The notes under the pieces: model-generated | What the model was told of the DNA's origin: nothing | Database searches by the model: none | What the model saw: only the letters and a program-made list of their open reading frames with translations | IMG/VR virus record: IMGVR_UViG_3300032235_000664 | Span: 1 to 44,741 of that record | Length of the DNA: 44,741 nucleotides | DNA from: a virus | Strand: one strand, 5' to 3' | Part shown: piece by piece, positions 1 to 44,741 of the stretch | How the letters are laid out: every line of letters starts with the position of its first letter | Position numbering within the stretch: the first letter of the stretch is position 1 | Position numbers and translations under genes: made by a program

Positions 1-123
1 AGAACTTTTCATTTGGAATAATCCATCCGTCAGGTTTGATTAGCTCGCAAAAAGTCTCCACTTCGTTCATATTCTCATCAAGTAGAATGTATGCAAGCTG
101 AATTACTCTCGGCCAGTTATCCA
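1..123. repeat. Terminal direct repeat, left copy
   Basis: These bases are identical to 44619-44741. The repeat lies inside an exonuclease gene whose frame is continuous when the two copies are merged. It is therefore best read as the overlap of a circular or circularly permuted assembly, not as a biological terminal repeat. The unique genome is 44,618 bp. Confidence 0.95.
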
Positions 124-190
124 GGTCTCTAATGTTACCTGCCATGTTTCTTGGTAGACCGTTTGTCTCCGTGTCAAAAAATAAATACAT
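1..190 (-). CDS. DnaQ-like 3'-5' exonuclease, 5' part (continues at 44618)
   Basis: This is the start of a gene that crosses the circle join. Reading leftward from ATG at 190 gives MYLFFDTETNGLP, which contains the ExoI motif (D-x-E) of DEDD-family 3'-5' exonucleases such as the DnaQ proofreading subunit. The frame leaves the window at base 1 and continues from 44618 to the stop at 44230. The joined protein is 192 residues. It would remove nucleotides from 3' ends during phage replication or recombination. It is the last gene of the leftward replication operon, downstream of the VRR-NUC nuclease and primase-helicase. Gene finders working on the linear contig would miss this start and call a shorter protein from an internal methionine. 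Confidence 0.88.
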   Translation of the reverse strand, partial: MYLFFDTETNGLPRNMAGNIRDLDNWPRVIQLAYILLDENMNEVETFCELIKPDGWIIPNEKF

Positions 191-200
191 ACTCCTTTAA

Positions 201-938
201 TTAGTGGATAATTATTCTATGCTTAGACTTGTGGTTGACGATACTTTCAATCTCCTGAATAATTTCTTTGGAGGAATCGGTACTTTCAATACGACGTCCA
301 GACTCAACCAATTTCTTTATAAAGAATTCATGATTGTATTTGCCATTGTCATGCAACATAAGCATAACCGCAAACATCCGTCTCGAGAATGGATTAGCCA
401 TAAAAGGCTTCAAATCTGTAAGCAAAGTCGCAATATCGTGCGCTACCTCTTGAAAATCAGCTGTAAGCGTTCCGTCCTGAAATGCTTCCATGGCTACATG
501 TTCGTTGATTGTTCCGGAGTGAAACATTTTGGCAGCTGTTGGAATACTTATTCCTTCAAAATGTTTGACGAAGTCGTTCAATGCGCAATAAACAGGACGC
601 TTTAGATCAACGTATGAGTTTAGAAAATCAACCGTTCTCCATTTTGTAGATTTGCTATTGATCGCTGGGACTACCTCAAGGTCTGCGGTCTGGTTTATCA
701 CGTAATATACGTTTGCCTTCATATCTCGTGACACAGCGTATCTATGCTGGCCGTCGATTATTTCCATTTTTTCATTGACAACAATAGGTGCGTATTTTAG
801 GAAGTCGATTCCAGACTCAATGTCGGCTCGTATCTTTTTAACCTTTGATTCGTTGATATCCCTGTTCCCTTTCAGAAATTTAAATCTACCATAGTCATTC
901 GTGAAGTAGATTTTTGTGTTCGATTCTATGTGCTCCAT
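201..938 (-). CDS. ParB/DGQHR-like nuclease-fold protein
   Basis: 245-residue protein with a ParB-type N-terminal domain. The hallmark is IIDGQHRYAVSRD near residues 60-72, preceded by VNEKMEI, the arrangement of the ParB/sulfiredoxin fold that binds nucleotide. The C-terminal half is helical and has no recognised domain. ParB-like proteins of phages are often linked to DNA modification, repression or partition, and the sequence does not say which applies here. The start at 938 lies two bases beyond the stop of the upstream 76-residue gene, so the two are probably co-transcribed. It is one of three ParB-like proteins in this genome and is separate from the tandem pair at 31.5-33.6 kb. Confidence 0.72.
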   Translation of the reverse strand: MEHIESNTKIYFTNDYGRFKFLKGNRDINESKVKKIRADIESGIDFLKYAPIVVNEKMEIIDGQHRYAVSRDMKANVYYVINQTADLEVVPAINSKSTKWRTVDFLNSYVDLKRPVYCALNDFVKHFEGISIPTAAKMFHSGTINEHVAMEAFQDGTLTADFQEVAHDIATLLTDLKPFMANPFSRRMFAVMLMLHDNGKYNHEFFIKKLVESGRRIESTDSSKEIIQEIESIVNHKSKHRIIIH

Positions 939-940
939 GA

Positions 941-1171
941 TTAGTATTTTTCGTCGTAGTGTAATATCCGTTTGTCGCCAATAAACTGAAAACGCTTTCT
1001 GAATTTTTGAGTTTTAACAACAACCAAATGAAATGACTTTGCGTTGTTAAAATCTCTTTCCGTTCTTTTTCTTCGTGCGCGTCTGTTTGGGAATTTGTGA
1101 CGTAGGTTTCCGTCAATTCGATTAATGAGCTCCCCTAGCTCGTTGTACTGTTTTACATACGGTGTGTTCAT
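941..1171 (-). CDS. Small basic protein, unknown
   Basis: 76 residues, rich in Arg and Lys (for example RHKFPNRRARRKRTERD), so it may bind nucleic acid. No domain is recognised. It is packed end to end between the 77-residue gene (stop at 1173) and the ParB-like gene (start at 938). That tiling is the reason for preferring this frame over the overlapping 73-residue frame at 895-1116. The start context is TTAAAATCATAATATG on the minus strand. The function is unknown. Confidence 0.6.
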   Translation of the reverse strand: MNTPYVKQYNELGELINRIDGNLRHKFPNRRARRKRTERDFNNAKSFHLVVVKTQKFRKRFQFIGDKRILHYDEKY

Positions 1172-1172
1172 A

Positions 1173-1406
1173 TTATGATTTTAAGTGATTACTGATTTTT
1201 AAAGCTTCCTCCAAAGGAATGCAGATAAATTTTGTGTCGCGCTGACGAATGTATCTGCAGAACATTTCGACGGTTGTATTATGTCTACGCGGATACCACG
1301 CGTCAGCGGCTTTTTGGATGTTAGCTCCAAACTCGTCTAAGTTGTGAACTACTTCTACTGGCATCAAACATAAGCCTCTTCCTATGCTAACCGTTGTTGT
1401 CTGCAT
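1173..1406 (-). CDS. Small protein, unknown
   Basis: 77 residues, mixed alpha/beta in appearance, with no recognised domain. It contains AADAWYPRRHNTTVEMFCRYIRQ in its middle (residues about 33-55). Its start overlaps the end of the upstream 49-residue membrane protein gene by about 20 bases, typical of compact phage early operons. It is followed with almost no gap by the small basic protein gene. The function is unknown. Confidence 0.6.
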   Translation of the reverse strand: MQTTTVSIGRGLCLMPVEVVHNLDEFGANIQKAADAWYPRRHNTTVEMFCRYIRQRDTKFICIPLEEALKISNHLKS

Positions 1407-1536
1407 GTTTTTTCTCTTTGGAAATAAGCACCATTGTTAAACATAGTATTCCGATTGCCATCATGAGGTTTTCTTCATACGCGTATCCTAGTGATAAAAT
1501 CGATACGTTGATTATTACAGCTGTAATTTTTTTCAT
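1387..1536 (-). CDS. 49-residue membrane protein, unknown
   Basis: This is a short frame starting at ATG 1536 with the leader TTTAAACACATAATATG, the A-rich and ACACA-containing start context seen at other genes of this phage. The product begins MKKITAVIINVSILSLG and then LMMAIGILCLTMVLI, giving two hydrophobic stretches and a basic, acidic tail (SKEKKHADNNG). It is probably a two-span inner-membrane peptide. It overlaps the next gene start by 20 bases. No homologue is recognised. The call rests on the start context and the operon tiling. Confidence 0.5.
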   Translation of the reverse strand: MKKITAVIINVSILSLGYAYEENLMMAIGILCLTMVLISKEKKHADNNG

Positions 1537-1562
1537 ATTATGTGTTTAAAAAATTTTTAATT

Positions 1563-1638
1563 AAAACCCCCTCACTTGTGCTTATATAAAACTTTCCCAG
1601 GTTTAAATTTGATGAGGGGGTTAGGTTTTGCCGAACCT
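1563..1638 (-). terminator. Long-loop hairpin between two early genes
   Basis: A perfect 10-bp stem pairs 1565-1574 (aaccccctca) with 1613-1622 (tgagggggtt) around a 38-base loop. A second small hairpin (aggtt/aacct, about 1624-1638) sits on the upstream side. On the minus strand the stem is followed by an AT-rich run ending in TTTTTT before the 49-residue gene. It may be a terminator, an attenuator or a structured leader; the long loop is unusual for a simple terminator. Confidence 0.5.
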
Positions 1639-1648
1639 CAGTTTTTTA

Positions 1649-1891
1649 TTATAGGTATTTCAATACGCATATAAAACCGGCTAAAAACATCGCGCAAACT
1701 GCTAGGGCTATATACAGCTGAGCAATTTCTTTCGCGGATTCCTCTTTGTAGCTTTCGTAATACTCAATGTCTCCATCATGAATAGCCTTTCCAAGTTGAT
1801 CGCTAGTAACTCCTGACATTGACTCCCATTTGCCACCCTTGTTGATGGCTACCACCTCTCCGTTGTGGTGTAATACTTTCATTTTATTCAT
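1649..1891 (-). CDS. Small protein with C-terminal membrane span
   Basis: 80 residues from ATG at 1891 (or 78 from ATG at 1882). A longer open frame reaches 1942, but that extension would contain the TATTTTTG promoter box at 1913-1920, so the shorter start is chosen. The N-terminal part is soluble (VVAINKGGKWESMSGVTSD), followed by acidic and helical residues and a C-terminal hydrophobic segment LYIALAVCAMFLAGFICVLK. That suggests a tail-anchored inner-membrane protein with a cytoplasmic head. No family is recognised. Confidence 0.62.
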   Translation of the reverse strand: MNKMKVLHHNGEVVAINKGGKWESMSGVTSDQLGKAIHDGDIEYYESYKEESAKEIAQLYIALAVCAMFLAGFICVLKYL

Positions 1892-1912
1892 GTCCGTGTG
1901 TGTTTGTGTATG

Positions 1913-1920
1913 CAAAAATA
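1913..1920 (-). promoter_or_regulatory. Bacteroidota-type -7 box TATTTTTG
   Basis: On the minus strand TATTTTTG is followed by CATACACAAACACACACGGACATG. The box fits TAnnTTTG, and the ACACAC leader runs directly into the start codon at 1891. The same module stands before the genes starting at 5577 and 40870. Confidence 0.65.
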
Positions 1921-1947
1921 AATAAATTTTTTTATCTACCAAATTTT

Positions 1948-3339
1948 TTATTCATTTTTTTTCTGTCGAGCCATGAATACATGTTTGGCCCATCCCGGTT
2001 TATGGCCGCGTTCCTTGCCGATACGCTCCAATTCCTCAAGCGTTCGGGCCTTTGCAACCTCAACAATTTTGTTTCGTTTGATCTGTTCTTGCGTAAGCTG
2101 AACAAGCTCGCCGTCAATCATCTTTGGAATGTCTGATGCGGTTGGATAGATGTGTCCGCACATCGGACATACCGGTAGAGGTTCATGAACACTGTAACAA
2201 CTTGGGCACTGCGACACCCTGACGGTTGGCTCTGCTGATTTTGAGCCTCGTTTGTTTCGCTTCTCACCGTCAAGCGACCATTGGCGATATTCCTCTGGCA
2301 TCCCATGCGTTATGACATTCCCCACATGATCCAAAATAATCGCCTGGGATTTTCCCTGTGATGGTCTGAGAGCTCTCCCGACTTGCTGGATATACAAGCC
2401 GAGCGATTGTGTCGGACGCAGAAGAATAGCGCAGCCAATGGCAGGGATATCTGTTCCCTCACTAATGAGGTCGCATGATGTCACCACGTCAACTGTTCCG
2501 TTTCCTAAGCCGTTCAGAATTCGAGCCCGTACATCGTCTTCCATTGAGCCGTCAACGGCGTAGGCTCTGTAACCTGCTCCCCGAAATTCCTCAGCTACGT
2601 GCTGAGCGTGAACAATCGAGACGCAGAAAACAACTGCAGGAGAACCAGGGCAAATGCGGTTGTAGTGCTGCACGGCATCACCTGTAATGGTTGGCTTGTC
2701 GACTATGTCAGCAACTTGTTTCACGTCGTAGTCTCCTCTGACTGTTCTAACTCCGGAAAGGTCAATTTTCTGACGCGGTGCAAAAACGACGGGTTTAACA
2801 AGAAACTTCATGTCGATAAGTTCAGGTACTTGAGGGCCCATGACAATATTGTCGAACACTCCACCTGCGTCTTGTCCGAGTCCTGTTCCGTCACCTCTGC
2901 ACGGCGTTGCTGTAACGCCAAGAATTCGAGCGTTCGGAAATGCCTCAACTACTTTTCTCCACGATCCAGCAACGGCGTGATGTGCTTCGTCGATAATGAT
3001 AAGGTCAGGAGGTGCGATTTTATCAAGCCGCTTAATAAGCGTCTGGACTGACGCCACCTGTACAGGCGCGTGAAGGTCAGCCGTGTATTTTGGATTGATG
3101 AGTCCATGATGTACACCTGCCTCTGTTAGCTTGATGGATGTCTGTCTGAGCAACTCGATACGATGTACTAAAATAAGGACGCGTTTTCCTCGCGCGGATG
3201 TTGATGCTGCGATGTATGAGAACACCACAGTTTTGCCGCCGCCTGTTGGAAGTACTAAAAGAGGAGCTCTGAATCCTTCAATATAGGATTGTCGAATTCC
3301 TGAAACGGCGTTTGTTTGATAGGGTCTTAGTGAGAGCAT
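1948..3339 (-). CDS. SF2 DEAD/DEAH-box helicase with zinc ribbon
   Basis: 463-residue superfamily 2 helicase. Visible motifs in order are LRPYQTNAV (Q-like), LPTGGGKTVV (motif I/Walker A, about residue 32), IIIDEAHHAV (motif II, DEAH, about 114), GVTATPCRGDG (motif III), SEGTDIPAIGCAILLRPTQS (motif V) and QQVGRALRPS (motif VI). A CPSC...CPMC zinc ribbon lies near the C terminus (about residues 380-400). The architecture matches the UvsW/RadD-like helicases of phages, which use ATP to remodel branched DNA in replication and repair. Its start overlaps the end of the methyltransferase frame by 13 bases, so the two are co-transcribed. Confidence 0.93.
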   Translation of the reverse strand: MLSLRPYQTNAVSGIRQSYIEGFRAPLLVLPTGGGKTVVFSYIAASTSARGKRVLILVHRIELLRQTSIKLTEAGVHHGLINPKYTADLHAPVQVASVQTLIKRLDKIAPPDLIIIDEAHHAVAGSWRKVVEAFPNARILGVTATPCRGDGTGLGQDAGGVFDNIVMGPQVPELIDMKFLVKPVVFAPRQKIDLSGVRTVRGDYDVKQVADIVDKPTITGDAVQHYNRICPGSPAVVFCVSIVHAQHVAEEFRGAGYRAYAVDGSMEDDVRARILNGLGNGTVDVVTSCDLISEGTDIPAIGCAILLRPTQSLGLYIQQVGRALRPSQGKSQAIILDHVGNVITHGMPEEYRQWSLDGEKRNKRGSKSAEPTVRVSQCPSCYSVHEPLPVCPMCGHIYPTASDIPKMIDGELVQLTQEQIKRNKIVEVAKARTLEELERIGKERGHKPGWAKHVFMARQKKNE

Positions 3340-4379
3340 AATCCTTCGTATTGTTGTATTGCTTTAAATATCTGTAGTGCCACCTGTGGAACTATTGCGT
3401 TGCCTCCTGCTTTGACTGACTCGGCTCTCCACTTAGAAAAGGTAATACCGTCCAGTCGGTCGGAAATCCCATCATCTCCATGACAAATTGGGGAGACAGT
3501 TGGGAACTCTGACCAGTTAGTTTGTTCATGAGTGGTGTCAGAGAACGCCCCATTTGACTCTTTTCGTTGTATGTCGTGCAGTATTTTTCTCCCTCCGCTG
3601 CGTTCGGAGTTGGAAGCATGTTCTCCGTCACCCACTTGGCTACGTGTTCCTCTAGGTTGCCCTTGTTCCTGTTCGCCAGGCTCTCGCTGTTCAGGTCGCA
3701 CCCGTTGACTTGGTTCGCTCTCGGAGTCGGAAGCAAGCCTTCTGGCATGAGTTGAACGAGCCTCGCTAATCCAACACTTCCGTCCTTCCCATTCTGATTT
3801 ATTTTTCTCGGTAGACCCGAAGTCATTTTGAAAGTGTCGTTCTTTCCTATCACCGCTCCTGCTGCCGCATCGCTGGCTAAAGGTGTCGGAAGCATTGTGT
3901 GCAACAAACCAAACTCTGTCTCTTCGGTGCGGCGCGTTGACGGCACAAGCTGGAAGTACATACGGTTGTACTTCGTACCCTTGAGCTTCCAACTCAGCTT
4001 GCACCTCGTGGAAGACCAACCCTCCATCCCAATTAACAAGCCCGAGAACGTTTTCCCCCACGACCCAACGCGGTTGAATCTCCCGTATTGCTCTAAGCAT
4101 TTCTGGCCATAAGTGGCGTTCGTCTTATTTTCCGAGTCGCTTTCCTGCAAGGCTGTATGGCTGACATGGAAACCCTCCTGTGAGGACGTCAATTCGTCCT
4201 CTCCAAATAGTGAAATCTGTTTTTGTAATGTCTTCATAAGATGTAGCTTTTGGCCAATAATACTTTAGGACGTGCTGACCAAAACTATTCCACTCACAGT
4301 GAAATTTGTTTTCCCAACCCATCCATTCGGCGGCTAAATCAAAACCGCCTATTCCTGAAAATAGTGACCCATGGTTCAT
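3327..4379 (-). pseudogene. C5 cytosine DNA methyltransferase frame with in-frame TAA
   Basis: From ATG at 4379 this frame reads MNHGSLFSGIGGFDLA (motif I, SAM binding) and GGFPCQPYSLAGKR (motif IV, catalytic Cys). It meets TAA at 4127-4125 and resumes in the same frame with DERHLWPEMLRAI, VVGENVLGL (motif VI), RRDRVWFVA (motif VIII) and finally GNAIVPQVALQIFKAI (motif X). Read through, it would be about 350 residues, normal for a Dcm-type enzyme. The first piece alone is 84 residues, and a possible restart is the ATG at 4100. The region between motifs VIII and X is low in complexity, has no clear motif IX, and is overlapped by another long frame (3392-4237). It could be a nonsense mutant, a split enzyme with re-initiation, readthrough, or a sequence error. 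The start has an ACACACAC leader. Confidence 0.75.
3392..4237 (-). CDS. LPTP-repeat protein overlapping the methyltransferase in another frame
   Basis: 281-residue frame without a stop, lying almost wholly inside the C5 methyltransferase gene but in a different frame. It starts MKTLQKQISLFGEDE at 4237. It has three repeats of the form M/L-L-P-T-P (MLPTPLASDAA, LLPTPRANQVN, MLPTPNAAEGE). It ends with LSPQFVMEMMGFPTDWTVLP and then SGEPSQSKQEATQ. From memory, phage proteins with LPTP repeats and an L-S/N-P-x-F-V-x-x-M-M-G-F-P tail are a recurring family, and the tail resembles motif IX of C5 methyltransferases. The likely role is to supply target recognition and motif IX to the other polypeptide, as in the two-polypeptide enzyme M.EcoHK31I. 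This is inference. The alternative is a chance open frame, which the ordered motifs argue against. Confidence 0.62.
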   Translation of the reverse strand: MKTLQKQISLFGEDELTSSQEGFHVSHTALQESDSENKTNATYGQKCLEQYGRFNRVGSWGKTFSGLLIGMEGWSSTRCKLSWKLKGTKYNRMYFQLVPSTRRTEETEFGLLHTMLPTPLASDAAAGAVIGKNDTFKMTSGLPRKINQNGKDGSVGLARLVQLMPEGLLPTPRANQVNGCDLNSESLANRNKGNLEEHVAKWVTENMLPTPNAAEGEKYCTTYNEKSQMGRSLTPLMNKLTGQSSQLSPQFVMEMMGFPTDWTVLPFLSGEPSQSKQEATQ

Positions 4380-4402
4380 AATCGTGTGTGTTTGTGTGTT
4401 CG

Positions 4403-4696
4403 TTATTCCTCGTAGATTATTTTTATCCCGATTTGCTCTGCAATAGCATGCTCCAATCTTGCACCTGGTGAGTTCTTCCAACAGGGCAACATGTAGATTA
4501 TGTCGCAGCACATAAGCTCGATAATGTCGACAGCCATGTAATCTTCCCATGTAGCCCCCTCTTTGTGAGGGAGCTTCAACGGGTTGACTGTTTCGCAGCC
4601 ATAACGCTTCTGTACACGCTGCTCTGCTTCTAGAAACTTTCTTGGCGCGTTTGATACGTCTGATGAAATAGCGCCAGATATGTATGCGCGTGCCAT
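4403..4696 (-). CDS. DUF4406 family protein (deoxyribosyltransferase-like fold)
   Basis: 97 residues starting MARAYISGAISSD, with NPLKLPHKEGATWEDYMAVD in the middle (residues about 38-57) and a GARLEHAIAEQIGIKIIYEE end. This is the pattern of DUF4406, a small Rossmann-like family related to nucleoside 2-deoxyribosyltransferases and frequent in phages. The family may bind or process nucleotides, but no reaction has been fixed for it to my knowledge. Its start lies two bases after the stop of ssb, and its stop lies 23 bases before the methyltransferase start. It therefore belongs to the ssb-DUF4406-methyltransferase-helicase early operon. Confidence 0.82.
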   Translation of the reverse strand: MARAYISGAISSDVSNAPRKFLEAEQRVQKRYGCETVNPLKLPHKEGATWEDYMAVDIIELMCCDIIYMLPCWKNSPGARLEHAIAEQIGIKIIYEE

Positions 4697-4698
4697 AG

Positions 4699-5208
4699 TT
4701 AGAACGGTAGGTCTTGGTCGTCCGTATGTCCTGAGCCTGGCGTCGATACCGCATGCATCGGCTCGTTCTGTCTGAACTGTTGGTTCTGCACTGGATATTG
4801 CTGAGGGCTTCCAACAAATGGAGAACTTGCAGCCATAGGTGCAGCTCCAAGAGGCGGTGTAATTGGTGCGGCTTGCTGCGGTGCAGCTTGCTGTGGTGCG
4901 CTTCCAAGTAGCTCAATTTGGTTCACCATCATATTGTGGCTGATGTCAGTTGTGCCGTCCTGACGCTGGAACAATGACGGCGAGTAGTTGCCCTCAATAT
5001 AAACTTTTGTTCCTTTGCGCAGGTACTGCCCTAGTTGACCTGTAACGAAACGCTCGCCCCATCCAGAGCAGCTGAACCAGGTTGTTGTTTCCTGTCCGTT
5101 TCGTTTCTCACTCACTGCTACGGTAAACGCTAAATATTGCGCTCCTTGTTGCGCTGTTTTTACTTGGGCGTCTTGCCCAAGGTTTCCGATGATCACGGTT
5201 TTCTTCAT
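4699..5208 (-). CDS. ssb: Single-stranded DNA-binding protein
   Basis: 169 residues. The N-terminal 110 residues form an OB-fold SSB domain: MKKTVIIGNLGQDAQVK, FTVAVSEKRNG, TWFSCSGWGERF, LRKGTKVYIEGNYSPSLFQR. A Gln/Ala/Pro-rich linker follows, and the acidic tip DDQDLPF, which in bacterial SSBs docks partner proteins. It coats single-stranded DNA in replication and in RecT-type recombination. It starts at 5208 behind an AACACACATATC leader, 19 bases after the HTH regulator gene ends. The tip is close to the canonical DDDIPF, so it probably recruits host repair proteins. Confidence 0.93.
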   Translation of the reverse strand: MKKTVIIGNLGQDAQVKTAQQGAQYLAFTVAVSEKRNGQETTTWFSCSGWGERFVTGQLGQYLRKGTKVYIEGNYSPSLFQRQDGTTDISHNMMVNQIELLGSAPQQAAPQQAAPITPPLGAAPMAASSPFVGSPQQYPVQNQQFRQNEPMHAVSTPGSGHTDDQDLPF

Positions 5209-5227
5209 GATATGTGTGTTTTATTAG

Positions 5228-5491
5228 TTACTTATTATTACGTACACGGATGCGCTCCAACGCCTCCAATAGAGCGTTGTATGTTTTGATTGACTTTGGT
5301 TCGCTCCGTTTCCAGCGTTCTAGGATTGACCTGTTTACGCGGGCCTCCTTGCACAATTTAGATATGCTGATTCCTGCATTGCCACACTGTGTTTTGAGTG
5401 ACCTATAGATGTCGCTTTGCGCTGTGTCTGTAGAGTCCGTGAACATCCGTGAAGTTTCAGTATTTACGGTGGTATCAGTATTTGTTTTCAT
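5228..5491 (-). CDS. HTH DNA-binding regulator (repressor/Cro candidate)
   Basis: 87 residues. After a Thr-rich N terminus, the segment CGNAGISISKLCKEARVNRS followed by ILERWKRSEPKSIKTYNALLEAL matches a Cro/CI-type helix-turn-helix. It is transcribed away from the recET-xis operon, and the two share a short divergent promoter region (5492-5576). That layout is typical of a phage genetic switch. It could repress the recET-xis promoter, its own promoter, or both. It lacks a recognisable CI cleavage or oligomerisation domain, so it may be a Cro-like or small arbitrium-free repressor. Confidence 0.68.
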   Translation of the reverse strand: MKTNTDTTVNTETSRMFTDSTDTAQSDIYRSLKTQCGNAGISISKLCKEARVNRSILERWKRSEPKSIKTYNALLEALERIRVRNNK

Positions 5492-5512
5492 GACTTTCAG
5501 TTATTTTTTCTG

Positions 5513-5520
5513 CAAATATA
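5513..5520 (-). promoter_or_regulatory. -7 box TATATTTG for the leftward regulator/ssb operon
   Basis: The minus strand reads TATATTTGCAGAAAAAATAACTG before the ATG at 5491. The box fits TAnnTTTG. A TTG at the usual -33 distance is not clear, which suits a regulated promoter. Confidence 0.5.
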
Positions 5521-5576
5521 TTGTTTTATTTTAAATAATAGTTATTTTTGCATACAATTTTTTCAACACACACACT
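5521..5576 (+). promoter_or_regulatory. Promoter and leader of the recET-xis operon
   Basis: TTG at 5521-5523 and TATTTTTG at 5543-5550 are separated by 19 bases, close to the Bacteroidota consensus TTG-N17-23-TAnnTTTG. The transcript leader ends in CAACACACACACT right before the ATG at 5577, with no Shine-Dalgarno. The site lies back to back with the leftward -7 box at 5513-5520, so one bound repressor could cover both. Confidence 0.65.
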
Positions 5577-6365
5577 ATGAAGGAAAACAAAATGTACCAC
5601 GCTGATGTGTCAAGAATCTCAAAGTCAGGACTTGACCTCATCGCGAAGTGCCCAGCGAAGTACTGGCACAAATACCTTGACCCGAATCGGGAGCAGGAGA
5701 AGAAAACCGAGGCTCTTATTGTAGGTAACGCGTTTCACGTTCTCACTCTTGAAGCGGACATCTTTCCGCATCACTTCATTGTTAAGCCAAAATTCTCAGG
5801 AACGGGATCGGTTGCCAAGAGAGAGGCGTTCGAGCTCGAACACGCCGACAAAGAAATTATCACCATGGAACAATATGACCAGGTGAGGCGCATGCGTGAT
5901 TCGGTATTGGCGCACCCTATTGCAGCCAAGTTGCTGAGTGACGGTTTTGCTGAGCGGGTAAATACCTGGACGGACCCAAGAACGGACGCACCATGTAAGT
6001 CACGCATGGATTGGTTTAATACCAAAATGAATTTTATTGTAGATTTGAAGTCTACAGAGGATGCTTCTAGCGAGGGCTTCTCAAAATCCTCTTTTAAATA
6101 CAGGTATCACGTTCAAGCCCCGTTCTATTTTGACGGCGCTGTAGCCAACAGGATGCAGCCAAACGGGTTTATTTTTATCGCGGTTGAGAAGAACCCACCG
6201 TACCTCGCCAATCTGTTCTATATGGAGGATGAAGTTATGGACTTTGGCCGCAGCATTTATCGTTCAGATTTGGCCACATACATGGAATGCCGACAAAACA
6301 ACAAATGGCCTGGATATGACCAAGCTGTGAAACCTTTGAAGCTACCAAGCTGGATTAAATTGTAA
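5577..6365 (+). CDS. RecE-like PD-(D/E)XK exonuclease
   Basis: 262 residues resembling the C-terminal nuclease domain of E. coli RecE (exonuclease VIII) and the YqaJ/Cas4-like nuclease group. Visible features are ISKSGLDLIAKCPAKYWHKY at the N terminus, VGNAFHVLTLE (motif with the helical His/Glu), then SRMDWFNTKMNFIVDLKSTE, in which D...DLK supplies the PD-(D/E)XK active site, and YHVQAPFYFDG (the Q-x-x-x-Y helix). It would resect double-stranded DNA 5'-3' to make 3' tails for RecT. It is the first gene of a rightward operon, 18 bases before recT. The start is fixed by the adjacent promoter and ACACAC leader. Confidence 0.88.
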   Translation: MKENKMYHADVSRISKSGLDLIAKCPAKYWHKYLDPNREQEKKTEALIVGNAFHVLTLEADIFPHHFIVKPKFSGTGSVAKREAFELEHADKEIITMEQYDQVRRMRDSVLAHPIAAKLLSDGFAERVNTWTDPRTDAPCKSRMDWFNTKMNFIVDLKSTEDASSEGFSKSSFKYRYHVQAPFYFDGAVANRMQPNGFIFIAVEKNPPYLANLFYMEDEVMDFGRSIYRSDLATYMECRQNNKWPGYDQAVKPLKLPSWIKL

Positions 6366-6383
6366 CACTAAAACCAATATAAA

Positions 6384-7142
6384 ATGAGCAATCAAAATCA
6401 AGTGGCGACTGTAAACGCACAACATCAAACTCAGCCAAGTATTTATTCAAGTGAGGAGGCTTACAACCGAGCCTACACTATGGCCAAACAGTTATGTACC
6501 TCAAGCATGGTCCCAAAGGACTACCAAAACAACATACCAAATACGATGGTAGCAATGGAAATGGCATACCGTACTGGCTCATCACCGCTGATGGTTATGC
6601 AGAATATGAATGTAATTCAGGGTCGCCCCTCTTGGTCGAGTGCCTTTATTATCGCGATGATAAATAGCTGTGGAAGATTCACTCCCTTACTTTTCAAGTA
6701 TCAAGACCACGGTATGAAAGTGGTAAGTTACGTCGAATCAATCGGGTATGGCCAGAATAGGCAAAAAACAAATAAGACTATCGAAGTACGCAATCATTCT
6801 TGTATTGCATACGCACATAATGCAAAAGGGGAATTAGTAGAAGGACCTGCAATATCTGTAGAAACGGCGGTTCAAGAGGGCTGGTATACTAAGAATGATT
6901 CTAAGTGGCCAACAATGACTAAGCTGATGTTGAGCTATCGAGCCGCCGCATTTTTTGGGAGGCTATATACGCCTGATATCCTTCAAGGAATGCATGCAGA
7001 AGAGGAGGTATATGACGCTCACGGAAAAACTACGCAATCAACAAACTCGGATGCCGCTGTCAGTATTCTAAATGACAAGCTGAGTTCTGAACAGCAGCCA
7101 CACTTCGAAAACGCTCATATCATTGATGAGGAAATAAAGTGA
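6384..7142 (+). CDS. recT: RecT-family single-strand annealing protein
   Basis: 252 residues with the RecT core: YNRAYTMAKQLCTSSMVPKD, MAYRTGSSPLMVMQNMNVIQ, RPSWSSAFIIAMINSCGRF, EGWYTKNDSKWPTMTKLM and SYRAAAFFGRLYTPDILQGM. RecT proteins anneal complementary single strands and promote strand exchange together with the RecE nuclease, which is encoded just upstream. The 3' end overlaps the next gene by GTGA, so translation is probably coupled. The C-terminal 40 residues are acidic and less conserved. Confidence 0.93.
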   Translation: MSNQNQVATVNAQHQTQPSIYSSEEAYNRAYTMAKQLCTSSMVPKDYQNNIPNTMVAMEMAYRTGSSPLMVMQNMNVIQGRPSWSSAFIIAMINSCGRFTPLLFKYQDHGMKVVSYVESIGYGQNRQKTNKTIEVRNHSCIAYAHNAKGELVEGPAISVETAVQEGWYTKNDSKWPTMTKLMLSYRAAAFFGRLYTPDILQGMHAEEEVYDAHGKTTQSTNSDAAVSILNDKLSSEQQPHFENAHIIDEEIK

Positions 7143-7351
7143 CGGACGCAAAGCTATTCATGACTCCGCATGAGTTGGCTGACAGGTACAATGGCAAGGT
7201 CACAATTCGAACACTCGCCAACTGGAGAAGCGCAGGAATATCTCCACCCTTTACGAAAGTTGGAGGCCGAATATTCTACAGGCTGGAAGACATTGAAAAA
7301 TGGGAACGAAACCGTACGGTTAATTCCACAAGCCAATATAGCAGAAAGTAA
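7139..7351 (+). CDS. Excisionase-like small HTH protein
   Basis: 70 residues from a GTG start that overlaps the recT stop (GTGA); an ATG 21 bases further in is the alternative. The sequence MTPHELADRYNGKVTIRTLA followed by NWRSAGISPPFTKVGGRIFY and RLEDIEKWE is the winged-helix HTH_17/AlpA/Xis pattern that binds DNA near att sites or promoters. It is the last gene of the recET operon and lies head-on against the integrase gene, separated only by a terminator. Control of integrase direction (excision) is therefore the likely role. Confidence 0.75.
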   Translation: MTDAKLFMTPHELADRYNGKVTIRTLANWRSAGISPPFTKVGGRIFYRLEDIEKWERNRTVNSTSQYSRK

Positions 7352-7354
7352 ACT

Positions 7355-7380
7355 AAACCCCCTTAAGTGGGGGTTTTTTT
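7355..7380 (+). terminator. Rho-independent terminator of the recET-xis operon
   Basis: An 8-bp stem AAACCCCC/GGGGGTTT with loop TTAAGT (7355-7376) is followed by more T residues. It sits between the convergent xis-like and integrase genes and may act in both directions. Confidence 0.85.
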
Positions 7381-7384
7381 ATTG

Positions 7385-8560
7385 TCACAATTTATTGAAA
7401 AACCAGCCCTCCCATTGAGCGAGCGCCGCCCTTTTTTCAGTAAGGTAGTCGTATCGGTCGTAGTGCTTTGAGCTGACATCTCCGCTGCTGTGATTCTGCA
7501 CCCTGTCGCGGTCGGTTTTGGATACTCCTGCAGCGCCCGAAAGAGTTTTCCATGTCCTCCTTAGATCGCGCGTTGTGAACGATTCGATTCCTGATTCGTA
7601 CACAAATGCTTTGCAAATCATGCGAAGGGTAGAGTCATCGGTTGGTTTGATTTCATTTTGGTAGGACGGAAAATACAAGCCGCTTCCCGTTCGCTTGCAC
7701 CAGGTGAGTCGACGAAGAACCTGAGCGCTGGCTGGAATCACGTGTTCGTTGCCCGTTTTTGTTTTAGGCCAATCAATGACCTTGACATTACGGTCAAGCA
7801 TGGAGGTATCGATTCGTAGGATTTCCTCCACGCGTTGACCCGTAAGAATGAGCAACTGCAACGCCACCAAATTACGAGGATCAGTGTTTCGATTGTAGTT
7901 ACGATTTCCGTGATGCAGCCATTTCCAGAACGCCACGAGCTCCTCTATGGAAAGCCATCGCGTGCCCTTTGTTTTTGGCTCTGTCGGAATCCCACTTGCA
8001 GGGTTTGCCGTGATGCCGAATCGCGCCTTCAATTCAGAGGCTGTACGATAATCGTTTTGCGATTTTAGCACCCAACCATAGCAGGCATGAATTGCCCCTC
8101 GCATGTGGTCAGCCATAGACGAAGCGCCACGTGCGTAAATTGGTCGGATAGCTTCCACGATATCAGATGTTGATACCTGTTTGGCAGGGGCGCTTTTTCC
8201 GATGACGTCAGCCATCCTAAACAGGGTGCGTCGAATCTCGTCCGTGCTACGCTTGCCCTGTGCTTCTAAGTGCGCTGTGTATTCCTCAATCAGCGCCGCT
8301 AGGGTTGCGCCTTTTTGCGGCCTGTTGAAAGGCACGCCCGACTTAAATTGCTCCCTAGCATCAGCCAATGACATATCTGGAAATGTTCCGATTTTTGCGG
8401 TCTTGCGTTTGCCATCAACCCACTTGACGGCATACCACTCTGGACGGACACCCTCTCGGATATTCAATGTGAGTCTGCCAGACCCACGTTTTCCACCGTC
8501 TGTCAAGACCTTGTTACAGCCAGCGCGGATTGCCGCGCGGATAGATGCATCAGTTAGCAT
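7385..8560 (-). CDS. int: Tyrosine integrase (P4/DUF4102-type)
   Basis: 391 residues. The N terminus (to about residue 75: VLTDGGKRGSGRL, IGTFPDMSLADAREQ) is the arm-binding DUF4102 domain. A core-binding SAM-like domain follows, then the catalytic domain with TGQRVEEIL (first Arg), RDLRRTWKT (box II) and VSSKHYDRYDYL, which contains the probable nucleophilic Tyr. Box II normally begins with His (HDLRRT); here that residue is Arg. The enzyme recombines attP with attB to integrate the phage. Its start faces an intergenic region holding a tRNA gene, the usual attP layout, and the excisionase-like gene converges on its 3' end. Confidence 0.92.
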   Translation of the reverse strand: MLTDASIRAAIRAGCNKVLTDGGKRGSGRLTLNIREGVRPEWYAVKWVDGKRKTAKIGTFPDMSLADAREQFKSGVPFNRPQKGATLAALIEEYTAHLEAQGKRSTDEIRRTLFRMADVIGKSAPAKQVSTSDIVEAIRPIYARGASSMADHMRGAIHACYGWVLKSQNDYRTASELKARFGITANPASGIPTEPKTKGTRWLSIEELVAFWKWLHHGNRNYNRNTDPRNLVALQLLILTGQRVEEILRIDTSMLDRNVKVIDWPKTKTGNEHVIPASAQVLRRLTWCKRTGSGLYFPSYQNEIKPTDDSTLRMICKAFVYESGIESFTTRDLRRTWKTLSGAAGVSKTDRDRVQNHSSGDVSSKHYDRYDYLTEKRAALAQWEGWFFNKL

Positions 8561-8795
8561 GTCACACCATCGGTTTTGCTGGCGGTTTGCCTTTCGGTTG
8601 GCCGCTCAGGATGTTGTCACGCTCAGGCTCGAAAAACGCGATTTTTTCAATGATTCTCGCGGCTTAGTCGTGACCTATCGTGACGTCCGATGATGATAGA
8701 AAATGGTAGCGGAGGAGTCAACCAATTTTGCAAGTAGTTGAAGACACAAGGATTATTCGCGCTACATCAATAATGCTATCGGTAACGCTGTAAAT
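8561..8795. other. Probable attP region upstream of the integrase
   Basis: No supported gene lies here. The region stands between the integrase start and the 3' end of the tRNA, the place where attP and the integrase promoter are expected. The core is likely within the tRNA T-arm and 3' end (about 8840-8880), but the core and arm sites cannot be fixed without the host genome. No clear TAnnTTTG box was found for int. Confidence 0.5.
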
Positions 8796-8818
8796 AACAA
8801 AACCCCTCTTTCGAGGGG
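8796..8818 (-). terminator. Terminator downstream of the late operon and tRNA
   Basis: On the minus strand a CCCCTC-GAAA-GAGGGG hairpin (8803-8818) is followed by TTTTGTT. It would stop the long leftward tail-gene transcript after the tRNA and before the integrase. Confidence 0.85.
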
Positions 8819-8855
8819 CTCTGTCAGAAGCAGGAATCGACACTGGAAAGGGTCG

Positions 8856-8927
8856 TAGCGGAGACAGGACTCGAACCTGTGGCCTCCTGATAATGAGTCA
8901 GGCGAGCTACCACTGCTCTACTCCGCA
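8856..8927 (-). tRNA. tRNA with anticodon CAU, initiator-like features
   Basis: 72 bases fold as a full cloverleaf: acceptor GCGGAG/CTCCGC, D stem GAGC/GCTC with GG in the loop, anticodon stem CCTGA/TCAGG with loop CTCATTA (anticodon CAU), a 5-base variable loop, T arm ACAGG-TTCGAGT-CCTGT and discriminator A. CCA is not encoded. Position 1:72 is an unpaired U-U, and pair 11:24 is A-U; both are initiator tRNA traits. The three G-C pairs next to the anticodon loop of true initiators are missing. It may be a diverged phage fMet tRNA, an elongator Met or Ile2 tRNA, or a tRNA captured at the attachment site. The stop codon of the 62-residue gene lies inside its 5' end. Confidence 0.85.
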
Positions 8928-9106
8928 ATCTTTTTTTGAACCCATTTTTTTCCATTCCATACCGGCCACTTTCCCTTAGTAGGTTTAGTCGGTTTCATCT
9001 CAGTTGCCATTGCTGGAACTAGGAATTTACCAAATTCAAGAGGTGAAGGTTGGCAATCAATCTCGCCGGTAAAAATCCCCTCATGATTGTATCCGTATGC
9101 TTTCAT
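8918..9106 (-). CDS. Small tail-fibre-associated protein
   Basis: 62 residues: MKAYGYNHEGIFTGEIDCQP followed by SPLEFGKFLVPAMATEM and a C-terminal WPVWNGKKWVQKKIAE. The start MKxYxYxxxGxFTGE and the W-N-G-K-K-W end resemble short phage proteins that follow tail fibre genes, which carry a chaperone or fibre-tip motif. It begins 3 bases after the collar-fibre stop. Its last codons and stop (TAG) overlap the tRNA by 10 bases. Confidence 0.65.
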   Translation of the reverse strand: MKAYGYNHEGIFTGEIDCQPSPLEFGKFLVPAMATEMKPTKPTKGKWPVWNGKKWVQKKIAE

Positions 9107-9109
9107 AGC

Positions 9110-10243
9110 TTAGAATTTAATAATAAAGTTCATTGCAATGTTTCGAGGACGCGTTTCAGTTCCACCCGTACTACCGGTATTTCCGATTGTAAATGTAGAC
9201 CCCGTTCCTGTCGGGTCACTACCAGTTGGTGTAATTGTCGCCCCTCTATATGTATGCGTGTGAGATTTCAACTCGTCAGCCTGATAAGAACCAAGAGTAC
9301 GTCCAGAATCGACACCTCTACCACCATCAAGACCTCTAATAAATTCACCGCGAAGGTCTGGAATATTGAAAGTTGTTGAGCCGTCACCAACTCCGTATGT
9401 AGTTCCAATAGCTGAAAATAGATCGGAATATATAGTTCTTGATAATGCCGCTCCGTTACACGTAAGATATCCGTCTGGTGCGGATGCTCCAGCAAATGCG
9501 CTTACACTACCTGCAGGAACATGTCCACGTCCGTAAACGTCTTTAATTCCTTTTCCAATTGGAAGGGCATAGGTATAAGAACCCGAACCTTGCCAAGAAA
9601 TAGAGGCTATGATTACGCGTACCTGAACAACCCAAGCTGAACCGTTCCACTTGTAAAGCTTTTCGTCCTTCAATGAATACCAATAACCAGTCGTACTAGG
9701 CGTGTTGTAGGAAATTACAACAGAGGTAGTACTGGTATCAAGACCAAAACTTACGGCTACAGTTGTTTCATCGTACTCGGCATATAGTAATCCAGCAGTG
9801 TTACTTCCTGAATTTATTTCCTGATTAGCGGATACAATTCCGTAATAAACAATTGGCCCATTTGCATCGTACCCCTTTGAAAATCCGATAACCAAAGGAG
9901 ATGTTGCGTTAGCTGTGATACTCACTCGATTGAGAATCGGAGACGTTGTTATTTTCGCAACTGCCAAAAAATCAAATATGTTATTAGTCAGCGCGGACGT
10001 TACAACTCCCTGTTTTACCAGTGATCCTGCGCCCTTTAATCTTGATAGAATTGACGCTGTTGCCTCAAGGTTCTCGACCCTTGTCTCATGGTCGTCTGTT
10101 GCGGCCTTCAAAAAAGAAGTTCTGTTTGCCAGCTGTTTTCCCTGCTGGTTTGAAATACCGTCAACGCCACCAAGAACGGGGTCGGTGACTTCTATCTGAT
10201 ATATACCTGCTTCCCAGGTTGCTGATTCGGGTAGATTTGCCAT
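9110..10243 (-). CDS. Tail fibre with phage collar domain
   Basis: 377 residues. The N terminus (GIYQIEVTDPVLGGVDGISN) resembles P2 gpH-type fibre attachment domains. A phage tail collar domain follows at about residues 243-310 (GSVSAFAGASAPDGYLTCNG, YGVGDGSTTFNIPDLRGEFI). The C terminus has the HTHTYRG and TGSTGGTETRPRNIAMNFII pattern of receptor-binding fibre ends. It would form a trimeric fibre on the baseplate and recognise the cell surface. It is encoded after gpI and a small conserved fibre-linked protein, as in P2-like phages. Confidence 0.87.
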   Translation of the reverse strand: MANLPESATWEAGIYQIEVTDPVLGGVDGISNQQGKQLANRTSFLKAATDDHETRVENLEATASILSRLKGAGSLVKQGVVTSALTNNIFDFLAVAKITTSPILNRVSITANATSPLVIGFSKGYDANGPIVYYGIVSANQEINSGSNTAGLLYAEYDETTVAVSFGLDTSTTSVVISYNTPSTTGYWYSLKDEKLYKWNGSAWVVQVRVIIASISWQGSGSYTYALPIGKGIKDVYGRGHVPAGSVSAFAGASAPDGYLTCNGAALSRTIYSDLFSAIGTTYGVGDGSTTFNIPDLRGEFIRGLDGGRGVDSGRTLGSYQADELKSHTHTYRGATITPTGSDPTGTGSTFTIGNTGSTGGTETRPRNIAMNFIIKF

Positions 10244-10254
10244 TTTTTATATGT

Positions 10255-10686
10255 TTAAAAAGTTATTTTCCAGCTTCCGGTCAAACGTATTTCTGCGGTC
10301 TTGTTGATTGGATTTCTCACAAGCCTGCTAAATAGCGTCTCATCCAAAGTGTACAGCCCAAATTCTCTGATTGTCACTCCATTATTTTCACTCAGCTCAA
10401 GAGCATAATCAAATATAACAGCCGTTCCCGAGTAGGAAACACCGTCAAGTGCTTTCGGAAAAACGTTCTCAAGGTCTGTATCTGTTCCGGATGTCGCAGC
10501 GTTTGACGTTCCAAAACCAATGTAAGCGACACGCTTATTTTCATCTGCGGAGCCAAGCAGAGCCGCAAGTGACTGCTTTCCAAGATTCACGATAAGGTTT
10601 TTATCGGTGATTCTCTCAAGGAGTTTCCCGTCTTTGTTCCAAATTTCGAGGGTCATTTCTCCCCTCGCTGAAATTACTTCGTTCAT
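10255..10686 (-). CDS. Conserved tail-fibre-region protein
   Basis: 143 residues with the recognisable pattern IGFGTSNAATSGTDTDLENV, GVSYSGTAVIFDYALELSEN, NGVTIREFGLYTLDETLFSR and KTAEIRLTGSWKITF. I recall this pattern from small proteins next to the fibre genes of many tailed phages. Its molecular role is not established; a fibre connector or baseplate accessory is plausible. Its start overlaps the gpI stop by one base, and the collar fibre follows 11 bases later. Confidence 0.7.
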   Translation of the reverse strand: MNEVISARGEMTLEIWNKDGKLLERITDKNLIVNLGKQSLAALLGSADENKRVAYIGFGTSNAATSGTDTDLENVFPKALDGVSYSGTAVIFDYALELSENNGVTIREFGLYTLDETLFSRLVRNPINKTAEIRLTGSWKITF

Positions 10687-11390
10687 CAGTTCAGTATTTG
10701 TGTTGTAAGCGATTCAGTCACGACACCGTGCGTGATTTGTCCGCCGTAAATATAAACGTTATTGTGGTAATATCCAAGTGCCTCGGAAATTCCAGCCTCG
10801 ATATTAACCTCAAGTTCCTCTGTTATGTCTGTTACATATTCTGTCAAGTTGCTAATATAAGATACGTCTCGCAACCTAGAACGTACATTTTTATACTCTA
10901 AAATCAACTTAACCGCATCAGCTGCTGTATCCGCAGTTACGCCCATATCATTTCCGAGGTCAATTTTTACACGAAAATCGGCCCAGTGTCCTGGTCCATA
11001 TATCTGCGATCCATTGTGAGTGAACAATCCGTTATAGTAAATTGGATTTACAAGCCTCTCCTCAATGACAGCGTTGTAATACCCTATCGCTCTAAGTGCC
11101 TCCTTGATACTCCAAGGCGTGCCCTTATACCGGTGCAGCTCAACAGCTCGCTTTATTACGTTTCGTTTTTCCTGCTCTGTCTGAGCGAGTCCGTATCCTT
11201 TGTATCCAAGAACGTCAAATTGCGCCGCCAATGATGGCAATGCGGAAACGTCCACCGTGTCAATTAAATAGATTAAAACGGATTCAACGTCGAGGTTTGC
11301 TAGTCGCTCCTCAACCATTTCATCGAACGCCGAAAGGTGTTCAATTGACGATATTCCAGACGCGAGTATATTATCCATCCGTAGAACCAA
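10686..11390 (-). CDS. Baseplate protein, P2 gpI-like
   Basis: 234 residues beginning near the P2 gpI pattern (LASGISSIEHLSAFDEMVEE, then IDTVDVSALPSLAAQFDVLG). AVELHRYKGTPWSIKEALRA is the strong family signature of tail protein I. Protein I works with J to form the wedge part of the contractile baseplate. ATG at 11390 overlaps the gpJ stop by 20 bases; MDNILASG (start 11378) is an alternative. The order W-J-I-fibre is as in P2. Confidence 0.87.
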   Translation of the reverse strand: MVLRMDNILASGISSIEHLSAFDEMVEERLANLDVESVLIYLIDTVDVSALPSLAAQFDVLGYKGYGLAQTEQEKRNVIKRAVELHRYKGTPWSIKEALRAIGYYNAVIEERLVNPIYYNGLFTHNGSQIYGPGHWADFRVKIDLGNDMGVTADTAADAVKLILEYKNVRSRLRDVSYISNLTEYVTDITEELEVNIEAGISEALGYYHNNVYIYGGQITHGVVTESLTTQILN

Positions 11391-12489
11391 TAATGTTAAC
11401 AGTCACACTGTTGCAATAGGCAAACTCAGTGTTGCTTATAATAATATCTGCTAATGGAGAGACAACTGAAACGTCGTACACTCCCGTAATAACTGACTGC
11501 GCAATAATCTGCGAGAGTTTTACATCCTGCCCCAACGTTTGACGTTTAGACAAAACGAACGCATTGAGCTTAGTTGTAATATCTGCTTGCGTAACTGTAG
11601 GGTCGGCATCCGTGAAAATTGTTACGTCAATTTCTATGTCGTAGTCAATTCTAGAAGGTGAGTATACGTTGACCAAATCAGTCAGCGGTCTAACCTTCTC
11701 ATCGTTGCAAGCCGCTAAAACAGCATTCAAAACAGTTGAAGGGGTGACAGACCCGTCTTCCATTAATGGAAAGATATTCACCTCACCAGGCGATGATGCT
11801 GGAACATCGTTTGGTCCTAGAACTGAAACGTCAATAATTGACGGTGACGCAGAAAGAGCAAAATACTCGTATGCACCACGACTGCCAGCGTTTGAGAACG
11901 TGGAAGGGGCAAGTTTAATTCGCTCTCTTAATGCCTCATCACTCTCAATAGCTGCACCTCCACCACTTACGGTTGTGTTTGTAGCAGAGGAAACAAACGC
12001 CAACGGATCAAGAATTTCTTCAACCGTTCCCAACGCGTAATTGTTTGCTGCTGTTCCCGTTGTGATGCTATTTGCCGTAACTGTCGACGTTGTCACGCCT
12101 GGCGCGACTATCGTATCATTGGCAACCGCAAAAACGGCAAGGTTGTCAACACTTGCCACGCGTGTACCGGCTGGAATGGTAACTCCACCATGTCCAGAAA
12201 CTAGTGTGAACTCGAGCTCCACCGATGCGGACGACGCAGCCAATCGGGTAACACCAACAAGTCTGCCTAGCTCGTCTAGAACCGGAGCGTTTGAAAATTC
12301 AACAAGGTTCTGCAATGCAGCATATTGAATTTTGTTTCGGATAATTGCCTCGCGATAAGCAAAGGCGTTGATGAGTAGCCTCTCAACTTGAGCTGGCTGC
12401 AACGTGCGACCTGTTCGCTGCTCATAGTCAGCGACCATTTCAGTCACAATAATGTTGACGTCTCTCTCTATAAAATCAGGCGTTGCCAT
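11371..12489 (-). CDS. Baseplate J-like protein
   Basis: 372 residues of the baseplate J family. The N terminus carries the QVERLLINAFAYREAIIRNK motif, followed by ARLAASSASV-type beta segments, AGTRVASVDN, SGGGAAIESDEALRERIKLA and the AGSRGAYEYFALSASPSIID motif, all standard for gpJ/gp47 proteins. It forms the outer baseplate wedge that links hub and fibres. The start overlaps the gpW stop by 14 bases, indicating translational coupling. Confidence 0.92.
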   Translation of the reverse strand: MATPDFIERDVNIIVTEMVADYEQRTGRTLQPAQVERLLINAFAYREAIIRNKIQYAALQNLVEFSNAPVLDELGRLVGVTRLAASSASVELEFTLVSGHGGVTIPAGTRVASVDNLAVFAVANDTIVAPGVTTSTVTANSITTGTAANNYALGTVEEILDPLAFVSSATNTTVSGGGAAIESDEALRERIKLAPSTFSNAGSRGAYEYFALSASPSIIDVSVLGPNDVPASSPGEVNIFPLMEDGSVTPSTVLNAVLAACNDEKVRPLTDLVNVYSPSRIDYDIEIDVTIFTDADPTVTQADITTKLNAFVLSKRQTLGQDVKLSQIIAQSVITGVYDVSVVSPLADIIISNTEFAYCNSVTVNIIGSTDG

Positions 12490-12838
12490 AGCTTACTGTC
12501 GTTGTTTGGGTAGAATTGGCAAACTGCCATTCAATTGAGAATGTCAGATGCGCTTCCTCTACGCTGTGCAATATACTAATTATTTTTACGCGCGGCTCAT
12601 ATTTTTGAATCGCTGCGAGAATTTCTTTTTTCATGTTTGGAACAGCGATGTTCACAGGCTTATCAATATAGTCGTACACGCCACATCCAAAGTCAGGACG
12701 TAGTGGGTCTGTACCCTTTTGTGTAACCATAATAATGTACACGCACTGCTGAATGTCGGCAAAGCTCTGAACAACCTCTCCAGGTGATTGAAGGCTAAGC
12801 GACCAGTCTTGCGATGTGATATCTTGTAGTGTTGCCAT
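12476..12838 (-). CDS. Baseplate wedge protein, gpW/gp25-like
   Basis: 120 residues with the GPW_gp25 signature: QCVYIIMVTQKGTDPLRPDF, then GCGVYDYIDKPVN and an acidic beta-rich end. The family is the conserved baseplate wedge component related to a T4 gp25-like lysozyme fold without activity. It is located between spike V and wedge J in P2 order. Confidence 0.92.
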   Translation of the reverse strand: MATLQDITSQDWSLSLQSPGEVVQSFADIQQCVYIIMVTQKGTDPLRPDFGCGVYDYIDKPVNIAVPNMKKEILAAIQKYEPRVKIISILHSVEEAHLTFSIEWQFANSTQTTTVSYGNA

Positions 12839-12847
12839 TTAATAATT

Positions 12848-13468
12848 TTATGTGCCAGGTGTTGGAGGTGATGGAGAACCAGGTGCCGCAGTTGGGTGCA
12901 TGTGAGTAATTAAATGAACAGCAGTCAATGGAGTAACATTATTTGCGACAACGTCTCCAATTGCTTCGACGCTTCCTTGCGTCTCAATATTTCCTGTTGC
13001 ACTTACTCCCCCTTGAATGTTTACGTCTCCCGTAAACGTCGCCGTTGGCGTGTCAACAGTAACTTGTCCAGACGCAGTCACAGACGCATTTACGCATTGA
13101 ATAATAACATCACCAACACACTCAACCGTCAAAGTACTACTTGAGCGATCATACTTAATCACAGTCCCGTCTGAAAATGTCTTGGCCTCAACGTCCTTGT
13201 TGCCTATCGGAGGGGCGTTATTGTCGTCGTAAATTGCACCTACAATAACGCCGTCCTCAATATGCTCGTCCATCATGCAGGCCACAAAGTCACCTACATC
13301 GTACCAAGACTCATGCTTGTTTTGTTGACTGGATTTTACCACCATAGGAAGCCAATCGGAAACGATTCCGTCCTCCTCAAAATGGACACGTGCGCGTCCT
13401 TTTGCGGCATCTATTTCAGTGATATTTCCAAATCTGAGCATGCTCAAATATACAATGTTTTTTAACAA
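12848..13468 (-). CDS. Baseplate spike protein, P2 gpV-like
   Basis: 206 residues (197 if the ATG at 13441, MLRFGNITE, is the start; the longer start overlaps gene D by 7 bases). The N-terminal OB-fold segment has GRARVHFEEDGIVSDWLPMV and YDVGDFVACMMDEHIEDGVI, as in gpV/gp45. The C-terminal half is a beta-helix of short repeats (VSATGNIETQGSVEAIGDVV) ending in LITHMHPTAAPGSPSP. The His-x-His there is the metal-binding apex expected in membrane-piercing spikes. The trimer would puncture the outer membrane when the tail contracts. Confidence 0.9.
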   Translation of the reverse strand: MLKNIVYLSMLRFGNITEIDAAKGRARVHFEEDGIVSDWLPMVVKSSQQNKHESWYDVGDFVACMMDEHIEDGVIVGAIYDDNNAPPIGNKDVEAKTFSDGTVIKYDRSSSTLTVECVGDVIIQCVNASVTASGQVTVDTPTATFTGDVNIQGGVSATGNIETQGSVEAIGDVVANNVTPLTAVHLITHMHPTAAPGSPSPPTPGT

Positions 13469-14856
13469 GTTGGTTCTTTTGCAGAAACAAATTCCGTTCT
13501 GCGATTTTTTTGCTTACCTGCAGCAGTAGAATTAGACGCTCTAGGTTCTTTTTCTCCATATCCTTTTGCAATAAGTCTTGTCGCTAATATCCCTTTTGAT
13601 ACCATATAATCTACAACCGCCTTGGCTCTGTTCTCTGAAAGTGTTTGATTGTACGCGTCTCCAGAGTCGCTATCTGTATGCCCTCCAACTTCAATAATTT
13701 CGTTTACGTTTTCCTTCATAAACGTTATTACCTTCTCGATTTCAGGATATCCTTCGGGACGTAACACATAGCTAGCCGTGTCAAATAAAACCTCTCCAAT
13801 AATAGCACGAGTACCTTTTCCATTTCCGGGCTTAATAAGCTTAGCTTCAATGTCGGTAGTGTATCCACCTGAACGGTCAATCTTGTGCGTAGATTTTAGG
13901 ACGTTCCACACGCCAGATAAACGCCCCATACCCGTCAAAGTAAAATTGTTTCCAGCAACGAAATAGGGGTTTCCAATCAGCGCGAACGAGCCCTCCTTCT
14001 CTTTTGAGTTTGCCTTGTGTAGTTTAGCTCTTGCCTTTTTTTCAGCCTGGCTCTTGTCCTCAGCCTTTACACGAACCTCAAGGGTGTCCTCTGACTTAGT
14101 ATCAGGGCCTCCTCCACTACCACCGTACATAAACTTTGTGGGAACGTTAGATTCAACAACCTTATTCTGCTTAGACGATTTATGTTTTACAACGGCCTCT
14201 TTGTACACGGCCGTTGCTTTGTCCTTGACGCTATAAGACATCAAGTTTTTACGATCTATCTCGCCAGATGGCTCTGTTTTTTCGATGTCGTAAATTGATG
14301 AAAACACAAGATTTGTGTCCCTCAAAGAGAACATTATTCCGTAGTCGTCAGCAACGCGTTTTAGAAATGCCAAATCTGTTTCTCTCGACTGTGTAATACG
14401 GTCGATTTTAATGTCATCCAACGCCTGCTTATCCGAGTTATTGTCAACTACTTTGTATCCGTACTTGTTTGCAATCTCATTGGCAATCTGTCTGAGAGTT
14501 TGCTTCTCGTATGCCTTTGAATTTTTGGTGCGCACAGGACTACTGATGCTCGACGCCAAAGCGCGAATTGACACAACATCAGGAGGCCCCGACATTTCAA
14601 TCTCATCAACAGTAAACTTACCGCAATCTAGCATGTCATGATCGTAACCAATATACATCTGAACCTTGTCACCTTTTTCGGGCATCCAAGGACATCGCCA
14701 GAGTCCGTCAGTATCCTCAACAGAAAAACTCATTTCATCAGATTCATCGGACGTATTATCGGTATATTCAACCGATAACAAATATTTTGAAATGTCTTGA
14801 GTTATATCCTTGCCAGCATAAATGATTTTAACGCGAGGCTGTATTACTGTTTCCAT
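13462..14856 (-). CDS. Tail hub protein gpD fused to an OmpA-like domain
   Basis: 464 residues, longer than the roughly 330-390 usual for gpD. Residues 1 to about 340 match tail protein D/hub: IIYAGKDITQDISKYLLSVE, WMPEKGDKVQMYIGY, RQIANEIANKYGYKV, RETDLAFLKRVADDYGI and FTLTGMGRLSGVWNVLKSTH. Residues from about 350 to the end form an OmpA/MotB peptidoglycan-binding domain: VLFDTASYVLRPEG, EVGGHTDSDSGDAYNQTLSE, NRAKAVVDYMVSKGI and KQKNRRTEF. The fusion suggests that the hub grips peptidoglycan after contraction. It overlaps X upstream and V downstream. Confidence 0.9.
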   Translation of the reverse strand: METVIQPRVKIIYAGKDITQDISKYLLSVEYTDNTSDESDEMSFSVEDTDGLWRCPWMPEKGDKVQMYIGYDHDMLDCGKFTVDEIEMSGPPDVVSIRALASSISSPVRTKNSKAYEKQTLRQIANEIANKYGYKVVDNNSDKQALDDIKIDRITQSRETDLAFLKRVADDYGIMFSLRDTNLVFSSIYDIEKTEPSGEIDRKNLMSYSVKDKATAVYKEAVVKHKSSKQNKVVESNVPTKFMYGGSGGGPDTKSEDTLEVRVKAEDKSQAEKKARAKLHKANSKEKEGSFALIGNPYFVAGNNFTLTGMGRLSGVWNVLKSTHKIDRSGGYTTDIEAKLIKPGNGKGTRAIIGEVLFDTASYVLRPEGYPEIEKVITFMKENVNEIIEVGGHTDSDSGDAYNQTLSENRAKAVVDYMVSKGILATRLIAKGYGEKEPRASNSTAAGKQKNRRTEFVSAKEPTC

Positions 14857-15056
14857 GGCGGTAATAACGATGAGTTTAGTTGCGGCCTATCCATCAACGG
14901 AATAAACAACGTAATTCCAGAGTTTAGCACTGCTGTTTTTGGAATGAAAGGATTTGCTTCTATGATAACGCTGAATTTTGTTGCGTCACCATAAGCCTTG
15001 TACGCAATCGTATCCCACCGATCTCCTTGAATTGTTATGTATTTTGTATGTGCCAT
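14844..15056 (-). CDS. Tail protein X (LysM-like)
   Basis: 70 residues: YITIQGDRWDTIAYKAYGDA, then IIEANPFIPKTAVLNSGITL and FIPLMDRP. This is the classic gpX pattern with a LysM-type fold that sits at the tail tube-baseplate junction. The start overlaps the U stop by one base, and the end overlaps D by 13 bases. Gene order U-X-D is as in P2-like tails. Confidence 0.9.
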   Translation of the reverse strand: MAHTKYITIQGDRWDTIAYKAYGDATKFSVIIEANPFIPKTAVLNSGITLFIPLMDRPQLNSSLLPPWKQ

Positions 15057-15955
15057 TATAGTACAACTACCAATGATATTAAACTTGCAGCCTTTTGCGA
15101 AAGCTGAGTTGATTTATTACTTAGCTCCACACCACTTGCAACCAACGACGTTACTCGTCCTGGAATGCTCATCGTGTTTCCGTTGTCAATATCCGTAATC
15201 AACGCCTGTGCGGCAACGGATGTATCGGCAACCACTAACAGCGTTTCTCCAATTTTCAACGCCAAGTCACGCGTGCGGTCGTACATCTCCGACAAAGGGT
15301 CTGAATTGATAATGCTCAAGGTGTCATTTAGCTGGTCGCCCGTAACAAGCATGTTCTGTATCACCGCCTCAGCCTTTGGCCTGTACTCGTCCACAAAACC
15401 CTCAAACGCATTCAGCGTATTAGCGGCCGTGTTCATCTCCGCTCCTGCAAAAACAAGCCCCTGAGTTGCCTGCGCTTCAATTGCTACAGGTGTAAGTACT
15501 GGAACAAAAACGGGAGGATTGTTATTTACGTTGGCAAAGGCAGATGCAATTGAACTAGTTGTGATTGATGCGCTTTGCTCGCTGTTTGCGTACTCTACCA
15601 ATGAAACCGTTACCTCAGCCTGCAACAATGTACCGTCATCAGCCGTATTTAGGACGTTGTCACTCACGCTTCGTATCGCATAGTTGCCCACGAATCTACC
15701 GTTCCCCATAATCAACGGCATAACCTCTCCCAACTCTCTTGAGCTGTTCAATGCGTCAAGCTCCTGTTGAGGAACACAGAACGATGAATCAAACATCATT
15801 GTTAGCTCCGTTGTGTCAAGGTTTGTACCAAGCCTTTGTAGCTTTGGTTTCCCCTCAATCAAAGCATGCTCAACGATATTAGTTTCCTGCGTCGTGGAAA
15901 AACCAGTGAATCCCTTCACCGCAGAAAACTGTATGCTTCCAAGCTGCGCAAACAT
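15056..15955 (-). CDS. Tail protein, P2 gpU-like
   Basis: 299 residues. The N terminus, MFAQLGSIQFSAVKGFTGFS, with GKPKLQRLGTNLDTTELTMM and RELGEVMPLIMGNGRFVGNY, matches gpU of P2-like tails. The remainder is an Ala/Thr-rich helical extension that gpU of P2 (about 160 residues) does not have. The family helps assemble the tail end or baseplate. It is located between the M15 endolysin and X. Confidence 0.83.
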   Translation of the reverse strand: MFAQLGSIQFSAVKGFTGFSTTQETNIVEHALIEGKPKLQRLGTNLDTTELTMMFDSSFCVPQQELDALNSSRELGEVMPLIMGNGRFVGNYAIRSVSDNVLNTADDGTLLQAEVTVSLVEYANSEQSASITTSSIASAFANVNNNPPVFVPVLTPVAIEAQATQGLVFAGAEMNTAANTLNAFEGFVDEYRPKAEAVIQNMLVTGDQLNDTLSIINSDPLSEMYDRTRDLALKIGETLLVVADTSVAAQALITDIDNGNTMSIPGRVTSLVASGVELSNKSTQLSQKAASLISLVVVL

Positions 15956-15960
15956 TGTGA

Positions 15961-16401
15961 TTAGCTAAATGGTTTGTATGCCGTTTTACCAGCAACCTTG
16001 ACAGCTCTCAAAATTTGCTTACGGTTGCCAGATTTCTTGTAAGATACATGAACCCATGCGGGCTCTTGTGTGTTTCCAAATTCCCAAATCAATTGGTCAA
16101 AATCAAGGTTGTCCTTGATGTAATGAAATGCCTTAGAATTTATTGGAATATCAATTGCCTCACCTTTACAATGCTGCGAAGATGAACTTCCTCCAATAGC
16201 CCTATTCAATATAACGCTTCGAAATCCGCTGTTCAGTTTTATAGGGCCTCCTACAAATTTTCTTACAGGCTCAAATACCTTTTGACATAACAAACGAGCA
16301 GCCTCAATTTGACCTGCCTTCATCTTATTTGATATACCCCTATTTGCCGCAGTTGGAGAGTTTTCAAACTCTGCCAAAGTCATGTGTTCACTTAGATTCA
16401 T
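15961..16401 (-). CDS. M15-family peptidoglycan endopeptidase (endolysin)
   Basis: 146 residues of the M15 D-Ala-D-Ala carboxypeptidase/L-Ala-D-Glu peptidase type. Zinc ligands are visible as SSQHCKGEAIDI (His...Asp) and WVHVSY (His), with PIKLNSGFRSVILNRAIGGS before them. It would cut peptide stems in peptidoglycan and most likely acts as the endolysin. It begins 14 bases inside the end of a small membrane protein gene, a holin-endolysin arrangement. There is no signal peptide, so a holin is needed for release. A tail-associated role is also possible because it lies among tail genes. Confidence 0.87.
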   Translation of the reverse strand: MNLSEHMTLAEFENSPTAANRGISNKMKAGQIEAARLLCQKVFEPVRKFVGGPIKLNSGFRSVILNRAIGGSSSSQHCKGEAIDIPINSKAFHYIKDNLDFDQLIWEFGNTQEPAWVHVSYKKSGNRKQILRAVKVAGKTAYKPFS

Positions 16402-16603
16402 TATCTTCTTTTGTTAATTGCGAAAGTGTCGCGGTTAAACCTCCTGCCATAGCTAAATAGCCGCCAGCAGCTACAATAGTCACAGGTAACGAAACGGGCG
16501 CTGTCAAAATAACACCACCTATTGCACCGGCAATAATACCAATTCTCTGTACTTTCTTCCAGAACTTCGGCGTTTTACTGTTCCATCTTTTTATTAATTC
16601 CAT
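16388..16603 (-). CDS. Small membrane protein, holin candidate
   Basis: 71 residues from ATG at 16603 (MELIKRWNSKTPKFWKKV). A longer frame to 16648 would overlap the tape measure gene, so the shorter start is preferred. A basic N terminus is followed by two closely spaced hydrophobic stretches (IGIIAGAIGGVILTAPVSLP and TIVAAGGYLAMAGGLTATL) and a charged tail ending KEDNESK. Size, topology and overlap with the M15 endolysin gene fit a class II-type holin. No sequence family is recognised, so the function is inferred from context. Confidence 0.68.
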   Translation of the reverse strand: MELIKRWNSKTPKFWKKVQRIGIIAGAIGGVILTAPVSLPVTIVAAGGYLAMAGGLTATLSQLTKEDNESK

Positions 16604-16613
16604 ATTTTTAAAT

Positions 16614-18545
16614 TTAGTATTTTGCCCTCTCCTTACGTGCCAACGCATCGTTGATTACACGCATAAGTTCAGGCTGATATTGTTTTAGCTGAGCGAGAAA
16701 ATCCTGTTTTGCATTTGCTCCACCTCCAGCTGCACCTGTTACATTTATTGTCGGTGAGAAATTCACCGTAACACCACCACCACCTTTGCCACCCGCACCA
16801 GCCATTGCCGGAGTCAACGATGAAGCTCCACCACCTTTTGGAGATGCAGCACCTCGAACAGCAGAAAGCGCCTTGTCCATAGCTCCAACCATTGGACCAG
16901 GCTTTATGTTTGCCGCAATCGTTTCAACGAATTTGAGCTTATGGATGTCCTTCAATGGTCCACGTTTTGCAGGAGAAAACGGAAGCATATCCCGCAAATC
17001 TTGCAATCCAGATTTGAACCAATTCTTCATCTCCCCAAACTTCGCTTTCATTCCATTCCAAATACTGTTTACAATTGCTTCTCCAGCCTTGTAAAATTTA
17101 GCAGGAAGCTGAGCATGCCAAGCAAGAAAAGCCAGAAATATTGATTTTACGCGAGTCCAAATATTGACAAAAAACGTCGTTATCTGGCTCCAATATTTCA
17201 TTACAAATCCTATTGGACCTAGCAGTAACACTCCCCATTCTCGCATCCACGCAACTACCTTCCAGAATATTGCTTGAACGCGCTTAAATAAATTCGGAAA
17301 AAATACTCCAATTATACTGAACTTAAACAACGTTTCTAGAATCTGGTTGATAGCACCTCTCCAATCGCCTTGAACCATTTTAATTATAGCCCTTATTACA
17401 CTCGCAGCCGCTAAAGCTGGACCTAATAAAATTGAAATCAATAATTTTACCACGGCAGACTGCTTTGAGAAGAAGGCATTAAATTCCTTCCAATAAACAA
17501 CCAGCAAGGTAATGATCGCAATAATGGCAATCACAGCGGCAACTATAGGATTCGCAACAACTGCAGATTGTAGAAATGAAAACGCTTTTGATAATCCATT
17601 GATTGCTGTGCTAGCTCCTGATAGAGCTTTCATAGCACCCCCAAAAACAAAGGAAAGTCCACTTATAGCGATTGAAACGGTAGAGACTATAGCCGCTAAA
17701 GTAGCTAGTACCGAAACCAGTTCTTGGTTCTCGTCAAGCCATTTGATTATTTTCGGGAGACTGTTATCTAACCATTTTGAAAATCGTTCCAACATTGGAA
17801 GCAATGCACCTCCAATCTTTTCAACAACCTCTCCAAACGCAATCTTTATTTTTGCCGTGGACGAGACGTTAGCCTTGGCAACACCTCCTACCTGTTTTTC
17901 AACAGCCTCTAACAAAATCTTCTGGGCTTTCAAGTGCTGACCGGATTCAACAAGCGACCGAATTTTATCTTTTTCGGAGTCTGTAAATGTTACACCTGAA
18001 CGAGCAAGCGCATTGATGCCTTTGATAGGGTCTTGCAACGCCTTACCTAGTTGAACCGCGTTCTGCGTTCCTTCACCGAATCCGGCTGCCTCCAAATCAA
18101 ATGCGGCACGTGTGGCGCGCTCAAAAATTTCGGATGTTCCAGCCGTATTTTTAATAACCTTTTCAAACGTGGCAAGCTTAGTCTGTACGGCGATGATGTT
18201 CTCGTCATCAACAGCTATTTCCATCATCAGCGAGCTAGCAAACTCTTGAGCTTTTTTAGCAGATTTTCCGCTAGTCTCACCCATGGACTTGAAAACTTGT
18301 TCAAGTTTACGAGTTGCCTTCTCGCTTTCCTCAGCCGCCTCGGCAGCTTTAAATAATGGAATACCAACGGCAAGCCCAAACGCACCAGCTTGACGACCCA
18401 AGGCAAAAGCCTTGTCTCCAATCCTAGATGTTTCTTTAGAAAATCGAGTAAGCGATTTGGTAGAGCTGTTTACTGCACCATCAATAACCTTCGACATCTT
18501 GTCGACTGCCGAAAGTATGACCGCTACCTTTAATGCCTTCTCCAT
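16614..18545 (-). CDS. Tail tape measure protein
   Basis: 643 residues. The N-terminal third is helical and charged (ALKVAVILSAVDKMSKVIDG and repeated Lys/Glu-rich helices), with the phage tape-measure core ATRAAFDLEAAGFGEGTQNA and LGKALQDPIKGINALARSG. Several hydrophobic spans follow (ANPIVAAVIAIIAIITLLVV, ISILLGPALAAASVIRAI), then a Gly-rich linker and a charged helical C terminus. It sets tail length and is ejected into the host envelope. The start overlaps the E' stop as TAATG, the usual coupling after the frameshifted chaperone. Confidence 0.92.
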   Translation of the reverse strand: MEKALKVAVILSAVDKMSKVIDGAVNSSTKSLTRFSKETSRIGDKAFALGRQAGAFGLAVGIPLFKAAEAAEESEKATRKLEQVFKSMGETSGKSAKKAQEFASSLMMEIAVDDENIIAVQTKLATFEKVIKNTAGTSEIFERATRAAFDLEAAGFGEGTQNAVQLGKALQDPIKGINALARSGVTFTDSEKDKIRSLVESGQHLKAQKILLEAVEKQVGGVAKANVSSTAKIKIAFGEVVEKIGGALLPMLERFSKWLDNSLPKIIKWLDENQELVSVLATLAAIVSTVSIAISGLSFVFGGAMKALSGASTAINGLSKAFSFLQSAVVANPIVAAVIAIIAIITLLVVYWKEFNAFFSKQSAVVKLLISILLGPALAAASVIRAIIKMVQGDWRGAINQILETLFKFSIIGVFFPNLFKRVQAIFWKVVAWMREWGVLLLGPIGFVMKYWSQITTFFVNIWTRVKSIFLAFLAWHAQLPAKFYKAGEAIVNSIWNGMKAKFGEMKNWFKSGLQDLRDMLPFSPAKRGPLKDIHKLKFVETIAANIKPGPMVGAMDKALSAVRGAASPKGGGASSLTPAMAGAGGKGGGGVTVNFSPTINVTGAAGGGANAKQDFLAQLKQYQPELMRVINDALARKERAKY

Positions 18546-18915
18546 TATTCGCTTTTGTTCATTTTATTGTGCAGTTTCACCGCTTCGTTATACCACCAAT
18601 TAAGGTCGGGAAGATCCAGCTCAAACAATTCAGACAGCGGTGAGTGACTGAAATGCGCCAGGAACATCAACTGTTCACTGGTTATAGGCTCCCCCCGAAC
18701 TCCCCCATGAGAGCAAGAACGTCTTTTCCGTCCATATCGTCAAGGTCTTCCATGACAATAGGGTTTCCGTCAATTGTAGTCGTCATTGCAATCATAGCAA
18801 AAGTCATTTTGCTTACGTCAGTGTCAGCCATTCGCTGAGCTTCTCTGATGTGCTTGCCTTTAAACGCGGATATTTTTGCTACCGATCCGCTAGGTAGTTT
18901 AATTTCTTTTTCCAT
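18545..18915 (-). CDS. gpE-E' fusion made by -1 frameshift
   Basis: If the ribosome slips back one base on the six-G run at 18696-18691, the E frame continues for 48 residues to TAA at 18547-18545, giving a 123-residue product. The added part, EPITSEQLMFLAHFSHSPLS then ELFELDLPDLNWWYNEAV, carries the HxSPLSELxxL...W pattern of P2 E'. E' has no start codon of its own in a convincing context, and its stop overlaps the tape measure start (TAATG). Programmed frameshifting between tail tube and tape measure genes is conserved in tailed phages, so this product is very likely real. Confidence 0.85.
18682..18915 (-). CDS. Tail assembly chaperone, P2 gpE-like
   Basis: 77 residues: MEKEIKLPSGSVAKISAFKG then KHIREAQRMADTDVSKMTFA and a LEDLDDMDGKDVLALMGEFG-like acidic end. 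Position and size match gpE, the upstream part of the frameshifted tail chaperone pair. It is not found in virions in P2; it keeps the tape measure soluble during tube assembly. The last codons GGG GGG AGC CTA TAA contain the frameshift site described in the overlapping entry. Confidence 0.85.
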   Translation of the reverse strand: MEKEIKLPSGSVAKISAFKGKHIREAQRMADTDVSKMTFAMIAMTTTIDGNPIVMEDLDDMDGKDVLALMGEFGGSL

Positions 18916-18937
18916 GTCTTTTCCTGTTTATTAAATA

Positions 18938-18955
18938 GGGGGAGCGAACTCCCCC
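18938..18955 (-). terminator. Hairpin after the tail tube gene
   Basis: A 7-bp stem GGGGGAG/CTCCCCC with tetraloop TTCG on the minus strand is followed only by TATTT. It is probably a partial terminator or an mRNA-stabilising 3' end that sets a high tube-to-chaperone ratio. Confidence 0.6.
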
Positions 18956-18962
18956 GAAATTC

Positions 18963-19484
18963 CTATCCTCCGATATTCTCTCTATACTTAGCAAGAATAT
19001 CTACACCATTCACCTTATACACGTTGGCTAACGCGTCAAACTCCATGATAGCCGTACCGTTGATTTCCAACTTCATGTACGATACCGCCAATCGTGAGTC
19101 CAACTCAACGTTGTCATGTTGTTTGAAGTTACCAGAAGGAGTTTCCTTAAACTGCCCTCTAAAGTAACAAACAACTGGAACTTCACTACCTCGTCCTACA
19201 GCGCTATAGTTCTCCAATGAAGAACGACATTGAAACGCATGAACTTGGTAAGGGTTTGCCATTAAGCTCATGACGTCAGGGTACATGGAGTTCCACTTTA
19301 TACGAGCCTCCATTTTATCAAACCCTGAAATCAACTCAAGCGCACCTGCCATTCCAAGAGCTTTGTGTTCGGCCATTTTTGCCGTGATTTTTGGAAGGTC
19401 GATTTCCTCAGCCTTTCCAAGGAACGACGAACCATTGATGTAAACGTTCGCGTTCGTAAGTCTATTTACTGTTAACTGTGCCAT
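18963..19484 (-). CDS. Major tail tube protein, P2 FII-like
   Basis: 173 residues. The pattern TNANVYINGSSFLGKAEEID, KITAKMAEHKALGMAGALEL and GFDKMEARIKWNSMYPDVMS is that of gpFII tail tubes. The product stacks in hexamers inside the sheath to form the DNA channel. It lies 11 bases after the sheath stop and is followed by a strong hairpin, which fits its high copy number. Confidence 0.93.
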   Translation of the reverse strand: MAQLTVNRLTNANVYINGSSFLGKAEEIDLPKITAKMAEHKALGMAGALELISGFDKMEARIKWNSMYPDVMSLMANPYQVHAFQCRSSLENYSAVGRGSEVPVVCYFRGQFKETPSGNFKQHDNVELDSRLAVSYMKLEINGTAIMEFDALANVYKVNGVDILAKYRENIGG

Positions 19485-19495
19485 TGCTCAAATAA

Positions 19496-20917
19496 TTATT
19501 GATTAGTACCCAAGTTTCTCAACAAGTTGATGTCGATAAAACTTTTGAATGTGATTCGCTCAGCTGGAGTAGGTGGCATAAACGTAATATCAAACGTTAC
19601 ATGTCCTGCCGCCAACTCTGTTGATGGGTTTTCTGCTGGATCATATGTACACTCTCCGTCAATTACTGCACCTCTCTGAATCAATGTTCTTATGAAGCTA
19701 TTAACGCTGTCACGAATTGCGTCAATCAACGCGTTGTTCAATGGCTGGTCAACATATTGCAACATCGAAAGCTCAAGGCTCTCATGCAAAATATCAGCTG
19801 TACGCTGTACCGCAATGAAATTACCAGGAGCCGTATCCGTAGGGAAAGCCGCAGAACGGTTACCCCAAGAGCGAAGCCCTGTTCCAAATGAGTTGAACAC
19901 TGTGACAATCCCCGTCTCATTTAGTAGGTTTGCCTCTGTGTTTGCGTTGTTAACTGCTGCGGTTATGATTCTCTCAACACCAGTGATACCCTTGATTTCT
20001 CTGTTTGAAGGAGAGTACCAATATCCGTCTTTGTTATCCGTAGCTGCAATAACACCTGCCAAATAAGCCGAATAAGGAACGATAGCGTCTGCGTCAGTCG
20101 CAGCATCGTAAGCCTTCAAACGAGGATATGTTAGGATAGCCCTCTTAGAAGAAGTGCTGAAAGCCTCATCAATATCACCCCTGTCAGCAATAGCTTGAGA
20201 AGGAGTAATTCCTTCAACGCTATCAAAGATTGCGTGAGCTCTAAACTTTTCAGCGTACACCAACATCTCACTAGAGATAGCCTTAATAGCCGAGTATCCA
20301 GGCGCAATCAAAATTCTAGGACTGAATCCAAACGTACTGAACGTAAGGTCAAAGTTTGCCATTCCATAATAATCGCCGCCGTCAACCTCACCAATCAACT
20401 GAGAGTTAGAAACTGAGGTAGGGTCAAACGCTTTGTATGAACAAACAATAGTCGCACCTTCTGTAATCGCTCCACCTGGAATGATTGTAATAACTCCAAA
20501 ATCGTTGACGTTGTAGTCAGTACCTTCTGTATACGTAATAGAATCACCGTCAGTAACTTCAAGTACGTTGCCACCATCATAGATTGGAGCACTCGCAAGA
20601 GCCGCCTTTCCGTTGGTAATTGTCAACGTCTCAGTTTCATTAAAGGTGTTTGCCGCTACGTCAAAGACGTTTACAACAACAACAAGACCTGAGCCTTGTT
20701 TCTGAATAGCATCTAACGCCTGTGGAATATTGAAGCCAGGCAAACTGGCTCCGAATTGTGACGCATCAGCAGGAGACTGCACAAGCGTCAGAGTCTGTTT
20801 AGGGCCCTCCGGTGCTACACCGATAAGTCCAATGACGGCAGACTTCACAACCGTAATTGGGCGAGGCCCAATATTTAGTTCGATAGTCTCAACGCCATGT
20901 AGATAATTTGCTGGCAT
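19496..20917 (-). CDS. Contractile tail sheath protein
   Basis: 473 residues. The N terminus has HGVETIELNIGPRPITVVKS and AVIGLIGVAPEG, the sheath family start. The C terminus has the conserved FITFMPPTPAERITFKSFID-like end (visible as TFDITFMPPTPAERITFK). Middle motifs include GYWYSPSNREIKGITGVERI. This protein shows that the phage is a myovirus. It polymerises around the tube and contracts at infection. The 74-base gap upstream (20918-20991) is AT-rich and may hold a promoter, but no exact TAnnTTTG box was found. Confidence 0.95.
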   Translation of the reverse strand: MPANYLHGVETIELNIGPRPITVVKSAVIGLIGVAPEGPKQTLTLVQSPADASQFGASLPGFNIPQALDAIQKQGSGLVVVVNVFDVAANTFNETETLTITNGKAALASAPIYDGGNVLEVTDGDSITYTEGTDYNVNDFGVITIIPGGAITEGATIVCSYKAFDPTSVSNSQLIGEVDGGDYYGMANFDLTFSTFGFSPRILIAPGYSAIKAISSEMLVYAEKFRAHAIFDSVEGITPSQAIADRGDIDEAFSTSSKRAILTYPRLKAYDAATDADAIVPYSAYLAGVIAATDNKDGYWYSPSNREIKGITGVERIITAAVNNANTEANLLNETGIVTVFNSFGTGLRSWGNRSAAFPTDTAPGNFIAVQRTADILHESLELSMLQYVDQPLNNALIDAIRDSVNSFIRTLIQRGAVIDGECTYDPAENPSTELAAGHVTFDITFMPPTPAERITFKSFIDINLLRNLGTNQ

Positions 20918-20991
20918 TTATTTTCTTTTTTAAATTAGTAATTCGTTGGGGCTAATATACAAATTTTTTTATCACGCGCAAGGAATATCAA

Positions 20992-21624
20992 TTATTTTTC
21001 ATGCACAAAAATTCTAGGTCTGTCATGTCCATCCCACCACTTGTCGCAAAAATACTTTTTATTTACCGATCCAGCTTGTGACATTACAGGATAAATAATA
21101 ACTCCATTTGCACCTACGCATTTAACCTCATTTGTCTCGGGAACAACGGCAACGATGTGCCCCGATTTTTTTCTATTGCGATTTGCCGCAACCAATATAA
21201 CGCACTTGCCATTATTAGCGGCTATCTGAGCCTCGGTTGTACTTATTTCTTTCCACCCAAACTCAGCGCCGTATTTGTAAAACCAATCATACAAATCGTT
21301 TGCACTCATTTCTCTTAGGTTTTTACCGTACTGTGGGTTCTCAAATTTAAGCTCCAACAATGCCGAGTCAGTCCACCAAACACGAGGCAGGAAAGCACCG
21401 TTTAAATACGCATAGTCATAAGCGTATATGTTGCAAAACGTTGACGTTGATGTTCGTATATATCTTCGTGATCGCTGAACGTCTAAAAAATCAATTAGCT
21501 TGCGTAGTCCAGAAACTGTGCCGTCTCCTTTTGGCATGTTTAATTCATTAAGCGGAAAGGCTCTTCGAGTAACCATGTCTCGAGTAGACTGTATGTCGGA
21601 TTTTAGATGAATTTCTGGTATCAT
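20992..21624 (-). CDS. Putative cysteine peptidase/amidase-fold protein
   Basis: 210 residues. The central part has TFCNIYAYDYAYLNGAFLPR, with a Cys at the start of a helix, and later KSGHIVAVVPETNEV, with a His on a strand. This spacing is typical of papain-like NlpC/P60 or CHAP-type cell-wall hydrolases. The N-terminal region (PKGDGTVSGLRKLIDFLDVQ) is not recognised. It may be a virion-associated peptidoglycan hydrolase, or a second lysin beside the M15 enzyme. It lies between the fibre fusion/103-residue gene and the sheath gene. The function is inferred from the fold signature only. Confidence 0.6.
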   Translation of the reverse strand: MIPEIHLKSDIQSTRDMVTRRAFPLNELNMPKGDGTVSGLRKLIDFLDVQRSRRYIRTSTSTFCNIYAYDYAYLNGAFLPRVWWTDSALLELKFENPQYGKNLREMSANDLYDWFYKYGAEFGWKEISTTEAQIAANNGKCVILVAANRNRKKSGHIVAVVPETNEVKCVGANGVIIYPVMSQAGSVNKKYFCDKWWDGHDRPRIFVHEK

Positions 21625-21632
21625 GAAATTTG

Positions 21633-21944
21633 CTATAAATCGATAGATACTTCGTACCCAAGTTCTTCAAAACGCTTTTTAGCATACTTATGTGCTGTTT
21701 CCAAAGATTGCGCCTCAATTTCAACATCAATGTTTACATGAAATCCTGTCGTTGGTACATTGGTAACAATAGGTTTTCCTTCAATAAACTTATCACGATT
21801 CATGAATGACATTGGAGCAATCTCCAAAAGCTTTCCGTCCATACGTCCTGCAAATTCAATTCGCACGTATAACTCTTTAAATGAGATATCCGCACCTGGG
21901 ATATCGATTGTTGCCTCGCCCTTTGGCTTCAGTATTAATGCCAT
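21633..21944 (-). CDS. Small tail-region protein, unknown
   Basis: 103 residues, beta-rich at first (IDIPGADISFKELYVRIEFA), with a helical C terminus (AQSLETAHKYAKKRFEELGY). No domain is recognised. It lies between the Gp37-fibre fusion and the cysteine peptidase-like gene, with gaps of 18 and 8 bases, so it is part of the structural operon. A head-tail or fibre-accessory role is possible but not shown. Confidence 0.65.
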   Translation of the reverse strand: MALILKPKGEATIDIPGADISFKELYVRIEFAGRMDGKLLEIAPMSFMNRDKFIEGKPIVTNVPTTGFHVNIDVEIEAQSLETAHKYAKKRFEELGYEVSIDL

Positions 21945-21962
21945 ATTATTTTCCTTTTTGTT

Positions 21963-24140
21963 TTATATTAAATTCGCTAATCCAAGATTTGAAAGCAATG
22001 TTGCTATTTGTGATGTAGTAGGATTTGTCGCTAAGTCCTGCCTGTATAGTTTTATAATAGAACCGTTCTCTGTTCTGAAATGTGGTGCTGCATTGCCAGC
22101 TACAATATCGGCAGAGTATTGCTGATAAGCATCTGTTAAATTTGTTGTTGGAGCAACTCCATTATTTATTACAATTTTTCTTGTTCCTGTCCCTTGAGTT
22201 GAACCTCCTAAAACAATATTTCTCCCATAATAATTTGTGTATACAGAATTATTGCCAGATGTATCTGCTCCACATTGAGCAAAACCACTATCATTTGTTC
22301 CTTGTGAAATAGCTGTCCAAGAGGCCATTGTTTGCTGAAAATTCCTTGAAGATGGAACTGAGCCTAATCCTAGAACAATGCTATGTGTTGAATTTGCATT
22401 TATAGTAGCAAAGCCAAGTTTAACATTACAAAATCTATCAACATCAAAATTATGAGCATTATTATCAAAGTATGCAAAAGGTATTGATGTACCTGCCCCT
22501 AATCTAATATTAAAAAAATGACCTTGCCCTGCTGGGGTTGGAGTACCAATATACACTGTGCTTCCAAATACAGAAGCACCATCGCCCCTTACTTCAAAAA
22601 TATTACTAGTATCGGAACTATTCCTAACTCTAAATGCTATATCAGTTGATAATGCTCCTGGTGCCCTTAGATCTAGCCTTGCCCCTGGAGAAGCTCCTTG
22701 TCCTATAGAAAGTCGTGAATTTGTGTTATCCCAAAATAGATTTGCAGCCTGCTGAACAACGTTACTCGAACCCTGAAAAAATATCCTTCCAACAGTACCA
22801 TTATTTACTGATGTTGTTCCAACCGTCAAAGGGGAAGAAGGAATATCCTGCCATGCAGTTTGATAGTCTGACGTTCCACTCTTTACGATAATTTGTCCAA
22901 CAGCTCCACCTGTAGGTAGGCCTGGACCCGCTGGGCCTGTCGCACCTGTTGCGCCCGTTGCACCCGTTGCACCTTGTGGGCCTGTAGGTCCTTGCGGCCC
23001 TGTTGCGCCTGTTGCACCAGTTGTGCCTGGCTCGCCTTGTGGTCCTTCTGCTCCTTCAAGCGAAGCAAGCCAATCAATTTCCGAACCTTCAAATCCATTT
23101 TCTACAGCTATATCGTAAGCGCTTTTTCCGTCTTGCCCTATAGCTCCGCTTAGGTTTACTTGCCAAGATGAATATGTTCCGCTTCCCGTATGTTTTTCAA
23201 CATGTACAACAAGCTGTCCCGTCAAAATATCGTAAGAATTAACGATGCCGTGCATGTGTGCAATACCATCATTAGCAATTATAATTGTCTGTTCCGGTAT
23301 GTACGCCAATCCTATTTCCACAGATAGCGTCTTAGTTCCGTTTCCGACTGTTAACTGAGTATCCGAAGTTGTGTTATAACGATCACCGTCAGCGCCGTCA
23401 GCACCATCTTGACCAGGTACACCCTGTTCGCCTTGTGGACCTTGTGCGCCAGGCTCTCCCTGCGGACCTTGAGGCCCACTCTGTGGAGATACCCACTCGG
23501 GAATCTCACCAGGACCATTAGTCGATAAAACAAATCCAACCTCACCAGGTGACAGCCTTCTCCATACCTCTCCATCCCAATAAGCGATATCTCCCTTGTA
23601 GGCTATAATAGGTGGATTTGGATATGTTCCTGGAAAAGGAATCGGAGGAATTTCAGGAAATTCGTCGTTGTACTCAAACGTTACGCTCTGTAGCGGATTT
23701 TCGGTATTGTACTCCGTATCCTCAACAATTGTATATCTTGATTGAAACACCATAGAATACGCCCATAGCGCAGTCTCGTTGTTTTGCTCCGTAAATCCGT
23801 TCTTTACTAAATACATTTTACTGCAGTCGGTCGGACGAAATCCAATCAATCTGCGTTTGACTGCTTCGGTAATTGAATGCAGACCAGTGTTACCCCTCAA
23901 AGTTCTTGATTGAACGACAAGCTCAATCTGAACCATCTCATCCTGAGTAATGTCAAAAGTATTTTTTACGTCGCCAAAGTCAGATGACTTGTAGGCAACC
24001 GTTATACGTCCAGCACCAAATGGACGCTGAAACTCAGCTTGTACTTGCGGCAGCTGAACAACGTCAACAGCTCCTCCCTGAAATACCGGAATAAGGTGCT
24101 CAACTATTTCCTGTTCAATGTCGGAATAAAATACGTTCAT
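21963..24140 (-). CDS. Gp37/DUF1834-like tail protein fused to collagen-like fibre
   Basis: 725 residues. Residues 1 to about 150 (FYSDIEQEIVEHLIPVFQGG, RPFGAGRITVAYKSSDFGDV, ITQDEMVQIELVVQSRTLRG) resemble the Mu Gp37/DUF1834 family that sits at the head-proximal tail end. After a Pro-rich linker and an AYWDGEVWRRLSPGE segment come two Gly-x-y collagen-like blocks (GPQGPQGEPGAQGPQGEQG at about 218-250; GATGATGPQGPTGPQGATG at about 370-405). A large beta-rich fibre region follows, with GAGTSIPFAYF-type repeats, ending SQIATLLSNLGLANLI. The fusion would anchor a fibre or whisker at the neck. It overlaps the upstream gene by one base. Confidence 0.8.
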   Translation of the reverse strand: MNVFYSDIEQEIVEHLIPVFQGGAVDVVQLPQVQAEFQRPFGAGRITVAYKSSDFGDVKNTFDITQDEMVQIELVVQSRTLRGNTGLHSITEAVKRRLIGFRPTDCSKMYLVKNGFTEQNNETALWAYSMVFQSRYTIVEDTEYNTENPLQSVTFEYNDEFPEIPPIPFPGTYPNPPIIAYKGDIAYWDGEVWRRLSPGEVGFVLSTNGPGEIPEWVSPQSGPQGPQGEPGAQGPQGEQGVPGQDGADGADGDRYNTTSDTQLTVGNGTKTLSVEIGLAYIPEQTIIIANDGIAHMHGIVNSYDILTGQLVVHVEKHTGSGTYSSWQVNLSGAIGQDGKSAYDIAVENGFEGSEIDWLASLEGAEGPQGEPGTTGATGATGPQGPTGPQGATGATGATGATGPAGPGLPTGGAVGQIIVKSGTSDYQTAWQDIPSSPLTVGTTSVNNGTVGRIFFQGSSNVVQQAANLFWDNTNSRLSIGQGASPGARLDLRAPGALSTDIAFRVRNSSDTSNIFEVRGDGASVFGSTVYIGTPTPAGQGHFFNIRLGAGTSIPFAYFDNNAHNFDVDRFCNVKLGFATINANSTHSIVLGLGSVPSSRNFQQTMASWTAISQGTNDSGFAQCGADTSGNNSVYTNYYGRNIVLGGSTQGTGTRKIVINNGVAPTTNLTDAYQQYSADIVAGNAAPHFRTENGSIIKLYRQDLATNPTTSQIATLLSNLGLANLI

Positions 24141-24487
24141 CAGTCAGTAATTTTCTCGAGTTGCGCCTCGAATGTTTGGCCATCAACAATTTTAGCTACG
24201 CTACGCACATAGTGACTAGCGCCATTGATAACCACAATTTCTGTATTTCCATTACGTACGGACTCCTGCAGTCCTACAAATACACCAACCTTATACTCCA
24301 TAATGAAAACGAACGGCAGGTATTGCACGCCGTTCGCTATCATATCTTTTTCGTTAGGTTCTCTGTAATGAGCCCTTGCTGTTTGTTGTTCTCCTCCAAG
24401 GGATGGCGTCCAAATGGCGTCATATCCCATGACGTTTGTTGTTACATCAAACGCATTTTGAAGGTATCCATCAAACGGGTTAGGCAT
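24140..24487 (-). CDS. Head-tail connector/head completion protein
   Basis: 115 residues: NPFDGYLQNAFDVTTNVMGY, WTPSLGGEQQTARAHYREPN, then a beta-rich end (TEIVVINGASHYVRSVAKIV). Size and position after the decoration protein and before the Gp37-type tail protein fit a head completion or stopper protein of the lambda FII/Gifsy-2 type. No diagnostic motif was found, so the call rests mainly on gene order. Confidence 0.62.
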   Translation of the reverse strand: MPNPFDGYLQNAFDVTTNVMGYDAIWTPSLGGEQQTARAHYREPNEKDMIANGVQYLPFVFIMEYKVGVFVGLQESVRNGNTEIVVINGASHYVRSVAKIVDGQTFEAQLEKITD

Positions 24488-24491
24488 GACA

Positions 24492-24821
24492 TTACGACAA
24501 TAGTAGTTTCACCTTAACAACAGTCGCGGATGATGTCGCAGCTACCCACGCATATCCAGCAACCTTGTTCGCTCCCGAATTGTCCGAAGTTGTGATACTG
24601 CCACTTCCGTTGCTGTACACCTTCTGACCAATCGTGATGGCTCCTGTTACCTTTGGCAATTCAAAAACACCTTCCAATGCAACTACGATAGTTTCACCAG
24701 AAACGCCTGAACCCAAAGCAACACCAACCATGTCACCAATTTCAACAATAGAACCGCTTGTAACAGTTCCTGAAAGTACGAAGTCTTTTCTCTCGCCACT
24801 CTCGATATAATTCTGTGCCAT
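24492..24821 (-). CDS. DUF2190-family capsid decoration protein
   Basis: 109 residues of short beta strands rich in Gly, Ser and Val: SGTVTSGSIVEIGDMVGVAL, ALEGVFELPKVTGAITIGQK and VYSNGSGSITTSDNSG. This is the DUF2190 pattern, small beta-barrel proteins that follow the major capsid gene and are thought to cement the capsid surface. It is sometimes mislabelled RecA-like recombinase in databases. It lies downstream of the capsid gene beyond a hairpin. Confidence 0.82.
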   Translation of the reverse strand: MAQNYIESGERKDFVLSGTVTSGSIVEIGDMVGVALGSGVSGETIVVALEGVFELPKVTGAITIGQKVYSNGSGSITTSDNSGANKVAGYAWVAATSSATVVKVKLLLS

Positions 24822-24852
24822 TTTCTAAGCTCTTTTTTTTGATTTTTAAATA

Positions 24853-24872
24853 GAGGGAGGTTGCCCTCCCTC
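24853..24872 (-). terminator. Hairpin after the capsid gene
   Basis: An 8-bp stem GAGGGAGG/CCTCCCTC with loop GCAA (minus strand) is followed by TATTTAAAAATC. The U-run is weak, so it may reduce rather than stop transcription, or protect the capsid mRNA end. It parallels the hairpin behind the tube gene. Confidence 0.6.
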
Positions 24873-24886
24873 GTTATCTTTTACAA

Positions 24887-26947
24887 TTACGCTCCAGCGT
24901 TTCTAACCGCACCTCGGAAACCAACTGCTCCTACACCGTAGTCAAGTCTGATTTTCCATTGAGTACCGTCAACACTGAATCCGTTCTCATTTTCCATGAA
25001 TGGATTTTGCTCACCGTTCAAGAAGTTCACTTCAACAACTGGCTCAATAGATGGATCAGCAAACATGTAATATGTATTGCCACTCAATCGAGGGGTGTCG
25101 ATAACGTCGCTGAACAATCCAGCTACGATATTGGGTTTATTCAAGATACCTGTGTCGGTATGGTCGTACTGAGATTGGTTCAACACTCTCAACGTTCCAC
25201 CCAAAGACAATGGAGCTAACGCCAACGATGGACGGATATCCAAGAAGTCGTTTGAATCTTTGTCTTTTTGCTTAGCCATCAACTGACGCATACCATCAAG
25301 AACAGCTACAGTTGGTGCAGCAGCAGTAGCGATGTTACCGTGTGTCGAATGGAACAACGCAACACCGTCAGCCAATGTAGGGTTTGATGCAAGCAATGCG
25401 TAAACATCGTTCTCGATAGAACGAGCCGCAGCTCTACCCAACATAGAAGCTAGTCTAAGGAATGCCGCAAGGTCATCATTTACAATCATCTTACGAGATA
25501 CGTTGATGATGTTTCCTTTTGTTCCGATTGACACCTTCTCGTAGTTGGCATCAGTGATTTTTTTGTTTTTGAATTCCCCGTTCTCTTGAACCGTATCAAG
25601 GTCAGAGAAAGTACCCATTCTCAAACGTTTGTGCTCACGGAAATCGCTTACTGAACCTGTAGCGCAGAAACGTCTCCATGTGTCAGACTGTGCCTGGTAG
25701 CTAGCCAATAGGACAGTTCTGTTTGCTCCTTCAAGCAATACAGGGAAGTCAGACGAGCTTGACGTAAACGCACGACCAACAATGGCCATTTTGTCCATCC
25801 CGTCAACATCGATACCACCTCTAACAAGGCTGTCCTTAGCCAAGTCAACAAGTGACATGTTTTTGTATTTTCTTCCTGCCTCAGCGATTACCTCGTCGCT
25901 GAATGGCTTCTTATCACCACGAAGTAACTCAGGCTCAGAACGCATGATAAGAGATGCAGTAGCAGCCTGTGTACGCAATTCAGCGCTCTTGTCTGTTCCA
26001 ACTTCTACATGGTTTTGAATGCCTTTACCTGCGTCACCTTTCGCAAACTCAGCAATGATAGCTGCACGCGCCTCATTAATGTCTTTGCCCTCAGTGATTA
26101 GGGTGTTAGCAAATTCCGTCGGCAACTTTGCCGAACGTACAGCTTCAATAATTTCAGCCGTTCTCTTACGCTCGTCCTCGATTGCGTTCTGAACAGCCTT
26201 CGGGTCTGCACCCTCTGGATTCAAAGCACGCTCAAGTTCAGCATTAAGAGCTTCATCCGTGATGCTCGCATCCACGGTGATACCACGCTTTGCGAGCATG
26301 GCAATGATCTGTTCTCTTTTCATTATTACACCTTGATTTAAATTTTGCTTGTTTGGTTCTTGCTCTGGATTTTGTCGGTTGTATATTTCCGGCAAATCTA
26401 AGCCCTTGTTTTCGCTATCCCCCTCAGCCGAGCGAACTCCTGCTCTAGGGTCAGCTGGAATACTCACAAATGAAATTTCCTTCGGAGTCCATTTACGAAT
26501 GTAATACGTGCTATACTCATCACCTTCTTTCTTTTCCATGCGCTCAATCTTATCGACTGAGTACCCGAAAGAAATATCAGTGATAATGCCGTCACGCACA
26601 TCGTTGATAAGTGGTTGAACTTCTTCGCGCTGACTGAATCTTACTGTCGCAACCCAAGTATCTTTCTCACGTCGGATATTCTCAGCGCGACCAATAACAG
26701 TCTCACCAACTTTACCCCACGAACTGTGGTTGTCTAATACAGGAAGTCCACGCTCTCCAGCACGACCAAGATTCGCACCTTCCATATCCAACACTTCGTT
26801 GTAGTATTCTTCTCGATACCATGAATAACGAAGCACCGGAGTCGGCGTTGCAAACACGACGTCAACCGTTCTACTGTCCTCATTCAATGTTGAGGGCAGG
26901 AACTGAGCGCGTGTAAACTGCCTGGTCTCTGTGTTGTTCTTTGGCAT
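24887..26947 (-). CDS. Prohead protease fused to major capsid protein
   Basis: 686 residues. Residues 1 to about 175 are an HK97-type (U35) prohead protease: GLPVLDNHSSWGKVGE with the catalytic His, DGIITDISFGYSVD with the Ser, and WTPKEISFVSIPADP. A charged, Glu/Lys-rich delta-like region follows (about 180-320; ERALNPEGADPKAVQNAIED). From about 380 to the end comes an HK97-fold capsid resembling gpT or similar capsids (SIEPVVEVNFLNGEQNPFME, QWKIRLDYGVGAVGFRGAVR). An internal ATG at 26323 (MKREQIIAML) has an AAGGTG upstream and could yield a separate 478-residue scaffold-capsid. Maturation by self-cleavage is expected. Confidence 0.9.
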   Translation of the reverse strand: MPKNNTETRQFTRAQFLPSTLNEDSRTVDVVFATPTPVLRYSWYREEYYNEVLDMEGANLGRAGERGLPVLDNHSSWGKVGETVIGRAENIRREKDTWVATVRFSQREEVQPLINDVRDGIITDISFGYSVDKIERMEKKEGDEYSTYYIRKWTPKEISFVSIPADPRAGVRSAEGDSENKGLDLPEIYNRQNPEQEPNKQNLNQGVIMKREQIIAMLAKRGITVDASITDEALNAELERALNPEGADPKAVQNAIEDERKRTAEIIEAVRSAKLPTEFANTLITEGKDINEARAAIIAEFAKGDAGKGIQNHVEVGTDKSAELRTQAATASLIMRSEPELLRGDKKPFSDEVIAEAGRKYKNMSLVDLAKDSLVRGGIDVDGMDKMAIVGRAFTSSSSDFPVLLEGANRTVLLASYQAQSDTWRRFCATGSVSDFREHKRLRMGTFSDLDTVQENGEFKNKKITDANYEKVSIGTKGNIINVSRKMIVNDDLAAFLRLASMLGRAAARSIENDVYALLASNPTLADGVALFHSTHGNIATAAAPTVAVLDGMRQLMAKQKDKDSNDFLDIRPSLALAPLSLGGTLRVLNQSQYDHTDTGILNKPNIVAGLFSDVIDTPRLSGNTYYMFADPSIEPVVEVNFLNGEQNPFMENENGFSVDGTQWKIRLDYGVGAVGFRGAVRNAGA

Positions 26948-27015
26948 TAATTAAATTTTATCGTTGCAATAATACAATAATTTTTCAATCCACAATACAT
27001 TTTTCAAAAAAAAAT

Positions 27016-28458
27016 TTATTGAGGTGTAGCTTGAACCCCATTCGGCATCGTCTTACCTTGGCGAGGGTCGCTATCCAAAATGATTTTCTTCTCATCAAAC
27101 TTCGTGAAGTCAGACGCGATTTCTTCCATCACATCGTCAGGATCATAACCCAACTGACGAACAGCTTCACTGTAACTGATGAATCCGTTTCGAACCATTA
27201 TATTGATGGCGTTAGTTTCTTTGACAGGGTCTATCATTTCACGGCGAGGAGGTGTCCAGGTTGCAAGCGTCCCCTCCTTAGCCTTCCCTACAATCGACGC
27301 TCCGCTGATGAACCATTTCCACACCTTGTCACAGAACATCGGAATCAGCATGTTCTCTTGCCAGTCAACAATGTTCCTGTGGAACTCTAGCCATCCCATG
27401 CGGCCTGAACTGAAATTCACATTCCCCAAATCTCCTGTCATTGCTTCGTATGTTATACCTGTACCAGCAGCAATTCCCTGCAATATTTTTCGTGAATAAC
27501 TTTCATATCCATTTGTCAATGGTGGGTTGGCAAACTGTACAGACTTACCAGGAGGTAACATTTCAATGATTCCTGGCTCAACGCGTGAAGCTAGCTCAAT
27601 GTCATCCTGACTGTTCACCGTTGCATCCGGATTGGTGTCCTGAATAAATACTGTAAAACATGCAGCAATTTTCTGGCGCACCAACTCTGCATCCTCGTAG
27701 TCGTCAAAATCTTTCATACGAATCATTGACGCAGCCATCCAAGGAATGCCCCTGAATTGGCCAGGACGCTCCACATAGTACACATGACAAACATCATCAT
27801 CTGAAACAAATTCCGAATTGATAGAAAAAACATCGCCTGAGCCAGGGTGCTGTTTAAACAACCAATATCCAATTCTTTTGCCAGACGCGTCAAACTCAAC
27901 GCCTTGAATAATTCGGTTGCCCTCCTTCGTTGTAGTATTTTTTGTAATGTCTAAAAAGTCTGGCTCTAACACCTGAATACGGATAGGCATGTTTTGGTCT
28001 TCAACACGACGCTTGATAATCAAGCACTCGCCAGACTCCACAATAGTACGCATCACAAGGCGTTGGATTCCATAGAAATTCAACAGTCCCTCAAAGTCAC
28101 AAATGCTACGCCCAGCCCATTCATTCCAAGCCTTCATAATTCTTTTCTCGGCCGCACGACTAACATCCATCGGCGTCGGCAAAATTCCAGTTCCAACAAC
28201 GTTTGTAGAAATGGCCTGAACAGTACGACGTGCGTACACGTTATTACGAACCTGCTCTCTTGAACGATTCCGCAATGTAGATAACACTGGCCGCGATTCA
28301 GTATTAGCGTCCGAACCTGTCGCCTTCCAATTATCCGTTCTCCTAGTTGCTTGCGCAGCCTCATAGGAACGCAATAACTCAATGGCTGTTCTATTTCTAA
28401 CTCGCTTCAATCCAGCTTCCGGATTTATCCACGAAATAAACTTATCTAATCTGTTCAT
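27016..28458 (-). CDS. Portal protein, lambda gpB-type
   Basis: 480 residues of the lambda-family portal. Signature regions are RNNVYARRTVQAISTNVVGT, FYGIQRLVMRTIVESGECLI, NRIIQGVEFDASGKRIGYWL, DVCHVYYVERPGQFRGIPWM and TYEAMTGDLGNVNFSSGRMG. It forms the dodecameric portal through which DNA is packaged and ejected. The start overlaps the gpW-like stop by four bases (ATGA), and the order terminase-gpW-portal is lambda-like. Confidence 0.93.
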   Translation of the reverse strand: MNRLDKFISWINPEAGLKRVRNRTAIELLRSYEAAQATRRTDNWKATGSDANTESRPVLSTLRNRSREQVRNNVYARRTVQAISTNVVGTGILPTPMDVSRAAEKRIMKAWNEWAGRSICDFEGLLNFYGIQRLVMRTIVESGECLIIKRRVEDQNMPIRIQVLEPDFLDITKNTTTKEGNRIIQGVEFDASGKRIGYWLFKQHPGSGDVFSINSEFVSDDDVCHVYYVERPGQFRGIPWMAASMIRMKDFDDYEDAELVRQKIAACFTVFIQDTNPDATVNSQDDIELASRVEPGIIEMLPPGKSVQFANPPLTNGYESYSRKILQGIAAGTGITYEAMTGDLGNVNFSSGRMGWLEFHRNIVDWQENMLIPMFCDKVWKWFISGASIVGKAKEGTLATWTPPRREMIDPVKETNAINIMVRNGFISYSEAVRQLGYDPDDVMEEIASDFTKFDEKKIILDSDPRQGKTMPNGVQATPQ

Positions 28459-28652
28459 AGTCCTTTGGAATGTTTGGCAAACAAACGCCTTGGAGCAGTA
28501 TTCAATCCAAGTTCTTCACGCATTGCGTTTCGCAATTGCATCATTTCGTTAAGCGAGCGATAAATGACAATCTTGTTGCCATACATCACCTGCGTAACTC
28601 CTTGCGCTATCGCTCTGTCAAGCGCTTCATATTCTTCAATTGTCCAAGCCAT
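28455..28652 (-). CDS. Head-tail joining protein, lambda gpW-like
   Basis: 65 residues: MAWTIEEYEALDRAIAQGVT, then YGNKIVIYRSLNEMMQLRNA and MREELG. This is the compact helix-hairpin-helix pattern of gpW, which joins the portal to the tail completion ring. It is encoded between the large terminase and portal, exactly as in lambda. Confidence 0.88.
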   Translation of the reverse strand: MAWTIEEYEALDRAIAQGVTQVMYGNKIVIYRSLNEMMQLRNAMREELGLNTAPRRLFAKHSKGL

Positions 28653-28694
28653 TACGTTCGTTTGGTGCTAAAGTAAAAAAAATTATTTGATATT

Positions 28695-30545
28695 CTACCA
28701 AAATGAAGAATCTTTTCTACGAGTTTTAGGAGCAGCGCTTTTCTCAACTCTTTCACGTGGAGCAACTTCAAGCCAAAACTTATCGTTGTTCTCAAACCTA
28801 TCCAAACCAACAACCGATGCCGCAGCCCTTGCGTACACACGACAGTCAATAGGCTCGTTCCGTTCGTACTTCTTCACCCACTGATAAACACGGTAACCCC
28901 TCTTATTCATTTTCATCTGTAATTCCTCAGCCGTCAATCCCCTGAAATAGTTAGGCTCGTACTGTGGAAAGTGACAATATCCATACGGTAACACACCGTT
29001 CTCGTCCTTTTCTTGACGTAGAAATCCGTACAACTCAGACTTAATAACGGAAACACCAACATGCCAGATTTTGACACGTCCGATTTTCTTTCCAGATGAG
29101 GTGACGTCAACTTGTCGAGGAGGAGCAACCATCACTTGCTGGCTCTCATTACCCTTCACTGGGATCACGCGAGTTACATCAAATCGCTTACAAAAATCGT
29201 AGACGTGCTGCGTGTTGTAACCCGTATCGACAGCCATCAATCGCATACCCAACTCAGCGCCATCCTCACGAACCCACGTCTCACCAACAACCCTTGCCAA
29301 GTCATCCCACACAGGACGAGCCGACGTATCACCAGGCAGCACACGAAAATCAATCGAGTAGGTGCGCTTGTTCTTACACCAGCCAACCACCTCAAGCTCA
29401 AGACGATCTTTCTGAACGTCGACACCAACCGTAATGAACGCAACCTCAACAGGAGGATGGTTTATGCGGTAAGTCTCCCTACGGTTGTATAGGTTCTCCC
29501 ACGGTGGAGCTTCTCCCTTCTCTCGATACGGCTCTCCAAGAATAGTGTTCACAAACACACGCATGAGATTGGTGTCCTTTTGAGCTTCCTCCCATTGCTC
29601 AGCAATTTGAGACCAGGACAACCAACCAAGAGGCGAGTATAACGAGTTGATATGATACCCCTTTCGATATGTGTTCTTATTCTCTGGCGCAGTCATTACC
29701 CACTCGCCAGCCTCCAACATTCGAGGCTTAAAACGCTCCTCAATTCCTGCGGCGCAATCCTCACAGAAATACATCACCGTGTGGTATTCGCCCTCGTTCC
29801 ATTTCAGATTTTCAAACCGCAGCTCCTGCATGTGGTCGCAGTGCGGACACGGAACATGATACTTTCGCTTGTCCGTTTTCTCGTACTCCGTCGTAATGAC
29901 GGACTCCCCCTGAACCGTTGGCGTGCTCAGCTTGTATATCTTTCGCTTGCTGCCAAACGTTGATGTCCGTTTCTCAGCCAAGGCGATAGGTGAACCCTCG
30001 TTGTCCACTGACAATGGATAAGCGTCTACCTCATCCAAAACGAGCACTTTGACAGGACGCGAACGAAGCGATGCAGCCGAGTTAGCCCCTGAAAGAACAA
30101 GCACTCCACCTGGATAGCGCTTCGTGAACTTCGTGTTCCCTGAATCCCTTGAGCGTGATGGCCTAACGCGTTTCTTCAATGACGGAGACATCTCAATCAT
30201 GGGATCGATACGGCTCTCAGAAATGCCCTTACTCATCTCTATTGTGGGCATAACGTACATGATCGGACAGGGTGCAATGTCTATGTAACAGCCGACCACG
30301 TTCAGACCTCCCTCCGTGTATCCCAGCTGAACGCCTTTCATCGCAATGACTTCATTGACCGGACTGTTTGGGCTAAGGTCGTCCAGAATATCCTTCAAGT
30401 ATGGAGTTCTTGACGTCCTCCATGGTCCAGGCTCTGCTGAACTTTCTGATGACAAAAACCGATTTTTATCGGACCAGGCACTAACCGTCATCAACGGTAT
30501 GGGTTTCAATCCATCCGCAAATCCATCAAGTACATTATTCTTCAT
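28695..30545 (-). CDS. Terminase large subunit, lambda GpA-type
   Basis: 616 residues. N-terminal ATPase: WRTSRTPYLKDILDDLSPN, AMKGVQLGYTEGGLNVVGCY (Walker A-like region), SGANSAASLRSRPVKVLVLD and VLVLDEVDAYPLSVD (Walker B). A CPHC...C..C zinc-like cluster sits near the middle. The C-terminal RNase H-fold nuclease has TVGVDVQKDRLELEVVGW and LMAVDTGYNTQHVYDFC, with the metal-binding aspartates. GpA enzymes cut at cos sites and drive packaging. The start overlaps the small subunit by 11 bases. Confidence 0.94.
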   Translation of the reverse strand: MKNNVLDGFADGLKPIPLMTVSAWSDKNRFLSSESSAEPGPWRTSRTPYLKDILDDLSPNSPVNEVIAMKGVQLGYTEGGLNVVGCYIDIAPCPIMYVMPTIEMSKGISESRIDPMIEMSPSLKKRVRPSRSRDSGNTKFTKRYPGGVLVLSGANSAASLRSRPVKVLVLDEVDAYPLSVDNEGSPIALAEKRTSTFGSKRKIYKLSTPTVQGESVITTEYEKTDKRKYHVPCPHCDHMQELRFENLKWNEGEYHTVMYFCEDCAAGIEERFKPRMLEAGEWVMTAPENKNTYRKGYHINSLYSPLGWLSWSQIAEQWEEAQKDTNLMRVFVNTILGEPYREKGEAPPWENLYNRRETYRINHPPVEVAFITVGVDVQKDRLELEVVGWCKNKRTYSIDFRVLPGDTSARPVWDDLARVVGETWVREDGAELGMRLMAVDTGYNTQHVYDFCKRFDVTRVIPVKGNESQQVMVAPPRQVDVTSSGKKIGRVKIWHVGVSVIKSELYGFLRQEKDENGVLPYGYCHFPQYEPNYFRGLTAEELQMKMNKRGYRVYQWVKKYERNEPIDCRVYARAAASVVGLDRFENNDKFWLEVAPRERVEKSAAPKTRRKDSSFW

Positions 30546-31137
30546 CCTGAACGTCGTTTAGTCCGCGCTTATATATCTCCACCAATCGCTCAAGCGCGTT
30601 GGTAATCTCAGTGTACAAAATCGTGTGCGCCTCATTCCTATCGGTAGAGGCCAATATATTATCAATGCACCTGTCAGGAATAGACTGCAACGCCGTGCGC
30701 ATTTCCTGACCCGCAGCAAACAGCGAACGGTACACCATGTCTTTATCAACAAGCTGCCCCTGTTTCTGTTTCAGCTCTACAGCCGCCAAACGTAACTTAA
30801 CCTCTGCGGTTTTTCGTTTGATTTCAGCAATCGAGTTTCCAGCTGGGATATTGTCCTGGTGTTTTTCGTACAACTCCGAAGGCTTTTGCTTCTTTGGTTT
30901 CTCTCCCTTCGGAACAATCGCAATCGTTTCATTTACTTTGTCAGTGCGCTCCGTTGAAGGGTCAATGTTTCGGCCCCACTCCTCAGCAGCTCTGACAGGG
31001 TCAATCTTTGGTCGCTTTGGATTCGACCAATCTATAGCATCAACAATTTTTCCAGCCTTGATTGCCTTTCCAACAGCAACGTCAGAAACGCCTACAATCT
31101 TGGCAAACTCTCTGATTGATAATCTTTCTATTGCCAC
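30535..31137 (-). CDS. Terminase small subunit
   Basis: 200 residues. The N terminus, SIREFAKIVGVSDVAVGKAI then KAGKIVDAIDW, is a winged helix-turn-helix as in lambda Nu1. The middle is Lys/Glu-rich and helical (AEIKRKTAEVKLRLAAVELK), and the C-terminal part (MRTALQSIPDRCIDNILAST) suits oligomerisation and binding to the large subunit. It recognises the packaging start site. It sits directly upstream of the large subunit with an overlap. Confidence 0.87.
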   Translation of the reverse strand: MAIERLSIREFAKIVGVSDVAVGKAIKAGKIVDAIDWSNPKRPKIDPVRAAEEWGRNIDPSTERTDKVNETIAIVPKGEKPKKQKPSELYEKHQDNIPAGNSIAEIKRKTAEVKLRLAAVELKQKQGQLVDKDMVYRSLFAAGQEMRTALQSIPDRCIDNILASTDRNEAHTILYTEITNALERLVEIYKRGLNDVQDEE

Positions 31138-31140
31138 GTC

Positions 31141-31578
31141 TTAGTTTTTTAATTCGTTTTCAATTTGGTTGGCGAACTGCCAGTTTCTGCAAGTTTTGTA
31201 TGATTGCTTATGTCCGTTCCAATGATCATATGTAGGCATCTCTACAATTTTAATGCGCTCCGCATTCATTATCGTTATTGAAATACCATTCTCATTAAGC
31301 ACTAGCTCAGAACCTTCCTTGTATCGGAAAGCCAAGTGAAAATTGTTTTCCCATTTGTAAGGATAGGCCACTCCGCAAATGTAGAAGTATTTCGCTTCTG
31401 CCTCGTCCAATACAATTGGAATATGTTTCGCTCCTTTGTTGTCAATCTGTTTGGAATAACTTCCCGTCAAGCAGCGTGCGCAATGAACGTTTAGATTCAC
31501 TCCTGTTACGTACTTCATCCAAAGATATTTGAATGGTGTTTCCAGTTTAATATACTGGATTGTTGGTTGCATACTCAT
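31141..31578 (-). CDS. Unknown protein between ParB-methyltransferase and terminase
   Basis: 145 residues from ATG at 31578, or 143 from ATG at 31572. A longer frame to 31869 only repeats the overlapping upstream gene in another frame. It contains NVHCARCLTGSYSKQIDNKG, with a C-x-x-C pair, and a beta-rich middle (NFHLAFRYKEGSELVLNENG). No domain is recognised. It overlaps the end of the ParB-methyltransferase gene by about 30 bases and is 3 bases from terS, so it is co-expressed with both. Confidence 0.65.
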   Translation of the reverse strand: MSMQPTIQYIKLETPFKYLWMKYVTGVNLNVHCARCLTGSYSKQIDNKGAKHIPIVLDEAEAKYFYICGVAYPYKWENNFHLAFRYKEGSELVLNENGISITIMNAERIKIVEMPTYDHWNGHKQSYKTCRNWQFANQIENELKN

Positions 31579-32974
31579 ATACTTTCTTAAATGTTTCAAG
31601 GGCACGCGGCCCATATTTGTGTTTTCCATTTGGTAGCGGAAGTGAAAACTCGCGCTCAATAGATTTGAGCATTTCATCGCCTGGCATCTCATAAACTTTC
31701 TTGGCGACAATCTGCCATGAGGATTTGCCAACGTACTCCTCGTGGTGCACAATCTCAAACCCACATGATGTAATAACGTTTTTTGCCATTTCTCTCGTGT
31801 GGAATTTCTGATAAAACCACTCGCCTGCCCGAAACAAAGCGCTGAATCCATTGCCGTCCAAAAACTCAACGTTGCGGTGCTTGATGTCCTTTTGCTTCCT
31901 ATTTCGTTTTAGCCCCTCAATAAACTCCCAACGTCGTCCACTAATGTAAAGCTTTCCACCTTTGCGGAGCAGTGCGTTACAAACTACCACAACATCACGC
32001 TCTGCCTCGACTGTATCAACAGAGTTAAGAACACTGTCACAGATAACTACGTCGTACCGGCGCAACGTGATTACATCTAGAAGGTGGTCAACCATTTTAT
32101 CAACGGCCTTGATATTTATACTGTTGCCTGTACGGTAATAAAATTCTAGTCCGCCAATATCATATCCAAGACGTGCCAGCCGTTTTAGATAGTCTGCTTG
32201 TCCACATCCAAAATCAAAAATCTTGTCTTTGCGCGTAATCTCTGGAATGACAAATCGCTCGTACAAAGTAGAACGGGAATGACTATCTGAACGAAGTCTA
32301 AATTTCTGCGCAAAACTCTGAACGTAGGTATTCTTTTTGAGGTGACTGTAGCTAAACTCTCCATACGTATCGGAGAGGAACTTAATTGCTTTCTCCTTTT
32401 TTTCATTGCTGATGTAGTAGACCAGAAGTGGGCGGTTCATAGTCTTCATAGCAACAGCGTACTGATGTCCGGAAATCACCTCGCCATCCTTACATGCGAT
32501 ACATCCAGAAAATTGACCGTGTCGCATGAATAGCAAATGAATCATTGAGCGAGCGTTCGCTCCCAACGGTAGATGATCGTAGCTTATTGTTGAAGGTCCT
32601 ACGACACAGAAGCCTTCAATAGATGACAGTTGAACGCTCACCTCAACGGTTGCGTCAATGTCAGAACTGTTATGAATCTGGTTAAATCTCACCTCGTCCT
32701 CCTCGGACACGTTGTGCATTACAAACGCTGGGAGAGTAATCAACCCGATAGACCTTGCAGCCGTTGTGCGTTGGTGACCAGCAATAATAGTTCCGTCACT
32801 GTTTAGAATAATCGGCTTACCAAACCCTACAAATTGAATGCTATCTCGAAGTTGCTGAGATTTGCTAGGTTCAATCCTCCTTGGATTATACGCTGCAGGG
32901 TGTATCTTACTCACATCAATCATTCGCAAACCAATTTCGTTCAACGAATCCGGCCAGAGTTCCATTGTCGTCAA
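31547..32974 (-). CDS. ParB-like domain fused to SAM methyltransferase-like domain
   Basis: 475 residues. The first 120 form a ParB/sulfiredoxin-type domain: KIHPAAYNPRRIEPSKSQQL, then NSDGTIIAGHQRTTAARSIG. A second ParB-like GEVISGHQYAVAMKTMNRP appears at about 165-185. From about 245 a class I SAM-dependent methyltransferase begins: KIFDFGCGQADYLKRLARLG (motif I), YDVVICDSVLNSVDTVEAER (motif IV region). The motif I region recalls the putative methyltransferases associated with DNA phosphorothioation. A DNA-modification or self-protection role is inferred. Its start lies inside the end of the upstream ParB gene (59-base overlap). Confidence 0.75.
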   Translation of the reverse strand: MTTMELWPDSLNEIGLRMIDVSKIHPAAYNPRRIEPSKSQQLRDSIQFVGFGKPIILNSDGTIIAGHQRTTAARSIGLITLPAFVMHNVSEEDEVRFNQIHNSSDIDATVEVSVQLSSIEGFCVVGPSTISYDHLPLGANARSMIHLLFMRHGQFSGCIACKDGEVISGHQYAVAMKTMNRPLLVYYISNEKKEKAIKFLSDTYGEFSYSHLKKNTYVQSFAQKFRLRSDSHSRSTLYERFVIPEITRKDKIFDFGCGQADYLKRLARLGYDIGGLEFYYRTGNSINIKAVDKMVDHLLDVITLRRYDVVICDSVLNSVDTVEAERDVVVVCNALLRKGGKLYISGRRWEFIEGLKRNRKQKDIKHRNVEFLDGNGFSALFRAGEWFYQKFHTREMAKNVITSCGFEIVHHEEYVGKSSWQIVAKKVYEMPGDEMLKSIEREFSLPLPNGKHKYGPRALETFKKVYEYATNNPVY

Positions 32975-33587
32975 GGTATTCCCTCACTCGCTTTTCCATG
33001 AATTCAAATTCCCTCTCTGTTAGCGGAATTTGATAACTGCTAAAAATCATTTTTTTGATGCTACTTGACACCTGAGCCACAGAAGGCCCAAGGGGAACGA
33101 GCTCGCCGTCTACCTGTTGAGGTATGTCTCGCGCCGTGTCACCAAGCGTTGATTGGTTCACCCACTCGGGAAGAATCGAAAGCTCCTCCTTCAATAGAGA
33201 ATCAATCTCGTTGTCACTGAATCCGGTAATGCCTAGGTCGTAATCGTCCATGGCAAGCTCGGACAGTTCCTCTCCCAACTTCTCAAAATCCCAGCCTGAG
33301 TGGAGAGCAATTTTGTTATCTGCAATTCGAAGCGCTTTCTTTCTCGACTCCGATAGATTGACCAGCCTGATAGCTGGAACGTTATCGAGTGGAATTCGCT
33401 CTGCAGCCATCAACCTCCCGTGACCTGCAATAACAACATTGTTCTCATCCACAAGAACCGGATTGACAAACCCGAACTCACGTATCGAGTTCACCAGAAG
33501 CTCAACCTGTACATCCCCATGTGTTCGCGAATTTCGTTCGTATGCCTTCAATGATTTAAGCGGCAGGTACTCTATTTCCAATGTCAT
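32916..33587 (-). CDS. ParB-like protein, first gene of the late operon
   Basis: 223 residues from ATG at 33587 (MTLEIEYLPLKSLKAYERNS). A longer frame to 33629 would include the promoter box at 33609-33616 and is not favoured. The ParB domain is clear: NSRTHGDVQVELLVNSIREF, GFVNPVLVDENNVVIAGHGR, NVPAIRLVNLSESRKKALRI and DNKIALHSGWDFEKLGEELS. This subtype often forms the N-terminal part of phage or plasmid DNA methyltransferases. Here it stands alone and is followed by a ParB-methyltransferase fusion. It may guide modification or regulate transcription. Confidence 0.8.
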   Translation of the reverse strand: MTLEIEYLPLKSLKAYERNSRTHGDVQVELLVNSIREFGFVNPVLVDENNVVIAGHGRLMAAERIPLDNVPAIRLVNLSESRKKALRIADNKIALHSGWDFEKLGEELSELAMDDYDLGITGFSDNEIDSLLKEELSILPEWVNQSTLGDTARDIPQQVDGELVPLGPSVAQVSSSIKKMIFSSYQIPLTEREFEFMEKRVREYLDDNGTLAGFVERNWFAND

Positions 33588-33608
33588 ATTTCTTATTGCT
33601 TTCTCAGA

Positions 33609-33663
33609 CAAATCTACGAAAGTTTGCAAACATTCGCAAACCGATTAAAGAAAGTTTGCAAAC
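33609..33663 (-). promoter_or_regulatory. Late-operon promoter covered by GTTTGCAAAC repeats
   Basis: On the minus strand a -7 box TAGATTTG (33616-33609) lies 20 bases from an upstream TTTG at the -33 position. Two perfect palindromes GTTTGCAAAC (33622-33631 and 33654-33663) and one near copy ATTCGCAAAC (33632-33641) overlap the spacer and upstream region. The arrangement looks like an operator set controlling the parB-terminase-structural operon. Confidence 0.65.
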
Positions 33664-33689
33664 TTGTAAAAATTTCTATCACTAGCGAA

Positions 33690-33770
33690 ATTTCGGGGGT
33701 CGGCGCCACCGCAGGTTTTGGGGCTAAGGGGGAACCATGCCCCCCGAGGGGGTCGCCTTATTTATAAAGC
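33690..33770. other. GC-rich island with nested inverted repeats
   Basis: No gene is seen here. GGGGGTCG occurs at 33695-33702 and 33748-33755. GGGGG (33728-33732) can pair with CCCCC (33741-33745), which can also pair with GGGGG at 33748-33752, so the structures exclude each other. A GGCGCC palindrome lies near 33702. It stands out from the AT-rich flanks. It might be a terminator region for the GpZ gene or part of a packaging site. Confidence 0.4.
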
Positions 33771-33807
33771 CTTTCCTTTACCCATGTAACGGGCTTGCTG
33801 TGGTGAA

Positions 33808-34425
33808 TTATCTCATACGGGATAGCTCATGTATCATACGCTTAGGGAACTCGCTCTCTGTAGTGTTCTGTAGGGCTGTGAGCACAGTGTTATTGGTCAT
33901 GGCTGTATGAACTGACAGGGTGGTAAGTTTGTTTATGTTGAGGTCATTATTGATGGGCTGATACCTATTCCCTATTTTTTTATACCCCCCTGGTTTTCTT
34001 ATACGCTTATGCCTGAAATCAAAATCTCCACCGTTGTATCTACCCCTTGCCCATACCCCCTGATTTAAAGCGCCAGGCCCTATGAAAGCCCCAGCTATTT
34101 GCGCACGGCTACCTTTTTTGATTACGACTGATATTCCTGTACGTGTAAGGTTAGGCCCAAAGCGTCTGAGAGATGTGGGCTTACTTGATGCGTATATGTA
34201 CGCTGTAAGGTTGTTGGCGCTTGCACGGCGTATTTGGGTTGATGCGTTGATATCTCCAGCCTTGAAGTTATAGACTACACGTATTTCCCTAGAGCCAGCC
34301 GTTTTGAGTTTGGATATGGTGTGATTGATTGCTCTCATTACGCCTTTATTGAATTCGGCGTTGGTAAGGTCTCTGAACTCTCTACGTATGGATGTGACGG
34401 CTTCTTCTACGGATATTTTGATCAT
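33808..34425 (-). CDS. Minor tail protein Z-like (tail completion)
   Basis: 205 residues from ATG at 34425 (MIKISVEEAVTSIRREFRDL). The open frame reaches 34539, but that Ser/Lys-rich extension looks non-native. The pattern FNKGVMRAINHTISKLKTAG, SREIRVVYNFKAGDINASTQ and IRRASANNLTAYIYASSKPT matches the lambda GpZ family, needed for tail-end completion and DNA positioning. It is placed far from the other tail genes, upstream of a GC-rich island and the late promoter and next to the origin candidate. No promoter box was found for it. Confidence 0.8.
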   Translation of the reverse strand: MIKISVEEAVTSIRREFRDLTNAEFNKGVMRAINHTISKLKTAGSREIRVVYNFKAGDINASTQIRRASANNLTAYIYASSKPTSLRRFGPNLTRTGISVVIKKGSRAQIAGAFIGPGALNQGVWARGRYNGGDFDFRHKRIRKPGGYKKIGNRYQPINNDLNINKLTTLSVHTAMTNNTVLTALQNTTESEFPKRMIHELSRMR

Positions 34426-34479
34426 GGGTCTAAGATAGGATGTTTTTTGATATGGTGTTTTGATTTTGCGTGATTTTTT

Positions 34480-34904
34480 GGGGTTGCTACAGCTACTACA
34501 GTTTTTTGGGTTTTGTAGCAGTGTTTGTAGCAAGCTCAAACCCTTGTAAAATATGGGTTTTTTCTATATACTACTACATTACTACAAAAATATATATATA
34601 TATATATATAGAGGTAATATAATAATAAATTAATATAATTATTATTTTTTATTATTATATCGTATCTATCAGGGGGTATATTTTTCCTGTAGCAGGCGTA
34701 GTTTTGTAGTTCTAATTGAAAATCAAGCACTTATAGGGAACAGGCACTGTAGTAATCGAAAAAAACAGGTGTAGCAAGGGGGTAATTCCGTTAAACTATT
34801 TTGCGAAAATATAATTTTATTACATAATTTTAGTAATATTATTATATATGACGTATAATTATGTTATATAATTTTATTAATTTTATATAACGAAAATTAT
34901 ATAT
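34480..34904. other. AT-rich region with TGTAGYA repeats, replication origin candidate
   Basis: About 480 bases between GpZ and a rightward gene hold no supported gene. The 7-mer TGTAG(C/T)A or its complement occurs at 34485, 34494, 34514, 34526, 34572, 34580, 34688, 34748 and 34770, with a partial copy at 34705. Between the two clusters lies an (AT)n tract (about 34590-34610) followed by a 50-base stretch of only A and T with few exceptions. Iterated short sites next to an easily melted tract suggest an origin or a multi-site operator. A DnaA-C-like protein is encoded 1 kb away. Confidence 0.55.
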
Positions 34905-35579
34905 ATGAATAACAAAATTATATTTAGCGAAGCGTTGGACGCCATATTGAGAGCCACGCCAGGCGATGAGCTCGAATTTTTTTGTGACGGTGATGTCATG
35001 AATCAGCTTAAAAGTGAGGTAAAAGGCATCAAATGGGTGCAGCGTGATATGGGTCATTTTGTGGTGACTGTTCCAGAAAATGCGGCGCGCAGCTCAAGGG
35101 CCGTTATCAATGAGATCATGGATAACTATCAAGGCGGCCTTCAAAAGCTCGATATTCCGGATAGCACGGCGCGCGTCTACGTACACAATTATAACAGGGC
35201 CAACAAAACAGAGTACAAAATCAAGACAATTTTAGGCGAGTTATTTTTGTACTGTGACGATGCAAAAAGGCGGTTTTTGTCCATCGACCAATATCAAGAA
35301 ATATTAAACAAGTGCCTTGCTGAAATAAATGACGCACGTAGGCGAGTACGTGAGAATTCATTTTTTGAGATGCTCAAACCAGACTATGACAACGGATTAG
35401 ACCCAATGACAGCAGAGGACTTGGATATAGCACCAATTCCGGACGGTGGATTTGCAACAGCCCAAAAATGGAATTGGCAGGTTAATGAGTCCCCAAATAT
35501 CAGCAAAACGTGCCGTGTTTGTGAGGAGGAATTTTTGACGGGTGATCCCGATGAAAAGCGTTGCGAAGTTTGTAGATAA
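34905..35579 (+). CDS. Unknown protein with C-terminal zinc ribbon
   Basis: 224 residues and the only rightward gene outside the recET-xis operon. The N-terminal half shows IIFSEALDAILRATPGDELE and VQRDMGHFVVTVPENAARSS. The C terminus has CRVCEEEFLTGDPDEKRCEV followed by Cys, a four-Cys zinc ribbon. It starts in AT-rich DNA just right of the repeat region and ends before a strong terminator. Position suggests a replication initiator or regulator that binds the TGTAGYA repeats, but no family is recognised. Confidence 0.72.
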   Translation: MNNKIIFSEALDAILRATPGDELEFFCDGDVMNQLKSEVKGIKWVQRDMGHFVVTVPENAARSSRAVINEIMDNYQGGLQKLDIPDSTARVYVHNYNRANKTEYKIKTILGELFLYCDDAKRRFLSIDQYQEILNKCLAEINDARRRVRENSFFEMLKPDYDNGLDPMTAEDLDIAPIPDGGFATAQKWNWQVNESPNISKTCRVCEEEFLTGDPDEKRCEVCR

Positions 35580-35586
35580 AAAAAAG

Positions 35587-35612
35587 CCCCCGAAAACATC
35601 GGGGGTTTTTTA
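35587..35612 (+). terminator. Terminator between convergent genes
   Basis: CCCCCG (35587-35592) pairs with CGGGGG (35600-35605), followed by TTTTTTATT. A-rich bases precede the stem, so it can also serve the leftward DnaA-C-like transcript. Confidence 0.87.
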
Positions 35613-35624
35613 TTGGTTGAAAAG

Positions 35625-36086
35625 TTACTCTGTGCGGTCTCTCTCGTTGAGAATGGGCAGCAAAATATTGGCAAGCCTTTCTGCAGTAACTTGGTCGATG
35701 TAGTATTTCCCGATAAAATCTAGTATGTCGGTTTTAGGCACTTTTATAAGTGGTGAGCCAGCCGAAAACAGGGCTATTTCTTTGATAACATCAGCGACCT
35801 CATCAAATGCGTATCCTTCAAGGCTGTTGAGTACTACGTCAATTGAATGCAACACAGTGGCGTGTGTACGACCGAATTCTTCTCCTGCTTTTCGTAGGTT
35901 CATTTTCTCGAGCATAGCCCAAACCATACCGGCATGTCTCCAAGACTTTATTTCTACGCGCCTATTTCCTTTTCTGAGTTGCTCTGATGAATAAGGACAC
36001 ACGGCGTAGAAGTCACGCATTGTAAATCGTGAGCAGTCTATTTTTGAGCGTATTTTCCGAAGTTTTTTGACTGTTTTTACTTTCAT
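35625..36086 (-). CDS. DnaA domain IV-like DNA-binding protein
   Basis: 153 residues. The centre, KSWRHAGMVWAMLEKMNLRK followed by AGEEFGRTHATVLHSIDVVL, resembles the DnaA C-terminal domain (family pattern with AxxFGxRxHxTVxHa), which binds DnaA boxes. There is no AAA+ ATPase domain, so it is not a full DnaA. Such short proteins occur in phages of Bacteroidota and may direct host replication proteins to, or away from, an origin. It lies 0.7-1.5 kb from the TGTAGYA repeat region. Confidence 0.72.
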   Translation of the reverse strand: MKVKTVKKLRKIRSKIDCSRFTMRDFYAVCPYSSEQLRKGNRRVEIKSWRHAGMVWAMLEKMNLRKAGEEFGRTHATVLHSIDVVLNSLEGYAFDEVADVIKEIALFSAGSPLIKVPKTDILDFIGKYYIDQVTAERLANILLPILNERDRTE

Positions 36087-36097
36087 AGTGTTTAGTT

Positions 36098-36190
36098 TTA
36101 TAGGAAGCCACGTCCTGAGTTGGTCATTGCGTTGATTTTCTCGTCTTGAATGAATCTGACGTACTGAAATAGTTTGATTAGTGTTTTCAT
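36098..36190 (-). CDS. 30-residue peptide, unknown
   Basis: A short frame from ATG at 36190: MKTLIKLFQYVRFIQDEKIN then AMTNSGRGFL. It has the leader TTTTTTAACACACACAGAT used by other genes of this phage, and it lies between a terminator and the DnaA-C-like gene, 12 bases upstream of the latter. The N terminus is amphipathic and basic. No function is known. The call rests on the start context. Confidence 0.45.
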   Translation of the reverse strand: MKTLIKLFQYVRFIQDEKINAMTNSGRGFL

Positions 36191-36204
36191 ATCTGTGTGT
36201 GTTA

Positions 36205-36224
36205 AAAAAGGGGCATAGCGCCCC
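36205..36224 (-). terminator. Terminator after the coiled-coil protein gene
   Basis: On the minus strand GGGGC-GCTAT-GCCCC (36224-36210) is followed by TTTTTT. It lies 6 bases beyond the stop of the coiled-coil gene and directly before the ACACAC leader of the 30-residue gene. Confidence 0.8.
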
Positions 36225-36229
36225 GTCAA

Positions 36230-36991
36230 TTATTTTTTATTTCTGTTTTTGTATTTTCCTGAACGGTTGTACGTTCGTTTTGATTTTTGAGCTACTGGGG
36301 TTGGCTCCTCAACGGCTGGCATCTCAACGGGTTTCATGGTGTTTGGAATTTGCTCCGTTGTTTCAGCTGGTGTAGAAACTATTTTCCAGTCGCCACCGTT
36401 TAGATGATGGCATTCTTTAAGTTTTGCATATATATGTCCTACATAAAAGTAAAAACAATTACCTATTTTATCCACTTTTGAAACTTGATACGCTTTACCA
36501 GGTGTCAGATAAATTTCACATCCCTTTGGTGCTTCCACCCACATTCCGTCTTTGAGTTCTACATTATCGGTTTTAGAGTTTTTGGGTGCAGGTTCTGAGG
36601 CTGGAGCAGGTTCTGAGGCTGGCGCAGTAACCACCGACAATCGAGTCATCTCAGCTAGAAAGTCCTTCAATTGAGTACGCATACGTGATTTTTCGGACGT
36701 CATTTTCAGAAGCTCCTCAGATTTTTTGCTTAGCGCTGCGCTGCACAATTTCAGTTCAGTCTCGACTTCCTCGATTTTTCTCTCGCGTCGTTTGCTGACT
36801 GCGCGCATTGAGTCGATTTGCTCGCGCATGGCTTGGATTTTCTCACCGCGCTGTTTGATTGTGTTTTCGAGCGCCTTCACCCAGTCTTTAAGGGCGTCGA
36901 TTTTGACTGATTTCTCAGAGTTCACTGAGTGTAATCCGTTGAGCTCATCTTGGAGCTTTTTGTAGTTCTTGGAACTTACGATTTTAAACAT
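36230..36991 (-). CDS. Coiled-coil protein with C-terminal beta domain
   Basis: 253 residues. Residues 1 to about 120 form a long coiled coil (LKDWVKALENTIKQRGEKIQ, KRRERKIEEVETELKLCSAA). A short repeat ASEPAPASEPAP links it to a beta-rich domain of about 70 residues (GMWVEAPKGCEIYLTPGKAY, YVGHIYAKLKECHHLNGGDW). The tail is basic (RTYNRSGKYKNRNKK). No known family is recognised. It could be a nucleic-acid-binding adaptor with oligomerisation through the coil. It is the first of three early genes of unknown function in this block. Confidence 0.72.
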   Translation of the reverse strand: MFKIVSSKNYKKLQDELNGLHSVNSEKSVKIDALKDWVKALENTIKQRGEKIQAMREQIDSMRAVSKRRERKIEEVETELKLCSAALSKKSEELLKMTSEKSRMRTQLKDFLAEMTRLSVVTAPASEPAPASEPAPKNSKTDNVELKDGMWVEAPKGCEIYLTPGKAYQVSKVDKIGNCFYFYVGHIYAKLKECHHLNGGDWKIVSTPAETTEQIPNTMKPVEMPAVEEPTPVAQKSKRTYNRSGKYKNRNKK

Positions 36992-37003
36992 ACTATTTGG
37001 GTT

Positions 37004-37522
37004 TTAAGAATTACGTAATTTAGAGCGTAGTGAGTCAACATTTACAGCTACAGCTGTGCTAGTCGATAATTGAGGAAGAAACGGTATTGCCTCTGGAAAA
37101 TGTTTTTCAACATTTTTGTATGTTTTGAGGGTGTAATACAAAGTTTCATTGATTTCGGTGTATAGCTCTTCTGCCTTTTTCTCGAGCTTCTTATATTCGC
37201 GTTGAAGTTCAGTAAGTTTTACGGATTCGTCGTTTGTTGGAGCTATACGTGTGGTACGATCATTTTCCCAAGGAATCGGCTTGATTGTAACCCATTCGTA
37301 ATTGAACCCGTTTCCGCAAACCTGAATTGATGACACATAGTTTATATACGGTCTAATCGTATCCGAGTTATACATCTCTACGATTTCATTTGGCACTCTA
37401 GATAATGCCATTTTTCGTACTGCGTTTTTAAACGCTGTGTCAGCTTCTGCTGCTTTTTCCCAAAGGGTTTTTGTCATTGCCTTAGAAACATCTTTAGCAA
37501 TGTCTTTTGTGATTTTACTCAT
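37004..37522 (-). CDS. Unknown early protein
   Basis: 172 residues from ATG at 37522 (MSKITKDIAKDVSKAMTKTL). The frame is open to 37579, but the ATG at 37522 has the leader TTTTTAAAACACATAATATG seen at other genes. The protein is helical with a mixed middle (DTIRPYINYVSSIQVCGNGF, WVTIKPIPWENDRT) and a helical region (KLTELQREYKKLEKKAEELY). No domain is recognised. It lies 17 bases downstream of the METKHTPEPW-type gene in a leftward early operon. Confidence 0.68.
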   Translation of the reverse strand: MSKITKDIAKDVSKAMTKTLWEKAAEADTAFKNAVRKMALSRVPNEIVEMYNSDTIRPYINYVSSIQVCGNGFNYEWVTIKPIPWENDRTTRIAPTNDESVKLTELQREYKKLEKKAEELYTEINETLYYTLKTYKNVEKHFPEAIPFLPQLSTSTAVAVNVDSLRSKLRNS

Positions 37523-37539
37523 ATTATGTGTTTTAAAAA

Positions 37540-37929
37540 TTACATGATTACTGACGGGTCTTTCCCTAGAGCTATACAAACTGCGCCTCGGATAAGTGAC
37601 TTTGGCGTTATAGTGCTGCCGCTTTCTAGAATTGCATCTATGTTGGTTAGGACCGCGATTAGGTCGTCGCGTTCTGTTTTCATTTTGGCGTAAGCATCCA
37701 GCTCAAGGTGTTGTATTGAGTCAAAGAACGCTCGATGTTCCATAGGATCATCAATTCCAGCCATTGCGTTGACGCATTCGACTATTCGGGATGCATTATG
37801 ATTGCACGTCATAGTAGATTGTGTGTGTGACATTGAAAGAAGTAGAAGATTTGGCTCTTTAGAAAATATGTATGTGCCAGTGTTCTTGTACTCTACCCTC
37901 CAAGGCTCGGGTGTGTGTTTTGTTTCCAT
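37540..37929 (-). CDS. Conserved phage protein (HTPEPW family), unknown function
   Basis: 129 residues starting METKHTPEPWRVEYKNTGTY and containing CNHNASRIVECVNAMAGIDD. I recognise the HTPxPW start and the N-A-x-R-I-V-x-C-V-N-A motif as common to many phage early proteins of unknown function. It has its own promoter box and ACACAC leader at 37929-37960, so it is the first gene of this operon. The role cannot be told from sequence. Confidence 0.75.
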   Translation of the reverse strand: METKHTPEPWRVEYKNTGTYIFSKEPNLLLLSMSHTQSTMTCNHNASRIVECVNAMAGIDDPMEHRAFFDSIQHLELDAYAKMKTERDDLIAVLTNIDAILESGSTITPKSLIRGAVCIALGKDPSVIM

Positions 37930-37952
37930 AGTGTGTTTTTTAAATATTTATG

Positions 37953-37960
37953 CAAATATA
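37953..37960 (-). promoter_or_regulatory. -7 box TATATTTG for the HTPEPW operon
   Basis: The minus strand reads TATATTTGCATAAATATTTAAA and then AAACACACTATG. It fits TAnnTTTG followed by the ACACAC leader, as at 1913 and 40891. Confidence 0.7.
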
Positions 37961-38028
37961 ACTAAACTTATTTATTTACAAACTATTGTAAAATGTTAAA
38001 AACTGTTAAATTTTTCGGTAGTGTCCAA

Positions 38029-38051
38029 TAAAAAAGGGGCTGAGCGCCCCT
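38029..38051 (-). terminator. Terminator after the spanin-like gene
   Basis: On the minus strand AGGGGCGCTCAGCCCCT (38051-38035) is followed by TTTTTATT. It closes the two-gene unit 39033-38075. Confidence 0.83.
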
Positions 38052-38074
38052 CAATGTATCTCGAGCTACGGTAT

Positions 38075-38665
38075 TCACCTGAAAAATTTGCCCTCCAAGT
38101 ACAACAAGACAAGAATTATCGAGATCACAATTATCAATGTCAGGAACATGCCACCAGGTACGGTGTTGCTCTTGACTTCCTTATGCTTTTGCGATTCCTC
38201 ATGTTGCACTTCGGTTCTTTCAGTTGTTTTGGTATTGTCCTGGGAACTTGCGGACTCATCCGTTTTCACATCCTCTGAAATTTCAGTCGTTTTGACGGAC
38301 TGAACAGGGATAGTTCTCGCGTCTGTTTGGCCAATGGCTCGAACTGTTCCCGTTATTGGGTCATAGGTCAACGTGACACTCGTAGCACCGTCTTGAGCCT
38401 GAATTGTCCCCATTTCAATAAGGGTGTTGAGGCTCTGAGCGACGATAGCCGTTGTTCCAGGAACTGTAATTGACGTGTCGACACGTTCAGTAATGACAGT
38501 GTTGATTTGTTTATCGGTGTGTTTGGATTCCTCCTTTGAAATATCAGTATTTTGAACTGTGACAGCGGTGCTGTCCGTTGATGACGATGAGGTGTCGATT
38601 GATTTTCGTATTACTCCACAACCAATCAGCAAAGAGCACATTAGGACTACTATAATAAATCTCAT
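38075..38665 (-). CDS. Lipoprotein with C-terminal membrane span, unimolecular spanin candidate
   Basis: 196 residues. The N terminus MRFIIVVLMCSLLIGCG is a lipoprotein signal with lipobox L-I-G-C (Cys 16). The body is long, Thr/Ser-rich and charged (SKEESKHTDKQINTVITERV). The C terminus holds one hydrophobic span, GGMFLTLIIVISIILVLLYL, with a basic end. An outer-membrane lipid anchor plus an inner-membrane anchor is the plan of u-spanins (as in phage T1), which fuse the two membranes at lysis. It overlaps the upstream coiled-coil membrane gene by 4 bases. Confidence 0.72.
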   Translation of the reverse strand: MRFIIVVLMCSLLIGCGVIRKSIDTSSSSTDSTAVTVQNTDISKEESKHTDKQINTVITERVDTSITVPGTTAIVAQSLNTLIEMGTIQAQDGATSVTLTYDPITGTVRAIGQTDARTIPVQSVKTTEISEDVKTDESASSQDNTKTTERTEVQHEESQKHKEVKSNTVPGGMFLTLIIVISIILVLLYLEGKFFR

Positions 38666-39033
38666 GGCCTTGTCTTTTTAGCGATCTGCTTCTTTAGAGC
38701 TTCTATTTGCTGGTTAAATCCCTGTACCTCTAGGTGCAGCTTTCCGTTTTCGGCCTTCAACTCAGCGTTTTCGATTTTTAAATTTGCGTTCTCAATACGT
38801 AGTGCCGAAATTGCTTCGGTGAGTTGGTCTTGTTTTGTTTTGAGCGAGTCAATTTCTGGCTGTAAACGGGAGACGTATCTCTCGTACAGTTCAACGGCTT
38901 TTGAATCCGCGTCTAGTTGAGCGCTTTGGTTTTCGGCATTGACCTTTCTACGGTCAAAAATCATTCGGACAATGAAGCCTCCTGCAAGTGATGCTGAGGC
39001 GATGAACCATTCAGAGGAAAATATTTGTTCCAT
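38662..39033 (-). CDS. Membrane-anchored coiled-coil protein
   Basis: 123 residues. One N-terminal hydrophobic stretch (SEWFIASASLAGGFIVRMIF) is followed by a coiled coil with IENANLKIENAELKAENGKL repeats. It could be a holin partner, an i-spanin-like protein, or an inner-membrane regulator of lysis. Coupling to the lipoprotein gene by a four-base overlap (ATGA) suggests that the two act together in the envelope. No family is recognised. Confidence 0.7.
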   Translation of the reverse strand: MEQIFSSEWFIASASLAGGFIVRMIFDRRKVNAENQSAQLDADSKAVELYERYVSRLQPEIDSLKTKQDQLTEAISALRIENANLKIENAELKAENGKLHLEVQGFNQQIEALKKQIAKKTRP

Positions 39034-39052
39034 TTATATATTTTGGTAGGCT

Positions 39053-39060
39053 CAAATATA
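39053..39060 (-). promoter_or_regulatory. -7 box TATATTTG for the envelope gene pair
   Basis: The minus strand TATATTTG lies 18 bases after a TTG at the -33 position, near-ideal for the Bacteroidota consensus. The start codon at 39033 follows after about 20 bases. Confidence 0.68.
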
Positions 39061-39078
39061 TCAAATATTTTGATATAG

Positions 39079-39107
39079 CAAAAAATCCCGGCAAACTTAC
39101 CGGGATT
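39079..39107 (-). terminator. Terminator after the DUF1351-like gene
   Basis: On the minus strand AATCCCGG (39107-39100) pairs with CCGGGATT (39091-39084) around TAAGTTTG, and TTTTGC follows. It separates the upstream operon from the envelope gene pair. Confidence 0.85.
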
Positions 39108-39118
39108 CTAGTGATATT

Positions 39119-40183
39119 TTAGTTCTTTGGAAAGGGAAGTGTCCAGGCCCATTCATGCAGCGTTTTTCTTGACAGCTGAATATTCTGGTTTTTGACGAGT
39201 TGGTCAAGTTCTACACGAAACGCATTGAACCCCCTTTCAAACTCATTTTTTGGTACGTGCAGGTAGGGGTCTTTTTTTTGAGGCTCAGGCGCTACATTGG
39301 CGTGCTGAATTGAGTCCATGTTTTGAATTGGCATCGGCTCGATATTTTGAGGTGGCGTAAACCCTGGTTGATTCATCGGCATTTGAAACTCAATTGACGG
39401 CTCAGGCTGTGCGGGTTCTGTCACCACGTTGTACGTTTGTTGGAGCGCTTGTTTTTGCGCTTCTATTTCGGCTCTCATGCGTGCCATTTCTGCGCGCTCG
39501 GCCTCCATGGCTGCACGCTCAGCGTTCATGCGCTCCTGCTCCTGGCGTTGGCGTTCTGCCTCTGCCTTGCGACGTTCTTCCTCAGCTGCCAGGCGTGCAA
39601 TTTCTGCCTGTCCGTGTTTGATGAGAACATCCATTTGTGCGTCAGTGAGTTTGGTGATGTTGTCGCTATGCTCCTGAATAGGTCCGCAAACGAAAAACCC
39701 GTTGATGAGTTGAAATCCGTTCTCATGCAGCGCCGTTATGCGCAGCTGGTATTGTTCGCGGCGCTTGGCCTCTTTGGCGTCTTCAATGCGTTTTTGCTCC
39801 TCCTTGAGGCGCTCCTCAAGCGGCTTGATGCGTAGGACAATGCGGTCTGCTTCGGCCTTCAATTCACGTTGGAATCGTAGGGCTGGTTCTGTAAGCTCCT
39901 TACGTCTGTCCTCAATACGGTTGCGTAGCGTTCTCAGCTCGGACACTCCGGACTTGACGAGCTTGAATCCCTCCATGTCCTCAATACCGTTGACGATGAG
40001 TGCGCCGTATTTCTCCTCCAAAAAGGTGAGAGCTTCCTCGGTAATGGTGGAGCGTTTCAGCTCGACAATTGTTGTCTCAATGAGTTTGTCTGTTTCAGCT
40101 ACGATTAGCGCCTGTGTCTCCTGTTCAGGCGACTGAACAATCTGTGCTTCTTGCACGGGATTTCCATTTGTTTTTTGGTTCAT
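39119..40183 (-). CDS. Coiled-coil protein, DUF1351-like
   Basis: 354 residues. The N-terminal half has the DUF1351-like pattern (LTFLEEKYGALIVNGIEDME, SGVSELRTLRNRIEDRRKEL, FQRELKAEADRIVLRIKPLE), known from phage proteins encoded near recombination genes. A long coiled coil rich in Ala, Glu and Arg follows (RQEQERMNAERAAMEAERAE). A Pro/Gln-rich linker comes next, then a C-terminal helical domain (YLHVPKNEFERGFNAFRVEL). The role is unknown; RecT-associated in some phages. It lies at the 3' end of the primase-radC side of the operon, with a terminator after it and an ACACAC leader before it. Confidence 0.72.
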   Translation of the reverse strand: MNQKTNGNPVQEAQIVQSPEQETQALIVAETDKLIETTIVELKRSTITEEALTFLEEKYGALIVNGIEDMEGFKLVKSGVSELRTLRNRIEDRRKELTEPALRFQRELKAEADRIVLRIKPLEERLKEEQKRIEDAKEAKRREQYQLRITALHENGFQLINGFFVCGPIQEHSDNITKLTDAQMDVLIKHGQAEIARLAAEEERRKAEAERQRQEQERMNAERAAMEAERAEMARMRAEIEAQKQALQQTYNVVTEPAQPEPSIEFQMPMNQPGFTPPQNIEPMPIQNMDSIQHANVAPEPQKKDPYLHVPKNEFERGFNAFRVELDQLVKNQNIQLSRKTLHEWAWTLPFPKN

Positions 40184-40200
40184 ATATGTGTGTTTAAAAA

Positions 40201-40645
40201 TTACAATCCATTGTCAGCAAATGAGTAATACTGACCCTCCTCCGGTGATACTATAATGCTGTCCAAAACTTCCATCTCAAGTAGCTTGAATGCGTTTCTT
40301 ATACGATTATGCATATCTATATCGCTTTTACTTGGGCTTATATTTCCGGATGGGTGGTTATGCATCAGAATCACGGATTTTGCATTTGTTTTCAGCGCTA
40401 TCTGTAGGCACTCTTTTATGTCGACAATTACTGAGCTTGATCCACCAATTCCGATGAGTGTCGCTCCAAGCATTCTACAACTGTTATTTAGCGAGAACAA
40501 CCAAAATGACTCTTTCAACTCTATTTGTGATTTGTCAAAAAAATGGGTATGCGTAATCGTATGCCTTACGTGATGAATCTATTTTTGGTAGCTGGCTAAT
40601 TGGAACGCGGTGCGAATAGCTAATTTTTATTTCGGGTACTTTCAT
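40201..40645 (-). pseudogene. RadC-like JAB-domain protein, frameshifted
   Basis: The frame from ATG at 40645 reads MKVPEIKISYSHRVPISQLP and KIDSSRKAYDYAYPFF, then stops. After a one-base shift inside a run of seven T (minus strand; 40543-40537), the frame continues FDKSQIELKESFWLFSLNNS and then the JAMM core SVILMHNHPSGNISPSKSDI, ending YYSFADNGL. Both parts match RadC/DUF2466 proteins in order, so the gene is intact except for one base. The second part alone is open from ATG at 40518 (105 residues) and keeps the metal-binding H-x-H...S...D. It could be a real lesion, a homopolymer sequencing error, or programmed slippage. Confidence 0.82.
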
Positions 40646-40657
40646 GGTGCTTTAGAA

Positions 40658-40870
40658 TTAATTACTGTGAATTGAAAATTCTATCGAGTGCTGGTGTAGA
40701 ATTGTCTCCAGCTCGTCTTTTGCTTCCTCATCGAATATGGTAGCTGTATCAGTCGCCTGCCAATCCAATTGGTCTTTTATCCAACTTCCTAAGTCATCAA
40801 TAATTTCAATAGCTCTGCGTGCGTGTCTTAACTCTATTGTTAAAATCCAAAATCCTGTTTCAGTTATCAT
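40658..40870 (-). CDS. Small acidic protein, unknown
   Basis: 70 residues: MITETGFWILTIELRHARRA, then an acidic helical part (FDEEAKDELETILHQHS). No family is recognised. It has its own promoter box and ACACAC leader, and ends 13 bases before the radC start, so it heads the radC-DUF1351 transcription unit. Confidence 0.68.
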   Translation of the reverse strand: MITETGFWILTIELRHARRAIEIIDDLGSWIKDQLDWQATDTATIFDEEAKDELETILHQHSIEFSIHSN

Positions 40871-40890
40871 AGCGTGTGTTTTTGTGTATG

Positions 40891-40898
40891 CAAATATA
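40891..40898 (-). promoter_or_regulatory. -7 box TATATTTG for the radC operon
   Basis: The minus strand reads TATATTTGCATACACAAAAA and then CACACGCTATG. This is the same TAnnTTTG-CATA-ACACAC module as at 1913 and 5543, directly before the ATG at 40870. Confidence 0.7.
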
Positions 40899-40949
40899 AC
40901 TACATTTTTATAGTTGGCAAAACTTTTCTACAAATATTTTTGATAAAAA

Positions 40950-40977
40950 ATGAAACCGCCCTAACGAATTAAGGCGG
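40950..40977 (-). terminator. Terminator after the primase-helicase gene
   Basis: On the minus strand CCGCC (40977-40973) pairs with GGCGG (40960-40956) across a 12-base loop; TTTCATTTTTT follows. It stands about 85 bases after the primase stop. Confidence 0.72.
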
Positions 40978-41059
40978 CCTCACACACACTACGATTAAAA
41001 CCCGTCAAATATACGGATAAAATCGACACAACCAAACTGTCGCATCAGCTTGGTAGTAT

Positions 41060-43744
41060 TTAGAACGGCACTTCATTAGAGCCGCTTTCAAATTGATTTG
41101 AATTTCTGCTAACTAAGGGATCATCTCTAAAATCGTTCATCGCTTCGGTAACAATTGATAGAGGTACGGAAACACCTCTTGATTTGATTCCTGGAGTATA
41201 CGTTCTTGGCTCAACACGCTCAGCGTTTGGAAGCCTTTCCAAAATACGACTGTAATTTTTAGACCACGCCGTGTCGCGAATGATGCTTGTTATACCCTCA
41301 GACTGATTAGCGATTAAAATCCGGTCGTCCTTGACCATGATTCCAAGCCGTCTCAATCGTGATTGCGCCGCATACTGCGAACTACCGTATTCGCTACGTA
41401 GTCCAATAGCTACCATAATTATCTCACCAATAGATCGGTCAATACGTCCCGTTTCCGTCTCAAGGCTAGTGATGTGTCCCATGATTCTTCCGAATAACTG
41501 ATACTCATCCTTTGTGAGCTCTAGGCCTCGTTCCTCTGTCCAATCTCGTGCCTCAACCCATTTGACGGCATCCTCGTAGGATATTTCCTTAGATGATGTC
41601 AGCGAGTATGCCCCTGCAAGCATCGCCCCTACTTGGTCACCAATACGACGCTGTCCAATTACGGCAGCTACGGCATCGGCAAAGGTGCGCGCGTTTTTCA
41701 AGATTACCGGAAGGAGCTCTATTGTTCTGGATTGAATGGACTTCACGAACTCGTCGGTTACGAGCTTATTCCATGTATGCTCAAACGCTACAAAGTCCTC
41801 TTTGCGTCGTTGTCCTTCAAATGAAAGAAGGCTGAGGGTAGTAAACCTAGAACGATCTGACTGTTGGTTTACGTGCACCCCGATTGAACTAAATGCAAAA
41901 CAGGACCTCATTATGTATGTGCGTGACGCTCCGGTCTGCGTACCTTTTCCGATGAGTCCTCCGTCATGATAGGAAGCTGAACGTGCCAGAGACAAAATGT
42001 TCTGAATTCGCTCCTTGTCGTTGTTGTTATCCACGTCCGACTCGTCAAATAGAACGGCTCGAGCATCGTTCTGTAACAGTCCTCGGACACCTGCCTCGGT
42101 TGTTTTTCCTTGAACAACAATTCCAGTGTCACCAATTAGTCTTTTGACGAAGTTGTCCATTACCCATGACTTACCAGAACCGGCTGGCCCAGTTACCCAA
42201 ATGTGCGGACGCCATTGCAGCACCCCACAAAATGGGGCAATCACACACCATCCCGTCAAAAGGTATGCGTTGATTTCTCGCTCCCAAAGCAGCCATTTGG
42301 CGCGCTCAATTATCTTGGACGCCTCAATGGTTGTCGCTGGCTGCGATGTACCATATCCAAGGCGCTCGCCAATTTCATAGACGTATCGCGATTTAATGGA
42401 GCTCAATGGCATGAGCTCGCGATTTACGATGAGTGTATCTCCTGCGTGAATAAGTATCTTTCCATCGTCCACCCAAGCGCCTCGTCCACGAATGAATTTG
42501 TCTTTAAACGTACCCACTTTGTGGCTGTTGAGCATAAGGAACTGTGTCGCCGCGTCGACGTCAAGTTTCGTTTTGCCGTTACCTGGGAACTGCCGCTCCC
42601 AATAATTGAGTGGGGCAAGCATCATGAGGTTGGCTTTTGTCATAGATGACGGAGAGAGTTTTATCACCGCCTTCGCATCGAATGAGAAGAAATAATACAC
42701 AAGGCGACTATTCTCATCCTTATCATATCCAAGGAATCGATAGTGTGGGTTGTCGTTTAACGACTTAGTTTCTTTCGGGTCTATTGGTGGCAATGGAGGA
42801 TTCTTGATTGGCTGTAATTTCTGAGATGCTGGCGTCGGAATTTCTCCGAGTTTTTGTTCGAAAAATTCCCATATCTCACCTTCCTTCCACTGCTTATCTG
42901 CCGCGTCCCATTTCTCAGGGAACGATTTCGGAACGTGAACCCACGATTTTTCTCCGTTTAGTTTCTTGGAAATTTCAAACATTGCCTTGCGTCCTGGCTC
43001 GTCATTGTCTGGCCAAAGGATCACACGACGGTCAGCTATTGGACTGAAATCGGCTTTGTCTATTCCGTTTGCTCCACCTATCCAAGTGGTGACAATAAAT
43101 AATGAGCTGTCGTTTATTCGCGATATGGCATCGGCGGTTTTCTCTCCTTCAACAAGTATGACTGTTGCGCTTTGATTCTTGTGAATTAAATCGAGATTGT
43201 ACAGCGGCCTAGGATTTTCAAACCCCATCCATCGCCACTCTGAACGGCTTCCGTCCGTGGCATAGACATAGGGTATAACTTCCTTTCCACCTGGAACATC
43301 AAACCTACATACGTAACCTATTACATCTCCGAGTGCGTCACGATATGTCCAAAAGTTTTGAGCAATACCATGGCGATAATGTTGTATGGCGTGTTGTACT
43401 GGCCCTGTAGGTTTAATCTGTTTCCATGAATTGGGCCGCGCTGGAATCGGTTCACGTTTCTGGGGCTCGACAGCTCCTGAAATATCTCCTCCTCCAAGCT
43501 CGAGGCAAGCCTCTTGAAAGGTACGCCCCATGCGTGTCAAAAAATCGATAGCGTCTCCACCTGCGCCGCATGCGAAGCATTTATAAATCTGTTTTGTTTG
43601 GTTGACCTGTAGTGATGACTTATGGTCGTCGTGAAATGGGCATATTCCAATATGATCTGCACCTCGTTTCTCGAGATGTAGGTAGCGCGACACTGTGGTC
43701 ACGATATCTGCCTCGGAAAGCAATCTGTCTGCGTCGATTCTCAT
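41060..43744 (-). CDS. Primase-helicase (CHC2 zinc finger, TOPRIM, P-loop ATPase)
   Basis: 894 residues. A DnaG-type zinc finger lies at about residues 35-60 (CPFHDDHKSSL...CFACG). A TOPRIM-like segment at about 195-250 contains ATVILVEGEKTADAI and RRVILWPDNDEPGRKAM. The C-terminal half carries a P-loop ATPase: WVTGPAGSGKSWVMDNFV (Walker A) and ARAVLFDESDVDNNNDKERI (Walker B). It would make RNA primers and unwind DNA at the phage fork. It is the largest early gene and starts behind a TGTGTG-rich (minus ACACAC) leader. Confidence 0.92.
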   Translation of the reverse strand: MRIDADRLLSEADIVTTVSRYLHLEKRGADHIGICPFHDDHKSSLQVNQTKQIYKCFACGAGGDAIDFLTRMGRTFQEACLELGGGDISGAVEPQKREPIPARPNSWKQIKPTGPVQHAIQHYRHGIAQNFWTYRDALGDVIGYVCRFDVPGGKEVIPYVYATDGSRSEWRWMGFENPRPLYNLDLIHKNQSATVILVEGEKTADAISRINDSSLFIVTTWIGGANGIDKADFSPIADRRVILWPDNDEPGRKAMFEISKKLNGEKSWVHVPKSFPEKWDAADKQWKEGEIWEFFEQKLGEIPTPASQKLQPIKNPPLPPIDPKETKSLNDNPHYRFLGYDKDENSRLVYYFFSFDAKAVIKLSPSSMTKANLMMLAPLNYWERQFPGNGKTKLDVDAATQFLMLNSHKVGTFKDKFIRGRGAWVDDGKILIHAGDTLIVNRELMPLSSIKSRYVYEIGERLGYGTSQPATTIEASKIIERAKWLLWEREINAYLLTGWCVIAPFCGVLQWRPHIWVTGPAGSGKSWVMDNFVKRLIGDTGIVVQGKTTEAGVRGLLQNDARAVLFDESDVDNNNDKERIQNILSLARSASYHDGGLIGKGTQTGASRTYIMRSCFAFSSIGVHVNQQSDRSRFTTLSLLSFEGQRRKEDFVAFEHTWNKLVTDEFVKSIQSRTIELLPVILKNARTFADAVAAVIGQRRIGDQVGAMLAGAYSLTSSKEISYEDAVKWVEARDWTEERGLELTKDEYQLFGRIMGHITSLETETGRIDRSIGEIIMVAIGLRSEYGSSQYAAQSRLRRLGIMVKDDRILIANQSEGITSIIRDTAWSKNYSRILERLPNAERVEPRTYTPGIKSRGVSVPLSIVTEAMNDFRDDPLVSRNSNQFESGSNEVPF

Positions 43745-43777
43745 AATTTAATTTTAGTGTGTGTATGTGTGCTCGCG

Positions 43778-44188
43778 TCACAGATTCTCAATGAGATTCC
43801 GTGCTTCATTGGGATCACGAGCAATCCCTGCAATTCCTCCAGCTTGGCGCACCCTCGATATGAAATTGAGCTGTGCTGCTGATGTGCGTCCGGATTCTGT
43901 TTTCACTTCCAAGGCGGTGAAGACTGCGACTTTCTTCCCTACCATATCTGGCGTGATTGTTTTTTCCGTCCACCCTATCAAGTCAGAAGACCCCTCACAC
44001 AATCCTGCGTGTAGGGGTCTGCCGTTTTGTATCACCACATCGCCTGGCATTAGCTTGGCGTTTGTTGGTGTTGTAATTTTTCTTGATTTTCCTATCCATC
44101 CCATGCCGACATTATTTCGGAACACGGTAGTCGTTCGGAGCTGCGATACTCCTAGCATGATTAGTTTTTGAAGGTTTGTTTCAAACAT
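43778..44188 (-). CDS. VRR-NUC domain nuclease
   Basis: 136 residues from ATG at 44188 (MFETNLQKLIMLGVSQLRTT); a frame open to 44218 would add ten residues. The pattern FRNNVGMGWIGKSRK, LCEGSSDLIGWTEKTI and AVFTALEVKTESGRTSAAQL is the VRR-NUC PD-(D/E)XK fold, with S-D...E-V-K as the active site. Such nucleases cleave branched or flap DNA. It stands between the primase-helicase and the DnaQ-like exonuclease, so it probably serves replication or recombination. Confidence 0.9.
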   Translation of the reverse strand: MFETNLQKLIMLGVSQLRTTTVFRNNVGMGWIGKSRKITTPTNAKLMPGDVVIQNGRPLHAGLCEGSSDLIGWTEKTITPDMVGKKVAVFTALEVKTESGRTSAAQLNFISRVRQAGGIAGIARDPNEARNLIENL

Positions 44189-44229
44189 GTGCGTAAAAAA
44201 TGGACGGGAAAGGTACAAAATAATTTTGA

Positions 44230-44741
44230 TTAGTGGATGACTGCAAGTCGTTTGAGTTCAATAAAACATCGGACTGTAGCTCTAACATCCTCCAATGCGT
44301 CGTGTGCACCTTCAAAACCTACACCAAAAAGTTTCTCATGTAATTCAGTAAGTTTAGGCCATTTAATACCGCCTCTGGCGTTGACAGCTCCAACATATTG
44401 CGTTGACTCCTTCATGGTGCATCTTCGGTTTTGCGGCTTATTGAGTGCTCTAATTTCATAACGAATCATTTCAGCGCTAAGCACAGGCGTATCAAACGAT
44501 ATGTTGTGAGCAACCATGGTGTGGCATCTGTCTATTGCATTTGCTAAGTGTTGTAGAGCGAAAGCGGCATATACGCCTTTCTCATTGTTTTGCTCTGTCG
44601 AATACCCATTTTCAATCCAGAACTTTTCATTTGGAATAATCCATCCGTCAGGTTTGATTAGCTCGCAAAAAGTCTCCACTTCGTTCATATTCTCATCAAG
44701 TAGAATGTATGCAAGCTGAATTACTCTCGGCCAGTTATCCA
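44230..44741 (-). CDS. DnaQ-like 3'-5' exonuclease, 3' part (starts at 190 across the join)
   Basis: This is the C-terminal part of the 192-residue exonuclease that starts at base 190. Visible motifs are the ExoII region with MVAHNISFDTPVL and the ExoIII-epsilon motif GAHDALEDVRA, whose His and last Asp complete the DEDDh active site. The frame stays open to the right edge of the window because the last 123 bases repeat the left end. The family acts on DNA 3' ends with two metal ions. Whether it proofreads or works in recombination cannot be told from the sequence; no phage DNA polymerase was found in this window. Confidence 0.88.
   Translation of the reverse strand, partial: DNWPRVIQLAYILLDENMNEVETFCELIKPDGWIIPNEKFWIENGYSTEQNNEKGVYAAFALQHLANAIDRCHTMVAHNISFDTPVLSAEMIRYEIRALNKPQNRRCTMKESTQYVGAVNARGGIKWPKLTELHEKLFGVGFEGAHDALEDVRATVRCFIELKRLAVIH
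44619..44741. repeat. Terminal direct repeat, right copy
   Basis: This is an exact 123-base copy of the window start. Merging it with the left copy closes the circle and restores one uninterrupted reading frame for the DnaQ-like exonuclease. Confidence 0.95.

Follow-up and report, generated by a model that had tools for sequence, protein, structure and literature searches.

Does this phage locus encode one cytosine methyltransferase in two overlapping frames, and is the second of these frames a gene in its own right? The window, that is, the whole stretch of DNA analysed here, spans 44,741 nucleotides (positions 1 to 44,741 of IMG/VR record IMGVR_UViG_3300032235_000664). The locus lies on its minus strand, where both an outer frame, MT, and an inner frame, LP, are present, LP being in the +1 register relative to MT (Table 1).

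Two nested frames of a predicted methyltransferase

The outer frame is a predicted C5-cytosine methyltransferase of the PF00145 family, with its motifs in the C5 order I, IV (PCQ), VI (ENV), VIII and X. As the earlier note, made from the sequence alone, had described, motif IX is missing from this frame, and a filler stretch precedes motif X; this filler, which links motif VIII to motif X, lacks conservation, and selection there acts on LP. An inner frame open for 281 codons with three ordered LPTP sequences had also been noticed, and both were found again on the minus strand. LP is nested wholly inside MT, so that the dual-coded region is the entire LP frame, 846 bp, and not the approximately 700 bp estimated before. 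Profile searches of both frames, which the earlier note had proposed, assigned MT to PF00145 and LP to PHROG_1008 (“DNA methyltransferase”), the latter profile being matched by LP residues 14-263. In other collections (Pfam, NCBIfam, and PADLOC), LP has no significant match, the PADLOC profile MTase_II covering the end with motif IX at E = 0.034. The LP profile matched no PDB sequence, and AlphaFold models of LP alone are of low confidence (pLDDT of 52 for the full-length protein and 59 for a one-module relative); a PDB fold search with the model of the one-module relative found nothing. The conserved N-terminal part of LP has four invariant residues (C47, W74, W83, and R92), and its C-terminal part ends with ...LSPQFVMEMMGFPTDWT. 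The 3′ end of MT shares 13 bp (3327-3339) with the start of a helicase gene (1948-3339).

Table 1 Features of the MT/LP locus in the window
Feature	Position	Strand	Basis or remark
MT frame, predicted C5-cytosine methyltransferase large (catalytic) subunit	3327..4379	-	PF00145, E = 4.7e-45; one TAA inside
MT part 1, 84-aa ORF closed by the in-frame TAA; contains motifs I and IV	4125..4379	-	
MT part 2, 257-aa ORF opening at the next ATG past the TAA; contains motifs VI, VIII, and X	3327..4100	-	
MT motif I (FSGIGGFD)	4338..4361	-	Direct reading; conserved in 64 relatives
MT motif IV (GGFPCQPYS, catalytic Cys)	4152..4178	-	Direct reading; conserved in 64 relatives
In-frame TAA, MT codon 85	4125..4127	-	GAA/GAG (Glu) in relatives
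MT motif VI (ENV)	4047..4055	-	Direct reading; conserved in 64 relatives
MT motif VIII (APHRRDRVWFV)	3903..3935	-	Direct reading; conserved in 64 relatives
MT motif X (GNAIVPQV)	3381..3404	-	Direct reading; conserved in 64 relatives
LP frame, 281 aa, proposed specificity/motif IX subunit	3392..4237	-	PHROG_1008, E = 8.3e-28
Conserved N-terminal part of LP (aa 44-111); the DNA also encodes MT motifs VI-VIII	3905..4108	-	
LPTP anchor 1, LP aa 116-119	3881..3892	-	Direct reading
LP module 1 (LASDAAAGAVIGKNDTF...), family F7	3734..3880	-	Family at 11 loci
LPTP anchor 2, LP aa 169-172	3722..3733	-	Direct reading
LP module 2 (RANQVNGCDLNSESLANRNKGNLEE...), family F6	3617..3721	-	Family at 12 loci
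LPTP anchor 3, LP aa 208-211	3605..3616	-	Direct reading
LP module 3 (NAAEGEKYCTTYNEKSQMGRSL...), family 42	3500..3604	-	
LP motif IX (LSPQFVMEMMGFPTDWT)	3449..3499	-	Profile-profile match to 47 ordinary C5 methyltransferases

The interrupted copy in the window

MT had previously been read as a single open frame. In the window, an in-frame TAA (4127-4125), unreported until now, splits this copy into 84 and 257 aa, and the frame is thus interrupted. The two halves match PF00145 separately (E = 1.7e-17 and 4.1e-18). In the LP frame, the same substitution is not silent, turning Lys into Asn. A relative with an identical flanking 24-mer (L277) has GAA at this site; nearly all relatives are without a stop there, and MT is intact in 78 of the 80 relatives selected by LP. 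In two relatives, L080 and L082, a short in-frame insertion within motif IV contains a TAA at MT codon 82 (GGFP*LCQPYS), and LP is intact. Recoding of the stop was considered and rejected as unlikely, since TAA is the usual stop of the window genes, terminating 33 of the 46 listed ORFs, and the only tRNA is a tRNA-Met, with no suppressor tRNA.

The MT of this copy is therefore either decayed, rescued by a restart at the ATG at 4100, or affected by a sequence error. Were it decayed, the pair in the window might be a remnant, with MT a pseudogene and LP open merely by chance. The stop itself, set against the stop-free MT frames of the 78 intact relatives, is what such decay would leave behind, and L080 and L082 show similar damage. 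We nevertheless lean against this possibility: the lesion is a single substitution, possibly a sequence error, at a codon that is unlikely to be recoded, TAA being the ordinary stop here, and it leaves two halves that are still recognizable as PF00145 and an intact LP.

Both frames are under selection

Three sets of relatives were assembled. Searching viral contigs with LP gave 402, of which 80 were kept; searching viral contigs with MT alone, which introduces no bias towards LP, gave a set from which 80 were likewise kept; and searching bacterial genomes with LP gave 40. LP is open from its ATG through motif IX in all 80 MT-selected relatives. When the MT sequences of 76 relatives were reshuffled synonymously, the +1 frame was open in none of 7,600 trials, and the motif IX signature MG[FY]P arose in 30 of the 7,600, versus 76 of the 76 real relatives. 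In the reverse test, MT was open across the variable region of LP at 158 of 158 loci but in only 0.6% of LP-synonymous reshuffles. The third frame over the same region is open at none of the 158 loci, and the longest +1 stretch in 47 ordinary C5 methyltransferases has a median length of 55 aa.

Codon positions point the same way. In the overlap, third positions of MT are second positions of LP, and third positions of LP are first positions of MT. At MT third positions, diversity amounts to 0.48 and 0.55 in the two MT-only ends; it drops to 0.26-0.32 where the conserved LP N-terminus overlaps and to 0.117 under LP motif IX. In the middle of the overlap, diversity is highest at MT position 1, which is LP position 3. 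Homologous modules are 80% identical in the LP reading versus 44% in the MT reading, and their differences per codon (0.19, 0.14, and 0.45 at LP positions 1, 2, and 3) mirror those of the MT-only control. It should be noted that the codon tests drew on related sequences, and the counts are not independent events; the effects, however, are large. Selection thus acts on MT only at the ends, on both frames in the flanks, and on LP only in the middle, where MT is merely kept open, presumably for the sake of the downstream motif X. Constraint in both frames, which the earlier note had suggested measuring, is accordingly borne out by codon-position diversity and by synonymous reshuffling alike. The same note had named relatives with a broken LP and an intact MT as evidence that would count against its reading; only two of the 80 LP-selected relatives are of this kind, L014 with a TAG at LP aa 45, where the LP of the window has Gln, and L053 with a TGA at LP aa 65, MT being open in both. 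We regard the LP frame as a gene whose predicted product, presumably translated, is under selection and contains motif IX.

Motif IX resides in the inner frame

The location of motif IX was the central claim of the earlier note, and it holds across the family: MG[FY]P is found in LP at 165 of 167 loci and in MT at none of the 167. In a profile-profile comparison with the 47 ordinary methyltransferases, the C-terminus of LP aligned at motif IX with an E value of 2.6e-6 and a probability of 88.7% (sqLNPxFVxEMMGFPxxWT in LP versus RrLTPREaARLQGFPDxf in the ordinary enzymes). Read in the MT frame and compared in the same manner, this stretch of DNA yielded a probability of 0.4% and an E value of 0.14. 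With only five ordinary enzymes in the comparison, the match was weak (E = 0.09), though still aligned at motif IX.

LP proteins carry exchangeable modules

The region of LP proteins that separates the conserved N-terminal part from motif IX is made up of one to six modules of approximately 36 aa, bounded by LPTP sequences. The 155 LP proteins analysed yielded 433 modules, which fall into 121 families. Family F0, present at 55 loci, occupies the first, middle, or last position and has 19 different families as left and 24 as right neighbours. Furthermore, 451 module pairs are at least 85% identical between LP proteins that have no other module family in common. Two modules of one family occur together in just one of the 155 proteins, compared with 11.5-13.9 expected and a minimum of three in 5,000 shuffles. 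Modules are thus exchanged between phages and are non-redundant. Such exchange without redundancy is what would be expected of independent DNA-target-recognition cassettes, and we infer recognition from this pattern. If, instead, LP were the motif IX or small-domain subunit and its modules merely structural repeats or spacers, the enzyme would be monospecific. That proposal could draw on the low confidence of the LP fold models and on the putative status of recognition, but it appears unlikely: whole modules swap between otherwise unlike proteins, the LP reading is conserved within module families to the extent given above, and redundant copies are avoided, which a spacer would tolerate.

A putative overprinted two-subunit enzyme

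With both frames under selection, motif IX confined to LP, modules that are exchanged and non-redundant, and a +1 layout conserved across phyla, the pair is in our judgement likely to be an overprinted two-subunit C5-cytosine methyltransferase resembling M.EcoHK31I, probably multispecific, with LP as the proposed specificity subunit and with a putative methylating activity. MT would supply the catalytic large subunit, comprising motifs I-VIII, an unconstrained linker, and motif X. LP, translated from its own ATG, would supply the specificity subunit, consisting of the conserved N-terminal part, exchangeable recognition modules of approximately 36 aa, and motif IX. The two products are envisaged to bind each other and assemble into a single enzyme, in which each module might add one recognized sequence, so that phage DNA would be shielded from several host restriction enzymes. 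Cassette swaps would then change the set of recognized sequences, and every swap would also rewrite the MT linker.

Since LP is invariably in the +1 frame relative to MT, the two could in principle be joined by programmed +1 ribosomal frameshifting, fusing motifs I-VIII of MT to the modules and motif IX of LP. We consider this very improbable. At 80 of 80 loci, an ATG located before MT codon 80 begins the open LP frame, and the LP N-terminus shows conservation and constraint ahead of any point at which a shift would be useful; moreover, a fused chain would lack motif X, a conserved element of MT. GGAGG, a Shine-Dalgarno-like sequence, precedes the LP ATG at two loci of Bacillota (L084 and L211), an arrangement more in keeping with separate initiation than with a frameshift. 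There is a published phage methylase with a stop-free insert that contains an ORF in another frame (PMC11855218), but that LP is likewise a selfish insert, comparable to the HNH endonuclease hidden in the ShiLan methylase, is scarcely credible, given that LP has no Pfam HNH or zinc-finger match, that motif IX is in LP and missing from MT, and that no locus without LP was found among the 80 MT-selected loci.

Comparison with known split and multispecific methyltransferases

M.EcoHK31I, to which the earlier note had likened the locus, has the coding sequence of its small polypeptide nested within that of the large one in a different reading frame, and LP is likewise encoded inside MT in another frame. 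In this enzyme, which recognizes YGGCCR, the large subunit contains motifs I-VIII and X, the smaller polypeptide contains motif IX alone, and the predicted target-recognition domain is placed in the large subunit (PMC3404938). The division of motifs is the same in the MT/LP pair, with only motif IX on the second polypeptide and I-VIII and X on the first, and to this extent the likeness stands. It fails for the recognition domain, since MT has filler where the large subunit of M.EcoHK31I is predicted to bind its target, whereas recognition-like modules, multiple and exchanged, are found in LP; the enzymes are here compared by description. The shared motif division and the different site of the recognition domain suggest that the pair works like M.EcoHK31I with another allocation of specificity. 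Moreover, M.EcoHK31I belongs to a restriction-modification system, whereas MT and LP are found in phages and probable prophages.

The alpha and beta chains of M.AquI similarly distribute one enzyme over two polypeptides, but the split falls in the variable region and places both IX and X on the second chain (PMC3404938). In the MT/LP pair, unlike M.AquI, motif X stays on the MT chain and the two genes share DNA. The arrangement of LP recalls the multispecific C5 methyltransferases of the Bacillus phages SPbeta, phi3T, and rho11s, which have several recognition domains in tandem ahead of motif IX. These enzymes are single chains, whereas in the MT/LP pair the modules, whose role in recognition is putative, lie on a separate overprinted subunit and the catalytic motifs in the other frame. 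Work by Behrens (1987) on such enzymes is cited in PMC4081073. In the ShiLan methylase, a stop-free stretch holds a functional-looking ORF for a homing endonuclease in another frame (PMC11855218), whereas LP, which gave no Pfam HNH or zinc-finger match, is considered part of the methyltransferase itself.

A further counterpart is a gene pair of Paenibacillus larvae phages (e.g., Tadhana gp54/gp55), which belongs to the same PHROG_1008 family and has the same nested +1 layout. The passages located in the P. larvae phage genome paper name two DNA-cytosine methyltransferases and do not discuss overlap, motif IX, or modules (PMC6070908). Our literature search, which covered open-access articles, returned no account of the MT/LP overlap beyond mentions of EcoHK31I.

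Distribution of the nested layout

The earlier note had envisaged a phage version of M.EcoHK31I; the pair is no isolated case and represents a widespread family with hundreds of phage and prophage loci. The nested +1 layout was found in Bacteroidota genomes, in Paenibacillus and Lacticaseibacillus phages, in one marine phage, and in Synechococcus phage Yong-M2-251 and Acidovorax phage Alfacinha3. In samples of approximately 400 genomes each, PHROG_1008 was matched in 3 genomes of Bacteroidota, 4 of Bacillota, and 28 of Pseudomonadota. The MT signature is present in the overlapping frame at nearly all of 39 sampled PHROG_1008 loci, an exception being L244, a weak match with four stops, where the signature is absent. 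No stand-alone LP was seen among the loci gathered across phages and bacterial genomes. In the Pseudomonadota/cyanophage branch (L239, L278, L279, and L280), the start of LP, marked by a conserved WLY(I/V/L)P, lies at the extreme 5′ end of MT, and nearly the whole gene is dual-framed.

We tend to view the pair as an ancient phage family with hosts in at least four phyla, whose specificity subunit would exist solely in overprinted form and whose swappable cassettes, altering both proteins with each exchange, would make up a compact, combinatorial, multispecific anti-restriction enzyme. If so, the lone laboratory case of a motif IX on a nested second polypeptide would become a widespread phage family, and the overlap, at approximately 0.6-1.1 kb and with about 30% protein identity across phyla, would be one of the longer same-strand overlaps conserved in phages that infect cellular hosts. 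The modules would then constitute a natural set of approximately 120 short recognition-like units, the specificities of which could be read by methylome sequencing.

Annotators currently call one or the other frame and seldom both. Some PHROG_1008 records have both frames annotated as methyltransferase, whereas many others have only one. In Acidovorax phage Alfacinha3 (L280), only the LP frame is annotated, and in Bacteroides phage BS-TP4 (L001), only MT; the annotation of marine phage KT997847 (L085) has an MT cut to 80 aa together with LP. Elsewhere in the window, an integrase gene (7385-8560) adjoins the tRNA-Met (8855-8927), a hint of either a temperate phage or an attachment site. On the minus strand, the long ORFs 31141-31869 and 31547-32974 share approximately 320 bp and possibly represent another overlap or a frameshift.
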